NCBI RefSeq assembly: GCF_024498175.1
Contig: NZ_CP101823.1
Coordinates: forward strand, 744,001-808,000
Length of the DNA: 64,000 bases
Direction: 5' to 3'
Source: Haloplanus salinarum
GTDB taxonomy: Archaea; Halobacteriota; Halobacteria; Halobacteriales; Haloferacaceae
Of this stretch, positions 1 to 64,000 are shown piece by piece (the stretch's first letter is position 1; each line of letters opens with the position of its first letter). The position numbers were made by a program, and so were the translations under genes. The notes under the pieces were generated by a model. It did not search any database, was not told the DNA's origin, and was given only the letters and a program-made list of their open reading frames with translations.

Positions 1-628
1 AGTAAGGCGCGTCGCCGGGTTCGCCGCGGGCGAAGTGGCCGGCCGGGTTGATCTCGTCGTCCCGTTCCTTGCTTAGTAGCTCGATGAACCAAGCTTCGTG
101 GTCCATCTCCTCGTTGAGGATCCGCTGGGCCATGTCGTAGGTGCGTGGATCGGCACCACGGGTCATGTCACAGATCTCGCTCCATGTCCGGATGGCACAC
201 CGCTCTGCCTCCAGCAACACTTCAAGAATGTCCTCTACCTCCAACTCGGACGTGTCGAACCCGCCGCTGTCGTCCATCGGCGTCGGCACTTCAGCGTCGG
301 GACAGGAGGCTCGATCCGCGAAATCGCGGATATCGTTGGGCAACGACCCTTCGAGTTCGTAGATCCGAGGCACGACAAGTTCGAAGTGTGCCCGATCTTC
401 GAGACGCGCGTCTTCGGTGATCTCCTTGTAGTCTTCCTCACCAGCGAGATGCATTCGCAGATTGGTGTAGTAGTAGTAGGTCGTGAACTCCGCACCGATG
501 GCGTCGATCAGTTTTTCGCGGAGCTCCTCGGGATCGAGTCCGCGCTCACGGATTACCTCCATGCCGACTCGTTTGCTCGTGTCACCCGGTTCGACGGTTC
601 CGGTGGCGTGGGATTTCTCTTCAGACAT
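1..628 (-). CDS. Dps-like ferritin (DNA protection during starvation), C-terminus cut by window edge
   Basis: Reading the minus strand from an ATG at 628 gives at least 209 codons with no stop before base 1, so the C-terminus lies outside the window. The protein opens [10 protein letters not shown] and has a four-helix ferritin pattern: an EFTTYYYY helix, a second helix with repeated acids and an AHFE segment, a helix with [11 protein letters not shown], and EEMDHEAWF. The spaced E and ExxH/DHE residues fit a di-iron ferroxidase site, as in archaeal Dps-like proteins that oxidise and store iron to protect DNA. A TATA-like box near 650-659 is about 26 nt before the start, suggesting a leaderless transcript, and a palindrome at 669-682 lies just upstream of it. 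Family call fairly sure; exact subfamily (Dps or DpsL) less so. Confidence 0.85.
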
Positions 629-668
629 CGCATGTCGTACAAGGATGGGATTATACATCAGATTAGTT

Positions 669-682
669 TTGTCCTGCGACAA
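669..682. promoter_or_regulatory. Perfect TTGTC-N4-GACAA palindrome upstream of the Dps-like gene
   Basis: The 14-bp dyad TTGTCCTGCGACAA lies about 10 nt upstream of the TATA-like box (650-659, minus strand) of the ferritin gene starting at 628. The same dyad with different spacers recurs before other genes in this window, so it is likely a transcription factor operator. The regulator is not known from the sequence. Confidence 0.7.
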
Positions 683-749
683 CTATAGTTTTGAATTCCG
701 AAATGTGTTGTTGAGTGGTATGAGTGGAAAGGTCGAGTGTCAGGTCGCG

Positions 750-1388
750 TTAACTTTGGCATCGATTCCACCAGACGGCGAGGGCTTGGAGCCACGATTC
801 TGCGGTCGTCGGCTCCACGTGGCTGAACGTATTTGAAAACGAAGAGGTTCGTCGTTTTACTTCTCTAAATAGACGTTCGACAGCATTCCGATTGCCATGG
901 AGTTCGTATCTGCAATCGAGGCCGTGTCGATCGAGGGCAGTTTTGAGCCACTGAGCATCGTCGACGAGAAACACGGCGGTTTCGACGTCGTGTTTCTCAC
1001 GTAATTCACTCAGGAAGATTTCGGTGAGACCGGTCGTATACGTGCTAAAGAGCCGGATATGAAGGAATGTGTTCGTTTCAGGATCGATGGCGGCGTACAG
1101 CCAGTATTGCTGATCGTTGATTCGAATCACAGTTTCGTCGAGTGCAACGTGATTCGGGCTCGCACCGCCTTCGGGCTGTAGATCGGCCTTCTGTACCCAG
1201 TTGTGGACGGCCGTTCGAGAGCGTTCGACACCCAACCTCTCAAGAATCGAGATGGTATTCGAAAGTGATAGTCCTGCCACGTGCATCTGAATACCGAGTC
1301 GCATCGCGAACTCGGGTGTCCGCTGACGCTCCACAAAATCTAATTCGATCCAGTCGCTATCGTCGCTGAGGCGTGTGATTTCTGGCAT
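750..1388 (-). mobile_element. IS6-family (ISH14/ISH29-like) transposase gene
   Basis: A 212-residue DDE transposase. It has an N-terminal HTH region (GLSLSNTISILERLGVERSR), catalytic Asp in ALDETVIR, a second Asp in VFLVDDAQW and a catalytic Glu in NAVERLFREVKRR, the order and spacing of compact haloarchaeal IS6 enzymes. The length matches complete family members, so the gene looks intact and possibly active. Flanks at 735-752 and 1424-1447 share a GTGTCA-type motif, but I could not define clean terminal inverted repeats or a target duplication, so the outer limits of the element are open. It sits between the Dps-like gene and the DUF2270 gene, pointing away from neither clear operon. Confidence 0.9.
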
Positions 1389-1521
1389 AGAGCACTACGA
1401 AATCATCACGCCTCACTCTTCACGCTTAACTTGACACGACCGAGTGTCAAAGTATCAACTAGCAGCGCTCGTCTTTATTCTCAGCACACGTCGATGAAGC
1501 GGGTCAGTCCGTCAGGAGCGT

Positions 1522-2238
1522 TCAGTTATTCCGCCGGAGGTTTTTTTCACGCAGTTCGTCGCTCGCGTGCCACACCCGAGGACGAAGGCCAAGGAGAATC
1601 GCACCGAGCATAAGGAGTCCAACTAATCCCGTGACGACGGCTCCTGGGATGATACCGACCCGAGCACTCGCGGGCCACGTATCGCCGGCAAACGCCGTAA
1701 CGCGCAACAACCACGCTCCATTCAAAATAATGAAGAGCGGCAAGTACACCCGGCGGAGTCGATGGGCAATTGCCTCCTCCATCGTAATTTTGAGCGTCGG
1801 ACGCGCGTAATCCGACGCAAGTTTCTGGCGCCACTGTTGATCCTCAAGCGATCGGTTTGGATCGAGACCAGGCGCCCAGACGTTTTGCTGGAGTGAACGA
1901 ACCCGACTCCGCCAGATATCGTATGCCCGGTATCGGCGTGCCTCGATGCTGAGGAACAATCCCACCGCGGCGTTTCCGATGAGAATGACGTAATGTGGGT
2001 TTGTCTCGTTCGAGAACGCCCACGTCAGGATTGCTGCCATCAGCAGGACCGCCCAGTTGGTGGTACGATCGAGACGCTCGCGCCACAATTTCATACGGTG
2101 GAGTTCGCCGCGATAGAGATGTGCGAGCGCCGAACTCGGCCCCATCTCGACATCAAGGAGTCCCATACCGACACGCGCGTTCGGAGGGTCGTCACCGCCC
2201 CCCTCGGCTTTCGAGGCATCGTCGCCGTTTGAAGTCAT
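1522..2238 (-). CDS. DUF2270 family membrane protein
   Basis: A 238-residue protein with a hydrophilic N-terminus (about 1-45), then ALAHLYRGELHRMKLWRERLDRTTNWA, the recognisable opening of DUF2270. Two membrane segments follow near residues 65-100, then a soluble stretch (RRYRAYDIWRSRVRSLQQN), and two more near 165-215. Function is unknown; the family is widespread in haloarchaea as an inner-membrane protein. ATG at 2238 is the only start before the conserved region. It is separated from the YeeE/YedE pair by about 75 nt and points the same way, so cotranscription with that pair is possible but not shown. Confidence 0.85.
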   Translation of the reverse strand: MTSNGDDASKAEGGGDDPPNARVGMGLLDVEMGPSSALAHLYRGELHRMKLWRERLDRTTNWAVLLMAAILTWAFSNETNPHYVILIGNAAVGLFLSIEARRYRAYDIWRSRVRSLQQNVWAPGLDPNRSLEDQQWRQKLASDYARPTLKITMEEAIAHRLRRVYLPLFIILNGAWLLRVTAFAGDTWPASARVGIIPGAVVTGLVGLLMLGAILLGLRPRVWHASDELREKNLRRNN

Positions 2239-2313
2239 AGCTCCGGATACTGACGCCGACTCAAAAAGTACTTTGAACCATGTGCAATACTCTCAACAAT
2301 ACTGTCCCGAAGG

Positions 2314-2799
2314 TCAGTCATCAGCCGTGATCGAATGAGAGGACTCGGTTTGACTCCGCGAGCGCAAGTAGCCTTGGATGTACGCACCGACGAACATCCC
2401 GGCAATGGCCCAGAGGATAGGGAGATTGCCGATGCCGAGGCTGGCATACGCCGCGCCGGGACAGATGCCGGACACGCCCCAGCCGACGCCGAAGACCACG
2501 CCGCCGATGGCGACGTTCCGATCCATCGAGCGAGTTCGTCGGCCATACTGATCGCTGGATAGCGGCGCCCGATCGAGGAAGTGAGTGGCAATATAGAAGG
2601 TCATCCCCGATACGACCGCGGCGCCACCCATAACGAGGATCAGGCCGAGGTCGTCGAACTGGAGGAAATCCAAGACGACCTCGGGTCGGGCCATCCCGCT
2701 GTACGCGAGGCCGAAGCCCTGGATCAGTCCGCCGAGGACCACCAACGGGAGGAACAGCGGATGCCGGTCGGTCGTGCTGCCGTCGGCATCCCGGCTCAT
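2314..2799 (-). CDS. YeeE/YedE (DUF395) sulfur-compound transporter, C-terminal-half subunit
   Basis: A 161-residue membrane protein. A longer upstream reading frame exists, but the ATG at 2799 overlaps the upstream stop as ATGA, and the protein from there starts MSRDADGS and enters a family-like core, so I choose it. It has about four membrane segments (near 15-35, 45-65, 90-115 and 120-140) and the conserved SGICPGAAYAS motif with the Cys that in YeeE/YedE channels conducts thiosulfate-type anions. Its partner at 2796-3287 supplies the other half, so the two together probably form one transporter. It belongs to the sulfur block and is cotranscribed with its partner by overlap. Confidence 0.88.
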   Translation of the reverse strand: MSRDADGSTTDRHPLFLPLVVLGGLIQGFGLAYSGMARPEVVLDFLQFDDLGLILVMGGAAVVSGMTFYIATHFLDRAPLSSDQYGRRTRSMDRNVAIGGVVFGVGWGVSGICPGAAYASLGIGNLPILWAIAGMFVGAYIQGYLRSRSQTESSHSITADD

Positions 2800-3287
2800 G
2801 GCGTTACCCCCAGCGCGGCCACGACGGTCGCCGTGATGATGGCGACGCCGACGAAGAGGACGACATTCACGAGCGAGGTGGTAGAGGCGGATCCGAGACC
2901 ACAGACGCCGTGACCGGCGGTACAGCCCTTCCCGATGCGCGTCCCGATCCCGACGAGGACGCCGCCGCCGAACAGTCGCCACGGCTGGACGCTCGTGACG
3001 AAGGGGCCGGGATCGAGGACCAGTCCCCAGAGCGCCGCCCCCGCGACGATGCTGAAGGCGAAGACGACGCGCCAATCGCGCGAGGCGATATACGACGGGC
3101 GGTTGAACCGTGGGACGTTCGAGACGTACGAGAGCGTGGTCTCGAGAAACGTGCTGTTCCCGGGAATGATAGCGGTCCCGAGGTAGATAACCGCGATACC
3201 TACGGCGACCATGACCCCGCCGACGAGATACTGGATCGTCCCGCGGGGGAAAAACGTCATTGCCGCCTCCAGCGCACCTTCGATCAT
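2796..3287 (-). CDS. YeeE/YedE (DUF395) sulfur-compound transporter, N-terminal-half subunit
   Basis: A 163-residue membrane protein with segments near 20-40, 75-95, 105-125 and 135-160 and the motif GKGCTAGHGVCG, the signature Cys/His loop of YeeE/YedE sulfur transporters. The stop codon overlaps the start of the second half by 4 nt, so the two are translationally coupled. In many bacteria both halves are one protein; here they are split. A palindromic element lies 76-94 nt upstream of the start (3363-3381). Likely role: uptake or export of thiosulfate or a similar sulfane-sulfur compound that feeds the TusA and DsrE carriers encoded divergently. Confidence 0.9.
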   Translation of the reverse strand: MIEGALEAAMTFFPRGTIQYLVGGVMVAVGIAVIYLGTAIIPGNSTFLETTLSYVSNVPRFNRPSYIASRDWRVVFAFSIVAGAALWGLVLDPGPFVTSVQPWRLFGGGVLVGIGTRIGKGCTAGHGVCGLGSASTTSLVNVVLFVGVAIITATVVAALGVTP

Positions 3288-3362
3288 GGCGCTCCCTCCG
3301 GCTCACCAGACGTGCGACACGGACCGATTCGCGTCCGAGCTGACTGCGTCATTCGCCTGTGT

Positions 3363-3381
3363 ATTGTAGATATAGCGCAAT
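3363..3381. promoter_or_regulatory. ATTGYR...CGCAAT dyad upstream of YeeE/YedE genes
   Basis: ATTGTAGATATAGCGCAAT is 16/19 identical to the reverse complement of 17622-17640, which lies upstream of the persulfide dioxygenase gene. The ends form a dyad (ATTG/CAAT). It sits 76-94 nt before the transporter start and could be an operator. A related half-match (TATTGGGCATTA, 3512-3523) lies upstream of the divergent TusA gene. Confidence 0.45.
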
Positions 3382-3577
3382 AAACTCTCGGATGTTCCCC
3401 GGAGACCCACCAACTCAGACCCGGATTTAACGGGAGAATAAGCGTTCCAGCGCCGTATAACGCACTTCTCTCACACTCGATCGCCGCCGAGGCCACACCT
3501 ATGCGTGCAAGTATTGGGCATTATATCGATAACCTTATACGCCTCTCACCGGTATTGAACGGTGAGGAAGATCACAG

Positions 3578-3823
3578 ATGAGCTCGAACATCGACGTGAC
3601 GGAGACACTGGACGTGACGGGGCAGAACTGCCCGATGCCGGTGATCAAAACCAAAGGCGCCGTGGACGAACTGTCCCCGGGCGACGTTCTCGAGGTCATC
3701 GCGACCGATTCGGGAAGCATGAGCGACATCAAGGGCTGGGCCGAGTCCACCGACGGTGTCGAACTCGTTGAGCAGGTCGAGGGCGACGGGACCTACACGC
3801 ACTACGTGCGGAAGACGGAGTAA
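3578..3823 (+). CDS. TusA/SirA-type sulfur carrier protein
   Basis: An 81-residue protein with the TusA fold pattern: a beta strand (LDVTG), the active-site CPMP motif with Cys18 in QNCPMPVIKTK, an amphipathic helix, then GDVLEVIATD and a C-terminal strand TYTHYVRK. Cys18 is expected to carry persulfide sulfur between donors such as rhodaneses and acceptors. Length is standard. A TATA-like TTATAC lies near 3535-3541. The DsrE-like gene follows after 9 nt, so both form an operon. In sulfur oxidisers TusA and DsrE relay sulfane sulfur; here that role is inferred from neighbours. Confidence 0.93.
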   Translation: MSSNIDVTETLDVTGQNCPMPVIKTKGAVDELSPGDVLEVIATDSGSMSDIKGWAESTDGVELVEQVEGDGTYTHYVRKTE

Positions 3824-3832
3824 GTTCCCACG

Positions 3833-4405
3833 ATGAGCACGGAGACACCCTCACAGCCAGACACGCCGTCGGCCGACGAGCTCCGCACCCGGATCGATGA
3901 TCTGGAGGCGGAGCTCGCGGATCTCCGGAGCGAAGTCGAAGACGGCCCGAAGAAGATGGTGATCATCGCGACGAAGGGGACACTCGACATGGCGTATCCG
4001 CCGCTCATCCTCGCGTCGACGGCGGCCGCCTTCGACTACGACGTCACCGTCTTCCACACGTTCTGGGGGCTCGAGATCCTCCACGAGGAACACGCCTCGA
4101 ACCTGAAGCTGAGTTCGGTCGGTAACCCCAACATGCCGATGCCGAACGTGCTCGCAGCGTTGCCAGGGATGGACGAGATGACGACCCGGATGATGCGCAA
4201 GCGCATCGCCGACAACGACGTCGCCTCGATCGAAGAGCTCGTCCAACTGTCACTCGACAGCGGCGTCGAGCTACAGGCGTGTCAGATGACCATCGACCTC
4301 CTCGGCTACGACGAGGAGGACTTCTTCGACGGCGTCACTGTCGGCGTCGGCGCCGCCACCGCGTTCCAGGAGATGGCCGAGGCCGACATCCAGCTGCTCG
4401 TCTGA
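3833..4405 (+). CDS. DsrE/DsrF/DrsH-like sulfur-relay protein
   Basis: A 190-residue protein. Residues 12-40 form a charged, coiled-coil-like helix (ELRTRIDDLEAELADLRSEV). The DsrE-like domain starts with KKMVIIATKGTLDMAYPPLILASTAAA and continues with VTVFHTFWGLEIL; a single Cys lies in ELQACQMTIDLLG, where DsrE-family proteins hold the sulfur-binding Cys. The family accepts or stores sulfane sulfur, usually beside TusA, as here (9-nt gap). Predicted cytoplasmic. The N-terminal coiled coil may mediate oligomers. Confidence 0.9.
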   Translation: MSTETPSQPDTPSADELRTRIDDLEAELADLRSEVEDGPKKMVIIATKGTLDMAYPPLILASTAAAFDYDVTVFHTFWGLEILHEEHASNLKLSSVGNPNMPMPNVLAALPGMDEMTTRMMRKRIADNDVASIEELVQLSLDSGVELQACQMTIDLLGYDEEDFFDGVTVGVGAATAFQEMAEADIQLLV

Positions 4406-4666
4406 GCGGTATCGTAGTCTCGTTTCTTCGGAGCCGACGTATCGGAGCCGAGCGCACGCGGTTTCTCTCGTCGTCGTGAGACCAGCGCTGTTACCGTCGC
4501 GGACAGGAGTGTGATCGAACTGGATCCACCGGCGCATTGAATCCGCGTCCGTCTACGCTCGTCGCCGCGACGCCGAACGCGGACTCGACGGAAGTGGTCT
4601 GGCGGGGCGCGGGGGGACCAACCACGCCCGATCGGTGGTAGCAGGGAGCGAAGCCTAACCGTTTCG

Positions 4667-4680
4667 TTGTCGGAGGACAA
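4667..4680. promoter_or_regulatory. TTGTC-N4-GACAA palindrome in a convergent intergenic region
   Basis: TTGTCGGAGGACAA, extended to 6-bp arms by a flanking G/C pair (GTTGTC...GACAAC), lies 17 nt past the stop of the transporter gene at 4697 and 260 nt past the DsrE-like stop. It matches the dyad at the Dps and oxidase promoters, but the position between two gene 3' ends is not a promoter position. It could equally be a short 3' hairpin. The rest of 4406-4696 shows nothing I recognise. Confidence 0.35.
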
Positions 4681-4696
4681 CTCCGTGCCCGATAGG

Positions 4697-5701
4697 TCAG
4701 ATCACCGCCCTGATCACCTCGCGGACCGTTCGTCCCGTCCCGACCACGTCGCGGCGGTAGTGCATGTAAACGGCGCCAAGCGGTGGCTGGACGAGATACG
4801 CGAGCGCGATGGGGAGGACGGCCTCGGTCGGCGGAAAGCCGGGGGCGACGACGAGCGCCACCCCGATGGAGAGGTTGCGCATGCTGGTAGCGTACACCAG
4901 CGCGGTTGAGCGTTCGGCGTCGAGGAGTGCGCCACCCAGTCCCGCCCCGACGGCGAGGATGATGGCATAGAAGACGACGAGCGGAACGACGGTACTGGCG
5001 GAGCCGATCGGATCGGCCAGGATCGCCGTCGAGCGCATCGTCATCGCGATGAAGACGATGAGCATGACACCGAACGAACTCACCCCGCCAAAGGTGGGTT
5101 TCATGCGCTTGAACGACTCGGGACCGTACCGACGGAGCAGCAGTCGGCGAGTAAGCGTGCCGGCGACCATGGGCGTCACGATCACGACCGCGAGTTGTCG
5201 GTACAGGGCTGCCGGATCGACCCCGACGTTCCCCGGGACGAGCATCGAGAGGTACGCCGGGAGAATGAGGAGGGCGAGCAACAGGTTGGCCGCCATCGCG
5301 ACGAGGGCGGATTCGAGGTCACCCTTGGCGAGCCCCGTCCAGGCGGCGGTCATGCCGGACGTCGGGATGAGGGCGACGAGATACAGGCCGATAGCGTACT
5401 CGATGGCACCGGCGAAAAAGAGCCGCGAGAGCCCGACTGCGAGCAGGGGCGCGACCAAGAAGTTGATCAGTAGGCTCAGCGACACCGGTTTCGCATGTCC
5501 GCGGACGTTGAGAATCTCCCGGAGGTCGATGTTGATCATCATCGGGTAGATCATCAAGAACAGGACGGGCACGACGGCGGCCTTCAGCAGATCCTTCGTC
5601 TCGGGGCCGGCGACCTGCCCGAACGCGAGTCCGGCGGCGAGCGAACCGATGACCACGTAGATCAGGTGCGCCTTGATCCCGGCGAGTACTCGCTGGATCA
5701 T
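4697..5701 (-). CDS. BASS / ACR3-like transporter (bile acid:sodium symporter superfamily)
   Basis: A 334-residue membrane protein with about ten hydrophobic segments. Recognisable family parts are the early MIYPMMINIDLREI, the LIPTSGMTAAWTGLAKGD segment that resembles the crossover motif of ACR3/SBF carriers, and a second-half repeat ending in RNLSIGVALVVAPGF. Such proteins exchange organic or inorganic anions with Na+ or H+; ACR3 members export arsenite. No arsenic genes lie nearby, and the sulfur context suggests a sulfur anion or organic acid, but the substrate cannot be read from sequence. Start ATG at 5701 is preceded by a regulatory dyad at 5783-5803. Confidence 0.8.
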   Translation of the reverse strand: MIQRVLAGIKAHLIYVVIGSLAAGLAFGQVAGPETKDLLKAAVVPVLFLMIYPMMINIDLREILNVRGHAKPVSLSLLINFLVAPLLAVGLSRLFFAGAIEYAIGLYLVALIPTSGMTAAWTGLAKGDLESALVAMAANLLLALLILPAYLSMLVPGNVGVDPAALYRQLAVVIVTPMVAGTLTRRLLLRRYGPESFKRMKPTFGGVSSFGVMLIVFIAMTMRSTAILADPIGSASTVVPLVVFYAIILAVGAGLGGALLDAERSTALVYATSMRNLSIGVALVVAPGFPPTEAVLPIALAYLVQPPLGAVYMHYRRDVVGTGRTVREVIRAVI

Positions 5702-5782
5702 CGTCCCCCCGTGCGTCCACGGTGTGGCGTAGCGCGACCGGCGCGGGGCGTCGGGGCGCCGGGATCAATCGCCTCGGATAGT

Positions 5783-5814
5783 ATTGTGTTTTTCATACAC
5801 AATTATTGGGCAAT
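5783..5814. promoter_or_regulatory. Two adjacent dyads upstream of the BASS/ACR3-like gene
   Basis: 5783-5803 is an inverted repeat ATTGTGT/ACACAAT with a 7-nt spacer. It is followed by the 10-bp imperfect palindrome ATTGGGCAAT at 5805-5814. The first shares the ATTGTG-N9-CACAAT layout with 21673-21693. Both are 80-115 nt upstream of the start at 5701; no other gene start is near. Possible operator or upstream activating site. Confidence 0.45.
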
Positions 5815-5959
5815 CAGATCGTATAACCATATCTCTGTCGTGGGCCAACTCGCCACGGCGGTCGCCGTCAGCCGGGCTATCGATTCGACTCCGGAGAGTC
5901 AGTCTTAGGACGCGTCGAACGGAACAGTCCCGCCACGGGTCAGAACCCCGGACCGCGTC

Positions 5960-6817
5960 TCAGCGCGGTGTCGACGACTCGGGCGGAACCAGCAAGACGT
6001 TGTTGCGTCCGCGGGCGACGACCGATTCGGACGTGCTCCCGAGGAGGAGTCGACGGAGTCGGCTCTGGCCTCGCGACCCGAGTACCGTCACCGTTGCCCC
6101 AACTTCCGCCTCCATGGTGAGAATTTCGTCGACGACCCCGCCGCTCCGGACGGCCGTCGAGACGTCGATGCCCCTGGTCGTCTTGAGTTCGTCGGCGAGA
6201 TCGGCCAACCGGTCGCGGGCCGTGGCTTCGGATTCCTCGGCCGCCCGTTGTTCGCGGCTCCGGACGTGCAAAAGAGTCACACGCTGCGTCGCACCGTGCA
6301 GTCGCGGGATGAAGCCGAAGGCCCGTCCAGCGTTCCCCGAGAAGTCCGTCGCGAAGAGAACGTCCTGAAACAGGTGCTCTTTCACCACCGAGTGCGTGGA
6401 GTCCTCCGCCGCGATGCGTTCGATCAGTAGCGGTCGCACGGCGGTCCGGGCGACGTTGCGTGCCGTGCTCCCGATCAGCCGGGCTTCGAGGGGGCTCTGG
6501 CCGCGAGAACCGATGACGATCATGTCTGCGTCGAGTCGCTCGGCGAACCCGTTGATGCGTCGGTGTGGCGTCCCGCGGGCGACGTGTGTCTCGACGGTGA
6601 AGCCCGCGGATTCGAACACCTCGCGTTGCGTCCGGAGGGCATCGTGCCGGTTCGAGGCGACGTCCATTCCGGGCAAACCGGTGGAGACGTTGTCCGGGAC
6701 GACGGTCACGAGATGAACCTCCGTGACGCCGATGTTCTCCAGACAGTCGAGACACGTTCGTGATTGGATGGCGGCTTCGTTCGCGTCCGAGAGGTCCGTG
6801 GCAAACACGATGCGCAT
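5960..6817 (-). CDS. Universal stress protein with two UspA domains
   Basis: A 285-residue protein made of two UspA repeats. The first (about 1-135) has MRIVFATDLSDANEAA and the nucleotide-loop motif GSRGQSPLEARLIGSTARNV. The second (about 145-280) has DVLFATDFSGNAGRAF and GSRGQSRLRRLLLGSTSESV. The G-x2-G-x9-GS pattern fits ATP-binding UspA proteins. Tandem Usp proteins are common stress-response factors in haloarchaea, with no specific reaction assigned. The start at 6817 lies 20 nt from a small dyad CAATA-TTAG-TATTG at 6837-6850, which also lies upstream of cydA. Confidence 0.92.
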   Translation of the reverse strand: MRIVFATDLSDANEAAIQSRTCLDCLENIGVTEVHLVTVVPDNVSTGLPGMDVASNRHDALRTQREVFESAGFTVETHVARGTPHRRINGFAERLDADMIVIGSRGQSPLEARLIGSTARNVARTAVRPLLIERIAAEDSTHSVVKEHLFQDVLFATDFSGNAGRAFGFIPRLHGATQRVTLLHVRSREQRAAEESEATARDRLADLADELKTTRGIDVSTAVRSGGVVDEILTMEAEVGATVTVLGSRGQSRLRRLLLGSTSESVVARGRNNVLLVPPESSTPR

Positions 6818-6931
6818 GGTTCTCAGTTCGCGCTGCCAATATTAGTATTGTACGAAAATTCCAATTTTCCGAAGCGGGCCTGCGCCGAGCGACCTCCGTC
6901 AAGTAGACCTCTGTCCCCGGATCGGCGTGGG

Positions 6932-6945
6932 TTGTCCCTCGACAA
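6932..6945. promoter_or_regulatory. Perfect TTGTC-N4-GACAA palindrome upstream of cydA
   Basis: TTGTCCCTCGACAA (arms extend to GTTGTC/GACAAC) lies 78 nt before the cydA start codon at 7023. The same dyad stands directly upstream of the TATA-like box at the Dps, TusA/flavoprotein and haem-copper oxidase genes. Here the TATA position is unclear, so repression or activation cannot be inferred. Confidence 0.65.
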
Positions 6946-7022
6946 CCGAGGAGGGAGGGTCGTCGGTGCCGTACGTAGTGGTGAACAGCGCACCGAACGG
7001 GCCGTTCAAGAGGAGACACAAC

Positions 7023-8450
7023 ATGGTCGATCCAGTTATCGCAAGCCGGGTACAGTTCGCCCTCACCACCATCGTCCACATCATCTTTCCCGTGATGAGC
7101 ATGGGCCTCGCGCCCTTCCTCGTCTACTTCACGTGGAAAGAGGTTCGCGGTGGTGAGGCAGTCTACGAACAGCTCAGACGGTTCTGGACCAAAATATTCG
7201 CCGTCAGTTTCGTCGTCGGGACGGTGACGGGCATCGTCCTCGAGTTCGAGTTCGGCACCAACTTCGCCGCCTTCTCGACGTTCGCGGGAGAACTGTTCGG
7301 TGGCCCATTGGCGACCGAGGGGATGATGGCGTTCATGCTCGAAGCGACGTTTCTCGGCATCTTCGTCTTCGGACGCGAACGCGTCTCCGATCGGCTGTAC
7401 TTCGTCTCCAGTCTCGCTGTAGCCGCGGGCACGTGGCTCTCGGCCGTTTGGATTCTCATCGCGAACTCGTGGATGCAGCTCCCGCGCGGGTACGAACTCG
7501 TCGAGCGCGGGGGGCAGACGGTTGTCCACCTCACCGACCCGCTCGCCGCGTATCTGAACCCGCGGTTCATGTTCATGTACGTCCACATGCAGAACGCCGC
7601 AGTCGAGTCGGTCGCGCTCTTCATGGCTGGGGTCGCGGCGTACCACATCTTCAAGCACTACGTCTGGGGATATTCGGTGCAAGAGGTGGATTTCTGGGAG
7701 AAGACGCTGAAGATTGCGATCGTCGCCCTCCTCATCACCGCGCCGCTGCAGGTACTACACGGCGACATGTACGCCCGGCACGTCCACGAGACGCAACCAC
7801 AGAAGTTCGCCGCGATGGAGGCCGTCTGGGAGACCGACTCGTACGTGCCGGAGTACCTCATCGCCTTCCCCACGAGCCTTGATGATATCACGAACCCTCG
7901 CGCGAAGGAACTGTTTGGCCTCGGCATCCCAGGCGGGGCATCGTGGCTCGCCAGCGGGGGTGATCCACAGGCCACTATACGCGGGTTGAACTCCTTCGAC
8001 ACCGAAGCGCCTCCGGTCGCCATCGTCTTCTGGTCGTTCCGGGCGATGGTCGGCCTCGGCTTCTGGTTCATCCTGCTCGCGTTCTGGGGCGGATACCGGT
8101 GGTGGCGCGGCGAACTCCTCGAGGACGACCTGCTCCACAAAGCGCTGATGGGCTCCAGTCTCCTCGGTATCCTCGCCGCCGAACTCGGCTGGGTCGTCAC
8201 CGAGGTGGGACGACAGCCGTGGGTTGTCCAGGGTGTGCTGAAGACGGCCGACGGCGTCTCCCCCGGGCTGACCGGGACCGAAGCGACGATCACGCTCGCG
8301 GGGTTCGTCATGGCGTACGCGAGCCTGCTCGCACTCTACAGCTACGTCGTCGCACGGATCATCCGGGCCGGCCCACCCAGCACCGAGGAACTACGGACGT
8401 TCGTGACCGAGGCTGACGAGCCGACTGCGGGGGCGCCCGGCGATGACTGA
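7023..8450 (+). CDS. cydA: Cytochrome bd quinol oxidase subunit I
   Basis: A 475-residue membrane protein with the bd-oxidase signature. His19 (in TTIVHIIFPV) is the expected haem b595 ligand, Glu99 and Glu107 lie in LATEGMMAFMLEATFLG, a second His is near 188 in YVHMQNAAVES, and the quinol-site GRQPW motif is followed by VVQGVLKTADG. The Q-loop is short. ATG at 7023 was chosen over an upstream in-frame start because an AGGAG ribosome site lies 7 nt before it and the family begins here. The last 8 nt overlap cydB. The enzyme oxidises quinol and reduces O2 with high affinity and tolerates sulfide, which fits the surrounding sulfide-oxidation genes. Confidence 0.96.
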   Translation: MVDPVIASRVQFALTTIVHIIFPVMSMGLAPFLVYFTWKEVRGGEAVYEQLRRFWTKIFAVSFVVGTVTGIVLEFEFGTNFAAFSTFAGELFGGPLATEGMMAFMLEATFLGIFVFGRERVSDRLYFVSSLAVAAGTWLSAVWILIANSWMQLPRGYELVERGGQTVVHLTDPLAAYLNPRFMFMYVHMQNAAVESVALFMAGVAAYHIFKHYVWGYSVQEVDFWEKTLKIAIVALLITAPLQVLHGDMYARHVHETQPQKFAAMEAVWETDSYVPEYLIAFPTSLDDITNPRAKELFGLGIPGGASWLASGGDPQATIRGLNSFDTEAPPVAIVFWSFRAMVGLGFWFILLAFWGGYRWWRGELLEDDLLHKALMGSSLLGILAAELGWVVTEVGRQPWVVQGVLKTADGVSPGLTGTEATITLAGFVMAYASLLALYSYVVARIIRAGPPSTEELRTFVTEADEPTAGAPGDD

Positions 8451-9444
8451 CTACGGTGCCTTCGCCGCCGGTCCGCTGTTCGGACTTCCGCTCCCGGAGC
8501 TGTGGTTCGCGCTCGTGTTTGCTATCCTCGGGACCTTCCTCTTTCTGGACGGGTTCGACTTCGGCGCCGGCGCGCTCTTCGCCACCCGCGAGGACGACGA
8601 GGAGCGCGAGACGATCCTCGCGGCTATTGGGCCGTTCTGGGACGGCAACGAGGTGTGGCTCGTCGTCTTCGGCGGAGCACTCTTCGCCGCGTTCCCGGCA
8701 GTGTACGCCAACCTGTTCAGCCGGAACTACCTCCTGTTGTTCGGCGTGCTCGCCGCGCTCATCTTGCGAGGGCTGGCCCCCGAGATGTACGAACAGCGCC
8801 ACGATACCGCGTGGCAGCGGTGGTGGGGTCGGTCGTTCGTCACCGGGAGCGTCCTCGCCCCCTTCCTTCTCGGTGTGTTCACCGCAAACTGGCTCACGGG
8901 ATCCGGTGCGCTCTTGACCCCCGCGGGCGTCGCCGTCGGCTTGGCACTCGTTGCGCTCACCGTCGTCTCCGGGGCCGCCTTCCTGCGGGTAAAAACGACC
9001 GGATCGCTGCGAGAGGATGTCCGCCAAACGGGCGAGCGTGCCCTCGTCGCCTATCTCGGACTGGTTGTCGTGGCGCTTGGGTTGGTCGCCCTGTCGACGC
9101 CGCGGCTCGCGGCGGCCGTGACGACGCCGCCGGTGCTCGTGCTGGTCGCCACGTCGGTCGGCCTCGGCGCCGGCTACATGGCCGCGCTTCGGACCGGCCG
9201 TGACCTACTCGCCCTCGTCGCGAGCGGGCTGTTGACCTACGGACTCGTCGCCGTCGTCGCGCTGCTGCTCTACCCGCTCGTCGATCCCGGCTCGGGGCTG
9301 TCGATCTCCGAGGCAATCATCGCTCCCCTCGCGTTGAACATCATGTCGGTCGCCTCGGCGCTCCTGTTGCCGCTCGTCGTGACGTACTTCGTCGTCCTGT
9401 ACAGCGCGTTCAGTGGGCCGGTACAGCCGACGGAGTCGTACTAA
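8443..9444 (+). CDS. cydB: Cytochrome bd quinol oxidase subunit II
   Basis: A 333-residue membrane protein with eight or nine hydrophobic segments, the conserved opening LWFALVFAILGTFLFLDGFDFGAGAL, GPFWDGNEVWLVV, and FSRNYLLL. These are standard CydB features that support the haem-bearing subunit I. It overlaps cydA by 8 nt, so translation is coupled. A small membrane gene follows 2 nt after the stop. No cydCD exporter genes are in the window. Confidence 0.95.
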   Translation: MTDYGAFAAGPLFGLPLPELWFALVFAILGTFLFLDGFDFGAGALFATREDDEERETILAAIGPFWDGNEVWLVVFGGALFAAFPAVYANLFSRNYLLLFGVLAALILRGLAPEMYEQRHDTAWQRWWGRSFVTGSVLAPFLLGVFTANWLTGSGALLTPAGVAVGLALVALTVVSGAAFLRVKTTGSLREDVRQTGERALVAYLGLVVVALGLVALSTPRLAAAVTTPPVLVLVATSVGLGAGYMAALRTGRDLLALVASGLLTYGLVAVVALLLYPLVDPGSGLSISEAIIAPLALNIMSVASALLLPLVVTYFVVLYSAFSGPVQPTESY

Positions 9445-9446
9445 CC

Positions 9447-9707
9447 GTGCCGACCGACGATGCGGACGCCGGGTCGGCTGCAGCGTCCACCGGATCACGC
9501 CCCGACACGCGACTCCTGTCGCGGATCGTCGTGGCGTGGGTCGAACTAACGCTCGTTGGCTTCGTCGGGGCCGCACTCGCGAGCGCGACGAGCGGCCCGC
9601 CACGCTTCGTCGTCTTCTTCGGGACGACGCTGCTGACCGTCGGCGTCCTGTTTTACAACCTGGATCGACACGTCACGGCGCGGCTGGCCGCGAGCGACGG
9701 GGGATAA
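9447..9707 (+). CDS. Small two-helix membrane protein downstream of cydB
   Basis: An 86-residue protein starting at GTG 9447, 2 nt after the cydB stop. Residues 1-25 are hydrophilic; two hydrophobic helices follow (about 26-48, VVAWVELTLVGFVGAALAS, and about 53-70, FVVFFGTTLLTVGVLFYNL). No family recognised. The tight spacing makes it the third gene of a cydAB operon, so it could be an accessory subunit comparable in position to bacterial CydX, though it is longer and unrelated by eye. Confidence 0.7.
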   Translation: MPTDDADAGSAAASTGSRPDTRLLSRIVVAWVELTLVGFVGAALASATSGPPRFVVFFGTTLLTVGVLFYNLDRHVTARLAASDGG

Positions 9708-9873
9708 CGGGCGGTCACCGCAACGCGGCCGCCTCCTCTCGACCCGCGCGAACCGTTTGGCGGCGGTGTGTTGATCGACGATCCGGACCCGTGGCGTTCG
9801 ACGGAGTGCAGGATTCCCCGATTGAGACCCGTCAGGGTCCGTTCTTCCCACGGCGATCGGTCGGTTGCCGTGT

Positions 9874-9959
9874 CTATAGTAGCGTTTGGAACTGTTCGCA
9901 CACCTGATCGCAGGATGCCGTGCGATCAGGTGTGCGGTGACTTACAAAGGCTACTATAG
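9874..9959. repeat. 86-bp imperfect palindrome, MITE-like
   Basis: Terminal inverted repeats CTATAGTAGC (9874-9883) and GCTACTATAG (9950-9959) enclose a perfect 15-bp inner stem, GCACACCTGATCGCA (9898-9912) and TGCGATCAGGTGTGC (9921-9935), with an 8-nt loop. Over 39 nt the two arms match at about 33 positions. The structure fits a miniature transposable element or an IS end dimer; no transposase is adjacent. The flanks 9708-9873 and 9960-10257 hold no recognisable gene. Confidence 0.65.
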
Positions 9960-10257
9960 CTCAAGACGGGCGGCTATCTTCGGAAGGACATTGTCCCGAT
10001 CCGTGCCGCCGAGATCCGACTCCCAATCTCGGTCCCCGCGTCCCAGCCGTTGCACGGCACAGAGGGGTGCCGAATTCCTCCGATCTCCAGTCCACGTCCG
10101 AAACAATCGAGACGGCGTCCCACTGCAGGCCGAGTCTCGGACCAGTCGTGCTCCGGCTGCACGAGTGGCATTTTCAGAACGAGTTCGTCGGGAACTCGAC
10201 TACCGGTGGTGTGGGCCAGCGACGACCGACAGGGGGCGTCGGATCGTGACAGACACG

Positions 10258-11295
10258 TCAGTCGCTCGTCGACGTGACGGCTTCCGGTTCGGCCTCGGTC
10301 CGAAGTTCACGGATGCTGCTGAGGACCACGGCACCGGCGACGAGGAGCGCCGCGCCGACGATGACGACCAAGCTGACCACGTTGAGCACGTCGATCCCGA
10401 GGAAGTTCCCGATCTGTCGGATCGCGACAGCGAGGGCACCGAGAAGGAGCATCACGCCGAAGTAGATCTTGATTCCGTCCTCGTCGACGAGGCTCGTCGC
10501 GGCGGCGCCCATGCGAGCGCCGAGGGCGCTCCCGGCGAGAAGTGGCGCCACGATGGAGAGATCGACCGCCCCGGACTGCGCGTAGAGGAACGACCCGATG
10601 CCGCCGGAGAAGACGATTTCGAAGAGGTCGGTGCCGACGGCGACGGGGACGGGGACGCCGATGGCGTAGAAGAGCGCGGGCATACGGATGAAGCCGCCAC
10701 CCACGCCCAGGAAGCCGGAGAGCAGGCCAGTGAAGAAGGCGACGAGAAGCACCATCCACAACGAGACGGTGATACCGCCTCGCAGCGAGATCATCGGCGG
10801 GATGCGATACGACTGAATCCGCTTCGCGATGTCGGGAATGTCGTGGTCGTCACCGTCGGCGTCCTCGACATCGTGACTGAGGCCACCGTCCCCGTCACGG
10901 AGCGCCTCGCGAGTGACGAAGACGCCGATACCGCCCAGCAGGGCAACGTACGCGACGCTCACGACGCTGTCGGCGAGACCGATGTGCTGGAGATACTCCA
11001 GCCCGAGTTTCCCGACTTCGATGCCGAGGGTCGTGCCGACGATCATCGACACGCCGAGTTTGTAGTCGACCTGCCCCAGGTCGCGGTGTTTCAGGGTGGC
11101 GATGACGCTCGTCCCGAAGACGAAGGCCAGTCCGGACCCGACCGCGACGTTCGGTTCGTACCCCATCACCAGGAGGGCAGGGGTAACGAGGAAGGACCCG
11201 CCCATCCCGAAGAAGCCGAACAGGATGCCGATGAGGAGGCCGAAGCCGGCGAACATCCCGAGCAACGCGACGCTGATACCGAGTAGTTCCATCAT
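10258..11295 (-). CDS. TauE/SafE family sulfite/sulfur-anion exporter
   Basis: A 345-residue membrane protein. The start at 11295 overlaps the stop of the 49-aa gene upstream as ATGA, and the protein begins MMELLGISVALLGM directly in the first membrane helix; a longer in-frame extension is rejected. It carries both TauE repeats: GFFGMGGSFLVTPALLVMGY and, in the second half, LLSGFLGVGGGFIRMPALFY, each with a Gly-rich loop. About eight hydrophobic segments are visible, with a hydrophilic loop near 170-195. The family moves sulfite, taurine or sulfoacetate. Next to sulfide-oxidation genes it likely exports the sulfite made by persulfide dioxygenase. Confidence 0.92.
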   Translation of the reverse strand: MMELLGISVALLGMFAGFGLLIGILFGFFGMGGSFLVTPALLVMGYEPNVAVGSGLAFVFGTSVIATLKHRDLGQVDYKLGVSMIVGTTLGIEVGKLGLEYLQHIGLADSVVSVAYVALLGGIGVFVTREALRDGDGGLSHDVEDADGDDHDIPDIAKRIQSYRIPPMISLRGGITVSLWMVLLVAFFTGLLSGFLGVGGGFIRMPALFYAIGVPVPVAVGTDLFEIVFSGGIGSFLYAQSGAVDLSIVAPLLAGSALGARMGAAATSLVDEDGIKIYFGVMLLLGALAVAIRQIGNFLGIDVLNVVSLVVIVGAALLVAGAVVLSSIRELRTEAEPEAVTSTSD

Positions 11296-11441
11296 TTCCC
11301 CCGGAGCATTCCGACCACGTACAGTCCTGTGAGTCGTTCGAGTGCCCCGTATCCCAGATAGAGGATCGCGGCCTCGACTAACACGAGACCGACGAGTACG
11401 GCGGCCTGTGCGTTCCCCGAGAGCGTCTCGATTCCGAACAT
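11292..11441 (-). CDS. 49-aa single-helix membrane protein coupled to TauE (DUF7512-like)
   Basis: The minus strand from ATG 11441 encodes 49 residues: MFGIETLSGN, one membrane helix (AQAAVLVGLVLVEAAILYLG) and a short basic tail ending MLRGK. The stop overlaps the TauE start by 4 nt, so the pair is cotranslated. From memory it resembles a small haloarchaeal family (DUF7512) found before TauE-type exporters; I cannot verify this here. It may be a small accessory subunit of the exporter. Confidence 0.72.
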   Translation of the reverse strand: MFGIETLSGNAQAAVLVGLVLVEAAILYLGYGALERLTGLYVVGMLRGK

Positions 11442-11778
11442 CACCGATCACCTCGATTCGATGTGGCGTTCATCGTAGGTTCCTGCACACTCGCCAGTAG
11501 AGCGCTGGCGTAGATAATAGTTTTGGGAGTAATGGACAATACTATATTTTCCTAACGAACGAGTGGCGATAAGTAAGTTACTAATAAGTTATATTGCTCT
11601 CGGCCAGTTCGAAAGATATCTCCGGGTTTTATGCCCATTCACGGCTCAGAAACCGGTACTAAAGGAGAAAATCGATTCGCCTGTGACCGCACGCGCCCCC
11701 GAGAATATATAAAACCGGCCGAAAAGTTGTCTTGCGACAAACGCACACATAATACTGCTCGGCTACCTACACCGGACC
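11442..11778. promoter_or_regulatory. Divergent promoter region with TTGTC-N4-GACAA palindrome (11727-11740)
   Basis: This AT-rich 337-nt stretch separates the TauE pair from the TusA/flavoprotein operon. TTGTCTTGCGACAA at 11727-11740 is followed by a TATA-like ACATAATAC (about 11747-11755) 26 nt before the ATG at 11779. The operator thus abuts the core promoter of a leaderless transcript. Another TATA-like string lies at 11704-11713. On the other side CAATACTATATTTT (11537-11550) could serve the gene at 11441. No coding region is seen. Confidence 0.7.
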
Positions 11779-12021
11779 ATGTCCGAAACTGACGAGCGAG
11801 CGGATGTCACGGTCGATGCGGTCGGCTCGTCCTGCCCCGGTCCACTGATGGACCTCATCGGCAAGATGAAATCGGTCGAGTCGGGGACGGTCGTCGAACT
11901 CCTCAGTTCGAACGAGGGGACCGAGAAGGACCTCACCGAGTGGACCGAACAGTCGGGGCACGAACTGGTCGACATCGTCGATCACGGTGACCACCAGTCG
12001 TACTACGTCCGAAAACGATGA
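11779..12021 (+). CDS. TusA-type sulfur carrier protein (second copy)
   Basis: An 80-residue TusA-like protein with Cys19 in SSCPGPLMDLIGKM, the CPxP persulfide site (CPGP here, CPMP in the copy at 3578), followed by GTVVELLSSNEGTEKDL and a C-terminal strand HQSYYVRKR. It overlaps the flavoprotein gene by 4 nt, so it is likely the sulfur acceptor for that enzyme. Divergence from the first TusA suggests distinct partners rather than a recent duplication. Confidence 0.92.
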   Translation: MSETDERADVTVDAVGSSCPGPLMDLIGKMKSVESGTVVELLSSNEGTEKDLTEWTEQSGHELVDIVDHGDHQSYYVRKR

Positions 12022-13163
12022 CCGAACGCATCGTGATCGTCGGGGCGGGCACGGGTGGTATCGTCCTCGCAAACAACTTGGCTGAGGAACTCGCGACGGA
12101 GATCGACGCGGGGGACATCGAAGTACAACTCGTCAACGACGGCGAGGATCACGTCTACAAGCCGACATGGCTGTACGTCCCCTTCGGGGAGAAGACGCTC
12201 GCCGACGCGACCCGACCGCTCGTCGATCTCGTCGACGACCGGATCGATCTGACTATCGACCGAGTTGACGGAGTCGACACCGACGACAAGACCGTCTCGC
12301 TCGCGGGGGCAGGTGTCGACGAGTCGTACGACCACCTCGTGCTCGCGATGGGCGCACAGGTGACGCCCGAGGAGACCCCCGGACTGGCGGAGGGTGGACA
12401 CCACTTCTACGGACCGGAGGGCGCCGCAGCGCTCCGCGACGAACTCGCCGAGTTCACCGAGGGGCATCTCGTCGTCTCCGTCGTCGGCGTCCCACATATG
12501 TGTCCGGTCGCGCCGCTCGAGTTCGCGCTGATGGCCGACGCTTGGTTCCGTGATCGTGGCCTGCGCGAGGACGTGGATATCACGTACACCTATCCGATCG
12601 GTCGCGCCCACGGCATCGAGTCGGTCGCCGAGTGGGCGGGACCACTCATGGACGACCGTGATGTCGAGGTGGAGACGTTCTTCAACGCCGAGCGGGTCGA
12701 CCCCGATACGAAGACGATCCACACAGTCGAAGGACGGGAACTGGACTACGACCTGCTCGTCGCTATTCCGCCTCACGACGGGAGCGATCTGGTGCGGGAG
12801 GCGGGCCTCGGCGACGACGGGTGGGTCGACGTCGACCCGAACACGCTCGAAGCGCGCGGAGCCGACGACGTCTACGCGCTCGGCGACGTGGCGGATCTCC
12901 CGACGAGCAAGGCCGGGAGCGCCGCCCACTACGCGGCCGGGGCGCTTGCGGACCGGCTCGCGAGCATCGCCCGCGGCGAACGTCCGACCGCCGAGTACGA
13001 CGGCAAGACCGTCTGTTTCATCGAGAGCGGGACGGACGAGGCGACGTATATCGCCTTCGACTACGAGGAGTCGCCCACGCCGAAACCCCCCTCGAAGCTC
13101 ATCCACTGGTCGAAGCTCGGCTACAACCGCTCGTACTGGCTCACTGCCCGCGGGGTGTTGTGA
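12018..13163 (+). CDS. Sulfide:quinone oxidoreductase-like flavoprotein (first copy)
   Basis: A 381-residue FAD protein: N-terminal dinucleotide loop GAGTGGIVLANNLA (about 9-22), VYKPTWLYVPFG typical of SQR, a redox-Cys candidate Cys162 in PHMCPVAPLEF, the FAD-binding YALGDVADLPTSKAGSAA near 286-303, and a second Cys333 in KTVCFIESG. The pair of separated cysteines matches the persulfide-forming disulfide of SQR; a third Cys found in some SQRs is absent. The C-terminus (LIHWSKLGYNRSYW) has the amphipathic character expected for membrane association. It would oxidise sulfide and pass electrons to quinone. Its gene overlaps TusA and is followed by a DUF1641 gene 1 nt later. Confidence 0.88.
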   Translation: MTERIVIVGAGTGGIVLANNLAEELATEIDAGDIEVQLVNDGEDHVYKPTWLYVPFGEKTLADATRPLVDLVDDRIDLTIDRVDGVDTDDKTVSLAGAGVDESYDHLVLAMGAQVTPEETPGLAEGGHHFYGPEGAAALRDELAEFTEGHLVVSVVGVPHMCPVAPLEFALMADAWFRDRGLREDVDITYTYPIGRAHGIESVAEWAGPLMDDRDVEVETFFNAERVDPDTKTIHTVEGRELDYDLLVAIPPHDGSDLVREAGLGDDGWVDVDPNTLEARGADDVYALGDVADLPTSKAGSAAHYAAGALADRLASIARGERPTAEYDGKTVCFIESGTDEATYIAFDYEESPTPKPPSKLIHWSKLGYNRSYWLTARGVL

Positions 13164-13164
13164 G

Positions 13165-13791
13165 ATGAGCGCGACCGACGAAGTGGGGGACGTTCCCCCG
13201 GAGGTGATCGACGCCATCGCCGAGAACCCCGAGGCGGTCGCGGCGGTGCTCGAACGATCGGGACAGCTCTCGTCCATGCTCGACGCGCTGGCGCTCGTCG
13301 AGGACGCCCTCGACGACCGGATGGTCGAGGATTTGACAGGGGACGCGACGACGCTCGGTCTGGCGGCCGCCGAACTTGCCGACGACGGCACCGTCGAACT
13401 GGGACGCGCCGTCGGCGCGAACGGTGCCGACCTCGCGGACGCCCTCGACCGGGTCGCAACCCTCCAGCGGACCGGGACGCTCGACCGTCTCTTCGAGGTG
13501 GCCGACACGCTCGCGCTCCTGACGGACGCGGCAGATGATGAAATGATCGAGTCGACGGTTGCCCGCGGCACTGCGCTGGGCGAAATCGCAACGACGGCGG
13601 CGGACGACGACGTGAAACGCGGGATCGAGCGTCTCCTCGACGGCGTCGGCGACGCCACCAACGAGGGAAGCGAGCCACTTGGACCGCTTGGCCTCGTCCG
13701 CGCGCTTCGCGACCCCGAGGTGCAAGCTGGCGTCGGCTTCCTCGTCGCTGTCGCGCGCGGAATCGGCACCGACGGGGCCGCCGACTCGTGA
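13165..13791 (+). CDS. DUF1641 family protein (first copy)
   Basis: A 208-residue, all-helical acidic protein. The start at ATG 13165 follows the flavoprotein stop by 1 nt; a far longer open frame upstream is a shadow. The C-terminal part GPLGLVRALRDPEVQAGVGFLVAVARGIG is the DUF1641 signature. DUF1641 proteins occur beside sulfide:quinone oxidoreductase-like flavoproteins, formate dehydrogenases and hydrogenases and may help membrane docking or complex assembly; no reaction is known. Two copies here each follow one flavoprotein gene. Confidence 0.85.
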   Translation: MSATDEVGDVPPEVIDAIAENPEAVAAVLERSGQLSSMLDALALVEDALDDRMVEDLTGDATTLGLAAAELADDGTVELGRAVGANGADLADALDRVATLQRTGTLDRLFEVADTLALLTDAADDEMIESTVARGTALGEIATTAADDDVKRGIERLLDGVGDATNEGSEPLGPLGLVRALRDPEVQAGVGFLVAVARGIGTDGAADS

Positions 13792-13873
13792 GCCGAGTAC
13801 TCCGTGGCACGATGGTGAATCGCCTGCGACGACCGACGACCGACGACCGATCACGACCCCCTATTCGATCACT

Positions 13874-15052
13874 ATGACAACGACAACCCGACCGAACGTG
13901 CTGATACTGGGCGGCGGGGCTGGTGGGACGATGACGGCGAACATGCTCCGACGGCGACTCGACGCGAACATCACCGTCGTCGATCGAGACGCGACCCACC
14001 GATACCAGCCGTCGTACTACCTCATCCCGTTCGGCTACATGGATCTGGCCGACAACAAGCGAGCGGAGCGGAGCTTGCTCCACGACGAGGTGCGGTTCGT
14101 GGAGGACACCGTGGAAGCCATCGATCCCGACGACCGAACGGTCACCGGGGAGGGTGGAACGTACGAGTACGACTACCTCGTCGTCAGCGTCGGCAACAGC
14201 CTCAGACCCGACCACGTCGATGGAATGGTCGAAGGCTGGGAACGAACCGACTCCGTGTTCCCTTTCTATCACGCCGCCGCAGCTGAGGCACTCGGGGACG
14301 CCGTTGACGACTTCGAGGGCGGAACCTTCCTCGTGACCGTCCCGGACACGCCGATCAAATGTGGCGGCGCGCCGCTGAAACTCGCCATGCTGATGGAGGA
14401 GTACCTCCGCGAGCGGGGCGTCCGCGAAGACGCCGAAGTGGTGATGACCAAGCCCGGCCCGCACGTGTTCGGGACCGGCCCGAAGGCACCGTATCAAGAA
14501 CGGATCGAGGAGATCTGGGCCGAGCGCGACATCACGTTCGTCCCCAACTTCACTGTCGACTCGGTCGATTATGAGGCGGGTGTCGTCCACTCCGAAGAGG
14601 GCGACGAACTCGAATACGACCTCTACGCCCCCGTGCCGCCACAGCACGGCCACGAATTCCTCGTTGAGCGGTCGCCGCTCACGAACGGCGGGGAATACGT
14701 CGACGTCGACGATCACACGCTACAGCACCGGACGTTCGACGACGTGTTCGCCGTCGGCGACTGCGCGGACGTTCCAACGTCGCGAACCGCCTCGGCGGCC
14801 CGAAAACAGACCCACGTCGTCGCCGACAACATCGAGCGATCGATCGCTGGCCGCGACCTCGTCGCGGACTACGACGGGTACACCGCCTGTCCGATCCTCG
14901 TCGAGAAAGGGAAAGCGATGATCGCCGAGTTCGACTACGAGTCACCCATCTCGGCACCCGTCGTCAGCCGACTGAACTGGATTCTCGACATCAACGTCAT
15001 CCCGTCACTGTACTGGAACGTCTGGATGCGCGGCTACGACCCAGTGCCATGA
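13874..15052 (+). CDS. Sulfide:quinone oxidoreductase-like flavoprotein (second copy)
   Basis: A 392-residue FAD protein starting at ATG 13874. It has GGGAGGTMTANML (about 13-25), RYQPSYYLIPFG, Cys163 in the SQR motif PIKCGGAPLKLAML, Cys297 in FAVGDCADVPTSRTASAARKQ (FAD loop) and Cys339 in YTACPILVEKGKAM. The KCGGAPxK motif and the C-terminal cysteine are classic SQR features, more canonical than in the first copy. The C-terminal region (LNWILDINVIPSLYW) is amphipathic and probably membrane-associated. It shares the operon with TusA and both DUF1641 genes. The two flavoproteins may act as different SQR types or as a pair. Confidence 0.92.
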   Translation: MTTTTRPNVLILGGGAGGTMTANMLRRRLDANITVVDRDATHRYQPSYYLIPFGYMDLADNKRAERSLLHDEVRFVEDTVEAIDPDDRTVTGEGGTYEYDYLVVSVGNSLRPDHVDGMVEGWERTDSVFPFYHAAAAEALGDAVDDFEGGTFLVTVPDTPIKCGGAPLKLAMLMEEYLRERGVREDAEVVMTKPGPHVFGTGPKAPYQERIEEIWAERDITFVPNFTVDSVDYEAGVVHSEEGDELEYDLYAPVPPQHGHEFLVERSPLTNGGEYVDVDDHTLQHRTFDDVFAVGDCADVPTSRTASAARKQTHVVADNIERSIAGRDLVADYDGYTACPILVEKGKAMIAEFDYESPISAPVVSRLNWILDINVIPSLYWNVWMRGYDPVP

Positions 15053-15062
15053 GGTGGCTACA

Positions 15063-15986
15063 ATGAGTGAACATTCCTCTCTGACGGATGAGGCGGCGGA
15101 CGCAGACGCAGAACTCGATCGCATCCGTGCGCGAGTCGCCGCGAACGCGGACGATCTCGTCGCGCTGCTGGATTTGCTCGCTGCGGTGCGAGGTCTGAGC
15201 ACCGACCTCGTCCCCGAGGCACGGACGGCGGTCACGGAGAACCGCGAGCCACTTGCCGACCTCCGGACCTCGCTCGAACGCGAGGAGACGCTCGTTTTGC
15301 TCCAGCGGGTCGGCGACAATGCCGAGACACTCGCCGACTTACTCGACCTGCTCGACGTGACACGTGATCTCGCAGCGGACCTCGTTCCCGAGTTGCGGAC
15401 GGTCGCCGTGGAGAACCGGAGCGAGATCGAACAGTTGCGCCTCGCGTTCGAACGCGAGGAAACGCTGACGCTGCTTCGTCGCCTCGGTCAGAACACGGAG
15501 ACGTTTCTTGACCTGCTGACCCTCCTCGACGTGACCGGGAGCGTCCTTTCGGACTTCGTCCCGGCCGATGACGACGAACTCGCGCGCCTCGAGGCCGATC
15601 TCGAGCGTCTCGAAGCGGCGTTCGAGCGCGAACCGACCCTCCAAGCCATCGAAACGCTCGGCGAGAACATGGAGACGGTCGTTGGCCTCGGCTACCTCCT
15701 CGAGGGATTTGGCGACGCGACCGGCCGATCCCCACGCGAGTACTACGAACTGGGCGAACAACTCGGCCGCGCCGTCGATGTCGCGGAACGGGCGAGTGAT
15801 CCCGCAGTACTCGATGTCGTCGACGCGGGCGCAGGAGCGATCGCGGACGGAGACATCGACCGCCGGGTCGGTCTTCGGGGGCTGATCGGCGCGTTTAGAA
15901 ACGACGACGTGCAGCGCTCGCTCGGAATGCTCGTGGAGGCTGCAGAACGAATCGGTGCGACCCGTGCTCCCGACGACGAAGAGTGA
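15063..15986 (+). CDS. DUF1641 family protein (second copy, extended)
   Basis: A 307-residue helical protein. ATG 15063 is chosen over GTG 15054 because GAGGTGG lies 7 nt before it. Three internal repeats of about 65 residues are visible, each with an LLDLL(A/D) segment, a DLVPE or DFVP turn and a LEREETL or FEREETL helix (about 30-85, 95-150, 160-205). The C-terminus RVGLRGLIGAFRNDDVQRSLGMLVEAAERIG matches DUF1641. It closes the TusA/flavoprotein operon. The repeats suggest a helical scaffold rather than an enzyme. Confidence 0.85.
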   Translation: MSEHSSLTDEAADADAELDRIRARVAANADDLVALLDLLAAVRGLSTDLVPEARTAVTENREPLADLRTSLEREETLVLLQRVGDNAETLADLLDLLDVTRDLAADLVPELRTVAVENRSEIEQLRLAFEREETLTLLRRLGQNTETFLDLLTLLDVTGSVLSDFVPADDDELARLEADLERLEAAFEREPTLQAIETLGENMETVVGLGYLLEGFGDATGRSPREYYELGEQLGRAVDVAERASDPAVLDVVDAGAGAIADGDIDRRVGLRGLIGAFRNDDVQRSLGMLVEAAERIGATRAPDDEE

Positions 15987-16022
15987 CGACGATTCGCAGT
16001 CGTCGTGCCACTGTGACCGATT

Positions 16023-16265
16023 TTACACGGAACCACCCGGTCCAGGTCCGTGCTCGTCCGGATGCTCGAACGAGAGGCCGATCGCGACGAGCAACAGCGC
16101 GGCCGGGACGAACGGAAGCGCCGAGATGGCAGTCACGATATCGTTGTGGACCAGGCCGTATGTGACGGCTGCGGTAGCCAGCGAAGCAGCCACCACGGCG
16201 GCGAGTCCGAGACGACGATCCACGTGGATCGACCGAAGTCGGGCAAGTAGTTCGGTGCCATTCAT
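16023..16265 (-). CDS. Small two-helix membrane protein
   Basis: An 80-residue protein from ATG 16265 with two hydrophobic helices (about 20-40, LAAVVAASLATAAVTYGLV, and 47-65, ALPFVPAALLLVAIGLSF) and a hydrophilic His/Gly/Pro tail. A longer start at 16295 is in frame but the 16265 start fits better with a TATA-like CTGTATGTC (about 16290-16298). A degenerate copy of the TTGTC palindrome lies just beyond (16306-16319). No family recognised. It is convergent with the DUF1641 gene. Confidence 0.6.
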   Translation of the reverse strand: MNGTELLARLRSIHVDRRLGLAAVVAASLATAAVTYGLVHNDIVTAISALPFVPAALLLVAIGLSFEHPDEHGPGPGGSV

Positions 16266-16305
16266 CACGAGTATCCGTAGCCGCCGTATCGACATACAGG
16301 TTCAG

Positions 16306-16319
16306 TTGCCACAGGACAA
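16306..16319. promoter_or_regulatory. Degenerate TTGTC-N4-GACAA palindrome (one mismatch)
   Basis: On the plus strand TTGCCACAGGACAA; one base in the left arm departs from the perfect dyad. It sits upstream of a TATA-like string for the small membrane gene starting at 16265, the same arrangement as at the perfect copies. Confidence 0.4.
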
Positions 16320-16395
16320 CTGGCATCGATGTGTGTTCGATTGGCCGACTGTCGTCGTGGAAAAATGCGTTGAGTCCGTTCAGTCGGCGACGCGA

Positions 16396-17586
16396 TCAGT
16401 CGCCGGCGAGCGACTCCTGACTGGCCGCGCAGTTGTTCGGGCCGAGTTCGAGTTCGAACGCCTCGTCGTCGTCGGCCGTCTGCTGGCCGAGGTTCGTGGC
16501 GATGATGTCCTCGTAGTTGCCGGGGCGAGGCGGCATGTCCGAGAGGATGAGTTCGACGAACGCCTCCTCGTCCATCGACAGCGCGTCCATCCGCTCTTTC
16601 AGATCACCGAGCGGTGCGGTGTACGTCCCGTCGGCAGCGGGTTCGGCAGCGTCGCTGAAGTGTGCGCCGGCGACGAGCGTCTCGTCAGGGAGAGTGAGCA
16701 CCCGTTCCTGGAGCGACTCGTAGAGCATCCGAGCCGCGTCGGGCGCTCCCTCGTCACCCTCCTCGAGGTCCGGTCGGGCGACGCTCTCGATGAAGAGCCC
16801 GTCGCCGGTCGCGAGCAGGCTGTCGCCGACGAGGTACGAGGTCATGCCGGTCGTGTGCCCGGGCGTGTAGACTACCTCGATGTCAACCTCGCCCACAGAG
16901 AGCACGTCGCCGTCTTCGACCGTCTCGATGATGTCGGCGTACGTCACGCCACGGTCGACGGCAGCCGCCGGGATGACGCCGCGAACGCCCTCGTCGTCCA
17001 GTTCACGGACGCCGCTGACGTGGTCCGCGTGGATGTGCGTGTCGATGGCGTACTTCAGTGTCGCATCCAGCTCGGTTGCGTCATCGAGGTAGCGATCGGT
17101 GAAGGCCCGGAGCGGGTCGATCACCGCCGCCTCGCCGTCCGAGACGACGAGGTACGCGAGACAACCGGACGATGGCCGCTGGTACTGATACACCGTGCCG
17201 GGGCCGTCGTACTCCTCGATTTCCAGTCGCTCGTACAGCCGCGCCCACCCGTTCATGCCGTCCTGCAGGTGGACCACGTCTCGTCCCGCCTCCTGCAACA
17301 GGCCGGCGACGTACTCGCTGGCCCCACCCTTCGCACAGAGGACGACCAGCGGATTGCCCTCGGGCACGCGGTCCAGCAGATCGTCGTCGAGTTCGTCCAA
17401 GAACTCGTAGTACGGGATATTCTCGATGTCGACCGAGTCGCCGTCGATTCTCCACTCCTCGAAGTCACCCTCGACACGCGTGTCCAGAATGGTCACGTCC
17501 TCACCCGCGTCGATTCGGCTCTTGAGGTCCGCAGCCGACAGCTCGTCGATCGGTTCGTCGGGCGTCGGGAAGTCGTCTGGGTCCAT
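16396..17586 (-). CDS. Rhodanese-persulfide dioxygenase fusion (MBL fold, ETHE1-like)
   Basis: A 396-residue two-domain protein. The N-terminal rhodanese domain (about 10-120) has active-site Cys84 in VVLCAKGGASEYVAG. The MBL domain (about 135-330) has the metal motif HIHADH (His184-His189), TPGHTTG and the LATGDGLF Asp, as in ETHE1-type persulfide dioxygenases that oxidise glutathione or low-molecular-weight persulfide to sulfite. The order rhodanese-then-MBL differs from common bacterial fusions, which put the dioxygenase first. The tail carries ELGPNNCAA, also present in the second copy at 25167. The promoter (TATTTAATA, 17612-17620) is leaderless-like, with a dyad at 17622-17640. Divergent from a bat-type HTH gene. 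Confidence 0.9.
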   Translation of the reverse strand: MDPDDFPTPDEPIDELSAADLKSRIDAGEDVTILDTRVEGDFEEWRIDGDSVDIENIPYYEFLDELDDDLLDRVPEGNPLVVLCAKGGASEYVAGLLQEAGRDVVHLQDGMNGWARLYERLEIEEYDGPGTVYQYQRPSSGCLAYLVVSDGEAAVIDPLRAFTDRYLDDATELDATLKYAIDTHIHADHVSGVRELDDEGVRGVIPAAAVDRGVTYADIIETVEDGDVLSVGEVDIEVVYTPGHTTGMTSYLVGDSLLATGDGLFIESVARPDLEEGDEGAPDAARMLYESLQERVLTLPDETLVAGAHFSDAAEPAADGTYTAPLGDLKERMDALSMDEEAFVELILSDMPPRPGNYEDIIATNLGQQTADDDEAFELELGPNNCAASQESLAGD

Positions 17587-17621
17587 CTTCGCCCCAATAT
17601 TACTCAGCTAATGTATTAAAT

Positions 17622-17640
17622 ATTGCGCAATTTCCACAAT
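17622..17640. promoter_or_regulatory. ATTGCGCAAT...CACAAT element between dioxygenase and HTH genes
   Basis: The plus strand reads ATTGCGCAATTTCCACAAT. Its reverse complement matches 16 of 19 bases of 3363-3381. It abuts the TATA-like box of the dioxygenase gene (start 17586) and lies 109 nt upstream of the HTH gene start (17749). It is a good candidate site for the divergently encoded regulator. Confidence 0.5.
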
Positions 17641-17723
17641 ATAGATAGGATGAAACAGCATCAACCGAGCACAGCGAGACACGGGATTTTCCCGCCAGTA
17701 GAATCGGATCGTAAACGGTTAGT

Positions 17724-17737
17724 TTGTCCCTCCACAA
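17724..17737. promoter_or_regulatory. Degenerate TTGTC-N4-GACAA palindrome (one mismatch) near the HTH gene start
   Basis: TTGTCCCTCCACAA has one mismatch in the right arm and the same CCTC spacer as the copy upstream of cydA. It lies 12-25 nt before the start codon at 17749, downstream of any usual TATA position, so binding here would hinder initiation. Confidence 0.4.
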
Positions 17738-17748
17738 CAGGCGAAGTA

Positions 17749-18468
17749 ATGCGCGAATTTCTCTTTTCTCTGGTCTACTCCTCGGGCATTGACGCATATA
17801 TGGATGCCTTCATCGAAAACGAGTCACTCCTCTCCGAAGCGGTCATCTCGTGTCTCGACAGCGATAAGTTCTGGCGAATAGAGCGGGTGACAGGTGAGCC
17901 CGAGGCACTCGACCGGCTTGACTCGCTGTTGCTTGACGAGATGCTCGACCGCGAGTCGATCAGCACTCGCGCGTGTCGGAGTACCCGACAGCACAGCCTG
18001 CTCGAAGCAGACAATCGCTCCCGAGTCGTCTACACACTCCTCTCGGACGTATCGTACTGTGATGCAGTCCCGTTCATCGCGGTTCAATACCTCACGGGGG
18101 GCACCGTCTTCGAAGTTGTTCGTGAACAGAGGGAAGCACGATGGCGAATTCTCATGCAGAACGACGAAAAAATCGGGATGGTATACGATACTCTCGGCGC
18201 ACGACTCGCTGACGGAATCGAGTTCGAGTTTGGACACCTCGAGGATGCGACGGGATGGCAAAACGAACTCCTCTCGTCACGGCAGGTCCGGAGCGAACAA
18301 CAGCAGGTTCTGGAACTGGCCGTCGACAGGGGATACTTTGAGACCCCCCGCGAGGTGACACTTGACGAACTCGCTGACGAACTTGACATACCTCGGTCGA
18401 CGGTTTCGTACCGACTGCGCCGAGCGACTGCCGAACTGGCGAAGGGATACGTCGAGGAGGAATACTAA
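17749..18468 (+). CDS. Bat-type helix-turn-helix (HTH_10) transcriptional regulator, sulfur-linked
   Basis: A 239-residue regulator. The C-terminal HTH_10 domain (about 180-239) shows QQQVLELAVDRGYFETPREVTLDELADELDIPRSTVSYRLRRA, the pattern of the bacterio-opsin activator (Bat) family. The N-terminal 170 residues are a ligand or redox domain with three cysteines (Cys35, Cys76, Cys104) that could sense persulfide. The ATG at 17749 is the first codon giving a compact protein; an upstream in-frame extension begins in promoter sequence. It is divergent from the dioxygenase and is followed 2 nt later by the tandem-rhodanese gene, suggesting that it controls both. Confidence 0.85.
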   Translation: MREFLFSLVYSSGIDAYMDAFIENESLLSEAVISCLDSDKFWRIERVTGEPEALDRLDSLLLDEMLDRESISTRACRSTRQHSLLEADNRSRVVYTLLSDVSYCDAVPFIAVQYLTGGTVFEVVREQREARWRILMQNDEKIGMVYDTLGARLADGIEFEFGHLEDATGWQNELLSSRQVRSEQQQVLELAVDRGYFETPREVTLDELADELDIPRSTVSYRLRRATAELAKGYVEEEY

Positions 18469-18470
18469 GT

Positions 18471-19397
18471 ATGCATCCAGACGACACATCAGATAACAGC
18501 ACGGATCTTCCGAAGGACGACCCGGAACGAGAACCGGAGACGACACATTCGAAAGAAGCCCTCGTCTCACCCCAGTGGGTCGCCGATCGACTCGATCAAT
18601 TCCAAAGTGACGATACGGCCTTCCGACTCGTTGAGGTCGATGTCAACCGGGAGTTCTATCGAGACGGGCACGCTCCAGGTGCGTGTGAACTCGACTGGGA
18701 GACCGATCTTCAGAGCGAGACGTGGCGTGATATCCCGAGTCCGGACGAATTCGGGCAACTTATGCGCGATCACGGCATCGCAAATGACACCACTGTCGTC
18801 GTCTACGGCGACAACTCGAACTGGTTCGCGACACACCTGTACTGGCAGTTCACCATGTATGGCCACGACGATGTGCGGGTGATGGATGGTGGTCGCGAAT
18901 ACTGGATGGAGCAGGGGTTTCCGACGACTCAGGAGGTTCCATCCTTCCCGACAGCGGAGTACACCGTTCGTGAAGTAGACGAGTCACATCGTGCGTTTCG
19001 AAGCGACGTGTACGAGGCACTTGACTCCGAGACGATGCTTATCGATGTCAGGATGCCGGAAGAGTACCGCGGAGAGCTAACAGCTCCACCTGGCATCGAT
19101 GAGACGGCACAGCGCGCCGGCCACATCCCGGGCGCCATCAACGTTCTCTGGGCGGACAACGTCGATTCAAACGGTCGATTCAAGCCGCCACAACGACTTC
19201 GGGAACTGTATGCATCCCACGGTGTGACGCCCGATGACGACGTTATTGCGTACTGTCGGATCGGCGAACGATCATCGATTACGTGGTTTGCCCTTCACGA
19301 ACTGCTCGGGTATGAGTCGGTGCGGAACTACGACGGATCGTGGACCGAATGGGGGAATTTGATTCGGGCCCCAATCGCCTCCGGGAAGGAAGAATGA
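18471..19397 (+). CDS. Tandem-rhodanese sulfurtransferase (thiosulfate/3-mercaptopyruvate type)
   Basis: A 308-residue protein: an acidic N-terminal tail (1-30), an inactive first rhodanese domain (about 30-155, with VVVYGDNSNWFATHLYW in place of the Cys loop) and an active second domain (about 165-300) with DVRMPEEY and catalytic Cys in AYCRIGERSS. Such enzymes move sulfane sulfur from thiosulfate or mercaptopyruvate to cyanide, thiols or carriers. The gene starts 2 nt after the HTH regulator stop, so both are likely one transcript. Confidence 0.92.
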   Translation: MHPDDTSDNSTDLPKDDPEREPETTHSKEALVSPQWVADRLDQFQSDDTAFRLVEVDVNREFYRDGHAPGACELDWETDLQSETWRDIPSPDEFGQLMRDHGIANDTTVVVYGDNSNWFATHLYWQFTMYGHDDVRVMDGGREYWMEQGFPTTQEVPSFPTAEYTVREVDESHRAFRSDVYEALDSETMLIDVRMPEEYRGELTAPPGIDETAQRAGHIPGAINVLWADNVDSNGRFKPPQRLRELYASHGVTPDDDVIAYCRIGERSSITWFALHELLGYESVRNYDGSWTEWGNLIRAPIASGKEE

Positions 19398-19414
19398 CTA
19401 TCCTTGATCACGGT

Positions 19415-19428
19415 TTGTCGTGCGACAA
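19415..19428. promoter_or_regulatory. Perfect TTGTC-N4-GACAA palindrome at the haem-copper oxidase promoter
   Basis: TTGTCGTGCGACAA is immediately followed by a TATA-like TTTATGATATAC (19429-19440), which lies about 26 nt before the ATG at 19466. It reads as a fully palindromic TTGTCG-TG-CGACAA. Placement at the upstream edge of the TATA/BRE is the same as at 11727 and 669. Confidence 0.75.
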
Positions 19429-19465
19429 TTTATGATATACGTGGGTTCGAGACGAGTTCTCTCCC

Positions 19466-21175
19466 ATGGCAACCTCGCAGGTAGCACTAACACTCGTCAT
19501 GGGTGTGTTCCTCTTGATCATCGCCGTGTGGCTTGCCCGAGTCGAGAACTGGCGAACGTACACATCCTCGGGCACCGGTAGCACTGGTACCGTTCAAGAG
19601 CACCACCGCGAAAAGCCATCAGGAATCATCCGCTGGCTGACTACCGTCGATCACAAGGACATCGGGATTCTCTACGGTGTGTACTCGATCATTATTTTCG
19701 GACTCGCGGGCTTCAGCGTGCTAATCATGCGAATCGAGTTACTGGCCCCCGAGCAAAACATCATTTCGCCCTCACTGTACAATGCACTAATGACGAGCCA
19801 CGGAATCTCGATGCTCATCCTGTTCGGGACGCCGATCCTGGCGGCCTTCTCGAATTATTTCATTCCACTGCTCCTCGGGGCCGACGACATGGCATTCCCG
19901 AGAGTCAACGCCATCGCGTTCTGGTTGCTTCCACCATCTGCTTTGTTAGTGTACGCCGGCTTTCTGGTTCCGACGTTCCCGGCCGCACAAACCTCTTGGA
20001 CCATGTACACCCCGTTGTCGATCCAACAGCCGAGTCCGGCTGTCGATCTCATGCTTCTCGGACTCCACCTCTCCGGAATTAGCGTGACGATGGGGGCGAT
20101 CAATTTCATCGCGACGATCTTCACCGAACGTGCCGAGAAGGTGACGTGGGCAAACTTGGATATCTTTTCGTGGACCGTCCTCACTCAATCCGGGCTCATC
20201 CTCTTTGCATTCCCGTTGCTCGGAAGTGCGCTCGTTATGTTACTCCTCGACCGCAACCTCGGGACGACGTATTTCGTCGTCGATGGGGGCGGACCGCTTC
20301 TCTGGCAACATCTCTTCTGGTTCTGGGGGCACCCGGAAGTCTATATTCTCATCCTGCCGGCAATGGGGTTCGTGAGCCTGATCCTTCCGCGATTCGCAGG
20401 ACGACGGCTCTTCGGCTTCAAATTCGTCGTGTACTCGACCCTCGCGATCGGTGTCCTCTCCTTTGGCGTCTGGGCGCATCACATGTTCTCGACGGGAATG
20501 GATCCACGATTGCGCGCCTCGTTCATGGCCGTCTCACTCGCGATTGCAGTCCCCACGGCGGTAAAGACGTTCAATTGGATGACGACACTCTGGAACGGAC
20601 AACTGCGACTCGCGGCCCCGATGCTGTTCTGCATCGGCTTCATCGCTAATCTCATTATTGGCGGGGTAACGGGCGTGTTCCTCGCGTCGATCCCGGTTGA
20701 CCTCCTCCTCCACGACACCTACTACGTCGTCGGTCACTTCCACTACTTCCTCATGGGTGGGACCGTGTTCGCGGTCTACAGTGCGATTTACTACTGGTTC
20801 CCACTCGTCTCGGGACGCATGTACCAGCGGACACTCGCGAGGTGGCACTTCTGGTTGAGTATGGTTGGAGTCAACGTGACGTTTTTCGCGATGATCATAC
20901 TCGGATACGGCGGGATGCCACGCCGGTACGCGACGTACCTTCCGCAGTTCACGTCACTTCATCAGATCGCCACGCTTGGGGCTGTTATCATCACGATCGG
21001 ACAACTGGTGTGGTTGTATAATATGGTCACCTCGTGGATGGAAGGGCCAAAAGCCGATCCGGACCCGTGGGACCTCGATGGAACGAGGCTCAAAACGGCG
21101 GAGTGGGAGTGGTTCGAGCGGAAACGTGAACTAGCAATAGCCGACGGTGGGGAGACATCCGACCGAGACGAATAA
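19466..21175 (+). CDS. Haem-copper (aa3-type, family A) oxidase subunit I, orphan
   Basis: A 569-residue membrane protein with all subunit I landmarks: an extra N-terminal helix, VDHKDIGILYG, haem-ligand His in MTSHGISMLILFG, D-channel Asp in LLGADDMAFPRVNA, WFWGHPEVYILILPAMG (CuB His, channel Glu, cross-linked Tyr), WAHHMF (two CuB His), the K-channel Thr/Lys region AVPTAVKTFNW, and DTYYVVGHFHYFLMGG (both haem His). The HPEVY Glu places it in family A. No subunit II, III or assembly genes lie nearby; the next gene is convergent. It must use partners encoded elsewhere or be an alternative catalytic subunit. The promoter has a TTGTC palindrome. Confidence 0.95.
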   Translation: MATSQVALTLVMGVFLLIIAVWLARVENWRTYTSSGTGSTGTVQEHHREKPSGIIRWLTTVDHKDIGILYGVYSIIIFGLAGFSVLIMRIELLAPEQNIISPSLYNALMTSHGISMLILFGTPILAAFSNYFIPLLLGADDMAFPRVNAIAFWLLPPSALLVYAGFLVPTFPAAQTSWTMYTPLSIQQPSPAVDLMLLGLHLSGISVTMGAINFIATIFTERAEKVTWANLDIFSWTVLTQSGLILFAFPLLGSALVMLLLDRNLGTTYFVVDGGGPLLWQHLFWFWGHPEVYILILPAMGFVSLILPRFAGRRLFGFKFVVYSTLAIGVLSFGVWAHHMFSTGMDPRLRASFMAVSLAIAVPTAVKTFNWMTTLWNGQLRLAAPMLFCIGFIANLIIGGVTGVFLASIPVDLLLHDTYYVVGHFHYFLMGGTVFAVYSAIYYWFPLVSGRMYQRTLARWHFWLSMVGVNVTFFAMIILGYGGMPRRYATYLPQFTSLHQIATLGAVIITIGQLVWLYNMVTSWMEGPKADPDPWDLDGTRLKTAEWEWFERKRELAIADGGETSDRDE

Positions 21176-21235
21176 GCGACAAATTACGTGTTTCAGTCCG
21201 GAGAGTCGGTATAGCTGGAATTTTTCGATTACTCG

Positions 21236-21637
21236 TTATCCTTCAACGGGCGAAGTGACGTCACCACGTTCGTACTTATCCTCGAATTGTTGGATGAGCT
21301 GTCCCATTTTAGCATACCAATCGTTCAGCAGTCGCTGCATGTCGTCGGCGACCACCGAGGGAGCGGTCGGCAAATAGACGTGATAGTATCCTCCGTTGTC
21401 GTAGTTGACCTGTTCTTTCTGAACGAATCCTGCGTTGCGAAGCCGCTGAATCGAACGATACGCCGTCGAACGCTCCCGATCGACGGCCTCTGCAACTTCG
21501 TCGACGGTGAGCGGTTCCTCAGCATTAACGAGGATCTGAAAGCACTGCTTGTCGAGATCTTTGAGTCCATGGAAGCATTCGAGAAGACCCTCACACTCCA
21601 TGTCTTGGCGGAGTTGTTCGGACATCGAATCTGGCAT
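21236..21637 (-). CDS. Small winged-HTH regulator (TrmB/MarR-like)
   Basis: A 133-residue DNA-binding protein. Residues 15-85 form a winged helix: LKDLDKQCFQILVNAEEPLTVDEVAEAVDRERSTAYRSIQRL is a typical HTH, followed by a wing with NAGFVQKEQVNYDNGGYYHVYLP. A C-terminal helix (about 95-125) likely mediates dimerisation. Two cysteines lie before the HTH (CEGLLECFHG) and one in it (KQCFQ), so redox control is possible. A 7-bp dyad just upstream may be its own operator. It is convergent with the orphan oxidase gene. Confidence 0.85.
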   Translation of the reverse strand: MPDSMSEQLRQDMECEGLLECFHGLKDLDKQCFQILVNAEEPLTVDEVAEAVDRERSTAYRSIQRLRNAGFVQKEQVNYDNGGYYHVYLPTAPSVVADDMQRLLNDWYAKMGQLIQQFEDKYERGDVTSPVEG

Positions 21638-21671
21638 TCTTACTTCCCAGTAAGGGCCGCACTGTTAAAAC

Positions 21672-21694
21672 AATTGTGCGGAGTATTCACAATT
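21672..21694. promoter_or_regulatory. AATTGTG-N9-CACAATT inverted repeat upstream of the small HTH gene
   Basis: Perfect 7-bp arms at 21672-21678 and 21688-21694, spacer 9 nt, 35 nt upstream of the start at 21637. The core ATTGTG-N9-CACAAT is identical in layout to 5783-5803. Autoregulation by the HTH protein is plausible. Confidence 0.5.
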
Positions 21695-21879
21695 CTAACG
21701 AGTTGGTCGGAGACATCGGGACTGTAGACGGCTACTGACGGAGTCTACCGGAGAGCTCAAAAAGCGGCCGGAGCTATTGGTAACTGTGGCGTTTCATACT
21801 GGCCGACGAGTTCCCTACGAGAGATCCGGACCGATTGGTGGCCATACCGAGACGGCGCCGAGCGAATACTGACTGGAAG

Positions 21880-22341
21880 TCAGTCCTCGCTGTATTCCTT
21901 TTCGAAACCTCTGAATTCGGTCCGGTGAGCCTCCTCATCGGCGAGAATCTCCACAGCAAGATCCTCGGTTACGGGATCATCGGCGTCCCGCGCTAAGTCA
22001 ACCAGTCGGCGATACGTTTTGATCGCATCTTCCTCAGCATCAAGGACGCCCCGAATGACTGCAAGGACATCGGTTGAATCTTCGGGTGGCTGAAGACTTT
22101 CTTGTTTCGCAGTAAATGACGCGGAACCGGGGGGCCGGGCGTCTAGTTGCTTGAGTCGCTGACCCAATAATTCTGCGTGGCCGAGTTCTTCTTGAATATC
22201 CTCTTCGAGACTTTCTTTGATTTCTTGAGCTCGAACGCCCTCAAGAACGATCGAGTTGGTTCGATAGTTCATCACTGTCTCCAGTTCCTCCATGTATGCA
22301 CTCTGAAGTACCTCAACGACTTCCTGATTGTCTGCTGTCAT
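21880..22341 (-). CDS. Ferritin-like di-iron domain protein
   Basis: A 153-residue four-helix protein from ATG 22341. Two E...ExxH-type motifs are visible: YMEELETVMNY with EEDIQEELGHAELL, and DAEEDAIKTYRRL with ILADEEAHRTEF, giving the bacterioferritin/rubrerythrin-like di-iron site. A longer in-frame start at 22392 lies in the promoter and is rejected, since a TATA-like TGTATTGAAG (22366-22375) is about 26 nt before 22341. It may store or oxidise iron or scavenge peroxide. With the Dps-like gene it gives two iron-storage genes under a similar palindrome. Confidence 0.82.
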   Translation of the reverse strand: MTADNQEVVEVLQSAYMEELETVMNYRTNSIVLEGVRAQEIKESLEEDIQEELGHAELLGQRLKQLDARPPGSASFTAKQESLQPPEDSTDVLAVIRGVLDAEEDAIKTYRRLVDLARDADDPVTEDLAVEILADEEAHRTEFRGFEKEYSED

Positions 22342-22378
22342 CGTATAACACTCGACGCGTAGACGCTTCAATACACAG

Positions 22379-22392
22379 TTGGTGTGCGACAA
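22379..22392. promoter_or_regulatory. Degenerate TTGTC-N4-GACAA palindrome at the ferritin-like gene promoter
   Basis: On the minus strand TTGTCGCACACCAA, perfect in one arm with two mismatches in the other. It lies directly upstream of the TATA-like TGTATTGAAG of the gene starting at 22341, the same geometry as at the Dps and oxidase promoters. Confidence 0.4.
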
Positions 22393-22764
22393 TCAAAGCC
22401 ACGGAGCGATCGCTCTGATGGATTCGTTTTCCTCGAGGGAAGCGTGTTCTTATAATGCCCTGCGCAAGATTCCGTCGATAAGCGTGTCTGAGTGATGTCC
22501 GATCTTGTGTTGACCCGCGGATGAAGTTGCGAGTACCTTTGTTAGCAACAAGTCCAACCACGCACTCAAAAATCCGTCCAACCGGTCGGTACAGAGAGCC
22601 GGTTCATCATCTGTAGGAAACCTTCACCAACACGTTCTAATCACCGAGAGAAGAACTCCCAGATATGCCCTCCCGAGATGCTCCTTCCACACAAAAGCAA
22701 TCACTCGTAACTGCACTTCAAGGGGCTTAGTCCAGACGTTCGTTCTCGATACACTTGGCCGACT
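22393..22764. other. Intergenic stretch without recognisable gene
   Basis: Between the ferritin promoter and the cysteine desulfurase remnant. A minus-strand open frame (to 22561) includes GLVANKGTRNFIRG, which might be decayed transposase, but nothing firm can be said. No repeat or RNA gene was recognised. Confidence 0.4.
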
Positions 22765-22989
22765 CTTCGGATAGTCGACGCACCTGCGGAACGCGACATC
22801 GCCGTCTCCGGGGGCTCGGCCTGTCACTCGGGCGACCCGTCGCCATCACGGGTCCTCATCGAGATGGGCGTCGACCCAGACCAGGCAATGGGAGCTGTCC
22901 GCTTCTCGATGGGCCGAGAGACGACCGACGAAGACGTTGCGTACGTCACCGAAAAGCTACAAGAAGTGCTTCACGAAGTTCCTGCATGA
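22765..22989 (+). pseudogene. C-terminal remnant of a cysteine desulfurase (NifS/IscS-like)
   Basis: Plus-strand reading in the frame ending TGA at 22987-22989 gives LRIVDAPAERDIAVSGGSACHSGDP, then a helix with SRVLIEMG, and AVRFSMGRETTDEDVAYV. This is the end of a NifS-type cysteine desulfurase: the catalytic Cys loop (GSACHSG) and the VRxSxGxxTT tail. About 320 N-terminal residues, including the PLP lysine, are missing and there is no start, so it is a truncated pseudogene. Its stop overlaps the methyltransferase start as ATGA, showing that the two once formed an operon. Confidence 0.75.
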
Positions 22990-23600
22990 GCAACGTCGAG
23001 AGCTTCGTGCGGTTCTGCGAGAGCGAGTTCGGCTCGGCGGTGATGGACTGTGAGGCCGCATACATCAAGCAACACGTAGCTCCCGATGATCGGATCCTCA
23101 ACGTCGGCTGTGGTATCGGTTCGCTCGAAGAGCGATTCACCGACTACGATATCGTCGGTATCGACATATCAGAGGCGATGGTACGGACGGCGCGACAGCG
23201 TACTTCTACACCGTTTCTGGTCGACGATGCGCGGACACTCCCGGTGCGAACTGACGCAGTAGACGCCGTCGTCTTCGTGGCAACACTGGAGTTCATTTCG
23301 GAGATCGAGGCTGTCCTCAAGGAAGCAACTCGCGTGCTCCGATCGGGCGGCAGGATCGTCGCGCTGATACTAAATACGCGATCCGAGTACGTCCAGTCGA
23401 ATCTTAGGCGAGACGGGTCGTACTTCCAGCAGATGGTTCATCGCGACTCCGAGGCGCTGGCCGACAGAGTGCTGAACACCGTCGACGGAACGCAGGAGTA
23501 CTTCCTGGGCATCGCCGACGAAACCGTCGTCGAGAGCAGTGATCCAACCACCGCTGCGGTTACTGCGGTTGTGGGGACTCCTATCGGAGATTCAAAATGA
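22986..23600 (+). CDS. Class I SAM-dependent methyltransferase
   Basis: A 204-residue protein with the methyltransferase fold: motif I ILNVGCGIGSLEERF (about 37-51), IVGIDISEAM (motif II), LVDDARTLPV (motif III) and VLRSGGRIVALIL (post-motif III). The substrate is unknown. The start at 22986 overlaps the stop of the cysteine desulfurase remnant by 4 nt. Full length for the family, so it seems intact although both neighbours are broken. Confidence 0.82.
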   Translation: MSNVESFVRFCESEFGSAVMDCEAAYIKQHVAPDDRILNVGCGIGSLEERFTDYDIVGIDISEAMVRTARQRTSTPFLVDDARTLPVRTDAVDAVVFVATLEFISEIEAVLKEATRVLRSGGRIVALILNTRSEYVQSNLRRDGSYFQQMVHRDSEALADRVLNTVDGTQEYFLGIADETVVESSDPTTAAVTAVVGTPIGDSK

Positions 23601-23630
23601 CCTTGGCGACAGCGTTCCACGGAGAATCTA

Positions 23631-23845
23631 ATGGCTGATTCTGACGAGCGATCTGACTCGCCGCTTTTCGAGGCGAAGCGGTACGATGAACCATCGGTCT
23701 TTACGCCGGAATCCCTGGTCCGAGAAGCGCGTCGCCAGAAAGACCTCCCCGAGCAGTCCGTTCCCGATATTTGTGTCCTCGGTCCTCGATGGACGAGTAC
23801 CTCCGGATCGTCGAGGACGCCGACAAAGTTTTGACGTTCAGTTGA
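23631..23845 (+). pseudogene. Truncated nucleoside phosphorylase-like gene
   Basis: ATG 23631 opens MADSDERSDSPLFEAKRYDE, then PSVFTPESLVREARRQKDLPEQSVPDICVL, which I recognise as the N-terminus of a haloarchaeal nucleoside phosphorylase family. At about 23785 the frame breaks: the original frame continues as low-complexity residues to 23834, while another frame gives MDEYLRIVEDADKVLTFS up to a TGA at 23845. Most of the catalytic domain (about 180 residues) is lost. Recognition is from memory of the N-terminal motif, hence moderate confidence. Confidence 0.5.
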
Positions 23846-23873
23846 TCCAGTTCGGATAGAGAGGTGTTCCCTC

Positions 23874-25163
23874 TCAGTCCTCAGGTATTGCTCCCGTAGG
23901 AGGCTCCGTCGCAGGCGCTGGTGGTTCGTGCGTCCCGAAGTCAGGATGGGTCTCTTCCATCCAGACGTACACGACAGCACCGGAGAGGAACATCAGGATG
24001 GCGGTCATGTAGAACGCGGCTTCGGGATTTACAAACTCCATCGAGAGGCCGATCAAGATGGCGCCAACACCGTATCCGGAGTCGCGCCACATCCGGTAGA
24101 CACCCATCCCGGCCGACCGCCACGTCGGGTGGGCGGCATCGCCGGGAACAGTCATCAGATTCGGGTAGAGCAACGCCATCCCGAGGCCGGAGACGGCTGC
24201 AAGCACAGCCCACAGGAGGTATCCCTCGACGAACACCATCCCGAGGACACCGGCCCCAGCGAGGAACATCCCCGCGATCACGGGCGGTCGACGACCGATG
24301 CGGTCCGCGAGCCCGCCTGTCGCGATCTGGGAGAAGTACATTGCGCTGTGGACGCCGACGACGACACCAACTGCCGCGATCCCCAGTCCCTGACTGGTCA
24401 GATAGAGCGGCACCGCGATCCAGAACAGCGTGTCGACGAAGTTCTCGATGTGGCCGGCCTGTGCCGCGGCGAACAGCGTCTTGTCACCGTAGGTGGCTCG
24501 CTTCAGCACTTCGTTGAATGGGAGGTTGGCGTCGTGGTGGTCATCGTCACCCTCGGCCTGCGCGTACTGGACGGTCTCTTTGATTAGGAAGATCGAGATG
24601 AGGAACGCTAGCACGACGACGGCGGCGAGGAAATAGAATGGCTCGGGCCGGAGACTCGTCTGGGCCGCGATGACGCCCGTGATCCAGGCACCGGCGGCGA
24701 CGCCGGTGTAGCCAAACGCCTCGTCGATACCAACTGCGAGCCCGCGCTGATCGGGGCCCGCGAGGTCGACCTTTGCGTTGATCGCCATACTCCAGGTGAG
24801 TGCCTGATTGATACCGAGAAGGATGTTTCCGGCCGTGATCCACCCCCAGGTGGGCGCGAAGATGAGTATTACTGGCAGCGGCAGCGCGGTAGCCCACCCG
24901 AGGATGAGCACTGGTTTGCGGCCGTACTCTTCGCCCCACTTCCCGGCGTAGAGGTTGAGCAGCGCCTTGACGAACCCGAACGAGACGACGAACGAACCGA
25001 TCACCAAGAACGACGTGACACCGAGGAGTTCCTCGCCTAACACCGGCACAACGGCACGTTCGGAACCGATGGTTAGCCCGGTCGCGAACACCAGCAGGAC
25101 GTGCAGCGAGAACTGTCCGAGGTGTTCACGGATACCCTGTCGGAGATCGGTTGCTGTACTCAT
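23874..25163 (-). CDS. MFS transporter
   Basis: A 429-residue protein with twelve hydrophobic segments in two six-helix halves separated by a His/Asp-rich loop near residues 205-220. MFS loop motifs are visible: GKWGEEYGRKPVLILG between helices 2 and 3 and GLADRIGRRPPVIAG in the second half. The N-terminus is cytoplasmic and hydrophilic. The gene starts 3 nt after the stop of the dioxygenase-rhodanese gene, so the pair is one operon; the substrate may be a sulfur compound or drug-like molecule, but this is inference from context only. Confidence 0.9.
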   Translation of the reverse strand: MSTATDLRQGIREHLGQFSLHVLLVFATGLTIGSERAVVPVLGEELLGVTSFLVIGSFVVSFGFVKALLNLYAGKWGEEYGRKPVLILGWATALPLPVILIFAPTWGWITAGNILLGINQALTWSMAINAKVDLAGPDQRGLAVGIDEAFGYTGVAAGAWITGVIAAQTSLRPEPFYFLAAVVVLAFLISIFLIKETVQYAQAEGDDDHHDANLPFNEVLKRATYGDKTLFAAAQAGHIENFVDTLFWIAVPLYLTSQGLGIAAVGVVVGVHSAMYFSQIATGGLADRIGRRPPVIAGMFLAGAGVLGMVFVEGYLLWAVLAAVSGLGMALLYPNLMTVPGDAAHPTWRSAGMGVYRMWRDSGYGVGAILIGLSMEFVNPEAAFYMTAILMFLSGAVVYVWMEETHPDFGTHEPPAPATEPPTGAIPED

Positions 25164-25166
25164 GGA

Positions 25167-26279
25167 TTACTCGGCAGCGCAGTTGTTCGGCCCCAGCTCC
25201 AAGTCAGCCAGTTCCGCGTCAGCGACCGATTCCTGTCCGATGTTCACCCGCTTGACGCGCTCGAAATTCGGTGGGTGATCGGGAATATCGGAGGCGAGCG
25301 TCGAAATAAAGTCCTCACGACTACGCTGAAGATCCCTGTTTCTGTCCGTAACCTCACCGAGCGTGGCAGTTACCGGTGGTTCGGGCGAACCGGGATCGTG
25401 TGCGGGAAGGACGAGAATGTCGTCCGGGTACTCCAGCAACCGCTGGAGGCTCTCGTACAGCGTGGCGGCGTTGGCCTCAACATTGGAGTCCTCGATGCCA
25501 GCTTCGACGCCGAGTTCGACGCGGCCGACGCTCTCGTGAAAGAGCGTGTCGCCCGTCAGCAGTGCCGTACCGCCGACATCGAACGAGACGCTCCCTTCAC
25601 TGTGACCCGGCGTGTGGATCACGGAAATTTCGACGGTGCCGATAGTGATGGTCTGGCCGTCTTCGAGTGGAGACGCATCGATTCCAAGTGCGTCCGCGGG
25701 ATGGAGGTAGTAGGGAACGTTATGACGGGTAGCGAGGTCTGCACCACCGGAAACGTGGTCAGCATGAGCGTGTGTATCGAGCACAGCCACAAGGTCGACG
25801 TCGTACTCGTCAATCACCGTCTCGTAGGCGTCAAGATTGTGGGAGGCATCAAAGACGGCTGCCTGGCCATCTGAGATGAGAACGTGCGAGAGACACCCCT
25901 TCCCTGGGCGGGTGATCTGAATCAACTGGCCGTCGATATCGACCGGAACCGCGGCGTGTCGGTGAACCCGACTCCAGCCGCTCATTCCGTCTTCGAGGGT
26001 CGTGGCATCGTACCCCATTTCCCATAACACGTCCGTCGCAGTCTGCGAGACGACACCCTCGGTGCACACAGTGACAATTTCCTTCTGTTTGGGCAACTCC
26101 GTGAGCGAGTCTTTCGCCGTGGCTGGTTCGCTGACCAGACGGTCGTAGACATCAATGTTCGTGCTGCCAGGAATATGCCAGTCTTCGAAGTCCTCTCGGT
26201 GACGTATGTCTAGAACGAGTACGTCATCGCCGTCAATTTGCAACCGCCTGCTGAGTTCATCCGGTGCAGTCTCTGACAT
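25167..26279 (-). CDS. Rhodanese-MBL fold persulfide dioxygenase-like protein (second copy)
   Basis: A 370-residue fusion with the same order as 16396-17586. The rhodanese domain (about 5-110) has Cys72 in VTVCTEGVVSQ; the MBL domain has DTHAHADHVSGG, HTPGHSEGSVSFDV and LLTGDTLFHESVGR; the C-terminus ends with ELGPNNCAAE. It is clearly diverged from the first copy. ATG 26279 is chosen because a TATA-like string (about 26301-26312) lies 26 nt upstream; the longer frame from 26318 would span that promoter. Divergent from a bat-type HTH gene, and cotranscribed with the MFS gene. Confidence 0.9.
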   Translation of the reverse strand: MSETAPDELSRRLQIDGDDVLVLDIRHREDFEDWHIPGSTNIDVYDRLVSEPATAKDSLTELPKQKEIVTVCTEGVVSQTATDVLWEMGYDATTLEDGMSGWSRVHRHAAVPVDIDGQLIQITRPGKGCLSHVLISDGQAAVFDASHNLDAYETVIDEYDVDLVAVLDTHAHADHVSGGADLATRHNVPYYLHPADALGIDASPLEDGQTITIGTVEISVIHTPGHSEGSVSFDVGGTALLTGDTLFHESVGRVELGVEAGIEDSNVEANAATLYESLQRLLEYPDDILVLPAHDPGSPEPPVTATLGEVTDRNRDLQRSREDFISTLASDIPDHPPNFERVKRVNIGQESVADAELADLELGPNNCAAE

Positions 26280-26367
26280 CGGTACCAACCTGTAGGAAGA
26301 GTATTTGAATATAGGCACTGCCGGACATGACCGGTACCGTTAATTCCGACGATCCACAATACCCAGT

Positions 26368-27102
26368 ATGGCCCTGTACGAGGCGTCGCTCCGGGTGAAA
26401 CACGAGTGTCCATACCGAGCGATATCTGAACGCTACCCGGACCTCACCATCCGCGAGTGGCCGTTGAGTGACTGCCAAGTGCTGGAGATCTCGTCGGAGC
26501 AAACACCGACAGACCAACTCCTCAATGACATCGATCGTCTCGGAACGGTTCTCCACGAGTCAGTCGACGACTCCGGCTACCACGTTGTAACACAGTCGTG
26601 TCTCTGTTCCCTTGAACAGTCGATAATCGACCGCTTCGAGGATCACAACTGTTTGTACCAGTCACCAACGATCTATCGGCAGGGCTGGGAACACTACACT
26701 GTTATCGCCTTCGACGAGGACGACATCCGGGCATTACTCGGCGACCTGCGTGCCGACCGAGATATCGAACTCCTCTCGAAAACCGAGATTGCGGAGAAAC
26801 AAATTCCGCACAGTATGCTGACGCCGGTCGATCAGCTGTTCGACGACCTCACCGACCGGCAACTGGCAGCACTCCAGTTGGCGCTCGAAAGCGGATACTA
26901 CGAGCAACCACGGCAGACATCACTTCGTGAGATTGCTGGCCGGACATCCGTCTCGAAGTCGACGTACGAGGAACACCTCCGGAAAGCGGAGAACAAACTT
27001 CTCACCAACGCCGGGCGATTCCTCCGACTGGTAACTGCGACCTCAACGACGAATCCTCTCCAAGCGAGGCGACAGAGACCGTCCGAACAAAGTGCGGACT
27101 GA
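26368..27102 (+). CDS. Bat-type helix-turn-helix (HTH_10) regulator, second copy
   Basis: A 244-residue regulator with a C-terminal HTH_10 domain (about 155-215): LTDRQLAALQLALESGYYEQPRQTSLREIAGRTSVSKSTYEEHLRKAE. The N-terminal sensor region is rich in cysteines (Cys14 in HECPYRAIS, Cys36, Cys78 and Cys80 in QSCLCSLEQ, Cys95), a pattern suited to metal or persulfide sensing. Divergent from the second dioxygenase-rhodanese gene with an 88-nt shared promoter region, mirroring the arrangement at 17.6 kb. Confidence 0.85.
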   Translation: MALYEASLRVKHECPYRAISERYPDLTIREWPLSDCQVLEISSEQTPTDQLLNDIDRLGTVLHESVDDSGYHVVTQSCLCSLEQSIIDRFEDHNCLYQSPTIYRQGWEHYTVIAFDEDDIRALLGDLRADRDIELLSKTEIAEKQIPHSMLTPVDQLFDDLTDRQLAALQLALESGYYEQPRQTSLREIAGRTSVSKSTYEEHLRKAENKLLTNAGRFLRLVTATSTTNPLQARRQRPSEQSAD

Positions 27103-27167
27103 GATCCGTTTCTATCACGGTTCTAATGGAAGAGCAGCTGGCCGTGCATTGAGAGCGCCAGTCTCAA

Positions 27168-27314
27168 CTACTGCTTGCACTGGACCTGACCGTGAGTGTC
27201 GAGGTTCTCGACGAGCCAGTGATTCTGACAGCGCCGACAGCCGACGACCGAGTATCGCGGGTCGGAGTGGGGGCGAACATCGCTCTCGGGGGAACCAGTA
27301 GGGTTGTCGTCCAT
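27168..27314 (-). CDS. Small zinc-ribbon protein, probably a truncated DUF5817-like gene
   Basis: From ATG 27314 the minus strand encodes 48 residues: MDDNPTGSPESDVRPHSD, then RYSVVGCRRCQNHWLVENLD and THGQVQCKQ, ending at TAG 27168. YSVVGCxxCxxxWxVE resembles the first zinc ribbon of haloarchaeal DUF5817 proteins, but the second CxxC is lost after QC and the frame stops early, so it may be a decayed copy. The family match is from memory. The rest of 27315-27769 holds no recognisable gene. Confidence 0.4.
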   Translation of the reverse strand: MDDNPTGSPESDVRPHSDPRYSVVGCRRCQNHWLVENLDTHGQVQCKQ

Positions 27315-27769
27315 CAGGTCGCGAACGCCGACCTTGCGCGCTGACGGCTCGACGGGCCGTCCTACCCACGGATACTCTCGTCCCCCTCACTGTCTCGAGC
27401 AGCGGCGCTGACGCTACGCGTCGCTCGCGATGAGGGGCAAACGTTTTGTCCATGGGTTGCGGAAGAAGAGGTACGGGTTCCAACCATACCTTATTCCCCA
27501 GTCCGAAGTGGGATTCGGACTGGGGTTCTTCCCCAACGCTGTGAGCGGTTAGCTTATCTTGTGCCTTGGACGATGAATCTTCTTGCCTCGCCTTAAAATC
27601 CCCGCCGGCGTCAGACGTTTTGACCACAGAATTTGTTCCTAGAATATAACATACGGTGGCGGGGAAGGGTGATCTTGGTCGCGGTGCGATCATCCCCCAA
27701 ACCCGTATATCACCGCGAGTTTCTCTGCCGACCACGCGCCGGCCGCGTCGGCGTGGAGCAGGGAGCCTG

Positions 27770-27902
27770 TTATCGCGTGTCCTGCTCCTCATGGAGTTCC
27801 CGAACCGCGGTGCGGATGAGTTCGCTCTTGCTCGCCAACTAGCCCTCGTTGATGAACCTCGGCACGGAGATCGCCCGGCATCCGCACCGTTTCGCGACGC
27901 AC
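27770..27902 (-). pseudogene. Frameshifted ribbon-helix-helix (CopG-like) antitoxin remnant
   Basis: Minus strand from GTG 27902 reads RRETVRMPGDLRAEV, the beta strand and first helix of an RHH protein; a frameshift near 27845 then leads into LVASKSELIRTAVRELHEEQ, the second helix, ending with TAA at 27770-27772. Joined, the parts give a normal RHH repressor or antitoxin of about 45 residues. No toxin gene is adjacent. Confidence 0.55.
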
Positions 27903-28144
27903 CCGAGCGTCGTCAGGGTGGTTGGTGGTGCTCACCAGTGATCAACATTCTAGAACGCCCCCGAGTCGTTCGAGATCCGCACCAGAATACTGGTATGAAT
28001 CGTGGCGCTAGCAGAGCCTGTCCGGACGCGTGCCGTCCCGGGCAAAGTGCGTGTGATCCCATCGTCGCGCCCAACTTGCCAGTCTCTCCCTGGACACGCA
28101 CCTTCTGTCGGCACGCCATCCCGGACGATCGAATCCGGACCTCA

Positions 28145-28339
28145 CTAGCATTCGCCCTCTTCAGTAGCATTGGTGAGACGGCATACCCCGACCCGGATCG
28201 CCTCGCGACCAGCATCGGTCGGCGCGTAGCCGTTGGTGCGGCCGTCGATCCCCGTCTTCGCGATCAAATCACGCTCGATCGCGAGCGTCGCGACTGCCAC
28301 GAGGCAATCCCGCTGGAAGACGACCAAGTCGTGCCACAC
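28145..28339 (-). pseudogene. PadR-like regulator with internal deletion
   Basis: The 64-residue minus-strand frame reads WHDLVVFQRDCLVAVATLAI, then a short junction, then KTGIDGRTNGYAPTDAGREAI. The first part matches the start of haloarchaeal PadR regulators (FQRDLL-type helix) and the last part matches their wing and final helix (IDxRTNxYxLTxxGR). The recognition helix region in between (about 30 residues) is missing, so DNA binding is probably lost. A strong inverted repeat lies 60 nt upstream (28398-28442). Confidence 0.55.
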
Positions 28340-28397
28340 CGTGGTTCGACAACGACAGATCCACCGTCGGAGCGCAACAGATCATCTTCGGGAATAC

Positions 28398-28442
28398 TGT
28401 TACCCCACGTACGGATCTATCGTTCTATTTTGTGGGGTAACA
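28398..28442. promoter_or_regulatory. TGTTACCCCAC...GTGGGGTAACA inverted repeat (23-nt spacer)
   Basis: Perfect 11-bp arms at 28398-28408 and 28432-28442 flank an AT-rich spacer that could contain a TATA box for the minus-strand PadR remnant (CAAAATAGAACG). The same arms recur at 30753-30792 around a promoter, so this is likely an operator bound by a dimer or two dimers. Confidence 0.6.
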
Positions 28443-28638
28443 GCAGACAAACCAACGACGATTCTGATGGCTTGCCAGTCGAACGTGAGATGGCCAGCAG
28501 ATAGCTGCATTCGAAGCAGAAACTTCGTGGGCGGCGGCCAAGCGATGAATTTCAGACGCGATAGATTGGGGTGGTCATCTGGAACATCGAGAGGTAACGG
28601 GCGTATGATTTATCGATCGTGTTCCTAATTCACACTGT

Positions 28639-28899
28639 ATGGCCGGTTGGAGCGATCACGAGGATGTCCATCCAGAAGAAAAACAATACAGCGTCGTCCG
28701 AATGGATGAGTGGAAAGCACCGTCAGATGACGATTTTGCAATTAAGCTCGCCGAAATTGACTCGATTGAAGAGGCGCCAACGACCGTGGCGGGCCGTGGT
28801 GAATCAATTGTGATTCTTGACAAGGACGGAAACACGGTCTCAGTCACCGAAGGGCCAGAGCATCCAACGGACACGACAACCCGCGACGAAACCGAGTGA
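28639..28899 (+). CDS. Small acidic hypothetical protein
   Basis: An 86-residue protein, opening MAGWSDHEDVHPEEKQYSVV, strongly acidic and without cysteines or membrane helices. Two beta-like stretches (ESIVILDKDGNTVSVTE) suggest a small beta fold. No family recognised. A TATA-like GATTTATCG at about 28607-28615 lies 26 nt before the start, supporting real expression as a leaderless gene. Confidence 0.6.
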   Translation: MAGWSDHEDVHPEEKQYSVVRMDEWKAPSDDDFAIKLAEIDSIEEAPTTVAGRGESIVILDKDGNTVSVTEGPEHPTDTTTRDETE

Positions 28900-28987
28900 T
28901 TCGGCCAGTTGAGAACCTCAAACGGGTGGAGAAAGGGCCCGTCGCTGGTGTTTGTACATACTAGCTCTGTGGGGGACTATTCTAGAG

Positions 28988-29458
28988 ATCTATTGGTGCC
29001 TATCGATGGAGGATGTCAGCTGTTGCTGTGTTTCCAGCCCTGATTGGAAACGGTTGAGGACTTCTGTTTGGTGCTGTGAGCAGGCCATGAGGGCGACTGC
29101 TCCGGTTTGGATTGGGAGTACTGGTTGATGGAGATTGTAGTGTGCGAGCTGGCAGCTGGGGCAGTGGATCCCTCCAGCCGGTCGATGCTCTATGACGTCT
29201 GCTCTACCAGTAGTCGTGAGTTCGCAGATAGAAACGAACTGGTCGACGTGGTCTCCGCAACCGATGATAGGGATGGTAAGCTGATCCAGAAGTAGGAAGG
29301 AAACATCGTCGTCGTCATGGCTGTGGAGAGCAGACTCACAGTCCTCGCACTGGATGGGTGGATGGCCTTCGATGTCGTCAGGAGCCGGCCGAGTAGCATC
29401 TACTGGAGGCATACTGAGAGGTATGCAGAGCGGTTGATCGCCATACAGGTAAGTTATG
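28988..29458. repeat. Duplicated ~470-bp unit, copy 1
   Basis: This stretch, containing the zinc-protein gene 28990-29412 plus about 45 nt upstream of it, is closely similar to 54054-54526. By eye most positions agree. No terminal repeats or transposase mark the ends. Confidence 0.8.
28990..29412 (-). CDS. Cysteine-rich putative zinc protein, duplicated gene copy 1
   Basis: A 140-residue protein with four metal-ligand clusters: CEDCESALHSH (about 22-32), IGCGDHVDQF with a downstream CELTTTG, HCPSCQLAHYNLHQP and MACSQHQ. The pattern of C/H pairs suggests a structural zinc fold. No family name recognised. The start MPPVDATRPAPDD is usable here but is out of frame in copy 2 owing to a 1-nt indel. 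It stands convergent to the small acidic gene and divergent from the gene at 29577. Confidence 0.6.
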   Translation of the reverse strand: MPPVDATRPAPDDIEGHPPIQCEDCESALHSHDDDDVSFLLLDQLTIPIIGCGDHVDQFVSICELTTTGRADVIEHRPAGGIHCPSCQLAHYNLHQPVLPIQTGAVALMACSQHQTEVLNRFQSGLETQQQLTSSIDRHQ

Positions 29459-29576
29459 GGATGAATAGAATCATACTAAGTTCGGAATTTATGATTGACA
29501 GCAAGCAGAACGGGACTGAGGGCCAGCGAATCTGGAGACTCCTCGAAAGTACCACCGATTGCGGAGCGAAGTGATC

Positions 29577-29726
29577 ATGCCTGAGTGCCAGAACTGTGGT
29601 GCCCACGTCACCGAGCGCTACGTTCGGGTTTTCACCCCCGACGATGTCGACGAACCGCGCGTCTGCCCCCGCTGTGAGGACCTTACTCGTGACGGAGATG
29701 GAACGGTTCGAGAGACGCGAACATGA
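29577..29726 (+). CDS. 49-aa CxxC zinc-finger protein (DUF7563-like)
   Basis: ATG 29577 to TGA 29726 encodes MPECQNCGAHVTERYVRVF, an acidic turn, VCPRCEDLTRDG and a charged tail. Two CxxC pairs (C4/C7 and C33/C36 approximately) form a zinc ribbon. The MPECxxCGAHVTxRYxRVF opening is common among small haloarchaeal zinc proteins (DUF7563 as I recall). The stop overlaps the next gene's ATG (29723), so they are coupled. Confidence 0.72.
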   Translation: MPECQNCGAHVTERYVRVFTPDDVDEPRVCPRCEDLTRDGDGTVRETRT

Positions 29727-30361
29727 CTGCTCCCTCGCTCCCCTCGGGGTTTGACATCTCGAAACACGTCGTCGCTACCCGAGCAGACTGTGCTCTTACC
29801 GTCGGGTTCGACCGCCAGCAGGGGTACATCCCACGCTTCCTCGTCCAGCTGCACTACCAGACTGCGACGACGCCTGTCGAGTGGGACGTGATCGCCCGGA
29901 TGGATCACAATGAGACCAGCGCGACCGGGCACGACGTCTATCGTGAAGGACTCCACGTCGATATCAACCGCCGGAGCGCTCAAGAAGTCCATCTAGCCCC
30001 TCGACACGGCCCGCTCCCGGCGAACCGCGGGGCCGTGATTCGGGGTTGTGTCGACTATCTCGATGCCGGAGCGGACTACTTCGTCGACGTCTTTGAGGAG
30101 CGTCACTCACCAGGGAGTCCGCCGCGGTGGACTCCCGATGGGGGTGAGCAAGAACCTACCTTTATCCGTTCGCCGCTGGTAGATGGAGGTATGAGCCGGA
30201 ACGCGGACGCCGACGCGCTCTCTCGCGAGGAGCTGACGGAGCTGCTCGCTGACGCGACGGGTACCGAACCCGAGACCCTCGATCGCGAGGCGCGCGACAT
30301 GGAGATCGCACCGCCGGTCAAGGCCGACGTGGTCGACGAATCCAGTGATTGCCAGAGTTAG
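29723..30361 (+). CDS. Conserved haloarchaeal protein of unknown function (DUF7718-like)
   Basis: A 212-residue soluble protein. The N-terminal 135 residues contain a beta-rich core with FLVQLHYQTATTPVEWDVIARMDHNE, GHDVYREGLHVDINRR, LPANRGAVIRGCVDYLDAGADYFVDVFEER, a combination I associate with a haloarchaeal family seen on mobile regions. Residues 155-212 form an acidic helical tail (ALSREELTELLADATG). No enzyme motif is recognised. Coupled by 4-nt overlap to the zinc-finger gene, which suggests joint action. Confidence 0.65.
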   Translation: MTAPSLPSGFDISKHVVATRADCALTVGFDRQQGYIPRFLVQLHYQTATTPVEWDVIARMDHNETSATGHDVYREGLHVDINRRSAQEVHLAPRHGPLPANRGAVIRGCVDYLDAGADYFVDVFEERHSPGSPPRWTPDGGEQEPTFIRSPLVDGGMSRNADADALSREELTELLADATGTEPETLDREARDMEIAPPVKADVVDESSDCQS

Positions 30362-30425
30362 TCTTCGGTATCATTCGAGAATCGTTGCGCGATACTGGTG
30401 GGGACGCCAACACATCCTCTGAAGT

Positions 30426-30641
30426 ATGTGCCGAGCTCGCAACTCCGATGACATCGGCGACGTGACACTCACCTTGGAAGATGGACGGTACGTCGCCCGA
30501 GACGAGGAAACGGATGTCGCGAGCCAAGGCAAGACACGTCCAGAGGCGTTAGCAAACCTCGCCGAAGCGCTCAAACTTCACGAGCGGCCGGTCCCCGATG
30601 GGGTGGATGTCGACGGCCCCTCGTCAGCGCCTTGGTTGTAG
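30426..30641 (+). CDS. hicB: HicB-like antitoxin, no HicA partner seen
   Basis: A 71-residue protein with the short HicB fold: VTLTLEDGRYVARDEETDVASQGKTRPEALANLAEALKLH, i.e. two strands, the DxxTxxxSQGxTxxEAxxNL motif and a helix. HicB normally neutralises the HicA RNase and represses the operon. Neither side of the gene (30362-30425, 30642-30797) encodes HicA, so it is an orphan or the toxin was lost. The C-terminal tail is short and lacks a DNA-binding domain. Confidence 0.7.
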   Translation: MCRARNSDDIGDVTLTLEDGRYVARDEETDVASQGKTRPEALANLAEALKLHERPVPDGVDVDGPSSAPWL

Positions 30642-30752
30642 CAGATACGCTTTCCAATTGGATCTGGGCCTGTACTTGCTATTTTCCTCATCAGTGCAGA
30701 CCACTGGTGCTGAGATTCAGTGCACCCGCTCCGGGGCGAGGAAGTAAGAAAA

Positions 30753-30792
30753 GTTACCCCACAATATACAATAGACTACTGCGTGGGGTAAC
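30753..30792. promoter_or_regulatory. GTTACCCCAC...GTGGGGTAAC inverted repeat framing a promoter (20-nt spacer)
   Basis: Perfect 10-bp arms at 30753-30762 and 30783-30792. The spacer contains a TATA-like AATATACAATAG about 26 nt before the ATG at 30798, and the right arm ends 5 nt before that ATG. The arms thus cover the BRE and the transcription start, an arrangement expected of a repressor operator. Same arms as at 28398-28442. Confidence 0.65.
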
Positions 30793-30797
30793 AAACA

Positions 30798-31172
30798 ATG
30801 AGCGAGTCAGGAAAACCAGAGGCTCCGGATCTCCCCGCGTACGTGACCGACCCCCTTGAGCGACAATCACCCGAACAACTGGAGACGGTCGCCGCCTATG
30901 CGGCGGCACTCGCGGACTGGAAGCGGGCACAGCGCGAGGCGGACGCGACTGCAACACGGGCTGCCGAGGCGGTCGACGAGGAGGCTATCGACGATCTCGA
31001 GGAGCGGGGGTTCGAAACTGATCCCGACGCCTACGAGGACGTGCCGTCGAAAGCGTACATCACGATCAAGGAGACCAAGCCCGGCTATCACTACTATTAC
31101 TGGCAGTGGCGTGAGGGCGATAGCTGGGCGAATGCGTATATTGGGCCCGTTACGTCAGATGATGATTCGTAG
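30798..31172 (+). CDS. Conserved hypothetical protein with helical N-terminus and aromatic C-terminal domain
   Basis: A 124-residue acidic protein. Residues 25-75 form a long helix (QLETVAAYAAALADWKRAQR); the C-terminus has YITIKETKPGYHYYYWQWREGDSW followed by YIGPV, an aromatic beta motif similar to DUF6788-type proteins of mobile elements. Function unknown. It is tightly enclosed by the inverted-repeat promoter, so it should be strongly regulated. Confidence 0.65.
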   Translation: MSESGKPEAPDLPAYVTDPLERQSPEQLETVAAYAAALADWKRAQREADATATRAAEAVDEEAIDDLEERGFETDPDAYEDVPSKAYITIKETKPGYHYYYWQWREGDSWANAYIGPVTSDDDS

Positions 31173-31181
31173 AGCAGCACT

Positions 31182-31232
31182 TACTCGATCTCTGTTAGTA
31201 ATGGCGTGACCGATACAGAGGGTGGATTCAAC
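31182..31232. repeat. Dispersed ~50-nt intergenic repeat, copy 1
   Basis: Contains the core GCGTGACCGATACAGAGGGT, identical to copy 3 at 55291-55310. CTCTGT (31190-31195) and ACAGAG (31215-31220) can pair. It starts 9 nt after the stop of the gene ending at 31172. Confidence 0.6.
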
Positions 31233-31319
31233 GAAGAGAGATACCGATAGTAGCATTTCGGCCGATGAAACAGCGGCCAGGTGATTTTGAGTATGACCAG
31301 CGAAACACGATACTGAGTC

Positions 31320-31523
31320 ATGCGCGAACGACCCTGTCCGGATTGTGATGTCCAGATGGAACAGACGAACGTAACCGCTGAGGGCGTCGGTGACCTGTAC
31401 ATCGAAACTGAGAGAGACGGCGGTATCCTCGACCGCCTCGGCGTCGGGTATCAAACTCCACTTTCTGCATGTCTTTGTCCGGAGTGTGGGCTCACTCGAC
31501 TCTATGCGGACCTCTCTGAGTAG
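31320..31523 (+). CDS. Small zinc-ribbon protein
   Basis: A 67-residue protein with CPDCDVQMEQ at residues 6-9 and CLCPECGLTRLYADL near the C-terminus, forming a two-CxxC zinc ribbon around a Gly-rich middle. Such nucleic-acid-binding-like ribbons are common orphan proteins in haloarchaea. No specific function. The following gene begins 16 nt later and may be cotranscribed. Confidence 0.7.
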   Translation: MRERPCPDCDVQMEQTNVTAEGVGDLYIETERDGGILDRLGVGYQTPLSACLCPECGLTRLYADLSE

Positions 31524-31539
31524 TCAGGGGAGAAGACGT

Positions 31540-32034
31540 ATGCCCTCTATCGAGTCGTTCCCGACGAAACGCGGTACAGTACGGTTCACTGAGGAGTACG
31601 TGTACTTCCAAGAGTCCTTTTCGGGGTATCTTAAGTCACTCTACCGAGACTATTGGCAGCGCGGAACGTGGTGGTCTAGTAGTGCCCTTGTCGCCTACGC
31701 GTTTGCGTTTCCAATCGGTGTCTGGTGGGTACTCAGCGCGGTCCGCGATGGCAACTTTCTCCACATCGCTGCCGTTGGTGGATTGATGCTCGTACTTTGG
31801 GGAGTGCATTTCGCACGCGGGTTCCGATCGCCGGACCGAATTCGACTTGATACAATCGAGCAGGTCTCTGCAACGGATGGCATAAAAGGCCTGACACGTC
31901 CTCGACTCGTTGTTAGATACACTGACGGGGGAACGACCTATAAACGCCGCGTGAACCTCCCAACACTTTACACGAGTGGTGGAGAGACAGTATACGAACA
32001 GGTACAGGAAGCGTTTACCGAGCGCGGATTCTGA
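31540..32034 (+). CDS. Two-helix membrane protein with C-terminal PH-like domain
   Basis: A 164-residue protein from ATG 31540. After a beta-rich start (PTKRGTVRFTEEYVYFQES), two membrane helices lie near 50-70 and 75-95, followed by RIRLDTIEQVSATDGIKGLTRPRLVVRYTDGG and a final helix. The RIRLDxIxxV pattern before a beta hairpin resembles bacterial PH-like (bPH) domains. Function unknown. Confidence 0.6.
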   Translation: MPSIESFPTKRGTVRFTEEYVYFQESFSGYLKSLYRDYWQRGTWWSSSALVAYAFAFPIGVWWVLSAVRDGNFLHIAAVGGLMLVLWGVHFARGFRSPDRIRLDTIEQVSATDGIKGLTRPRLVVRYTDGGTTYKRRVNLPTLYTSGGETVYEQVQEAFTERGF

Positions 32035-32121
32035 ACGGCGCCATTTATCGGGCGAGGACATCCGTTGAGAGGGTATAGCAATGCTGAATACGCGCGCTGT
32101 ATGCAGCACTGCCTTCGATAA

Positions 32122-32176
32122 CTACTTGATCTCTGTCAGAAATGCGGTGACCGACTCAGAGCGCAAAGTCAGCACC
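32122..32176. repeat. Dispersed ~50-nt intergenic repeat, copy 2
   Basis: Reads GATCTCTGTCAGAAATGCGG then TGACCGACTCAGAG, a diverged form of copies 1 and 3. It lies in the 257-nt gap between the membrane protein and the histidine kinase, a gap that otherwise shows only an AT-rich promoter region. Confidence 0.5.
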
Positions 32177-32291
32177 AGAGCGTTTTATTTCAAATACTTG
32201 ATTATGAATTAATCTCCCGTATCGACAAGACCAATTTCAGTTCTTATAATGCCACAACACATTTTTGATGATGGTCACACGTCTGTGTATC

Positions 32292-35200
32292 ATGCAACTC
32301 AGTTCTCACCAAAAGATTCGGATTCTCCACGTCGATGACGACCCCTCAATCACGGATCTGACAGGGACGTTTCTCGAACGCGAGGACAACCGGTTCGCTG
32401 TCGAGACAGCGACCAGCGCCGACGAGGGACTGGAGAGAATCAACGACCGCCCGCCTGATTGTGTCGTCTCAGATTACAACATGCCCGGGATGGATGGGAT
32501 CGAATTCCTGCAGGCTGTCCGGGAAGAGCACCCTGATTTGCCGTTCATTCTGTTTACCGGCAAAGGCAGTGAGGCCGTCGCCAGCGATGCTATCTCTGCG
32601 GACGTCACCGACTATCTGCAAAAGGGGTCAGGGTCCGAACAGTACGAACTGCTGGCCAACCGGATCCGCAACGCCGTCCACGCACGACGCGAGAGCCAAC
32701 GGGCCGACAGACAGGAACAGCTGATGCGATTAACGGAGTTTGCTGGTGAGACGGGTGGGTTTGAAATCGACGTGGACAGCGGTGACCTCCTGCTGACTGA
32801 CGGCACTCACCGACTCGTCGGATTGTCCGACGACGCTCAGATTACGCTGGAGGAAGCGATCGAACTCTACCACCCGGACGACCAGGCGGACGTCCGACAG
32901 ACCGTTACCCGGGCAGCCGAGACCGGCGAAGAAACGTATGGCACCTGGCGTCTCCAGACGCTGGACTGCGACGAACGCCTCGTGGACGTGACCATCACGC
33001 CAGCAACCGAGAACGACGACGTCACCGCTCTTCGGGGTGCAGTCCACGACGTTACTGAACGCACAAAACGTCGACGGGAGCTCAGAGAGAAACAACAGTT
33101 CATCGAACAGGCACTCGATACATTAGATGACTTGTTCTACGTGATCGACACAGACGGCACCCTCCGACGGTGGAACAACCAGGTCCCGCAAACGACGGGG
33201 TACGCTGACTCGGAGCTGGCCGATATGCGGGCGATCGAACTGTTCCCCGAGGACGACCGCGAAACAATTGCCGACGCGATCCAGTTGGCCGTTTCGGGTG
33301 AAACAGTCACTGTCGAGGCCGACCTGCTCACTGCCGACGGTGAGCGTCGCCCCTACGAGTTCACCGGGGCGCGTCTGACCGACGCCGATGGGAGTACGAC
33401 TGGACTGGTCGGAATCGGACGGGACCTCACCGAGCGCAAACGGCGCGAACGCCGGTTCCAGGCGCTCGTCGAGGAATCCAACGACATTATTTCGGTTGTT
33501 GATGCCGAGGGGGTCTATCAGTACCAGAGCCCATCGCTGGAACGGATCTTGGGACACGACCCCGCGGAGACGATTGGCGAGCAGGTATGGGAATACATCC
33601 ATCCAGAGGACCACGAGCGTGTTAGCAACGAATTCGAGGCGTGGGTGAATAATTCTGATAGAACGCCAAAAGGCATCCAGTACCGTGCTCGCAACGCTGA
33701 CGGTACCTGGCACTGGATGGAGTCAAATGGAAGTGACCAACTCACCAATCCGGCCGTCGAAGGATACGTCGTCACCAGTCGTGACATTACCGATCGTAAA
33801 GAACGCCAGCAGGAACTAGAACGGACCCATGACCTCTTGTCGAACATGGAGGAGTTGGCCGACGCTGGCGCGTGGGAGTACGATTCTGAGAGTGAACAGC
33901 TTATCATAACGGATGGAACACGCCGGCTCTACGGGCTCGATTCGGAGGCAAGTCTCACGCTTGAGGAGGCGCTTGACGCTGTTCATCCTGATGACCAAGA
34001 CCTGCTCGCCGACCGGTTCAACAACTGTCTCGAAACAGGCGAGCCATACGAGATGGAGGTGCGACTCACCACGCTCGATGGAGAACAGCGGTGGATCATC
34101 GCCCGAGGTGAGCGCGTCTCCGAGAGTGAAACCGGCAGCGTACTACGTGGCTACATCGGGGATATCACCGGCGAAAAAACACGGGAACGGCGGTTGACCG
34201 AATTGAACCGAGCCACACAGGCACTGCTGACGGCAGAAACCAAGCAGGAGGTCGCCAACATCGGGGTCGAGGCCGCCAGTGACGTCCTTGACCTCCAGGC
34301 AAACGCCATCCACATCTCCGAGGCCGACGACACGCGGTTAGTACCCATGGCACAGACTGATGAAGTGGCGTCGCTCATCGGAGAGACATCACCCCTGCCA
34401 GTGGCGGATAGTATCGCGGGACGAGTCTACCGGAACGGCGAGCCGGCAGTGATCGCAGACGTCCAACAGGATCCGGATGTCCACGACTCCGAAACGAATC
34501 TCGGGGGCCATTTGTATCTGCCACTTGCGGACCATGGAATCCTGATCGCCGGCTCCGAGAAGCGAGCAGCGTTCGACCAACGGGACCTCACGCTCGGGGG
34601 ACTGCTGGCGGGGACTCTCGTCGCAGCACTCGACCGCGTTGAGCGCGAACAGACGGCGCGGCAGCGACAACAACAACTCTCGCTGTTTTTCGAGGAATCC
34701 CCGCTCGGGGCAGTCCAATGGGACGACGAACTCCGGTTCGAACGATTGAATGAGCAAGCCGAATCACTCCTCGGGTACAGTGAAGCGGAACTACGCCAGG
34801 AGCCGTGGAAAGTGGTCATCGCCGACGAAGACCGCGACCACATGCGCGACACCGTAGAGTCACTCCTCGATGCCGATGGCGGAGAGTACGAACTCAATCG
34901 AAATGTCCGAAAGGACGGCGAGGTAATCACCTGCGAGTGGTACAACCGTGTCGTCACCGACGCAGATGGTGACGTCCAGTCAGTCTTTTCGAAGTTTCAG
35001 GATGTTACCGACCGCGAGCAACGTAAGACTGAATTAGAAGAGTACGAGACGATCATCGAGGCACTCAGCGATGCGGTGTACGTGCTCGACGAGGAGGGGC
35101 AGTTCAGGTACGTCAACGACGAGTTCGTGGAGTTGGTTGGCTACGACCGGGAGACAATTCTCGGGAACACGCCGTCGCTAATCAAAGACGAGGAAGCCGT

Positions 35201-36395
35201 CCAGCGGGCCGAGCAGGAACTAGGACGGTTACTGTCGAGTGCCGGCCCGGAAACCGTTATATTCGAAGTGACGATCCACACCCGCGAGGGCGACCCGATT
35301 GTCTGTGAAGATCATATGGGCGTCCTTCCGTACGGGGGAGACCAATTCGATGGATCAGTCGGGACACTCCGGGACATCACCGACCAGAAAGCACGAGAGC
35401 GGAAGCTAGAAGCGGTCAACAGCCAGTACCAGACACTGATCGAGAGTTATCCCGCCGGCGCTATTTTCCTGTACGATACCGACCTTCGAGTCGTCCGTGC
35501 TGGTGGAAGTGAATTATCTGAGGTTGGTTTGTCTCTCGAAGAGATTGAGGAGACCACACCACGGGACCGGTATCCACCCGAAATCGCCGAGGAACTCGTC
35601 GGCACCATCGAGAACGTTCTGGCCGGAGAGAGCCACACGTTCGAACAGGAGTACCAGGGCGAACACTACCGGGTTCAAATAGTTCCTGTGGAGGTGGGTC
35701 AAGAAGAGGTCACCTATGCGATGGCCGTGTCACAGAACATTACTGACCAGACTGAGAACAGACGGGAACTCAAACGCCAGAACGAGCGGCTCGACGAGTT
35801 CGCAAGCATCGTCAGCCACGACTTGCGGAGTCCACTTGGCGTAGCCGAGGGGCATCTCGAACTGGCCGCGGAGACCTGCGAGAGTGACCATCTGGCCCGG
35901 GCAACCGATGCCATCGACCGGAGTCAGGCACTCATCGACGACCTGTTGACGCTGGCACGAGAGGGCGACAGGGTGGACGAGACTGAACCTGTGGAGATTG
36001 CAAAGGTGGCAGAGAGGAGTTGGCAAACTGTGGAGACGCGACAAGCGACACTCGACGCTGACGAGTCAGGGGTCATCGCAGCCGACCGGAGCCGGCTCCA
36101 GCAACTGTTCGAGAACCTCTACCGGAACGCAGTCGAACACGGCGGCGAAGACGTGATAGTGTCCGTCGGCGCGGTAGACGACGGCTTCTACGTCGCGGAC
36201 TCGGGCCCCGGCATCCCCGAAGCCGACCGCGAGGACGTATTCGATGCAGGATACTCGACGAACGAGGACGGGATCGGATTCGGCCTGCGGATCGTCGAGC
36301 AGATTGCCGTCGCGCACGGGTGGGAGGTTGCAATCACTGAGAGCGAGGAGGGCGGGGCCCGGTTCGACATCACCGGCGTTGAGAAAGGTGCGTGA
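32292..36395 (+). CDS. Hybrid sensor histidine kinase: receiver, seven PAS domains, GAF, HisKA, HATPase
   Basis: A 1367-residue cytoplasmic sensor from ATG 32292. Order: receiver domain (about 8-125, phospho-acceptor Asp61 in VVSDYNMPGMDG, conserved Lys in DYLQKG); PAS domains near 150-265, 275-390, 395-510 and 520-640; a GAF domain (about 650-790); PAS domains near 800-910, 920-1040 and 1045-1155; HisKA with His1176 in FASIVSHDLRSPLG; HATPase with NAVEHGGE, DSGPGIP and GIGFGLRIVEQ. No membrane helix, so it senses intracellular cues, probably redox or ligand through PAS/GAF. The N-terminal receiver may take phosphate from another kinase. No response regulator gene is adjacent. Confidence 0.95.
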   Translation: MQLSSHQKIRILHVDDDPSITDLTGTFLEREDNRFAVETATSADEGLERINDRPPDCVVSDYNMPGMDGIEFLQAVREEHPDLPFILFTGKGSEAVASDAISADVTDYLQKGSGSEQYELLANRIRNAVHARRESQRADRQEQLMRLTEFAGETGGFEIDVDSGDLLLTDGTHRLVGLSDDAQITLEEAIELYHPDDQADVRQTVTRAAETGEETYGTWRLQTLDCDERLVDVTITPATENDDVTALRGAVHDVTERTKRRRELREKQQFIEQALDTLDDLFYVIDTDGTLRRWNNQVPQTTGYADSELADMRAIELFPEDDRETIADAIQLAVSGETVTVEADLLTADGERRPYEFTGARLTDADGSTTGLVGIGRDLTERKRRERRFQALVEESNDIISVVDAEGVYQYQSPSLERILGHDPAETIGEQVWEYIHPEDHERVSNEFEAWVNNSDRTPKGIQYRARNADGTWHWMESNGSDQLTNPAVEGYVVTSRDITDRKERQQELERTHDLLSNMEELADAGAWEYDSESEQLIITDGTRRLYGLDSEASLTLEEALDAVHPDDQDLLADRFNNCLETGEPYEMEVRLTTLDGEQRWIIARGERVSESETGSVLRGYIGDITGEKTRERRLTELNRATQALLTAETKQEVANIGVEAASDVLDLQANAIHISEADDTRLVPMAQTDEVASLIGETSPLPVADSIAGRVYRNGEPAVIADVQQDPDVHDSETNLGGHLYLPLADHGILIAGSEKRAAFDQRDLTLGGLLAGTLVAALDRVEREQTARQRQQQLSLFFEESPLGAVQWDDELRFERLNEQAESLLGYSEAELRQEPWKVVIADEDRDHMRDTVESLLDADGGEYELNRNVRKDGEVITCEWYNRVVTDADGDVQSVFSKFQDVTDREQRKTELEEYETIIEALSDAVYVLDEEGQFRYVNDEFVELVGYDRETILGNTPSLIKDEEAVQRAEQELGRLLSSAGPETVIFEVTIHTREGDPIVCEDHMGVLPYGGDQFDGSVGTLRDITDQKARERKLEAVNSQYQTLIESYPAGAIFLYDTDLRVVRAGGSELSEVGLSLEEIEETTPRDRYPPEIAEELVGTIENVLAGESHTFEQEYQGEHYRVQIVPVEVGQEEVTYAMAVSQNITDQTENRRELKRQNERLDEFASIVSHDLRSPLGVAEGHLELAAETCESDHLARATDAIDRSQALIDDLLTLAREGDRVDETEPVEIAKVAERSWQTVETRQATLDADESGVIAADRSRLQQLFENLYRNAVEHGGEDVIVSVGAVDDGFYVADSGPGIPEADREDVFDAGYSTNEDGIGFGLRIVEQIAVAHGWEVAITESEEGGARFDITGVEKGA

Positions 36396-36571
36396 CCGAC
36401 TCGCGCCTTGCATCTTGTATGACGGATCAAATATCATAGGGATTTGGTAGAAAACAACGGGTAGGTTTCGCTTGTTATGATGGGGTGTAGACTCGGTCTG
36501 TACGCAGCCAAACTGTTCGTCTTGACTCAAGCCGGACAGACTAAACCTATCGGTACCTAATTGTATTCTGT

Positions 36572-36895
36572 ATGGAATCCTTTACCGTAAGCGATGCTGC
36601 AGCAGACGTATCGGATGATGAAGAGTCAATTGAAAAACTTCGAACTGATGCCGTCAGCCTCGAAATAATGACCTTTGAGGAGGGCGATGAGGATCCGATG
36701 CATGCCCACGGCGAAGATGAGATCTATCATGTTGACTCCGGGAACGCAAAACTCAACGTTGAGGGAGAGACCCGCGATGTCTCTGCGGGTGACGTGATCC
36801 ATCTTGAACCGGGAACCGATCATCAGTTCCTTGACTTTGAAGACAAACTTGTTATGACTGTGCTGTACGCTCCAGCTAAGGGATCGGCTGAGTAA
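36572..36895 (+). CDS. Cupin-domain protein
   Basis: A 107-residue single-domain cupin. Motif 1 is MHAHGEDEIYHVDSGNAKL (HxH...E pattern for metal binding) and motif 2 is GDVIHLEPGTDHQFLDF (final His). Small cupins bind a metal and may act as isomerases, dioxygenases or sensors; the reaction cannot be told. It follows the kinase by 176 nt, with its own AT-rich promoter region. Confidence 0.88.
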   Translation: MESFTVSDAAADVSDDEESIEKLRTDAVSLEIMTFEEGDEDPMHAHGEDEIYHVDSGNAKLNVEGETRDVSAGDVIHLEPGTDHQFLDFEDKLVMTVLYAPAKGSAE

Positions 36896-36960
36896 GGCTC
36901 AGCCGTCTTGATATCAAGTTGTATCCGAGACAGATTCCAGTCAATAGTAGTGAAATCGTC

Positions 36961-37122
36961 CTAACCTAAATCGGTGAGTTGAATTGCCTCACCCGATGTA
37001 GCTGCGATCTGGCCAACGAAGGCCGTGAGCACTGAGCCCTGTGTGTGGCCGACGTTTTCATCTGCGAGCCACTGTGGGATGACGTCGTTGCCAAGGATGG
37101 GTCGTTCGCGAGCGGGTACCAT
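36961..37122 (-). CDS. Possible small hypothetical protein
   Basis: The minus-strand frame from ATG 37122 encodes 53 residues beginning MVPARERPILGNDVIPQWLA, with a balanced composition that looks protein-like, ending at TAG 36961. A GTG start at 37149 is also possible (adds MCERCTLFS). No family recognised, no clear promoter. The surrounding stretch 36896-37515 shows nothing else I can identify. Confidence 0.3.
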   Translation of the reverse strand: MVPARERPILGNDVIPQWLADENVGHTQGSVLTAFVGQIAATSGEAIQLTDLG

Positions 37123-37515
37123 ACTGAACAGAGTGCAACGTTCACACACATTCGAGGACAGCGGCGTGACACGGTATCACTCCGAGTCACACGAGGATAT
37201 GAGGGGCGTCATTGATGTGATCAAATGACCATGGAACCAATCGAAACGCAGTCTCCTCTGCACACAGCGATCCCTGACACAACGTTAGTTTCAGCGGTGG
37301 TAGCCAATACCATACCTGTTGTTGGGGTACTCGCGTTCGATATGTTGGCCCTGTAGTTTCGGCATACACCGGTTGATGCAGACCGATAACCTCGTAGAGT
37401 TAGCCGAGGAGTATGCAGTGCAACCACGCAATTGGCTCGCTGTCTGTTCGCTGTTGCTTTGGCTGAAACGGTGGTACACAGTATATATCCCTACATTTCA
37501 ATCGATTACCTGCAG

Positions 37516-37659
37516 ATGAGATTCAACAGGAAGCAGATAGCTGGCATAACCGCTGTGGCACTCACTGTAGTGTATAGCCTTCGCCGCTGGCGTGATGACT
37601 CCGCCACTGTAGACGACTCCGAGTTCGATCCTGAACAGACGGCTCCAATTGCGGACTGA
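37516..37659 (+). CDS. 47-aa membrane-anchored protein
   Basis: ATG 37516 encodes MRFNRKQIAGITAVALTVVY then a short acidic tail. One N-terminal hydrophobic helix with basic lead suggests an inner-membrane anchor. A TATA-like GTATATATCC at 37480-37489 is about 27 nt upstream, supporting this start over an upstream in-frame one. It precedes the AIM24 gene by 21 nt, probably as one operon. Confidence 0.5.
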   Translation: MRFNRKQIAGITAVALTVVYSLRRWRDDSATVDDSEFDPEQTAPIAD

Positions 37660-37680
37660 TAACCGATCGAAATACCACCA

Positions 37681-38379
37681 ATGGACTACGAATTCTCACA
37701 CCGACCGTCGTACACGCACTTGACCGTCTCACTACAACAGGGTGAATCAATCATCGCTGAACCCGGTGCGATGGTCGGTCACTCGACGACTGTTGATGTC
37801 GAGACTGAAACGAGCCGCGATGGGTTGCTCAGCTCAGCTAAATCGATGCTGGGCGGCGAATCGATGTTTACCAACACGTTCGTTGCCAGAGAGGGGTCAG
37901 GACAGGTTACCCTGGCACCGCCAACACCAGGAGACATGATGGCCCACGAACTCAGGAATGAAACACTGTATTCGACTGACGGGGCGTTTGTCGCCGGAAC
38001 AGAAGGTATTGATATCGATTCGGAGGTCGGTGGTCTCAAATCGATGCTCAGCGGGGCCGGGATCACGCCGCTCGCACTGAAAGGTAGCGGCACAGTCTTT
38101 ATTGACGCCTACGGCGGCCTTGAAAAATTAGAGTTGGCCGCAGGCGAATCGTACGTTCTGGATAACGAGCATCTTATCGCGTGGGATGACACGATCGAGT
38201 ACTCCACTCGACGGGTTGGCGATCTAAAATCAACGCTGTTGAGTGGTGAAGGGCTTGTCTTCGAGTTTACTGGCCCTGGGACAGCGTGGTACCAGACCCG
38301 TGATATAGACTCACTGGTGGAGGTCATCGCTCCGCGACTGCCGAATCAGGACTCAGGCAACGGCATTGAGTTGGAATAA
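37681..38379 (+). CDS. AIM24 / TIGR00266 family protein
   Basis: A 232-residue beta-rich protein. Family marks include the opening SYTHLTVSLQQGESIIAEPGAMV, GGESMFTNTF, LAPPTPGDMMAHEL and GSGTVFIDAYGGLEKLEL, with a late GEGLVFEFTGPGTAWYQTR. AIM24-like proteins form trimeric beta barrels; function is unknown, with links to membrane or stress. Length is typical, so it is complete. Confidence 0.88.
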   Translation: MDYEFSHRPSYTHLTVSLQQGESIIAEPGAMVGHSTTVDVETETSRDGLLSSAKSMLGGESMFTNTFVAREGSGQVTLAPPTPGDMMAHELRNETLYSTDGAFVAGTEGIDIDSEVGGLKSMLSGAGITPLALKGSGTVFIDAYGGLEKLELAAGESYVLDNEHLIAWDDTIEYSTRRVGDLKSTLLSGEGLVFEFTGPGTAWYQTRDIDSLVEVIAPRLPNQDSGNGIELE

Positions 38380-38556
38380 ATGGTTGCCTGAATGCAGTAT
38401 AAGCCGGTGGTGCAGCGGCGACCAAAATTTGTGGACGTAAACTACTACGCGACCTCATGCGGTAGTCCGGAGCAATCTAACCTGTTTGCTGAGCAGTTAG
38501 CAGAGAATACTAACAACCGAACGTGTCAGTAAAAAAGTTGAAACGGTAGTGAGTGA

Positions 38557-38720
38557 TCACTCTCGTTCATCTAACACTGTGAGTCGTTCAGATCGAGTAA
38601 TCGGACTCACTATACCCAGTCTCATCGCTATCTGATTCGATTTCGGTTCCCGGTGAATCTCCTTGTCGTTCAGAACTTCCTGAGTCAGTTGTGGATGCCT
38701 CTGATGATTCTGTAGTGAGG
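38557..38720 (-). pseudogene. Possible remnant of a protein-coding gene (C-terminal piece)
   Basis: Minus-strand residues HPQLTQEVLNDKEIHREPK followed by IAMRLGIVSPITRSERLTVL look like a natural helical protein end, terminating at 38557. Its open frame continues upstream only into the antisense of the GST remnant, so the N-terminus is missing. Identity unknown. Confidence 0.25.
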
Positions 38721-38727
38721 GCAGCTC

Positions 38728-38946
38728 TGAGACTACGCCCGCGATATCTACCAGCATTCGGGCGTTGCAGAAACGTGCAATATGTCGCACATCAAGGCGC
38801 ACTACTACCGGAGCAACGAGGATCTCAATCCAACCGGATTTGTCCGAGTTGGTTCCGAGAGTGAGTGGTCGGACTCCCCCATCGAGACCAGCTCACTAAC
38901 TCAAAAATCACATCGATGTAGAACCAATCCACTAGGGCTCGCGTAA
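38728..38946 (+). pseudogene. C-terminal remnant of a glutathione S-transferase (glutathionyl-hydroquinone reductase type)
   Basis: The plus frame ending TAA at 38946 reads DYARDIYQHSGVAETCNMSH, then IKAHYYRSNEDLNPTGFV. The RDxYQxxGVAET...IKxHYYxxxxxxNPxGxVPxG pattern is the end of Xi-class GST/ECM4-like proteins. An in-frame TGA at 38728 and an apparent frameshift at 38720-38735 cut it from any upstream part; the catalytic thioredoxin-like domain is absent. The adjacent stretches 38380-38556 and 38947-39129 hold no recognisable gene. Confidence 0.6.
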
Positions 38947-39129
38947 GACACGCGCCTTGTATTCATCACTCGGCGAATCATTCTATCCAGTAGTTGATAG
39001 ACAACCGGGTGACTGAAACAGAGGTTTTAGCAAGTAATAAAATATGTGGCTATCAATGTTTTCGGGTGCGAAACTATGACCTCCCCTGTTTAGGAACCGG
39101 CAGCAAAAGATAGAGTTAGTATAGTACAT

Positions 39130-39402
39130 ATGAACCGTCGTACAGGATTTGCGTTCCCAATGATTTTAATCGGTCTCTGGTGGGGACATACTGCTATTTC
39201 TCAATCAGGGATTGTTTCATTGCTGATGGGAATTCTAGCTGTCACGCTGACGTGTTTTGGTGGTGGGATTCTCTCCGGCATTTTTCAGCCTGAAGCTATC
39301 CCTGACGAGGAAATGAGTACTCTTGCAAGTCGTGTTATTGCATCTATGGTTATTGTCGGTGTGCTATCTCTTCTGATGATTGTACTGCTTCCGTATCTTT
39401 GA
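39130..39402 (+). CDS. Small hydrophobic membrane protein
   Basis: A 90-residue protein with three hydrophobic segments (about 8-24, 28-52 and 68-90) linked by a short acidic loop (EAIPDEEMS). No family recognised. Base composition is lower in GC than the flanking sulfur block, in keeping with the accessory region. A pyrimidine-rich promoter with ATAGTACAT precedes the start. Confidence 0.55.
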   Translation: MNRRTGFAFPMILIGLWWGHTAISQSGIVSLLMGILAVTLTCFGGGILSGIFQPEAIPDEEMSTLASRVIASMVIVGVLSLLMIVLLPYL

Positions 39403-39577
39403 TCATCTGTATCAGTCATTCATTATTAGAGATTATGATTAAGCGACTGCTACATAATCCTATGACTCGACTGCTGGAACTGCTAGCACTTGGAGTGCAA
39501 GATACGCACTCTATAGTCAGCACGCACTCCAAAACATAGCACCTCTCAAGGATTTCAATAGAGCCAGTACAGAGGAA

Positions 39578-39754
39578 TCATCCGTCGAGAACGTTCTCGG
39601 TTATCGCAGCACTGACGACGTAAATCGGGAGTAGGAAAAGTATCATCATCACTGGAATGACGATGAATTCAGGCGTATGACCGTCCCCCCTTTCGTAGAT
39701 CTGCACGGCCAGTAAGAAAACGATCAGAGCGAGAAAGAATTCCGTCCGGTCCAT
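39578..39754 (-). CDS. 58-aa two-helix membrane protein
   Basis: From ATG 39754 the minus strand encodes MDRTEFFLALIVFLLAVQIY, a short charged loop (ERGDGHTP), then FIVIPVMMILFLLPIYVVSA and a tail NVLDG. Two helices with a clear loop suggest a genuine tiny membrane protein. No family recognised. It is convergent with the gene at 39130. Confidence 0.45.
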   Translation of the reverse strand: MDRTEFFLALIVFLLAVQIYERGDGHTPEFIVIPVMMILFLLPIYVVSAAITENVLDG

Positions 39755-39929
39755 GATCTGGTTAATGTATCAGATAGTATTACGATTGTGATATGCCTGA
39801 AGTTGCACGGTTGGACAGTATAGGTGCAGACTTGCCCAAAACTGCTTCAGGTCGACAGGAGATGCGGCACTACGACCAACATCCCCCGCCCTCTTGTACG
39901 GTGGGTCATCCACTCTCGGTTCGACTCTC

Positions 39930-40247
39930 TCAAACAACGACATCGTCGTCCGTATCCGAACTGCGACTGTCCCGCCATCGCAGACCGGCAACGACACCGG
40001 CGAGGAACGCTCCAGCGGCGAAACCCACGACACCGATCTCCGCTGTCCCCGAGAGGGCAGTCGAAACCTGTAACAGGCTGTACGCCAGCCAGAACGAACC
40101 CATACACGCCACCATATAGAACTGTTGCTGTGATCGATTGCCGCTCGCGTATTGGTACACGGCGAAAACGAGAACGACCAACCAGGCGAGTCCAAGAAGT
40201 ATACCGAGTGTCGAATCTGGAACTCCGAGCACTGCGGGGAGGGCCAT
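39930..40247 (-). CDS. Membrane protein, three helices
   Basis: A 105-residue protein with hydrophobic helices near 12-35, 45-65 and 72-92 and an acidic tail (SSDTDDD). The basic stretch YASGNRSQQQF lies between helix 1 and 2. No family recognised. Divergent from the membrane gene at 40450. Confidence 0.6.
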   Translation of the reverse strand: MALPAVLGVPDSTLGILLGLAWLVVLVFAVYQYASGNRSQQQFYMVACMGSFWLAYSLLQVSTALSGTAEIGVVGFAAGAFLAGVVAGLRWRDSRSSDTDDDVVV

Positions 40248-40449
40248 ACGGAGTCGTCAATCGGGACTGACAAAAATTTTTGATGAGTCACGAACGAAGA
40301 TGAGCCGAGAACCGATCGAATCACGACCAGAATTCAGTACCGGATCACCGACTAACCGGGAGAAACACGATCAGTGTCAAAAAGTGGATGCCACACGAAC
40401 GAACAATAGACGAGACAGCACTTTTCCCGTTCGCTCTGGAACCGAGAAT

Positions 40450-40908
40450 ATGGTCCCCCTCCGTAGAGTACTCGTCGGCCGTCCACGCAGTCGCTTTCAG
40501 CGACTGCTCAATGTCCTCGTTATCCTCACGATCCTCACCGGGACATTCGGTGCGTACGCGCTCGGAATCTTTCAGGTGACTGGTGGTGTGATCGTCCTGC
40601 CGGCAGCGGCGACACTCGTCGGCTTCCTCGTCGCCGTTGGCGTCGGGGCTCGACGTGGTGGACTGGTCATCGCGTGGCTCGGCCTGTTCGCGGCCTACAT
40701 CGGCTTTCGGGCCGACTGGGCGTTCCTCGAGCTCTCGAGTCACTCGCTCGACGGGCAGTTCGCCTTCCTCTTCGACCCGGTCGGATTGGCGGTGCTCGGC
40801 ATCGCGACCCTCATCATCGGAACCGTCGGGTTCGCCGTTGGATATCTCGGCAGATCAAGTATCGAACGACTCCGAGAGAAAGTGGTGTCTCAGCAGTCCC
40901 ATGACTGA
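40450..40908 (+). CDS. Four-helix membrane protein
   Basis: A 152-residue protein from ATG 40450, chosen because upstream in-frame sequence is promoter-like and hydrophilic. A basic N-terminus (RRVLVGRPRSRFQRLL) precedes helices near 20-45, 47-65, 70-90 and 108-132. No family recognised. The last 8 nt overlap the next gene, so the two form a coupled pair. Confidence 0.6.
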   Translation: MVPLRRVLVGRPRSRFQRLLNVLVILTILTGTFGAYALGIFQVTGGVIVLPAAATLVGFLVAVGVGARRGGLVIAWLGLFAAYIGFRADWAFLELSSHSLDGQFAFLFDPVGLAVLGIATLIIGTVGFAVGYLGRSSIERLREKVVSQQSHD

Positions 40909-41233
40909 AGACGCGCCGTCTGCGATCGGAGCGGGAATCTTCGTTGGTGTCCTCGGCGTACTGATCAAGTACGTGGGTGTGGTGGGCTTGATCGCTGGAT
41001 ACGACCCCGAGAAGGTTACAGACGAAGAGGGTCTAGCTGACTTCATTGGCACGAACGCACTCTACGTGGCGGTCCTAACGGTCTGCGTCGGTGTGCTGGA
41101 ACTTCAGCCGTCGACCGTCGACAGCGAGTGGTACTGGATCGTGTTCGTGCTCGCCATCGTTGTTATCGCCGTCCGAATGATCCGGGGTGCTCGCCGCTAC
41201 GAGTCCACTTCCGAACGGAACAACACTAACTGA
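40901..41233 (+). CDS. Three-helix membrane protein coupled to the previous gene
   Basis: A 110-residue protein starting within the end of the upstream gene (8-nt overlap). Helices near 8-32, 50-68 and 75-95, with a charged tail (RRYESTSERNN). No family recognised. The pair may form a small membrane complex. Confidence 0.58.
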   Translation: MTEDAPSAIGAGIFVGVLGVLIKYVGVVGLIAGYDPEKVTDEEGLADFIGTNALYVAVLTVCVGVLELQPSTVDSEWYWIVFVLAIVVIAVRMIRGARRYESTSERNNTN

Positions 41234-41529
41234 AGCGCCACCGGACCATAGACGCTCTGTGGACCAGTCACAACTTCCACGACGCGCTTTGCAGATGTGG
41301 ACGCATCCACAGGGAGCGCAGTCTCCACAGGTGTTGATTCGGAGTATCCCACTCCTACTTCTTCGAGGCCGCGAGACCGAATCTTCTCACTCCCGGATAT
41401 CGTATTGGTGGGTTGATTCTCCTAGGCAGCCTCAGTCTCGCGTACATCGGTAGCGGTCGCCTGCGGTAGCAGGTCTCGGGACACGTTCAACCTGACTTAT
41501 TTTACGTTTCGGTAGCACCACTCACGCAC

Positions 41530-41721
41530 ATGCCCTCCACAAGATTTGGATCCAGAGTGATGAATTGGGCAACGAGCCAACGAAACCTCACGATCTTCGT
41601 CTCCCTATTCGCCGCATTTCCACTGTCCTACGCGTTCGAATCAATAGTTTCCTGTGAAGCATGGGTCTGTGGTGACCCTCTCGCTTCGTCAGGCCAGACG
41701 TCGACGAAGACGTCTCGATGA
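41530..41721 (+). CDS. Possible small membrane protein overlapping a convergent gene
   Basis: A TATA-like TTATTTTACG (41501-41510) lies about 26 nt before ATG 41530, which opens MPSTRFGSRVMNWATSQRNL followed by one hydrophobic helix (about 21-38). The last 94 nt overlap the end of the convergent Tat gene, where the frame loses protein character, so the gene may be truncated. The upstream gap 41234-41500 shows nothing recognisable. Confidence 0.3.
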   Translation: MPSTRFGSRVMNWATSQRNLTIFVSLFAAFPLSYAFESIVSCEAWVCGDPLASSGQTSTKTSR

Positions 41722-42491
41722 TCGACCACCTTTCGAAGGCGACCCGTATCACGATCGAGCGTGACCTCAATGAACGGGTCTACAAATCCCGTAACGGCGG
41801 TGAGTGCCAGTGGAACCACCTGGGCGTACGCATCGGGGGCAGTAATACGGAACGTGACCGTCGCTTCGTTCTCACGCACACGCTCCCACGTGGCCCGGTG
41901 GGGGCGAATATACTCTTGCAGTAGCGGATCAGAGCTGTCGTGATTGACTCCGACGCCACTCCGGCCAGTCTGGTCTGTGACCTGGATGTCCCCTGCAGCT
42001 GTGCCCCCACTCGGCGTCGGTGCGTCGAAATCGTACAGTATCGTCCCATCCGTGACGTACATCACGTAGGTCAGCGGCAGCGAGTCAGCACCGAACGCAC
42101 GGTTGTAGTGCAAGAGGGCTGGCAGCGTTCCATGCGGAGAGAGGTACTCTAGGCCGGGCGCCCGTTCAGGTGTCACGCTCGCCAGCAGTGGTGCGTCGAA
42201 GGTGGTGAGCGCGTGCAGATGCCGACGTCGAGAGTGTTCGTGCCACTGTTGGTGGCGACCCAACTCGTAGGGCGCCTGGTCAGTCCAATCCCGTCGGATT
42301 TCGATATTAGTGAGTGCCCGGTGGTCGACCGCAAATCGGTGGGTGGCCGCAGCGATGATGCGCCCGCGTGGCGTCTCTCCCGTCGGTCGTTCGGGGGAAT
42401 ACAGACGGATGTCGCCGATCCGGGCACCGAGGTAGCTCGTCGCCAGTGCCGTCGTTCCGCCAAGAGCGGTCACAAACTGCCGTCGGTTCAT
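41628..42491 (-). CDS. Tat-exported protein of unknown function
   Basis: A 287-residue protein from ATG 42491, which overlaps the upstream stop as ATGA. The N-terminus MNRRQFVTALGGTTALATSY is a twin-arginine signal without a lipobox Cys. The mature part is soluble, with GRIIAAATHRFAVDHRALTN and a beta-rich region. No family recognised. A longer frame starting at 42614 would run through the neighbouring gene and is rejected. Confidence 0.72.
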   Translation of the reverse strand: MNRRQFVTALGGTTALATSYLGARIGDIRLYSPERPTGETPRGRIIAAATHRFAVDHRALTNIEIRRDWTDQAPYELGRHQQWHEHSRRRHLHALTTFDAPLLASVTPERAPGLEYLSPHGTLPALLHYNRAFGADSLPLTYVMYVTDGTILYDFDAPTPSGGTAAGDIQVTDQTGRSGVGVNHDSSDPLLQEYIRPHRATWERVRENEATVTFRITAPDAYAQVVPLALTAVTGFVDPFIEVTLDRDTGRLRKVVDHRDVFVDVWPDEARGSPQTHASQETIDSNA

Positions 42492-42967
42492 TCCGTGTTC
42501 CCCGTCCGCGGGACTGTCGTCGAGTCGGTTGAACTGGATGTGGGCGTCGCCGACTGGGTCGGCGGGGTCCACTGGGCGACCGCCCGTGAGCGATTGCCGT
42601 CCGGAGCGACCCACACGAGGCGTGCAGCGGCTGGTTCTGGCATCTCGTGAATCACACTCGCTCCCGGCGAAATGGGGAAGGTATCGACAGGGTCGCCACG
42701 ATCGGACACCTCGTCGCTCGCGACCCAGACCGTTCGGTGGAGTGTATCGGCCTCCGTTCGCACCACGAGGAGCGCGGTATTCGCTGCTGTCAGCCGATTC
42801 CCCCGCTCGAATCGAACGGCCAGTTCCGAGCGATCACTGTCCCAGTTGAACGAAACGAAGATGTTCGGTTGACTTGCGGGGTACGCCGTCGTCGAGGGAC
42901 TCGCAGGCGCGACCGAACAGCCCGCGAGAACGGTCGGTAGTGACGCGAGGAGGGCACGTCTCTGCAT
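42488..42967 (-). CDS. Tat-type lipoprotein of unknown function
   Basis: A 159-residue protein from ATG 42967. MQRRALLASLPTVLAGCSVA has a twin-arginine lead and a lipobox Cys (LAGC), so the mature form should be lipid-anchored outside the membrane. The mature domain is beta-rich (NIFVSFNWDSDRSELAVRF) like archaeal immunoglobulin-type modules; the end is Ser/Thr-rich. Coupled by 4-nt overlap to the following Tat protein gene, so both likely act together at the cell surface. Confidence 0.75.
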   Translation of the reverse strand: MQRRALLASLPTVLAGCSVAPASPSTTAYPASQPNIFVSFNWDSDRSELAVRFERGNRLTAANTALLVVRTEADTLHRTVWVASDEVSDRGDPVDTFPISPGASVIHEMPEPAAARLVWVAPDGNRSRAVAQWTPPTQSATPTSSSTDSTTVPRTGNTE

Positions 42968-43112
42968 ACTGGGTAGCCCAACGGACGGCGTAAAAATGAA
43001 TTGGACGTTGTCGTGATGGGTGGGGCAGCGGTCCCGCGCGAAGACGGGGGCGAAAGCAGACACTGAGCGTACAAGAGCAGAGGTTTTGTGACGGCTTGCT
43101 GTCTCTCCAGCC

Positions 43113-43994
43113 ATGCGGTGGTCCCCGCTTGCACGCAGCGAATACCGGACAGTCCTCACCTCCAAGGGAGCGTGGATACTCGCTCTCCTCGTCGTCCTCT
43201 GGGGGTTCCGACCGACCTACGCCGGGTGGGACGCGGTCGGACGAAATATCACCATCGGATACATCCAGATCGGCGTCGACCTGTTCCTTCCGATCGGTGC
43301 CCTCCTCCTGTCGTATCAGTCACTCATCGGTGAACGAACCACTGGTAGCATCAAATTCCTCCTTGGGTTGCCGCTGACGCGGACACAGATCCTCTTCGGG
43401 AAGACGACTGGGCGGTTCGTGGGCGTCGGGACGGCGATCGTCGCGGCGACGGTCGTTCTCGCCGCAATCGGCCTCGTCGAACACGGCACGTTCGGTCTGC
43501 TTCCCTTCCTCGGAACGCTCGTCGCAACACTGTTACTCGCCAGCGCGATGGTCGCCGTCGGCGTGTTCGTCTCGACGGTCACCCGACGAACCGTGACCGC
43601 CGCGGCAGGGGTATTCGCGTACTTCCTCGTGACGCTGTTCTGGAGTCAGATCGTCACGTCACTCTATACGGCCGTCACCGGCATTCCGGTCGACCCATAC
43701 GATGCGCCGGCGAGTGGGCCGCTCTTTCTCGCGCTCAGACTGACCCCCGATGGCGCGTATAACGTCCTGACGAACTGGTTTCTCGACGTCGGCAACTCGA
43801 CGGAACTGTTCCACATCGTCTACACCAAACTCGCTCCAGGTGTCTCTGTGAACGCCTTCGTCGTCGAGGCGGCATTCGACGGCGGCGGTCCATGGTACCT
43901 CCATCCCGCACTGAGTCTAGTCGTCCTCCTCGTCTGGGTGGTGGTGCCGGTGGCTCTCGCTCGCCGTGTCTTCACCAGAGGTGACGTATTATGA
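43113..43994 (+). CDS. ABC-2 type transporter permease
   Basis: A 293-residue membrane protein with six hydrophobic segments. The order is typical of ABC-2/NosY-like permeases: an N-terminal amphipathic stretch, helix 1 near 20-36, a loop, SLIGERTTGSIKFLLGLPLTRTQILFGKTTGR as the cytoplasmic coupling region, then paired helices and a large external loop with AFDGGGPW. It overlaps the ATPase gene by 4 nt. Substrate unknown; the downstream lipoproteins suggest envelope export. Confidence 0.88.
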   Translation: MRWSPLARSEYRTVLTSKGAWILALLVVLWGFRPTYAGWDAVGRNITIGYIQIGVDLFLPIGALLLSYQSLIGERTTGSIKFLLGLPLTRTQILFGKTTGRFVGVGTAIVAATVVLAAIGLVEHGTFGLLPFLGTLVATLLLASAMVAVGVFVSTVTRRTVTAAAGVFAYFLVTLFWSQIVTSLYTAVTGIPVDPYDAPASGPLFLALRLTPDGAYNVLTNWFLDVGNSTELFHIVYTKLAPGVSVNAFVVEAAFDGGGPWYLHPALSLVVLLVWVVVPVALARRVFTRGDVL

Positions 43995-44746
43995 GTTCGT
44001 CAGGGCCCGCAATCGAAGCTAACGCGGTGACTAAGGAGTACGGCGACGTTCGCGCCGTCGATAGCCTCGATCTGACAGTCGAGGGCGGCGAAACGTACGG
44101 ATTTCTCGGCCCGAACGGTGCTGGCAAATCGACGACGATCGGGCTGCTGCTCGATTATCTGCGACCGACTGCAGGAACGGTTCGCGTTCTCGGTCGCAAT
44201 CCACGACGTGACATCGTCGAGGTTCACGACCGAGTCGGGGTGCTTCCGGATCGATTTGGTCTCTACGAGGACCGATCCGCCCGTCAGCACGTCGCGTTCG
44301 TCGCAGAGACGAAACGCGTCGACTACGATCCAGCAGCACTCCTCGAACGCGTGGGACTCGGAGATGCCGTCGACGACGATGCGGGTGAGTTCTCCAGTGG
44401 AATGGAGCAACGGTTGGCGCTCGCGATGGCGCTCGTCGGCGACCCCGAACTACTCATCCTGGACGAACCGTTCAGCGGCCTCGACCCACACGGCGTCCGG
44501 CGAGTGCGGGAAATCGTCCACGAGGAGACCCAGCGTGGTGCAACGGTGTTCTTCTCCAGTCACGTTCTCGGGCAGGTCGAACTGGTCTGTGACCGGATCG
44601 GTGTCCTTCACGAGGGGCAGTTAGTTGCCGAGGGAACGCTCGACGAACTCCGAAATCGGACTGCATCTCCCGAGGACGCGACGATGGAAGACGTGTTCGT
44701 CGAACTCACCGACGCCCGTGTCGACGACGGAGGTGAGCCGCGATGA
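43991..44746 (+). CDS. ABC transporter ATP-binding protein
   Basis: A 251-residue ATPase with Walker A GPNGAGKSTT, Q-loop near GVLPDRFGLYEDRSA, signature FSSGMEQRL (a variant of LSGGQ), Walker B LLILDEPFSGLDP and the switch His in FFSSHVLGQV. This is the ATPase of a NosF/CcmA-type export system with the permease encoded just upstream. It overlaps the following lipoprotein gene by 4 nt, so the three are one transcript. Confidence 0.94.
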   Translation: MSSSGPAIEANAVTKEYGDVRAVDSLDLTVEGGETYGFLGPNGAGKSTTIGLLLDYLRPTAGTVRVLGRNPRRDIVEVHDRVGVLPDRFGLYEDRSARQHVAFVAETKRVDYDPAALLERVGLGDAVDDDAGEFSSGMEQRLALAMALVGDPELLILDEPFSGLDPHGVRRVREIVHEETQRGATVFFSSHVLGQVELVCDRIGVLHEGQLVAEGTLDELRNRTASPEDATMEDVFVELTDARVDDGGEPR

Positions 44747-45324
44747 AGCGCCGAACGTTCTTGACGGCGAGTACGGTGTCCATCGCTGGTCTCTCCGGGT
44801 GTCTCGGTGATACCGAATATCGAATCACCAACACGGCTACGGAGACGCCTCTGGACTCGCTCTCGCTGTCAGTACGCATCGCGGTCGCTGGCGCGACGAT
44901 CGAACATCCGGCTGCACTCACGCTCACGCTGGAGAACACGGCCGACGACCCGATTCGAATCCGGAGCTACGGCGTCTGGCCATTCGGCGTCCTCGCACTC
45001 GCTCCGTCGCCGACACCCGGCGAAGACACGTGGAAGACGACGCTGTACTCCCCATCGTACGAGGCATCCACCCACGTAGAAGTCGACCGTGGCGGGTCGT
45101 CGATGTCGTTGAATGGGACGCCGATAACCCGACCGCTCGATCCCGGTGAGAGTATCAGCAGACGATATGAACTTCGCGGCGACGACCTTCCAAGCGCGGG
45201 GACGCACTACATCGTGGAGAAGTTCGATGGACGAGACTCACGGTATTCGAGGGGTGACGACTGGGAAACGCTCGAGTACCAGATCCGTCTCGGTATCGAA
45301 GAAAAACGACGATTGCCGATATAG
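44743..45324 (+). CDS. Tat lipoprotein linked to the ABC-2 transporter
   Basis: A 193-residue protein. MKRRTFLTASTVSIAGLSGC is a Tat signal with a lipobox Cys at position 20. The mature region is beta-rich, with TLTLENTADDPIRIRSYGVWPFG, the pattern of an extracellular immunoglobulin-like domain; conserved DPGESISRRYEL near the end. Coupled to the ABC ATPase, so it may be an accessory or substrate-handling lipoprotein. Confidence 0.78.
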   Translation: MKRRTFLTASTVSIAGLSGCLGDTEYRITNTATETPLDSLSLSVRIAVAGATIEHPAALTLTLENTADDPIRIRSYGVWPFGVLALAPSPTPGEDTWKTTLYSPSYEASTHVEVDRGGSSMSLNGTPITRPLDPGESISRRYELRGDDLPSAGTHYIVEKFDGRDSRYSRGDDWETLEYQIRLGIEEKRRLPI

Positions 45325-45398
45325 GAGTGGCACCTTGAGACGGGCCCTACTCGGAAACCCGAACGCTTTCGTGTCGTCTACTCGACTTTCGCAGTCGA

Positions 45399-46445
45399 AT
45401 GCCCCCGCTATCGCGTCGCGCCCTCCTCGCGACTATGGCAGCCGGAGCTGCTGGCACGTCTGCTGGCTGTTCTGGATGGATAGACGGCTCATCGACGAAT
45501 GGGAACACTCCATCCGAGCTCGGAAACCACACGGTATTCGCCGCTGAAGGAGTCACCCTGTCACGAGCCGAGAGCCTCGACAGAACCTCCGACCCATCGA
45601 ATGCCGACGTTGCGGTCTATCCGGCCGATGCGAGCGTCGATTCCATCACCGACTCTCTTCAGGCTGAGACTGCCACGGCAGTCGTTGGAGCCGACGCACA
45701 GGCAGCCCTGATGGAGGCATGCGCGGCCGATGGCCGTTCGTACGGCTTCGCCCGCAACAGTTGGGGTCCGGAAACGTCCGTCGTCGCTGCCACCCCGAGC
45801 GGCGACCGTATCGACACCCACCTGTTCGTCGGTGTCGACGTCCCGGACGACCTGCTCTGGGCACTCGACGACGCTCTCCTGACTACTGGACCGGAATGCA
45901 CGCTTCGGCAGAACGGTTCGGAGCACTCAGAACGATTCACGGAGGACACACAGCCGGTCAGCATCTCGCGCATCCGCGGCGTGAACGACGTCGGCGGGTT
46001 CGATCGCTGGGATCGCGTTCGCGCAACGAAACACGCCGGCGGTGCCGGCTACGTCGTCGATATCACCGGGACGATTTTCGCAGGCCCGACAGCCAGACAC
46101 GCCAGCAACTATCGAAGCGACCAGATCAGACTCGTCACCCATGCTGACGGACAGGTCGAATCTGCTACCCTTGGAGTCGGCGGCGTGCCGGTGGACGCTC
46201 TCCACATCGACGACCGCTCGAAGCGCTCCGATGGAGTCGTCGAACAGGCAGTCACACCCGAGAGTGATGCTGCCCGTCAGTCCTTCACGGCGTGCCAGCG
46301 TGCCGTCATCACCACCGACACCGTCGAAGAACAGTTCAGTTACACGGTAAATGGACGCTTCAGGTGGCGAAGGTCGGGGCTGCTCGACGATGACCTGTGG
46401 CACTACCACACGCCGGGACAGGCGGCCTGGTATCCACGCTGGTGA
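45399..46445 (+). CDS. Tat lipoprotein of unknown function
   Basis: A 348-residue protein with SRRALLATMAAGAAGTSAGC as Tat/lipobox signal (Cys near 24). The mature domain has two cysteines (AACAADG region and ECTLRQ) and later a conserved RRSGLLDDDLWHYHTPGQAAWY terminus. No family recognised. It follows the ABC-linked lipoprotein by 74 nt, in the same direction. Confidence 0.72.
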   Translation: MPPLSRRALLATMAAGAAGTSAGCSGWIDGSSTNGNTPSELGNHTVFAAEGVTLSRAESLDRTSDPSNADVAVYPADASVDSITDSLQAETATAVVGADAQAALMEACAADGRSYGFARNSWGPETSVVAATPSGDRIDTHLFVGVDVPDDLLWALDDALLTTGPECTLRQNGSEHSERFTEDTQPVSISRIRGVNDVGGFDRWDRVRATKHAGGAGYVVDITGTIFAGPTARHASNYRSDQIRLVTHADGQVESATLGVGGVPVDALHIDDRSKRSDGVVEQAVTPESDAARQSFTACQRAVITTDTVEEQFSYTVNGRFRWRRSGLLDDDLWHYHTPGQAAWYPRW

Positions 46446-46505
46446 GCAGAAGCGTTCGTTACGTCTTCCGCAATTCTCCGACGTGTATCGGTTTCCTGTT
46501 CAGGG

Positions 46506-46889
46506 CTAGGCCTGCATCGACGCCTCGCCAGCTCCCGACTGATCCTCGAAGTGTCCCCTGATTCGTCGAAGTACGGTACCAATCAAGAAACCCGTCACCC
46601 CCAGTGGGAGACCGACCACTACAGCAGTCATCAGACCGATGGCTGTCGCATCGGGGATTCCGACTGTGCCATAGTACTCGGTCGAGAGTCCATAGCGCGC
46701 GAATCCGATACCGAACGTCGGTGCCATCGCGAGGAGGGTGGCTGGGATCAATCCTGAATTGAAGACCGTGAACAGAGTAGCAACAGCAACGATTGTGGCA
46801 ACACCTACGAAGACGAGCGGTTCCGGATTCGCTCCCGTCCACGTACCGACTGCCATCGACTCGATGTGGCGGTAACTGGAGTTGGTCAC
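46506..46889 (-). CDS. Membrane protein coupled to upstream gene
   Basis: A 127-residue protein with GTG start at 46889 that overlaps the upstream stop (GTGA); an internal ATG (residue 12) is an alternative. Helices near 25-42, 45-62 and 85-108. No family recognised. Convergent with the lipoprotein gene at 45399. Confidence 0.55.
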   Translation of the reverse strand: MTNSSYRHIESMAVGTWTGANPEPLVFVGVATIVAVATLFTVFNSGLIPATLLAMAPTFGIGFARYGLSTEYYGTVGIPDATAIGLMTAVVVGLPLGVTGFLIGTVLRRIRGHFEDQSGAGEASMQA

Positions 46890-47209
46890 GACCCACCACT
46901 CGTTCCAAAGGCGAGGAACGGTGCACTCAGGAAGGCCACGACCGAGATCTCCCTGCGAATCCCGATGAGACCATTCGTCACGCGTTCCAGCACACGTCTC
47001 GTTCTCTCGGCCCCGAGAGCAGCGCTGAAAGAGTCAGACAGAGTACTCGTTACTGAGCCATCCCAGCGTCGCACCTCCCGAGTCATGTTTCTGGTCTGCC
47101 CCGCTACCCACGAGCAACCGCTGTATACCCACCAAAACAGGGCGAACAAATAGCGAGAGATTGCTCGTAGCCGATTGTGAGCGGTGGTTCCATCGAATTC
47201 TATCTGCAT
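46886..47209 (-). CDS. Hypothetical protein with hydrophobic ends
   Basis: A 107-residue protein from ATG 47209, with a hydrophobic segment near 18-35 (RYLFALFWWVYSGCSWVAG) and another near 92-103, and an amphipathic helical middle. A start at 47239 is also possible. No family recognised. Overlaps the next gene by 4 nt. The upstream gap 47210-47400 shows nothing identified. Confidence 0.5.
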   Translation of the reverse strand: MQIEFDGTTAHNRLRAISRYLFALFWWVYSGCSWVAGQTRNMTREVRRWDGSVTSTLSDSFSAALGAERTRRVLERVTNGLIGIRREISVVAFLSAPFLAFGTSGGS

Positions 47210-47400
47210 AGTCGATATTGTGGGTGATCCTCCTATCAAAGGTTGGATGATTATAACATTCGTCGTAGTCTATCGATTTACCTTCCATCGGTTCTATTGG
47301 AATCCTCAACCACTGATAATTTGTCAAGGCGAAGCCGAATACAGCACGCGAGTCGGCCACGAGACTCGCCTGGACTCGACGTCACGGACCGAGGGGAGAC

Positions 47401-47796
47401 TTAACACTCACCGATGGGTTTGAGTTCGAATCCCGTCGTCTCTTGATCACGAAACGCGTACTGAATACCGACACAGGGGTCGGTTACGTCTGCATATTCC
47501 GAGGGGCGAAGGTGAACCACTTGGTCGCCGATGTCGAAATAAACCGTGTAGTGTCCCGCTCCTTTCACGGGGTCGTCTATCCTGCGCGTTGATTGCTCAA
47601 CGCTGGTACCGAGTTGGGAGGTCTCTCTGAACACCTCCTCGTCGTTTCGCTCGATAACGACAGTGACGTGACGGGCTTCGTCGCGGTTATTCTCGAGGTG
47701 TATCCAGGCAATTTTCGTCGTCGGCTGGTCTGTCTGGCCGAGACACCCACTCGTGAGGATCCCAGCGCACAGATAGAGACACGTACGACGCCTCAT
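47401..47796 (-). CDS. Tat-like lipoprotein of unknown function
   Basis: A 131-residue protein from ATG 47796. MRRRTCLYLCAGILTSGCLG has a twin-arginine lead and a lipobox Cys. The mature part is a small beta sandwich (IAWIHLENNRDEARHVTVVIERNDEEV) typical of haloarchaeal secreted lipoproteins. A longer start at 47817 adds seven residues before the signal and is less likely. Confidence 0.72.
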   Translation of the reverse strand: MRRRTCLYLCAGILTSGCLGQTDQPTTKIAWIHLENNRDEARHVTVVIERNDEEVFRETSQLGTSVEQSTRRIDDPVKGAGHYTVYFDIGDQVVHLRPSEYADVTDPCVGIQYAFRDQETTGFELKPIGEC

Positions 47797-47930
47797 ACTA
47801 TTCCGAAGTTCGTTCAACCCAAAAAATCGCGGGACGCTACAATCCTAGTTTGTGACACACGCGCACTTGTTGGACTGCCGTTTCGACACTGCGTGATTTA
47901 AAATAAACGAGGGGCGCTGCTAACTCTACC

Positions 47931-48296
47931 GTGTACGTGGCCGCGACCGATGGAAACCTGTACGCCCTCAATCGGGACACGGAAGAAGAGCAGTGGCGAT
48001 TCGATGGGGGACAAAGACTCAGCCAACCACCCACCGTCGTCGGCTCCGACGACCAGAGTGTCGTCATCGGAAGCGATGCGGGGAACGTGTTCAGTACCGA
48101 CGCCGCCTCCGGCGAGATGTATTGGAGTCACCAGCTCGAAGATCGGGTCAACACACCGCCCGTAGTCGTCGACAGCGTCATCTACATCGGTGATAATTCG
48201 GGGCGACTGTACGCGCTGGCGAACGAAAATTCGAACGTCGGCGCTGAAAGTGGCTCCTGTCGGATACCTGCCTCAGAAGAAACTGATCGCAGTTAA
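47931..48296 (+). pseudogene. Fragment of a PQQ-binding-like beta-propeller protein
   Basis: Up to 121 residues (GTG 47931) with three propeller-blade repeats: VYVAATDGNLYALNRDTEEEQW, VVIGSDAGNVFSTDAASGEMYW, VIYIGDNSGRLYALANENS. Each is a PQQ-like blade, but only three of seven or eight are present, and there is no signal peptide, so it is probably a truncated gene. Downstream, 48297-48541 has another open stretch with a Gly/Ala-rich segment (LVGAGAGVGAGVSLSDIGLG) lacking a start, likely also debris. Confidence 0.6.
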
Positions 48297-48541
48297 GGAG
48301 ACACCGATAATGACGACGTGGCCAAGATTATGCTCCACGAGATAGTTCCGTTCAGAGCAAAGGTGACCTCCAAAAGAGATACGGCCGGAGTTCGTCCGAA
48401 GACGAGGACGAGGAGTTCCTGGTCGGAGCCGGAGCCGGAGTCGGTGCCGGCGTCTCGCTGAGCGACATCGGTCTCGGCTATGTGCTCTGGGGACGCGAGA
48501 CCAGTAACGCAGATAATCCGAAGTTAACCGCTGGAAGGTGG

Positions 48542-49951
48542 TCAGTCCCTAGCGAAGGCGAGGATCCCTCTCCGCTGGCCGCCGACGTAGATACGATCGA
48601 CAGTAACGGCAACATCCCTGGGAGCAATCGAAAGATCGGTTCGCCAGCGCTCGCGCCCGTCACTCGTCGAGAGTGCAATCAGTTCTCCTTGGCCGGTCTC
48701 TTGATCCGGAGCGATCCCGTACCCGACGACCAGGGTGTCGCCGACGACGACGGGTTGGCAGAGTCTGAATTCTGCCGGGGACGCTGTTGCAACGTTTCGG
48801 TCAGAGAGCGAGTCTCGGACGATCCATTCGATCCCGCCGGTCGAGGCACGTAATGCATAGACGGCGAAGAGTTCCTGTTGCTCGTGTCCTTCACAGATGA
48901 ACATCCGCTCACCATCCGTCGCGAGTGAGGAGAACGCCGCAGCGCCGGAACTCGCCAGACCCGGGAATTGCCACGTAACTCCTGTGCCTCCGGCTACCCC
49001 GAACGCGAGCGTCTCGCGTGCATCCGTCGACCAGACGACTTTGCGGGCGATACTGACGTCTCCGTCACTGGTCACGACCGGTCTACCCGGAAGATCTAGT
49101 GGTGCAGTCGCGCGGTCGATACTCGGAGATCCATCGAACATCTCGATCGTGAATACTGCTGGAGTGGGGCCACCGTAGCTCGCCCACACCCGATTGGCAC
49201 GTACTGCGAGCCCACCGAGATCCTCCAACACGTGGGAATCGCCGTTTCGATTCCCGAGGTAGATTCGCCACTGCTCGCTCCCATCTTCGGGGTTGAGCCC
49301 ATGAATCCCGTAACTGGACTGTATGTAGACCGTGTCGGGAGTTGCCATCGGGAGCAGCGAGAACCGATCTGCCGAGCGTCCGGATCCAGTGAGAAAGCGG
49401 TCGGGAACGGTCTCACCGAGTCGCTCGTGGAGGTTTACTCGCCATCGGACGGTTCCATCCGATACGTCGACGGCGACGACGTCTGTTCGAGTGTCCGTTA
49501 GATACACCGTTCCGTTGACGAGCCCACCGAATTGTGGATAGCGACGTTCTCGCGAAAACTCGATCTGCTGTCGCCAGCGTTTGGCACCATCGGTCGCATC
49601 GTACGCGTACAGGACGACACTCGCATCACGTGCGGTCGCAGTCACGACTATCTCGTTAGTGGCGGCGACGACGTCGCCCGAGACGACGTCTTCTGTGGCG
49701 GCAGCGTCCTGACGGTACTGCCACGTATCCGTAGGCTGAGAAGGAAGTGTGCGTCGACTCCGTGCGGTATGTCGGAGGTCGCCCCGGGGGAATCGCCACT
49801 CCCCGGCTGGAGGAGACCACGACGTACCGAGAGCGTTTGGAGGACGTTCGTTCGGATTGCTGGAAGGGTTAAGCCCGTCACATCCTGCGAGGCTACTCGT
49901 ACCGACGAGGCCAATCATCCGGAGGACAGTACGCCGGTTTGCGGAGACCAT
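48542..49951 (-). CDS. PQQ-binding-like beta-propeller Tat lipoprotein
   Basis: A 469-residue protein from ATG 49951. ANRRTVLRMIGLVGTSSLAGC is a Tat lipoprotein signal with Cys near 24. The mature part is a propeller with repeated YAYDATDGAKRWRQ, VAVDVSDGTVRWRV, HGLNPEDGSEQWRI, YALRASTGGIEWIV and IALSTSDGRERWRT blades. PQQ-like propellers without catalytic residues usually act as surface binding scaffolds. Length fits a complete propeller. Upstream extension to 50026 is promoter-like. Confidence 0.88.
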   Translation of the reverse strand: MVSANRRTVLRMIGLVGTSSLAGCDGLNPSSNPNERPPNALGTSWSPPAGEWRFPRGDLRHTARSRRTLPSQPTDTWQYRQDAAATEDVVSGDVVAATNEIVVTATARDASVVLYAYDATDGAKRWRQQIEFSRERRYPQFGGLVNGTVYLTDTRTDVVAVDVSDGTVRWRVNLHERLGETVPDRFLTGSGRSADRFSLLPMATPDTVYIQSSYGIHGLNPEDGSEQWRIYLGNRNGDSHVLEDLGGLAVRANRVWASYGGPTPAVFTIEMFDGSPSIDRATAPLDLPGRPVVTSDGDVSIARKVVWSTDARETLAFGVAGGTGVTWQFPGLASSGAAAFSSLATDGERMFICEGHEQQELFAVYALRASTGGIEWIVRDSLSDRNVATASPAEFRLCQPVVVGDTLVVGYGIAPDQETGQGELIALSTSDGRERWRTDLSIAPRDVAVTVDRIYVGGQRRGILAFARD

Positions 49952-50138
49952 CGAATCGACGAGTTTGTATCGGGTCGTGAAAGTGGTTCGGTGGAAGAAC
50001 GACGTTGACGTCTCCAGCGAAAGCACGCGTACCCGCAGTTAGGTCGAGTCAATATCCGGTAGCTGAATCACTACTGTCGTACCGTTATCGATCATAATCT
50101 CCCCCACGGGGAACGAGCGTACGCCAAGCCGGAGGCGA

Positions 50139-51257
50139 TTACGACAGGTCGATAGCGAAGAGCCGTTCGTTGTTCGCCGCGTAGAGGAGATTCTCCCCCG
50201 CGACGACCGTCCCGACGACGCTGTTCGTCTCAAGTTGCCACAGGGTTTCACCCGTCCGCGAGAACGCATAGACGTGGTTGTCGTTCGATCCAGCGTACAC
50301 CACGTCGGCAGTCACGGCGGGTTCGTACACGGTGCTGTTCTCGTCCGTGAACGACCACCGTTCGGAGCCGTCCGAGCGGTCGAGCACGACGAGCGTCCCG
50401 TGCTCCCGTCCGCTACAGCCGAGATACACCGAATCGCCGTCGACGACTGGACGTGTTCCACGTTTCGGTGACGGCGTGTCGACTGCCCATCGAACGGAGC
50501 CGTCCACACGGTTCAGCGCAAACAGTCTCCCTGTCCGTCCCGGCTCGGTCGACGTAGCCACGTAGACGGTGTCGTCCGCAACCGTCGGGCTCCGCGTCTC
50601 GGTATCGGTCCGATACTGCCACCGTCGCTCGCCATCGACGTCAAACGCTGTAACGACCCCGTCGACACGATTAGTGAAGACAACGCCGTTTGCCGTCGCG
50701 GCCGGTGTCGTGAGACGGTCACCGCTCGTATCCGCCCGCCAGACGACATCACCACTGTCGGTATCGATGGCGAGTAGATCCTCGGCATTGGCGTACACCT
50801 GCCCGTCGCCGACGCCGACACCCTGTCTGAGTGATGATCCGACGAACCAAGCCTGTTTGCCGTCCGAGCGCCGGAGGGCACGGAGTCCGTCGCAACCGGG
50901 AACGTAGATTCGGTCCGTATCGACGGTGATGTCACTGCCGAGACAGAGCTGCCGATCGAAGTCGCTCTCGCTGTACTCGGCTGTCCACTGTGAGCTCCCA
51001 TCGGTAGCTGACAGCGCGTGGAGCGTCAGTCGGTCCATGACGTAGAGTGTCTCCCCGTCGAGGAGCGGTCGGCCACGAATACTCTTGCGCCAGCGGATCC
51101 GATCGGAGGATGGGCCAGACTCACCGATACACCCGGAACCAATACCAGCGAAGAGGATACCGAAGGACTGGAGGGCAGTTCTGCGGGAAACCGGAGACTG
51201 AGACTTGAGCCGTCCGGATTCAGTATCCGGTCGGTCGGCAGGCTTTCATGGAGACAT
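50139..51257 (-). pseudogene. PQQ-propeller Tat lipoprotein gene interrupted by in-frame TGA at codon 4
   Basis: The ATG at 51257-51255 shares its A with the upstream gene's TGA (TGATG coupling). It reads Met-Ser-Pro and then TGA (51248-51246), after which the same frame runs open for 369 codons: a Tat lipoprotein signal (SPVSRRTALQSFGILFAGIG, then a lipobox Cys) and blades such as HALSATDGSSQW, LAIDTSGDVVWRA-like and VVLDRSDGSERWSF. No other in-frame ATG, GTG or TTG exists before the signal. A single C-to-T change (CGA to TGA) would explain it. Translation from the internal ATG at 51038 would lack the signal. Either a very recent pseudogene or a sequence variant. Confidence 0.75.
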
Positions 51258-51655
51258 CATTCTTTGTCTTCGTCGGTCTCGAGTCGATAGTGTGTCGTCG
51301 TTCCAGCGCTCGTCTCGATATCTTTCGTCGCAACCGCACCTTCGGCAGCCCGTTCATCGAGCGCCCCGTGGATATCGTCGATCAGCATTCCACTTGCGAC
51401 GATGTCGCGCGCGACGTCAGCCAGTTGGTCCTGAATCTCAGTTAGTACGTCGCGGATTTTCTCAGGACGGGCGTCGTTACCGAAGTCGACACCACGAATG
51501 ACTTCGGTTTTCGCGTACGCATTGTCGGCGTTTTCCGAGAGGAACGCGACGGGCAACCTCTTTTCATCGTCGTATTCGCCGACAGGGGTAGTTCCCACCA
51601 CCGATCCGCTGTCCGCTCGGGCACCGCTGTCCCACTCGATATCGGAGAGTGGCAT
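51257..51655 (-). CDS. Hypothetical acidic protein coupled to the PQQ-propeller gene
   Basis: A 132-residue acidic protein from ATG 51655 (MPLSDIEWDSGARADSGSVV). The middle is helical (EKIRDVLTEIQDQLADVARDIV) and the end is beta-like (TTTHYRLETDEDKE). No signal or membrane helix. The stop overlaps the next gene's ATG. A dyad TGTCGG/CCGACA (51659-51676) directly precedes the start codon. No family recognised. Confidence 0.55.
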   Translation of the reverse strand: MPLSDIEWDSGARADSGSVVGTTPVGEYDDEKRLPVAFLSENADNAYAKTEVIRGVDFGNDARPEKIRDVLTEIQDQLADVARDIVASGMLIDDIHGALDERAAEGAVATKDIETSAGTTTHYRLETDEDKE

Positions 51656-51763
51656 AGTTGTCGGTGTGTGCCGACACAATTCAGCGTATCTCACTGTTTC
51701 TCATATCGTAACTTGGTGATAATTCTCACGGACGAAACAGCCACGAAGAGTACCACAAGGCGG

Positions 51764-51904
51764 TCAGCTCTCGAAAGAGACAGTGTAGAGTTGGAGGTGA
51801 GTCAGGGCCTTCCGAGTGGTATGTGCTACGGCACTGCCGATCGCTCCGATCGCAACTACGCCCGTGAGTAGCGTCACGGCGTTCCATCGTGTGATGGAGA
51901 GCAT
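51764..51904 (-). CDS. Possible 46-aa membrane protein
   Basis: The minus strand from ATG 51904 encodes MLSITRWNAVTLLTGVVAIG then AIGSAVAHTTRKALTHLQ and a tail ending SFES. One hydrophobic helix (about 8-28). Short, no family, no certain promoter; the only gene candidate in the gap 51656-52026. Confidence 0.35.
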   Translation of the reverse strand: MLSITRWNAVTLLTGVVAIGAIGSAVAHTTRKALTHLQLYTVSFES

Positions 51905-52026
51905 CAGGTCCGGCTTCAGCTACGGTACGTATACGAAACCGGGAGTACGATGAGTTCCGATTAGTGCGCTAAAATCAGCGTTTGAGCCTACGCTATTCTT
52001 TCGTTGTTTGGATGTAACGTTCAGAT

Positions 52027-52401
52027 ATGCCCTCCCCACGAGGTAGAGATGACCACCCGTCTCGTAACCGACAGGAGTCAGAACGGGTCGTCGACTCCAC
52101 AGCAGACAGCAATGAAGATATCCTGATTCGGAACTACGATCATCGCAATGGATACGATCTCCATTTGACTGTCATCACGCATCCGGATAACACGACGTTT
52201 CAGAAACGATACTACCTCCCACCAGGAGCGGTCGTCAGTGAGTGTGATCTACTTCCAAGTATCGACTGTGAGATCACTGCTGTCCTCGATAACGTGCAAG
52301 AAGCATCCAGACACTGTCGGATTGATTCGTCCCCAGATCACACGGCCGTTATCGAGATCGGAAATGGAACTCTCAGCCTGACTGAGGGCCTCTATGCCTG
52401 A
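52027..52401 (+). CDS. Hypothetical beta-rich protein
   Basis: A 124-residue protein. After a hydrophilic N-terminus, strands are apparent in ILIRNYDHRNGYDLHLTVIT, TTFQKRYYLPPGAVV and CEITAVLDNV, as in small secreted-type beta sandwiches, but no signal peptide is visible. No family recognised. It begins 6 nt after a TATA-poor stretch with TTTGGATGTAACG. Confidence 0.55.
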   Translation: MPSPRGRDDHPSRNRQESERVVDSTADSNEDILIRNYDHRNGYDLHLTVITHPDNTTFQKRYYLPPGAVVSECDLLPSIDCEITAVLDNVQEASRHCRIDSSPDHTAVIEIGNGTLSLTEGLYA

Positions 52402-52503
52402 CCGATGTACAGCAACTATCGCCCGTCAATCATCGAGCTCGTGGATCGGCGGACGAGATCCGTCGGCCGCGACGAGACAGCACGGTGACTCAACGAGCCA
52501 GAT

Positions 52504-52611
52504 ATGAGCAAGGCACCTTCCGAGGATGGGAACGATCCGGATCGCGAAGAAAGCGAAATCAACGAAAGACTGGATCGGGTCATCAACTTGCTCGCAACGT
52601 ATCTGCCGTGA
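52504..52611 (+). CDS. Possible 35-aa acidic peptide
   Basis: ATG 52504 to TGA 52611 encodes MSKAPSEDGNDPDREESEIN and an amphipathic helix (ERLDRVINLLATYLP) that could form a coiled coil. Such tiny acidic helical proteins occur in haloarchaea, but support here is only composition. Confidence 0.3.
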   Translation: MSKAPSEDGNDPDREESEINERLDRVINLLATYLP

Positions 52612-52725
52612 GTTGTCAGAGCAGAGGATTGGTTAGTACAAGAGCCACGTGGCGCGTTGCACGCCAGTGGCTTCGTGGCTTTTACAAATCGTCTTCAGTT
52701 CGTGCCTGTCGAACGGGATGTTGCG

Positions 52726-53235
52726 ATGACCGATAGCTCCGATTTTGGTATTGATGGACCAGACACGCTTCGGAGTGATTTGGTACTCCTTCTGTTGGGC
52801 CTCGGGATAACCGGTTATGGTGCGTACGACTATGTTCAGCAGTCGGATGCAATACGGAACGCGGTCGAAGTCGATGCCACTATGACCGAGGTCGATGTTG
52901 TAACGGAAAGCCACCTTGGCGGGTGATCGGGACGAGGGGTTCATTACGAACCCCGTGTCGAGTTCACGTACGAATATCAGGGCACGACATACACCGGAAC
53001 GAACGTCTACCCCGCCGATATCGGTCCTGAATACGACCAACGGTCGAACGCCGAGTCAGTCGTCGGCGAGTACCAAGAAGGAACGTCCGTCACTGCGTAC
53101 GTCGACGCGACAGATCCGAGCCACGCCTTCTTGAGGAACAAAACGTCGAACGAGCCCCTGATAGCGGCCGGAATCAGTGTTGTGATATCACTTCTGGGTT
53201 CGGCATCGACCGTCAAAAAGTACCGGAGTCACTGA
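52726..53235 (+). pseudogene. DUF3592-like membrane protein gene interrupted by in-frame TGA
   Basis: ATG 52726 opens MTDSSDFGIDGPDTLRSD and a membrane helix (about 18-36), running to TGA at 52924-52926 (codon 67). The same frame then continues open for 102 codons: GVHYEPRVEFTYEYQGTTYT, VGEYQEGTSVTAYVDATDPS and a second membrane helix, the pattern of a DUF3592 protein. There is no frameshift; one C-to-T change (CGA to TGA) would explain it. The second part alone has no start. Confidence 0.7.
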
Positions 53236-53255
53236 ACCCACTCCGATCTTGTTAT

Positions 53256-53714
53256 TCAGTGTTCTCCCTCGTCATCTCGTGATTGAGCGCGGCGATAGCT
53301 CCGAATAAACGCGTACAACAGTCCAACGAATGCACCGATACCGAATACGGCGGGACCGACGCTCATCGAAATCTCGGTTGGTGATGACGAGAAGACAAAC
53401 AGGAAGGTGAACGTGTCGGGCGTGCCGAGCGTCAGAGAGTCGATACCGAGTGGGTCCAGAACGAGTGGTCCGACCACTGCCAACACGAGAAACACGCTGA
53501 CGACGGCGACTGCCGCGCTGGCAAGCCCGTCCCAGACGACGGCCGTCACCGACACTGTACCCCGACGGTCGCTCACCCGTCCAAGGATCCGGACGCCAGT
53601 ATAGTGGTCCTCTAGGCGGACGTCTCTGGGGAAGGCGAGCAACGTGAGCGTCATCCAGAGATCGGCAATCGCCCCCGCAGCGTTCGCAGCTAAGGAACGA
53701 TGAGCCATCCCCAT
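53256..53714 (-). CDS. Membrane protein, two or three helices
   Basis: A 152-residue protein from ATG 53714 (MGMAHRSLAANAAGAIADLW). Hydrophobic segments lie near 60-88 (AAVAVVSVFLVLAVVGPLVL) and 115-138. A start at 53708 or 53774 is also possible. No family recognised. Convergent with the interrupted DUF3592 gene. Confidence 0.55.
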   Translation of the reverse strand: MGMAHRSLAANAAGAIADLWMTLTLLAFPRDVRLEDHYTGVRILGRVSDRRGTVSVTAVVWDGLASAAVAVVSVFLVLAVVGPLVLDPLGIDSLTLGTPDTFTFLFVFSSSPTEISMSVGPAVFGIGAFVGLLYAFIRSYRRAQSRDDEGEH

Positions 53715-53827
53715 TCGAAGACGAGCATCAATGAGACGCCGACAGCAGTCAGCACGACCACCGAAACATATCACTAGTTGAGGTTTTCAACAAGGCCGAA
53801 TAGTTCTATGGCACCCCCGTCGATATT

Positions 53828-53989
53828 CTATTGAGATTCGAACACAGCGATCAAGACAAGAATTGTACCGACCATTCCGAGTACGAACGCGACGATATCA
53901 TATGGCGGCACTTCTCCGAACAATGTCCCGAGAAGCAAGCCGATAAGAGTAACCTGAAGACCAAGTAGGCCTTTCTGTATGGTATCCAC
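53828..53989 (-). CDS. 53-aa two-helix membrane protein
   Basis: From GTG 53989 the minus strand encodes VDTIQKGLLGLQVTLIGLLL, a short loop (FGEVPPYD), and VAFVLGMVGTILVLIAVFES. Two helices with a charged loop are typical of tiny haloarchaeal membrane proteins. No function known. Confidence 0.5.
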   Translation of the reverse strand: MDTIQKGLLGLQVTLIGLLLGTLFGEVPPYDIVAFVLGMVGTILVLIAVFESQ

Positions 53990-54053
53990 GTGCGATGCTT
54001 ACTCTGTAGACCAATCAAACAAGGGTACGAGACTTGTTCTATGACAGCCTCAA

Positions 54054-54526
54054 GGATCTACTGGGATATCTCGATAGAGGATGTCAGCTGTTGCTGTGTT
54101 TCCAGCCCTGATTGGAAGCGGTTGAAGACTTCTGTTTGGTGCTGTGGGCAGGCCATGAGGGCGACTGCTCCGGTTTGGATCGGGATTACTGGTTGATGGA
54201 GATTGTAGTGTGTGAGCTGGCAACTGGGGCAGCGGATACCTCCAGCCGGCCGATGCTTGATGATGTCTGCTCTACCAGTAGTCGTGAGTTCGCAGATAGA
54301 AACGAACTGGTCAACATGGTCTCCGCAACCGATGATAGGGATGGTAAGCTGATCCAGAAGTAGGAAGGAAACACTGTCGTCGCGGCTGTGGAGAGCGGAC
54401 TCACAGTCCTCGCACTGGATGGGTGGATGGCCTTGGATGTCGTCGGGATCCGGATCGAGTAGCATCTGCTGGAGGCATACTGAGAGGTATACAAAGCGGT
54501 TGAGTCGCCATACAGGTAAGTTATAG
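54054..54526. repeat. Duplicated ~470-bp unit, copy 2
   Basis: Closely similar to 28988-29458 along its full length, including sequence upstream of the gene. The upstream end of the unit lies next to the 5'-truncated zinc-protein remnant at 54550, suggesting that insertion or recombination removed that gene's start. Confidence 0.8.
54058..54465 (-). CDS. Cysteine-rich putative zinc protein, duplicated gene copy 2
   Basis: A 135-residue version of the protein at 28990, with the same CEDCESALHS, IGCGDHVDQF, RCPSCQLTHYNLHQP and MACPQHQ clusters. An extra base in the 5' part puts the MPPxDAT start of copy 1 out of frame, so the likely start is MLLDPDPDDIQG at 54465; a longer frame reaches 54567. 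Substitutions between copies keep all Cys and most His, which suggests selection on the protein. Confidence 0.58.
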   Translation of the reverse strand: MLLDPDPDDIQGHPPIQCEDCESALHSRDDSVSFLLLDQLTIPIIGCGDHVDQFVSICELTTTGRADIIKHRPAGGIRCPSCQLTHYNLHQPVIPIQTGAVALMACPQHQTEVFNRFQSGLETQQQLTSSIEISQ

Positions 54527-54549
54527 GAACTTGTCACAGGCTCCCTCCT

Positions 54550-54709
54550 ATCCCTGATAACCGGCAAGACTCCGAAACACGGTCGATGTCTGGGGTGTGA
54601 TGAGAGTATTTCTGCTGCACAGATCTTAGTTGAATATGAGAAAGACGATGGGACGACTGGAATCTTGGCAGAGTGTCCAGTTTGCGATGATGTCGTAAGG
54701 TCCGAGTGA
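54550..54709 (+). pseudogene. 5'-truncated small zinc protein (DUF7837-like)
   Basis: The frame ending TGA at 54709 reads KTPKHGRCLGCDESISAAQI, then LVEYEKDDGTTGILAECPVC, DDVV. CxxC...LVEYE..DG...AECPxCxxVV fits a small haloarchaeal zinc-protein family (DUF7837 as I recall). No start codon exists before a TAG at about 54522, at the edge of the duplicated unit. Confidence 0.45.
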
Positions 54710-54778
54710 GCATTCAGGACTGCGTTGCGACAGTAGAATCAAGTGTTCTGCTCTATTATCCTGCTGAGAGGCCAACTA

Positions 54779-55201
54779 ATGGAGATTTCTGAAGAACTCG
54801 AATGTTTGTTTTCAGCCTCGATCGTAGAACAGGACGGGTCGTCCGTGATTGAGGTCCCCGAGCGCGAACTGCAACTGGGTGACTTACAGCAAGGAGAAAC
54901 ATATCGCGTCGCACTCGTATCTTCTCCGACACAGAGCGAGCCGGAACAGACCGAACAGGCTGAACCGGAATCACAGCAACAGCGTCAGCCACCGGAGCCA
55001 CCAGTTGAGGAAGGTGAGACTCGGGAAGTCGAGATCGAAGACCTCGGCGAACAGGGTGATGGCATCACTCGAGTTGAACGTGGCTTCGTCGTAATCGTGC
55101 CTGATACCAAAAAGAGTGAGCGAGTCAACATTGAGATCACCGATGTACGGCAAAACGTCGCTTTCGCTGAGGTCGTCGACCGGTTGAGTTACTACGAGTG
55201 A
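54779..55201 (+). CDS. TRAM-domain RNA-binding protein
   Basis: A 140-residue protein from ATG 54779. An N-terminal helix-strand region (MEISEELECLFSASIVEQDG) is followed by a Glu/Gln/Pro-rich linker (about 52-80) and a TRAM domain (about 82-138): VEIEDLGEQGDGITRVERGFVVIVPDTKKSERVNIEITDVRQNVAFAEVV. Stand-alone TRAM proteins in haloarchaea bind RNA as possible chaperones for cold or stress response. The linker is longer than in the usual 70-residue protein. Confidence 0.88.
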   Translation: MEISEELECLFSASIVEQDGSSVIEVPERELQLGDLQQGETYRVALVSSPTQSEPEQTEQAEPESQQQRQPPEPPVEEGETREVEIEDLGEQGDGITRVERGFVVIVPDTKKSERVNIEITDVRQNVAFAEVVDRLSYYE

Positions 55202-55279
55202 TTTCTCGCTGTGCGGTCACCGCACCTGAGAAGTGTTAGTATTCCGCTCCGATGACGCAGCGGATACGCACCGGCTACC

Positions 55280-55320
55280 TGCCAGAAATAGCGTGACCGA
55301 TACAGAGGGTGCATGCAGCA
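55280..55320. repeat. Dispersed ~50-nt intergenic repeat, copy 3
   Basis: Has GCCAGAAATAGCGTGACCGA followed by TACAGAGGGTGCATGCAGCA. The 20-nt core is identical to copy 1 (31204-31223 region). It sits between the convergent TRAM and LURP-like genes. Confidence 0.6.
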
Positions 55321-55409
55321 ATTAAACCGATATCGATTCACTGGGCGTGTGGCACAATCGGGGAAAATTGAGAGAGTAAGTCGGAGCTCTGAGGGCACAT
55401 CGATCTTGA

Positions 55410-56006
55410 TCAGTTTCCTTGAATTGCATCGATGACGACTGTTCCCGCCACGATTGGGTCAATGGGAACCGAACTGCTATCGCTAATCGTGATTTCGTAC
55501 TGGTCAAACACGGCGAAACCGCTCTCAATGGTCCCCACAGCAGTGCCTTCCGAATCAGTTATCTCGAACTTGTGCCCGATCCACTGGCCCACTGGCAGAA
55601 TCTTTCGACCCACAGTGATGAGTGAGCCACGTGAGTTGATTTCGGCGACAAGCGACTCGTCCTCAGAGTCGCGGATTCGCCAGGTATCTTGGAAGAGCGA
55701 AAAGTCGTTGTCCAGAACGACGAGTTCTTTCCCGGTCTGGCTATCTGTGAGTAGATAGTCACCGGCGATGTCCCAATTACCGCTGGCCTCGACAGTAAAT
55801 AATTCAGTTCCGTCGGTGCCGAGGAAGGGGAAGGTATCGTTTCCCTCGTACATCTGGTGGGTGCAGCGGAAGATCGTGTCACCAGTGACGTCTCTGGCTT
55901 CATATTCAGGCTGGAAGTTCTCGTCCGTTCCCGTCTGTTCAACGGTATACTGACTGCCAGAGAGATCGAGGGCAGTAGTCTCGTATTGTTGTGGTTCTCT
56001 CATCAT
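55410..56006 (-). CDS. LURP-one-related / scramblase-like beta-barrel protein
   Basis: A 198-residue protein. The repeated strand pattern YEARDVTGDTIFRCTHQ, LLTDSQTGKELVVLDNDFSLFQDTWRI, KFEITDSEGTAVGTIESG and DQYEITISD fits the tubby-like/LURP-one fold (12-strand barrel around a helix). These proteins may bind lipids; archaeal function is unknown. The C-terminal DPIVAGTVVIDAIQG forms the central hydrophobic helix. Confidence 0.78.
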   Translation of the reverse strand: MMREPQQYETTALDLSGSQYTVEQTGTDENFQPEYEARDVTGDTIFRCTHQMYEGNDTFPFLGTDGTELFTVEASGNWDIAGDYLLTDSQTGKELVVLDNDFSLFQDTWRIRDSEDESLVAEINSRGSLITVGRKILPVGQWIGHKFEITDSEGTAVGTIESGFAVFDQYEITISDSSSVPIDPIVAGTVVIDAIQGN

Positions 56007-56209
56007 TCGAGATTTTTTGCAGGAGACATAATTAAATCCGGGACAACAGTTTCAACGTGAACAATGGACCGATCTAGAGAACTGAATGGACCAACTCCTG
56101 AAACAGCTTGAGTAAAGGTGTGCTTCGTAGTGATTACTCTCGCCGACCACCAGGGGTCTACTGATACTGTTTGACCGTTTCGCGCGTGTAGCAACAGTGT
56201 CTCGGACAA

Positions 56210-56266
56210 CTACTCAATTTCTGTCAGTAGCGGCGATATCGATACAGAGGATGTAGTCAGCAGCGG
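56210..56266. repeat. Dispersed ~50-nt intergenic repeat, copy 4
   Basis: A diverged copy: CTACTCAATTTCTGTCAGTA, then GATATCGATACAGAGGATG. It lies in the 335-nt gap (56007-56341) between divergent LURP-like and creatininase genes; the remainder of that gap shows no gene. Confidence 0.5.
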
Positions 56267-56341
56267 ATTCCTTGAATCTCCGAGCACAGTAGCTCTACGA
56301 TTTCACAAGATTTTCACGTTCGTCGTGACCAGCGGGAGCGT

Positions 56342-57100
56342 ATGTCTTTTCGCCGATCAGTAACCCTCGAGGAGATGGTATGGCCAGCTGTCGAATCCAC
56401 TCTCGAAAACGGCAATCGAACGGCGATTGTCGCCGTCGGTTCGATCGAACAACACGGCCCTCACCTGCCGTTGAACATGGATACGCTGGACGGTGACGAA
56501 CTCTCACGTCGCATCGCGTCGGAACTGGGCGATGCCATCGCTGCTCCAACAATCCGCCCTGGGTGTTCAGGTCATCATATGGAGTTTCCCGGGACGATTA
56601 CGGTCCCCCCGGAGACACTCATGGACGTAATCCGGTCGTACTGTCGGTCTCTCGACGAGCACGGGTTCGAGCATATCGCTCTCGTCCCGACGCACGGTGG
56701 AAACTTCGGTCCGGTGAAGACTGTGGCCCCAGAAATCGCCCGCGAAATCGATGCCGCTGTGATTCCGCTTGCCGATCTCGATGAACACATGCAATTGCTG
56801 AACGAGGGACTCAGTAGGGCTGGCATCGAGTACGACCAAGACGTGATTCACGCCGGAGCTGCCGAGACGGCGATAATGTTAGCAATCAATGAAGACCTCG
56901 TCAGGATGGATGCCCTCGACCCCGGGCCAGAAGGAGAATTCTCCCCAGCACGCCTGCTCAGCGAGGGCTTCAAGTCAATCACCGAGAACGGTGTTCTCGG
57001 CGACCCGACCGAAGCGACTGCCGAGGCAGGAGAAATAGTCATCGAGACGGTCGTAGAGAAGTACGCCGAGCACATCAAAACCGAGCGCAGGGCAGTCTAA
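56342..57100 (+). CDS. Creatininase-family amidohydrolase
   Basis: A 252-residue enzyme of the creatininase/MftE superfamily. Metal ligands are visible: Glu and His in VGSIEQHGPHLPLNMDTLD, His in GCSGHHMEFPGTITV, VPTHGGNFGPVKTVAPEIA and Glu in AGAAETAIML. Members hydrolyse creatinine, formamidopyrimidines in riboflavin/F420 synthesis, or peptides in mycofactocin synthesis; the substrate here is not evident since no pathway genes adjoin. Length typical. Confidence 0.9.
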   Translation: MSFRRSVTLEEMVWPAVESTLENGNRTAIVAVGSIEQHGPHLPLNMDTLDGDELSRRIASELGDAIAAPTIRPGCSGHHMEFPGTITVPPETLMDVIRSYCRSLDEHGFEHIALVPTHGGNFGPVKTVAPEIAREIDAAVIPLADLDEHMQLLNEGLSRAGIEYDQDVIHAGAAETAIMLAINEDLVRMDALDPGPEGEFSPARLLSEGFKSITENGVLGDPTEATAEAGEIVIETVVEKYAEHIKTERRAV

Positions 57101-57908
57101 TTCGAAGCTTCTGTCTGAGAGATACGCGCTCTGCATTCAGCAATCCTCCAAATTGTATCAGACATCGAGGAGTTCGATTCGGAGAATCAGCTCTGATTGC
57201 TGGTGTATCGCAGATGTGTGTCTACTAGTCTGTTCTGGATGTGGAACGCCCGTAATTAACTGCCACCAGTAGATCCCAAGATCGAACCACGACCTAGGAA
57301 CTTCGTTTATGGGTAGTATTGGAGGGTTCTCGGATAGGCTTCGTCGGAACCCTCACTCGGCGACAGTACGGAGCCTCGTAACCACTCCCAACTGTCGAAG
57401 TTGCTGGGGCCCAGTTGATCGCAGCCGAGAGACATCAACGACCCAATGATTAGCAGCCATGCGCCACGCCGTAGAGACAGCGAACCAGAGGACGAAACCG
57501 CCGTCGGTCGGAATCGTTCGGTAGCTGAACGAAAGCAACGACATCGTGGTCAGAGACGATGATCTCAACGATCACCCCGCCGTTGTCGTGCGATTACGAT
57601 CGAGAAATCGGCGATGGGCGCTGCAGGCGCTCGTTCGCTCGGTGAACGAAGTCCCTTGCTGGGCCTGAACCGATCGAAATCGAAGGGAACTGAACACACT
57701 GAAGATCACTGCTGGGAAGATGTCACGGTCGCCTCGTCAGTGCTGTCGCCGGGTAGCTGATCAGCCGTGAGGACAGCGAACTTGGTGGAAGCGTAGCGAG
57801 CACACACAGAACCGACTCAGAGCAACCCCGAAGAGTTGATTGCTGCCGTGCACCCCGGCCCGATCATGGACCACAGACTCATGTTCGTCATCCACGAAGG
57901 GAGAATCG
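57101..57908. other. 808-nt gap with a possible transposase remnant
   Basis: No intact gene. The minus strand at 57353-57568 reads SYRTIPTDGGFVLWFAVSTA, then WRMAANHWVVDVSRL, which could be the decayed C-terminus of an IS4/ISH3-like transposase, but the match is weak. The 57570-57908 part carries no recognisable signal. It marks the junction from the lower-GC accessory region to the high-GC hydrogenase block. Confidence 0.3.
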
Positions 57909-58481
57909 ATGACCGACCGAGATGACGATGCGGACGCGGACACCTCGGACGCGGACCGCCCTGAGGACGATCAAAAAACCAACGTCGACGTCTCGGATGC
58001 GGGGACGGTCGAGCCGAAAGACCCGACCTGGGAGAAGCCGTCGGTGGACGACATTCCCGAATTCGAGACTGGCGGTCGGGGCCGCTCATACGAGATGCAG
58101 TCGGACGTGACGGCAGGCAAACCGAACGACGCCCGGACGCCGGACTCAACGCGACTCGGCGGAACTGACACCGAAGCGTACATCTCGGCACTGGAACTGT
58201 GTGCGCGCTTGCCCGACGAGTTGCGCCTGCCCGAGCAGGCGGCCGACATCGTGCCGACCGCGTTCGAGGCCGAACTGGAACAGGAGATTCAGGCCTTCGC
58301 CGCCACGGAGTTCGACAACCCGACGCCACACGTCGAAACGCTCTGCTTCGTCGAGGCCGACGGCGACATCTGGTTGAAACTCCGGCTCGGTGCTCCGCTC
58401 GAGACGTTCGACCAGCTGGCCGATCGGACCGTGGAGCTGCGGGAGTACGCGCTCGAAGAGCTGGATTCGTTTCTCGAGTGA
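57909..58481 (+). CDS. Acidic conserved hypothetical protein
   Basis: A 190-residue protein from ATG 57909. Residues 1-75 are a very acidic disordered tail (DDDADADTSDADRPEDD) with PKDPTWEKPSVDDIPEFETGGRGRSYE. Residues 90-190 form a globular region: LELCARLPDELRLPEQAADI and TLCFVEADGDIWLKLRLGAP. No family name recognised. The layout (acidic leader plus PEFE motif plus small domain) recurs in haloarchaeal proteins of unknown function. Confidence 0.65.
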   Translation: MTDRDDDADADTSDADRPEDDQKTNVDVSDAGTVEPKDPTWEKPSVDDIPEFETGGRGRSYEMQSDVTAGKPNDARTPDSTRLGGTDTEAYISALELCARLPDELRLPEQAADIVPTAFEAELEQEIQAFAATEFDNPTPHVETLCFVEADGDIWLKLRLGAPLETFDQLADRTVELREYALEELDSFLE

Positions 58482-58582
58482 GGCTGGGCGTCGCTGCCGA
58501 TCACCGGTCGAGACCTACCACGTCAGGCGATCGTGTCGTGACCGTCCGGCCACGTGGCACAGGCTACTGCCCCCGACGCTCG

Positions 58583-59167
58583 TTATCCGCGTCCGATGCT
58601 CGCACGCCGGATGCCGAGATGCGCTGGTGGGTCCTCGCCGCGTAGCTCGGGGGGCACGGCGTCGCCCTGTGTCTCCGCACGGTCCGGCACGACGGTCCGC
58701 CCGTCCGGCCGACTGAGAAAGAACGGCGCCGTCGACATCGACGCCCGCCGGACTTTTTGACGCCACGTCGACGCATCGTGCAGGTAACACCCGAACGAGA
58801 ACCGGCCGTAGCTCATCGCTTCGGCTTTATCACTCATCACGTCCGCTTCGTCGGTTTCGAACTCGGCGTCACACATCCACGCGACGAACGGCGGCCCGCC
58901 GGCGAGCCGGCCAACGAACGCGTCCCAGCCGGCGCCGTCGTCGAAGACGACCCACGCGTGTCGGTCGCCGACGGCGTCGACTTCGATACTGAATCGGTCT
59001 CCCTCCCAGACGAACGTCGCCTCGTGGCCGGGGACGCGTGCGCCACGGTGGTGGTAGACGACTCCCGCGACGTCGTGCGCGACGGCCTTGGAGACGCGTA
59101 GCGCCCCGTTGCTCCGGAGTCGGTCACGAAACTGCGGGAGGGCGTAGAGTTCCTCCGAGTCGCTCAT
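58583..59167 (-). CDS. Hypothetical soluble protein near the hydrogenase genes
   Basis: A 194-residue protein from ATG 59167 (MSDSEELYALPQFRDRLRSN). The N-terminus looks like a small wHTH or adaptor (ALRVSKAVAHDVAGVVYHHR), followed by EATFVWEGDRFSIEVDAVGD and HAWVVFDDGAGWDAFVGRL. No family recognised. It sits on the opposite strand to the hydrogenase genes. Confidence 0.6.
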   Translation of the reverse strand: MSDSEELYALPQFRDRLRSNGALRVSKAVAHDVAGVVYHHRGARVPGHEATFVWEGDRFSIEVDAVGDRHAWVVFDDGAGWDAFVGRLAGGPPFVAWMCDAEFETDEADVMSDKAEAMSYGRFSFGCYLHDASTWRQKVRRASMSTAPFFLSRPDGRTVVPDRAETQGDAVPPELRGEDPPAHLGIRRASIGRG

Positions 59168-59215
59168 CCCAGCGGCCACCCCGACTGAACGGCGACCGTC
59201 GGGACGCCGACGGGC

Positions 59216-59593
59216 TCACTCCGTCGTCGCCGTTTGGCACACATCGTCCTCGTCCGCTTCGGGGTCGTGACACCAGCAATCCGGACCACACTCGACGTGT
59301 GAGTGCCCCTCCTCGACGTGACCGAACGTATCGGCGAAACGTCGCTTGGCCTCGTACTCGCCGCGGTCAGTTAACCCGTACCCACTCGTCGTCCGTTCGA
59401 GCAGTTCGTCGTCGTCCAGTCGGTCGAACGCGGTGCGAATCTCGTCGTCCGTCGCCTCGAGAAACGCGCTGAGGTCCGCCGGTTCGATGGCGTTCGAGAT
59501 CTCCTCCTCCCGGAGCATCCAGTACGTCGCTTCGAGGATCTCGTCGCGGAGCACCACGGCGTCCAACGACTCGCCGTTCGATTCGGAATCCAT
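59216..59593 (-). CDS. Winged-HTH protein with cysteine-rich tail
   Basis: A 125-residue protein from ATG 59593. Residues 15-90 resemble a winged helix (LRDEILEATYWMLREEEISNAIEPADLSAFLEATDDEIRTAFDRLDDDELLERTTSGYGLTDRGEYEAKRRF). The tail has HVECGPDCWCHDPEADEDDVC, a Cys/His cluster likely to bind metal. It is divergent from the hydrogenase protease gene (starts 136 nt apart) and could regulate the hydrogenase locus in response to metal or redox. Confidence 0.7.
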   Translation of the reverse strand: MDSESNGESLDAVVLRDEILEATYWMLREEEISNAIEPADLSAFLEATDDEIRTAFDRLDDDELLERTTSGYGLTDRGEYEAKRRFADTFGHVEEGHSHVECGPDCWCHDPEADEDDVCQTATTE

Positions 59594-59728
59594 ATGATCC
59601 TGTACCGATGTCAACTGAAAAAAACTACCGCCGGTTTCGCCCCTGTGGGTGCGGGTATCTCCGATTACGGACGCCGTTCCGCCGATACCGGGGCAAGAGC
59701 CAAAGTGGGCTGTGCCGATGGATACGAT

Positions 59729-60217
59729 ATGGAGATACTGGTCGCGTGTATGGGCAATCTCCTACGCGGCGACGATGGATTCGGCGTGGCAGTGGCGGAT
59801 GCGCTCCGTGACCGGGACTTTCCGCCGTCGGTCGACGTCGTCGAGGTCGGAATTTCTGGCGTCAGTATGGCACAGGAGTTACTCGACGACTACGACGCGT
59901 TCGTCCTCGTCGATGCGATGGAAACGGGCGACGACCCCGGAACGGTCAGTGTCAGCCGAGCGTCAGTTCCGGATATCGACCAGTACTCCGACCGCGAGAT
60001 TGCGGGCTTTGCGGCGGACATGCACCAGACCGATCCATCGAAAATCCTCGTGTTGGGCGAGGCGCTCGGCGTCCTGCCGGATGTCGTCGTCGTGGTCGGC
60101 TGTGAGCCGACCGAGACCGACGAACTCACCGACCGATTGAGCCGCCCCGTCCGCGAGGCGGTGCCGGAAGGCGCCGATCAGGTCGAACGGATCGTCGACG
60201 AACTCGTTCACCAGTGA
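59729..60217 (+). CDS. [NiFe] hydrogenase maturation protease (HyaD/HycI family)
   Basis: A 162-residue endopeptidase from ATG 59729. Motifs: LVACMGNLLRGDDGFGVAVADAL (nickel-sensing acid in GDDGFG), FVLVDAMETG (second acid) and AADMHQTDPS (His), in family order. It removes the C-terminal peptide of the large subunit after nickel insertion. The upstream in-frame extension to 59594 is promoter-like. It precedes the small subunit gene by 64 nt. Confidence 0.92.
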   Translation: MEILVACMGNLLRGDDGFGVAVADALRDRDFPPSVDVVEVGISGVSMAQELLDDYDAFVLVDAMETGDDPGTVSVSRASVPDIDQYSDREIAGFAADMHQTDPSKILVLGEALGVLPDVVVVVGCEPTETDELTDRLSRPVREAVPEGADQVERIVDELVHQ

Positions 60218-60281
60218 GCGTGTACCCCGGCTAGTCGGTGGGCATGCATATTTAACACAGTAGGAACATGTACAGGTGAGT

Positions 60282-61409
60282 ATGAGTGCAGGTGGCAAAC
60301 CGCCGGAGGCCGACGCCGCCTCCGAACCGACGGAACTCGACGCTATCGACGTGTTCTGGCTCCCCGGGGAAGCCTGCGACGGCTGTTCGATATCGACGCT
60401 CGGGGCGACGGACCCACCGATCGAGGACCTCCTCCGTGGACACGTCCCGCATCTGCCACAAATAAACCTTCACCACCACGAACTGGCCGTCGAATCCGGG
60501 ACCGCATACGTCGACGGGATGCGGGATGCCGTCGCCGGCGAACGTGACCCGTACATCGTCGTCGTCGAGGGGAGCGTTCCGAACGAACGGCTCATCGACG
60601 GCGACGGCTACTGGGTGTCGATGGGGAAAGACGAGCAGGGCGACCCGATCCGAACCGTCGACTGGCTCGACAGGCTGGCACCCGGCGCCGCAGCCGTCGT
60701 CGCCATCGGAACGTGTGCGACGTGGGGAGGTGTCCCGGCCGCCCAAGGGAACGTCACGGACGCGATGGGGACGATGGACTATCTGGGTCGAGACTACCGG
60801 AGCGAACTGGGCCTCCCGGTGATCAACGTGCCCGGCTGTGCGCCCGTCGGGGACAACTTCATCGAAACGGTCGCCCATCTTCTCTTACACGTCGGCGGAT
60901 TCGGGCCACCGCCCGAACTCGACGAACTCGGGCGGCCGACGTGGCTCTTCGGCGAAACGGTCCACCGGAACTGTGAGCGTGGATCGTACTACGAAGAAGG
61001 CGACTTCGCCGAGGAGTACGGAAGCGAAAAGTGCCTCGTCAGCAAGGGGTGCTGGGGACCGACAGTCAAATGTAACATGCCCTCCCGCCGAAACATCGAG
61101 GGTGTCGGCGGGTGTATGAACATGGGAGGCAAGTGCATCGGCTGCACGATGCCCGGATTCCCGGACAAGTTCACGCCGTTTTTCAAAAAGCCGCCGGGAT
61201 CGAAAGTATCGACCGTCAGCTCCTCGATACTGGGAGGAATCATGTCTAAACTCCGACAAAAATCGATGAAGAACCTCGATACGTCGACCCGGTGGGAGAA
61301 CCCCGGGCTAACCGAGCGGATGTACCAGTGGCAGCTCAAACGCGGCTCGAACTACGACCCCGACCGCGGACTCGAACGCCGACCCGGAGGGAAGACGGGA
61401 GACGACTGA
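60282..61409 (+). CDS. [NiFe] hydrogenase small subunit
   Basis: A 375-residue iron-sulfur protein. Proximal cluster ligands are CDGCSIS (Cys32, Cys35), GTCATWGG and VPGCAPVGDN; distal and medial ligands are in ETVHRNCERG, KCLVSKGCWGPTVKCN and CMNMGGKCIGCTMPGFPDKF. The first 25 residues lack a twin-arginine signal, so the enzyme is probably cytoplasmic, unlike exported group 1 enzymes. A TATA-like CATATTTAACAC (60246-60257) is about 26-30 nt upstream; GTG 60276 is an alternative start. Probable H2 uptake, with electrons to quinone or sulfur. Confidence 0.94.
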   Translation: MSAGGKPPEADAASEPTELDAIDVFWLPGEACDGCSISTLGATDPPIEDLLRGHVPHLPQINLHHHELAVESGTAYVDGMRDAVAGERDPYIVVVEGSVPNERLIDGDGYWVSMGKDEQGDPIRTVDWLDRLAPGAAAVVAIGTCATWGGVPAAQGNVTDAMGTMDYLGRDYRSELGLPVINVPGCAPVGDNFIETVAHLLLHVGGFGPPPELDELGRPTWLFGETVHRNCERGSYYEEGDFAEEYGSEKCLVSKGCWGPTVKCNMPSRRNIEGVGGCMNMGGKCIGCTMPGFPDKFTPFFKKPPGSKVSTVSSSILGGIMSKLRQKSMKNLDTSTRWENPGLTERMYQWQLKRGSNYDPDRGLERRPGGKTGDD

Positions 61410-61411
61410 CC

Positions 61412-61654
61412 ATGTGCTTGGACAAGTTTCCGGTCGAATTCGACGACGAGGGGAACGCCCGCCTATCGGACTCCATCGAGGCGGACGGGACGGCGTTCCT
61501 CGGAGACGTGACCGTCCCCGAAGACGAACTGACTCCGGAAGAGCGGTTCGGGGCAATCGTCGAGGAGTTGCCGGACCGGGCCGTTCAGCGCTTGACCACC
61601 TCGGAAGCGACGGGAACCAGTGAAACGGACGAGAGTACACCGCAGACACCCTGA
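61412..61654 (+). CDS. 80-aa Met-Cys protein between hydrogenase subunits
   Basis: An 80-residue acidic protein starting MCLDKFPVEFDDEGNARLSD, 2 nt after the small subunit gene and 1 nt before the large subunit gene. HypC chaperones of about this size also start Met-Cys-Leu and use that Cys to deliver the Fe(CN)2CO unit, but the rest (VTVPEDELTPEERFGAIVEE) does not show the HypC barrel motifs. It may be a locus-specific maturation factor or small subunit. No family assigned. Confidence 0.7.
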   Translation: MCLDKFPVEFDDEGNARLSDSIEADGTAFLGDVTVPEDELTPEERFGAIVEELPDRAVQRLTTSEATGTSETDESTPQTP

Positions 61655-61655
61655 T

Positions 61656-63632
61656 ATGTTCGAGAATTTGCCGATAACGCGGGCCGACGACGGATCATAC
61701 CGAACGGTCGACGGCGGCACGTTCCGCGTCGACGAAACACACCGCTCGACGGCCGACCGGGTCGCCGACATGACCGGCGACGACGCCGCGGTTCACCCCG
61801 ACGGTGCCGGGTTGAGCGAAGCCGATCCGGAGCGCGACCAACAACTCCACGACATCGACATCGACCCCGTGACGCGGGTCGCCGGCTCACTCGCGTTCCA
61901 CGCCAACGTCGACTTGGAGGAGCGGACCGTTCGCGAGGCACACGCACAGGCGACGCTGTTCCGGGGCTACGAGATCATTCTCGAGGGCCGCGACCCCCGT
62001 GATGCCATCGACCTCTCGAGTCGAGCGTGCGGGGTGTGTGGGGCCGTCCACTCCATCTGTTCGTCCATGGCACTCGAGATGGCGCTGCCAGTCGAACCGC
62101 CGCCGATGGGGGTCTGGGCACGGAACATGGGGCAAGCCGCCGCTTTCCTCTACGACAACTCCCTCCACCTGCACCTGTTGGCGGGACCGGACTACTCGGC
62201 GGCGATGATGGCGGATACGAACCCCGATCTGCTCGCGACGGCCCGCGAGACGGCGGCGCCCCACGCCGATATTCACGGCTACGAGACGGTCGGCGAGATT
62301 ATGGAGGGATTGAATCCACTGGAAGGCGACCTGTATCTCTCGGCACTCGAGAAGACACGCGACGCCCGCCAGATGGCGTCGCTCATGCTCGGCAAGTATC
62401 CACATCCGTCGACTATCGCTCCAGGTGGCGTGACGACGACCCTCTCGCGGTCCTCGTTCACGCAGTTCTACACCCGCTTAGACGATATGTTCGACTGGGC
62501 GAAGCAGGTGGCCTACCTGTGGGACGACCTCATGGACTTCATGCTCGAAGAGCAGTCCGGATTCGAGCACGTCGGCGAACATCCGAAAAACATGATCGGA
62601 ACCGGCGTCTACGACGATCCAGACGTCTACAACGCCCGGTACGAAGATGCCGACGAGTGGGGGAACGCTCGACTCGCGACGCCGGGAGTCATCGTCGACG
62701 GCGAGCTGGTGACGACCAACCTGACGGAACTCGACATGGGGATGGAAGAGTTCGTCGACCACGCCTACTACGAGGACTGGACAGACGAGGCAGTCCCGTT
62801 CGAAACGTCACCAGCCGGCGATCCGCTCAGTCCGTACCACCCGTGGAACAAAGAAACGCGGCCGAAACCGGACGGGAAGTCTTGGCGGGAACGGTACACG
62901 TGGGGCACGGCGCCGCGCTGGGACCGCCACACGATGGAGTGCTGTCCCCACGCCCGTCTGTGGATCACCGCTCTCGCCGAGGAGGTCGACAATCCCTTCA
63001 TCCGACCAACCGGCGATGGCATCGAGTTCGACCTGCCGGAGGCGGAACTCGAAGAGATGACGCTTCGGTGGGACGTTCCGGACCGCCTCAACGCCGCCGA
63101 GCGACTCCGCGGAAAAGCCTACGCGCTGGCCCACCACGCGCTCGTGTGTTATACGGGCTTCATCGAGTCCCTCGAATTGTTGAAACAGGGCGAGGACGCC
63201 GTTCACAACGAGTTCTCGATCCCGAAGCGCGGCACCCAGCGAGGGGTGGGATTCTGGGAGGCCGGCCGTGGGTTCCTCACTCACCACCTCACCCTCGAAG
63301 ACGGTCTCATCGATAACTACCAGATCGTTACGCCGAGTACGTGGAACTCGTCGCCGACCGGTCCGTTCGGACAGTCCGGCCCCTTCGAAGTCGGGGCGAT
63401 GAACACCCCGATCCTCGAGGACTTCGACGGAGAGGAGGACTTCTCGGCGATCGATATCCTTCGCGGCGTCCGGAGTTTCGATCCGTGTATGCCCTGTACA
63501 GTCCATATGTACACGGCCGGCGGGGACGACGTCATCAGCGAGAACGTGACGATGACGACCTGTGGCTGTTCGACCGGCTCGGACGACAAACCGGCCGAGG
63601 TCACGCTGAGAGAGATGCTCGCCGACGACTGA
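61656..63632 (+). CDS. [NiFe] hydrogenase large subunit
   Basis: A 658-residue catalytic subunit. N-terminal active-site motif L1 is RACGVCGAVHS (Cys125, Cys128); C-terminal L2 is DPCMPCTVH (Cys611, Cys614, His617). DIDPVTRVAGSL precedes L1 as in other uptake enzymes, and RGVGFWEAGRGFLTHHLTLEDG is the conserved segment before L2. ATG 61656 is preferred over an upstream in-frame ATG that lies inside the 80-aa gene. After His617 a 41-residue extension follows, containing a CGC motif, to be removed by the protease; it is longer than usual. Activates H2. Confidence 0.95.
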   Translation: MFENLPITRADDGSYRTVDGGTFRVDETHRSTADRVADMTGDDAAVHPDGAGLSEADPERDQQLHDIDIDPVTRVAGSLAFHANVDLEERTVREAHAQATLFRGYEIILEGRDPRDAIDLSSRACGVCGAVHSICSSMALEMALPVEPPPMGVWARNMGQAAAFLYDNSLHLHLLAGPDYSAAMMADTNPDLLATARETAAPHADIHGYETVGEIMEGLNPLEGDLYLSALEKTRDARQMASLMLGKYPHPSTIAPGGVTTTLSRSSFTQFYTRLDDMFDWAKQVAYLWDDLMDFMLEEQSGFEHVGEHPKNMIGTGVYDDPDVYNARYEDADEWGNARLATPGVIVDGELVTTNLTELDMGMEEFVDHAYYEDWTDEAVPFETSPAGDPLSPYHPWNKETRPKPDGKSWRERYTWGTAPRWDRHTMECCPHARLWITALAEEVDNPFIRPTGDGIEFDLPEAELEEMTLRWDVPDRLNAAERLRGKAYALAHHALVCYTGFIESLELLKQGEDAVHNEFSIPKRGTQRGVGFWEAGRGFLTHHLTLEDGLIDNYQIVTPSTWNSSPTGPFGQSGPFEVGAMNTPILEDFDGEEDFSAIDILRGVRSFDPCMPCTVHMYTAGGDDVISENVTMTTCGCSTGSDDKPAEVTLREMLADD

Positions 63633-63636
63633 AGAC

Positions 63637-64000
63637 ATGCGTGACAGCGATGGATCCGGGTCGCTCGATCCACAGTCGGCCGCGGAACGCGGCCAGACAG
63701 TCAGCGACCAGCCTCGTCCGGGTAGCGGCCACGGTCACAGCAAGGGTCGGTCGTACGGAACGACGGCCGGCCTGATCGCTGGCGATCGGAGCGCGTCCCA
63801 GCTGGTCGTCGGCGTCGGCTACCCGTACCTGAGCGATCTGGCGGTCGGCAACGTCGTCGCGGACCGACTCGGGAAGTGCCAACTCCCCGACGTCGCCGTC
63901 GCGGACTGTAGCCACACGCCGATCGCGGCGTACCAGACGATCACGGTGGGCGAGTACGACACCGTCGTGGTCGTCGGTGCCCGCAAGCGGGGTGATGGAC
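63637..64000 (+). CDS. Second hydrogenase-maturation-protease-like protein, cut by window end
   Basis: ATG 63637 opens a frame still open at base 64000 (121 codons). After a disordered, His/Gly/Ser-rich 50-residue leader comes LVVGVGYPYLSDLAVGNVVADRLG and YDTVVVVGARKR. This follows the fold pattern of HycI-type proteases (VxGxGNPxxxDDxxG...VVVxDA), but Tyr-Pro-Tyr-Leu-Ser-Asp replaces the usual GNxLxxDD and Gly-Ala replaces the acidic DA, so metal-binding residues seem changed. It may be an inactive paralogue or a specialised chaperone. It starts 4 nt after the large subunit stop. Confidence 0.65.
   Translation, partial: MRDSDGSGSLDPQSAAERGQTVSDQPRPGSGHGHSKGRSYGTTAGLIAGDRSASQLVVGVGYPYLSDLAVGNVVADRLGKCQLPDVAVADCSHTPIAAYQTITVGEYDTVVVVGARKRGDG

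Follow-up and report, generated by a model that had tools for sequence, protein, structure and literature searches.

The 64,000-nucleotide stretch of Haloplanus salinarum DNA analysed here (the window) carries two inverted repeats, or dyads, with the same arms, which raises the question of what protein reads them and to what end. The original prediction took them to be operators at two promoters once controlled by a PadR-type repressor. Its coordinates, perfect arms, and spacers are all exact in the sequence (Table 1). The arms match exactly in both dyads, and those of dyad 1 grow to 11 base pairs with the T at 28398 and the A at 28442. Four occurrences of the exact arm are present in the window, all within these dyads. 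The genome scan that had been proposed (3,450,905 base pairs, spacers of 15-45 nucleotides) found exactly two dyads, a reversed control over the whole genome found none, and base composition predicts 3.7e-5 dyads per genome by chance for spacers of 18-25 nucleotides. With only two copies in the genome and recurrence in other haloarchaea, the site is real, rare, and shared, as had been supposed.

Table 1. Features of the window that bear on the two dyads; positions count from the first nucleotide of the window.
Feature	Coordinates	Strand	Organization	Assignment	Remarks
Dyad 1	28399..28441	.	GTTACCCCAC-N23-GTGGGGTAAC; arms 28399-28408 and 28432-28441, spacer 23	Scattered (non-self) copy of the site	Ortholog in G240 with near-identical spacer
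Dyad 2	30753..30792	+	GTTACCCCAC-N20-GTGGGGTAAC; arms 30753-30762 and 30783-30792, spacer 20	Self site covering the 124-aa gene promoter	
64-aa ORF	28145..28339	-		PadR relic of the original prediction; outside the system	Pfam blank; not beside the G240 dyad
86-aa hypothetical gene	28639..28899	+		Flanks dyad 1 on the other side; neighbour only	
124-aa protein gene	30798..31172	+	Long (type A) subfamily	Proposed dyad-binding protein	

Dyad 2 has an operator-like placement. It brackets the 124-aa gene's promoter and start, as originally described, with an AT-rich, TATA-like spacer and a right arm that ends 5 nucleotides ahead of the ATG. Dyad 1 lies 59 nucleotides from the start of the 64-aa ORF and 197 nucleotides from that of the 86-aa gene, and overlaps the core promoter of no intact gene. 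Dyad 1 bears little resemblance to an operator at a promoter and belongs to a scattered kind of site whose non-self copies avoid promoters.

PadR repressors are small regulators of archaea that work through dyad operators, and a decayed PadR-like gene had been placed beside dyad 1. The 64-aa ORF is indeed close by and looks PadR-like to the eye, but it matches no Pfam family at E ≤ 1. In a relative (G240) whose dyad-1 region is 93% identical and carries the orthologous dyad, no PadR gene is called at the site. In addition, no PadR match was found in the 124-aa protein, and no PadR-like cluster stood out among the recurrent neighbours. The PadR operator reading was dropped on the lack of a local Pfam match and of a PadR gene at the G240 ortholog. 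A PadR binder is further disfavoured because the constant partner of the dyad is the family of the 124-aa protein, whose subfamilies bear different dyads. The suggestion that the operator has been orphaned is also unlikely, since its probable binder is encoded intact beside dyad 2. What stands is the broader idea that a DNA-binding protein is the likely reader of the site.

A purely local pair of operators was dropped as an explanation after scans found the dyad in many haloarchaeal genomes. Across 391 haloarchaeal genomes that evenly sample the class, the dyad of the window (type A) is present in 45, mostly on plasmids and in up to 12 copies per genome; a control scan over the same genomes gave zero in all. 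It is found in seven of the eight genomes of the window's genus. Public genomes yielded at least 120 stretches with the dyad, which are chiefly from haloarchaea and often on plasmids, and the few bacterial matches have odd spacers and look like chance or unrelated hairpins. At the first loci collected, the spacer is 20-24 nucleotides long in 142 of 153 dyads. The 124-aa family recurs at dyad loci, where its start codon mostly falls 1-11 nucleotides past the right arm. Because this set of loci was chosen by the dyad, the same 391 genomes were searched independently with a protein profile. The long subfamily was detected (E < 1e-40) in 34 genomes, and a perfect dyad is present in 32 of these versus 13 of the 357 others (p = 4e-34). 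Of the two exceptions, G130 has a dyad that is damaged, and G274 has one that is altered to CCTAACCCACA-N19-TGTGGGTTAGG. For genes identified through the protein search, independently of the dyad, the start codon follows closely on the end of a dyad or of a variant, and the consensus of the type-A self sites is AGTTACCCCACAaatT...GTGGGGTAACTATG. The original prediction hinged on the arms accompanying homologues of the 124-aa gene and being uncommon at large. Indeed, the sampled long-subfamily homologues bear the dyad or a variant at their starts, and the dyad is missing from most genomes. The 124-aa gene and the dyads are therefore probably two halves of one system, carried on haloarchaeal plasmids and by at least one virus. 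Counting against this explanation are the 13 genomes that hold dyads without a long-subfamily gene, together with 12 distant homologues that lack such a dyad.

A shorter and commoner subfamily (about 107 aa) has another dyad, TTAACCAACA-N21-TGTTGGTTAA (type B), in the same position. This dyad was found at the start of all 20 short-subfamily genes sampled initially, with a single base altered in a few, and it occurs in 259 of the 391 haloarchaeal genomes in up to 29 copies. The 104 full-length homologues comprise 54 with a type-A dyad, 36 with type B, two with variants, and 12 without a dyad, all of which are distant; intermediate proteins carry the variants CCTAACCCACA and GTACCCCACA. On the family tree, which is short and has many open forks, the dyad changes once between types A and B, compared with approximately 30-35 changes per group when the labels are shuffled. 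The homologue in halovirus ChaoS9 has an exact type-B dyad 1 nucleotide ahead of its ATG in different gene surroundings. Dyad copies are largely located on the same replicon as a family gene, and the match was tested over seven complete records. Only type-B dyads occur on pNRC200, pJ7-1, and ChaoS9, in each of which a type-B gene was found, and only type-A dyads occur on NZ_CP031149, NZ_CP101162, and NZ_CP118159, each with a type-A gene, while pHSAL2 has both dyad types. Some plasmids carry genes of both types, which weakens the notion of an incompatibility that allows one type per plasmid.

Hundreds of haloarchaea have a member of the family, for the most part on plasmids, and it was found only in Halobacteria. 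When 295 genomes of the phylum were sampled, all 38 of the matches listed were in the window's order or family, and a search of proteins from viral contigs confirmed nothing. A search with a type-B query gave matches in 224 plasmid records, among them pNRC200 of the model haloarchaeon Halobacterium salinarum, and the label among the matches listed is hypothetical protein. Several unusual members were also observed. On pNRC200 (L325, 1958-3486), the dyad of one type-B copy is split, with its left arm near a winged-helix gene (cluster c3), its right arm before the family gene, and approximately 1.5 kb between them; this is probably a natural disruption by an inserted element. Two distant family genes (L259 and L261) are preceded by a compact repeat resembling TACCCCACA..TGTGGGATA, whose spacer is much shorter; it may represent a third type of site. 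Other distant homologues (L265-L278), mostly from genomes of family f4, are free of dyads, and several share a neighbourhood (clusters c47-c51).

It is quite improbable that some other protein, such as a host regulator, a PadR protein, or the c3 winged-helix protein, binds the dyads and that the 124-aa gene is merely their commonest target. Type-B genes are usually divergent from a c3 gene (MarR/HVO_2833-like) located 138 nucleotides away across the dyad. However, c3 is missing beside the ChaoS9 copy, which keeps its type-B dyad, and beside nearly all type-A genes, and c3 is disfavoured as the binder on these grounds. Moreover, dyad type tracks the family tree, and the orthologous site in G240 is, as noted, free of PadR.

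The AlphaFold model of the 124-aa protein has helices followed by a C-terminal three-stranded beta sheet (residues 87-117), within which Y, W, Q, W, R, and P-V positions are invariant. The model of a type-B protein, though of lower confidence, arranges these elements in the same order. Searches of Pfam, NCBIfam, PHROGs, PDB sequences, and folds gave weak or chance-level matches only, none at a curated cut-off, and the best PHROG, which is unannotated, has E = 0.0027. No match to a helix-turn-helix family was found for the 124-aa protein, which is predicted to form a long helix and the three-stranded sheet, and the fold search returned only PCNA fragments at meaningless values (E > 0.5). Because the fold has no solved relative, DNA binding is proposed without support from homology. 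Judging from the sequence relationships, the family most likely encodes a dyad-binding protein that represses its own gene, and we would expect the sheet to read DNA and the long helix to mediate dimerization. A dimer is likely to read two half-sites of 10-12 base pairs separated by about three helical turns. Both half-sites would then face the same side of the helix, since their centres are approximately 30-34 base pairs, or about three turns, apart. Bound protein would likely cover the TATA region and the start, and because the self site spans both, the gene's own promoter should be blocked.

The remaining dyads are distributed differently from the self sites. Genes were called with a codon-usage program written for this analysis, whose calls at two loci were in good agreement with public annotation. 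By this simple caller, on which all placement statistics rest, and across related plasmids that are not fully independent, genes contain 9 of the 182 type-A dyads, versus 74% at random. With self sites left out, 8.4% (type A) and 2.4% (type B) of dyads are within 40 nucleotides of a start, compared with approximately 20% at random, whereas 38% and 50%, respectively, are within 45 nucleotides of a stop, compared with 20-23%. Both the avoidance of starts and the preference for stops exceed all 2000 simulations for each type. Both non-self dyads of ChaoS9 overlap stop codons, one that ends orc1 and one that ends the last gene after repH.

These statistics led us to reject the idea that the dyads are promoter operators everywhere. 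They also bear on the proposal, which we consider unlikely, that the protein is an ordinary regulator of many plasmid operons and that scattered dyads serve the gene that follows as upstream sites of activation or repression. Many dyads in tandem gaps are indeed 40-140 nucleotides upstream of the next start, and on a Halorubrum plasmid some precede a type IV secretion operon and the nrd genes. However, convergent gaps, which offer no downstream start, are as rich in dyads as random placement or richer (23% versus 17% for type A), and divergent gaps are poorer.

The frequent location of dyads directly after stop codons is also what RNA hairpins or terminators in transcripts would produce, an explanation that we find hardly credible. 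A fixed arm sequence and a nearly fixed spacer length are at odds with it, the few imperfect copies are altered in one arm with the other arm uncompensated, and the self site is located upstream of the start, over the promoter. The spacer, almost always 20-24 nucleotides, and the fixed arm sequence suggest a protein on DNA rather than an RNA hairpin.

For the scattered sites, we can say with less certainty that bound protein would leave nearby promoters alone and act at the ends of operons and the boundaries between genes, most probably as a transcription roadblock or insulator, or else as a plasmid-wide mark for segregation or DNA organization. Roadblock and segregation roles predict nearly identical site placement. 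The former is slightly favoured, given how closely the sites keep to stop codons, with partition as its chief rival. We regard as possible, but doubtful, that the family encodes a plasmid partition or DNA-organizing protein that uses the dyads as dispersed, centromere-like marks, with the self site serving autoregulation, as for archaeal SegB and AspA. Consistent with this, the sites are intergenic, away from promoters, and dispersed at approximately one per 15-50 kb on five complete plasmids (with almost no control hits), and at 10 of 32 loci additional dyads are found no more than 1.4 kb from the self site. The genomic setting is also that of plasmid upkeep. At 28 loci the family gene has an Orc1/Cdc6 gene nearby, some type-A genes stand opposite ParA or putative conjugation genes, ParA is divergent from the family gene on several plasmids, and on pJ7-1 and a Halorubrum plasmid a DUF6036 nucleotidyltransferase gene follows the winged-helix gene. 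The Orc1/Cdc6, winged-helix, and ParA neighbours indicate a gene of the plasmid core region. However, ParA is absent beside most copies, and type-A and type-B systems can reside together on one plasmid. On pHSAL2, another small gene is directly behind ParA and could be its partner, so the family is not clearly the partner of ParA, an assignment that is weakened by this plasmid and by the majority of loci that lack ParA.

Collectively, the protein family and its dyads suggest a system for plasmid control or upkeep that has yet to be described. When the open-access literature was searched for the arms, the hits listed included no paper on haloarchaea, although an earlier report elsewhere is possible. 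Among known systems, the stoperators of mycobacteriophages L5 and Bxb1 are 13-base-pair asymmetric, oriented sites that are read by a helix-turn-helix protein and have been proposed to act as transcription roadblocks (PMC3029335). The haloarchaeal arrangement is similar in having one (here proposed) DNA-binding protein per element, many mainly intergenic sites, and co-divergence of site and protein between types. It differs in that the site is a symmetric dyad of 40-44 base pairs and the protein has no recognized helix-turn-helix. In the archaeal segregation cassettes, segB is located downstream of segA, while aspA overlaps parB and parA and encodes a winged-helix protein (PMC5120986). SegAB and the AspA-ParBA system of pNOB8 share with the present family a small archaea-specific protein, a palindrome upstream of its own gene or cassette, and a plasmid upkeep setting. 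They differ in that ParA is adjacent to the present family at few loci only, and in the predicted helix and beta sheet, which contrast with the winged helix of AspA. The repressor-operator systems of phiH (RepR) and phiCh1 control lysogeny in the same virus group, and ChaoS9_240 has relatives in phiH1 and phiCh1. However, the published description likens RepR to coliphage repressors and reports that none of its homologues was found in ChaoS9 (PMC6471424), which does have a member of the present family.

The window itself is probably a chromosomal remnant of such an element that retains one protein gene, its self site, and one scattered site. A DUF7387 gene is located both near the family gene of the window (30426-30641) and near dyad 1 of G240 (L218, 11584-11796), and because of its presence near both places the remnant may have been rearranged from one element. 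A stretch of the window (25583-27173) is 94.7% identical to a genus-mate genome (G173, L226), close to the dyads of that genome. Elsewhere in the genome of the window is a second family gene, of type B (G000:C1:1427609-1427950; L324), whose start has a TTAACCAAC dyad with one mismatch. Perfect type-B dyads are also present at two positions, 1340219 and 1344333.

Tentatively, the family might represent a new class of archaeal DNA-binding protein that reads its site with a C-terminal beta sheet. Each plasmid or provirus would then carry an address code that combines self-repression with gene-boundary sites that silence, insulate, or sort, with types A and B as separate specificity groups. If the proposed protein-dyad system is borne out, a very common plasmid gene of unassigned role would gain a testable function, with a binding code that can be read in at least two variants. 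The silencing and upkeep of haloarchaeal megaplasmids and proviruses would become directly testable in a genetic model, and the two types would provide separate repressor-operator pairs for genetics at high salt.
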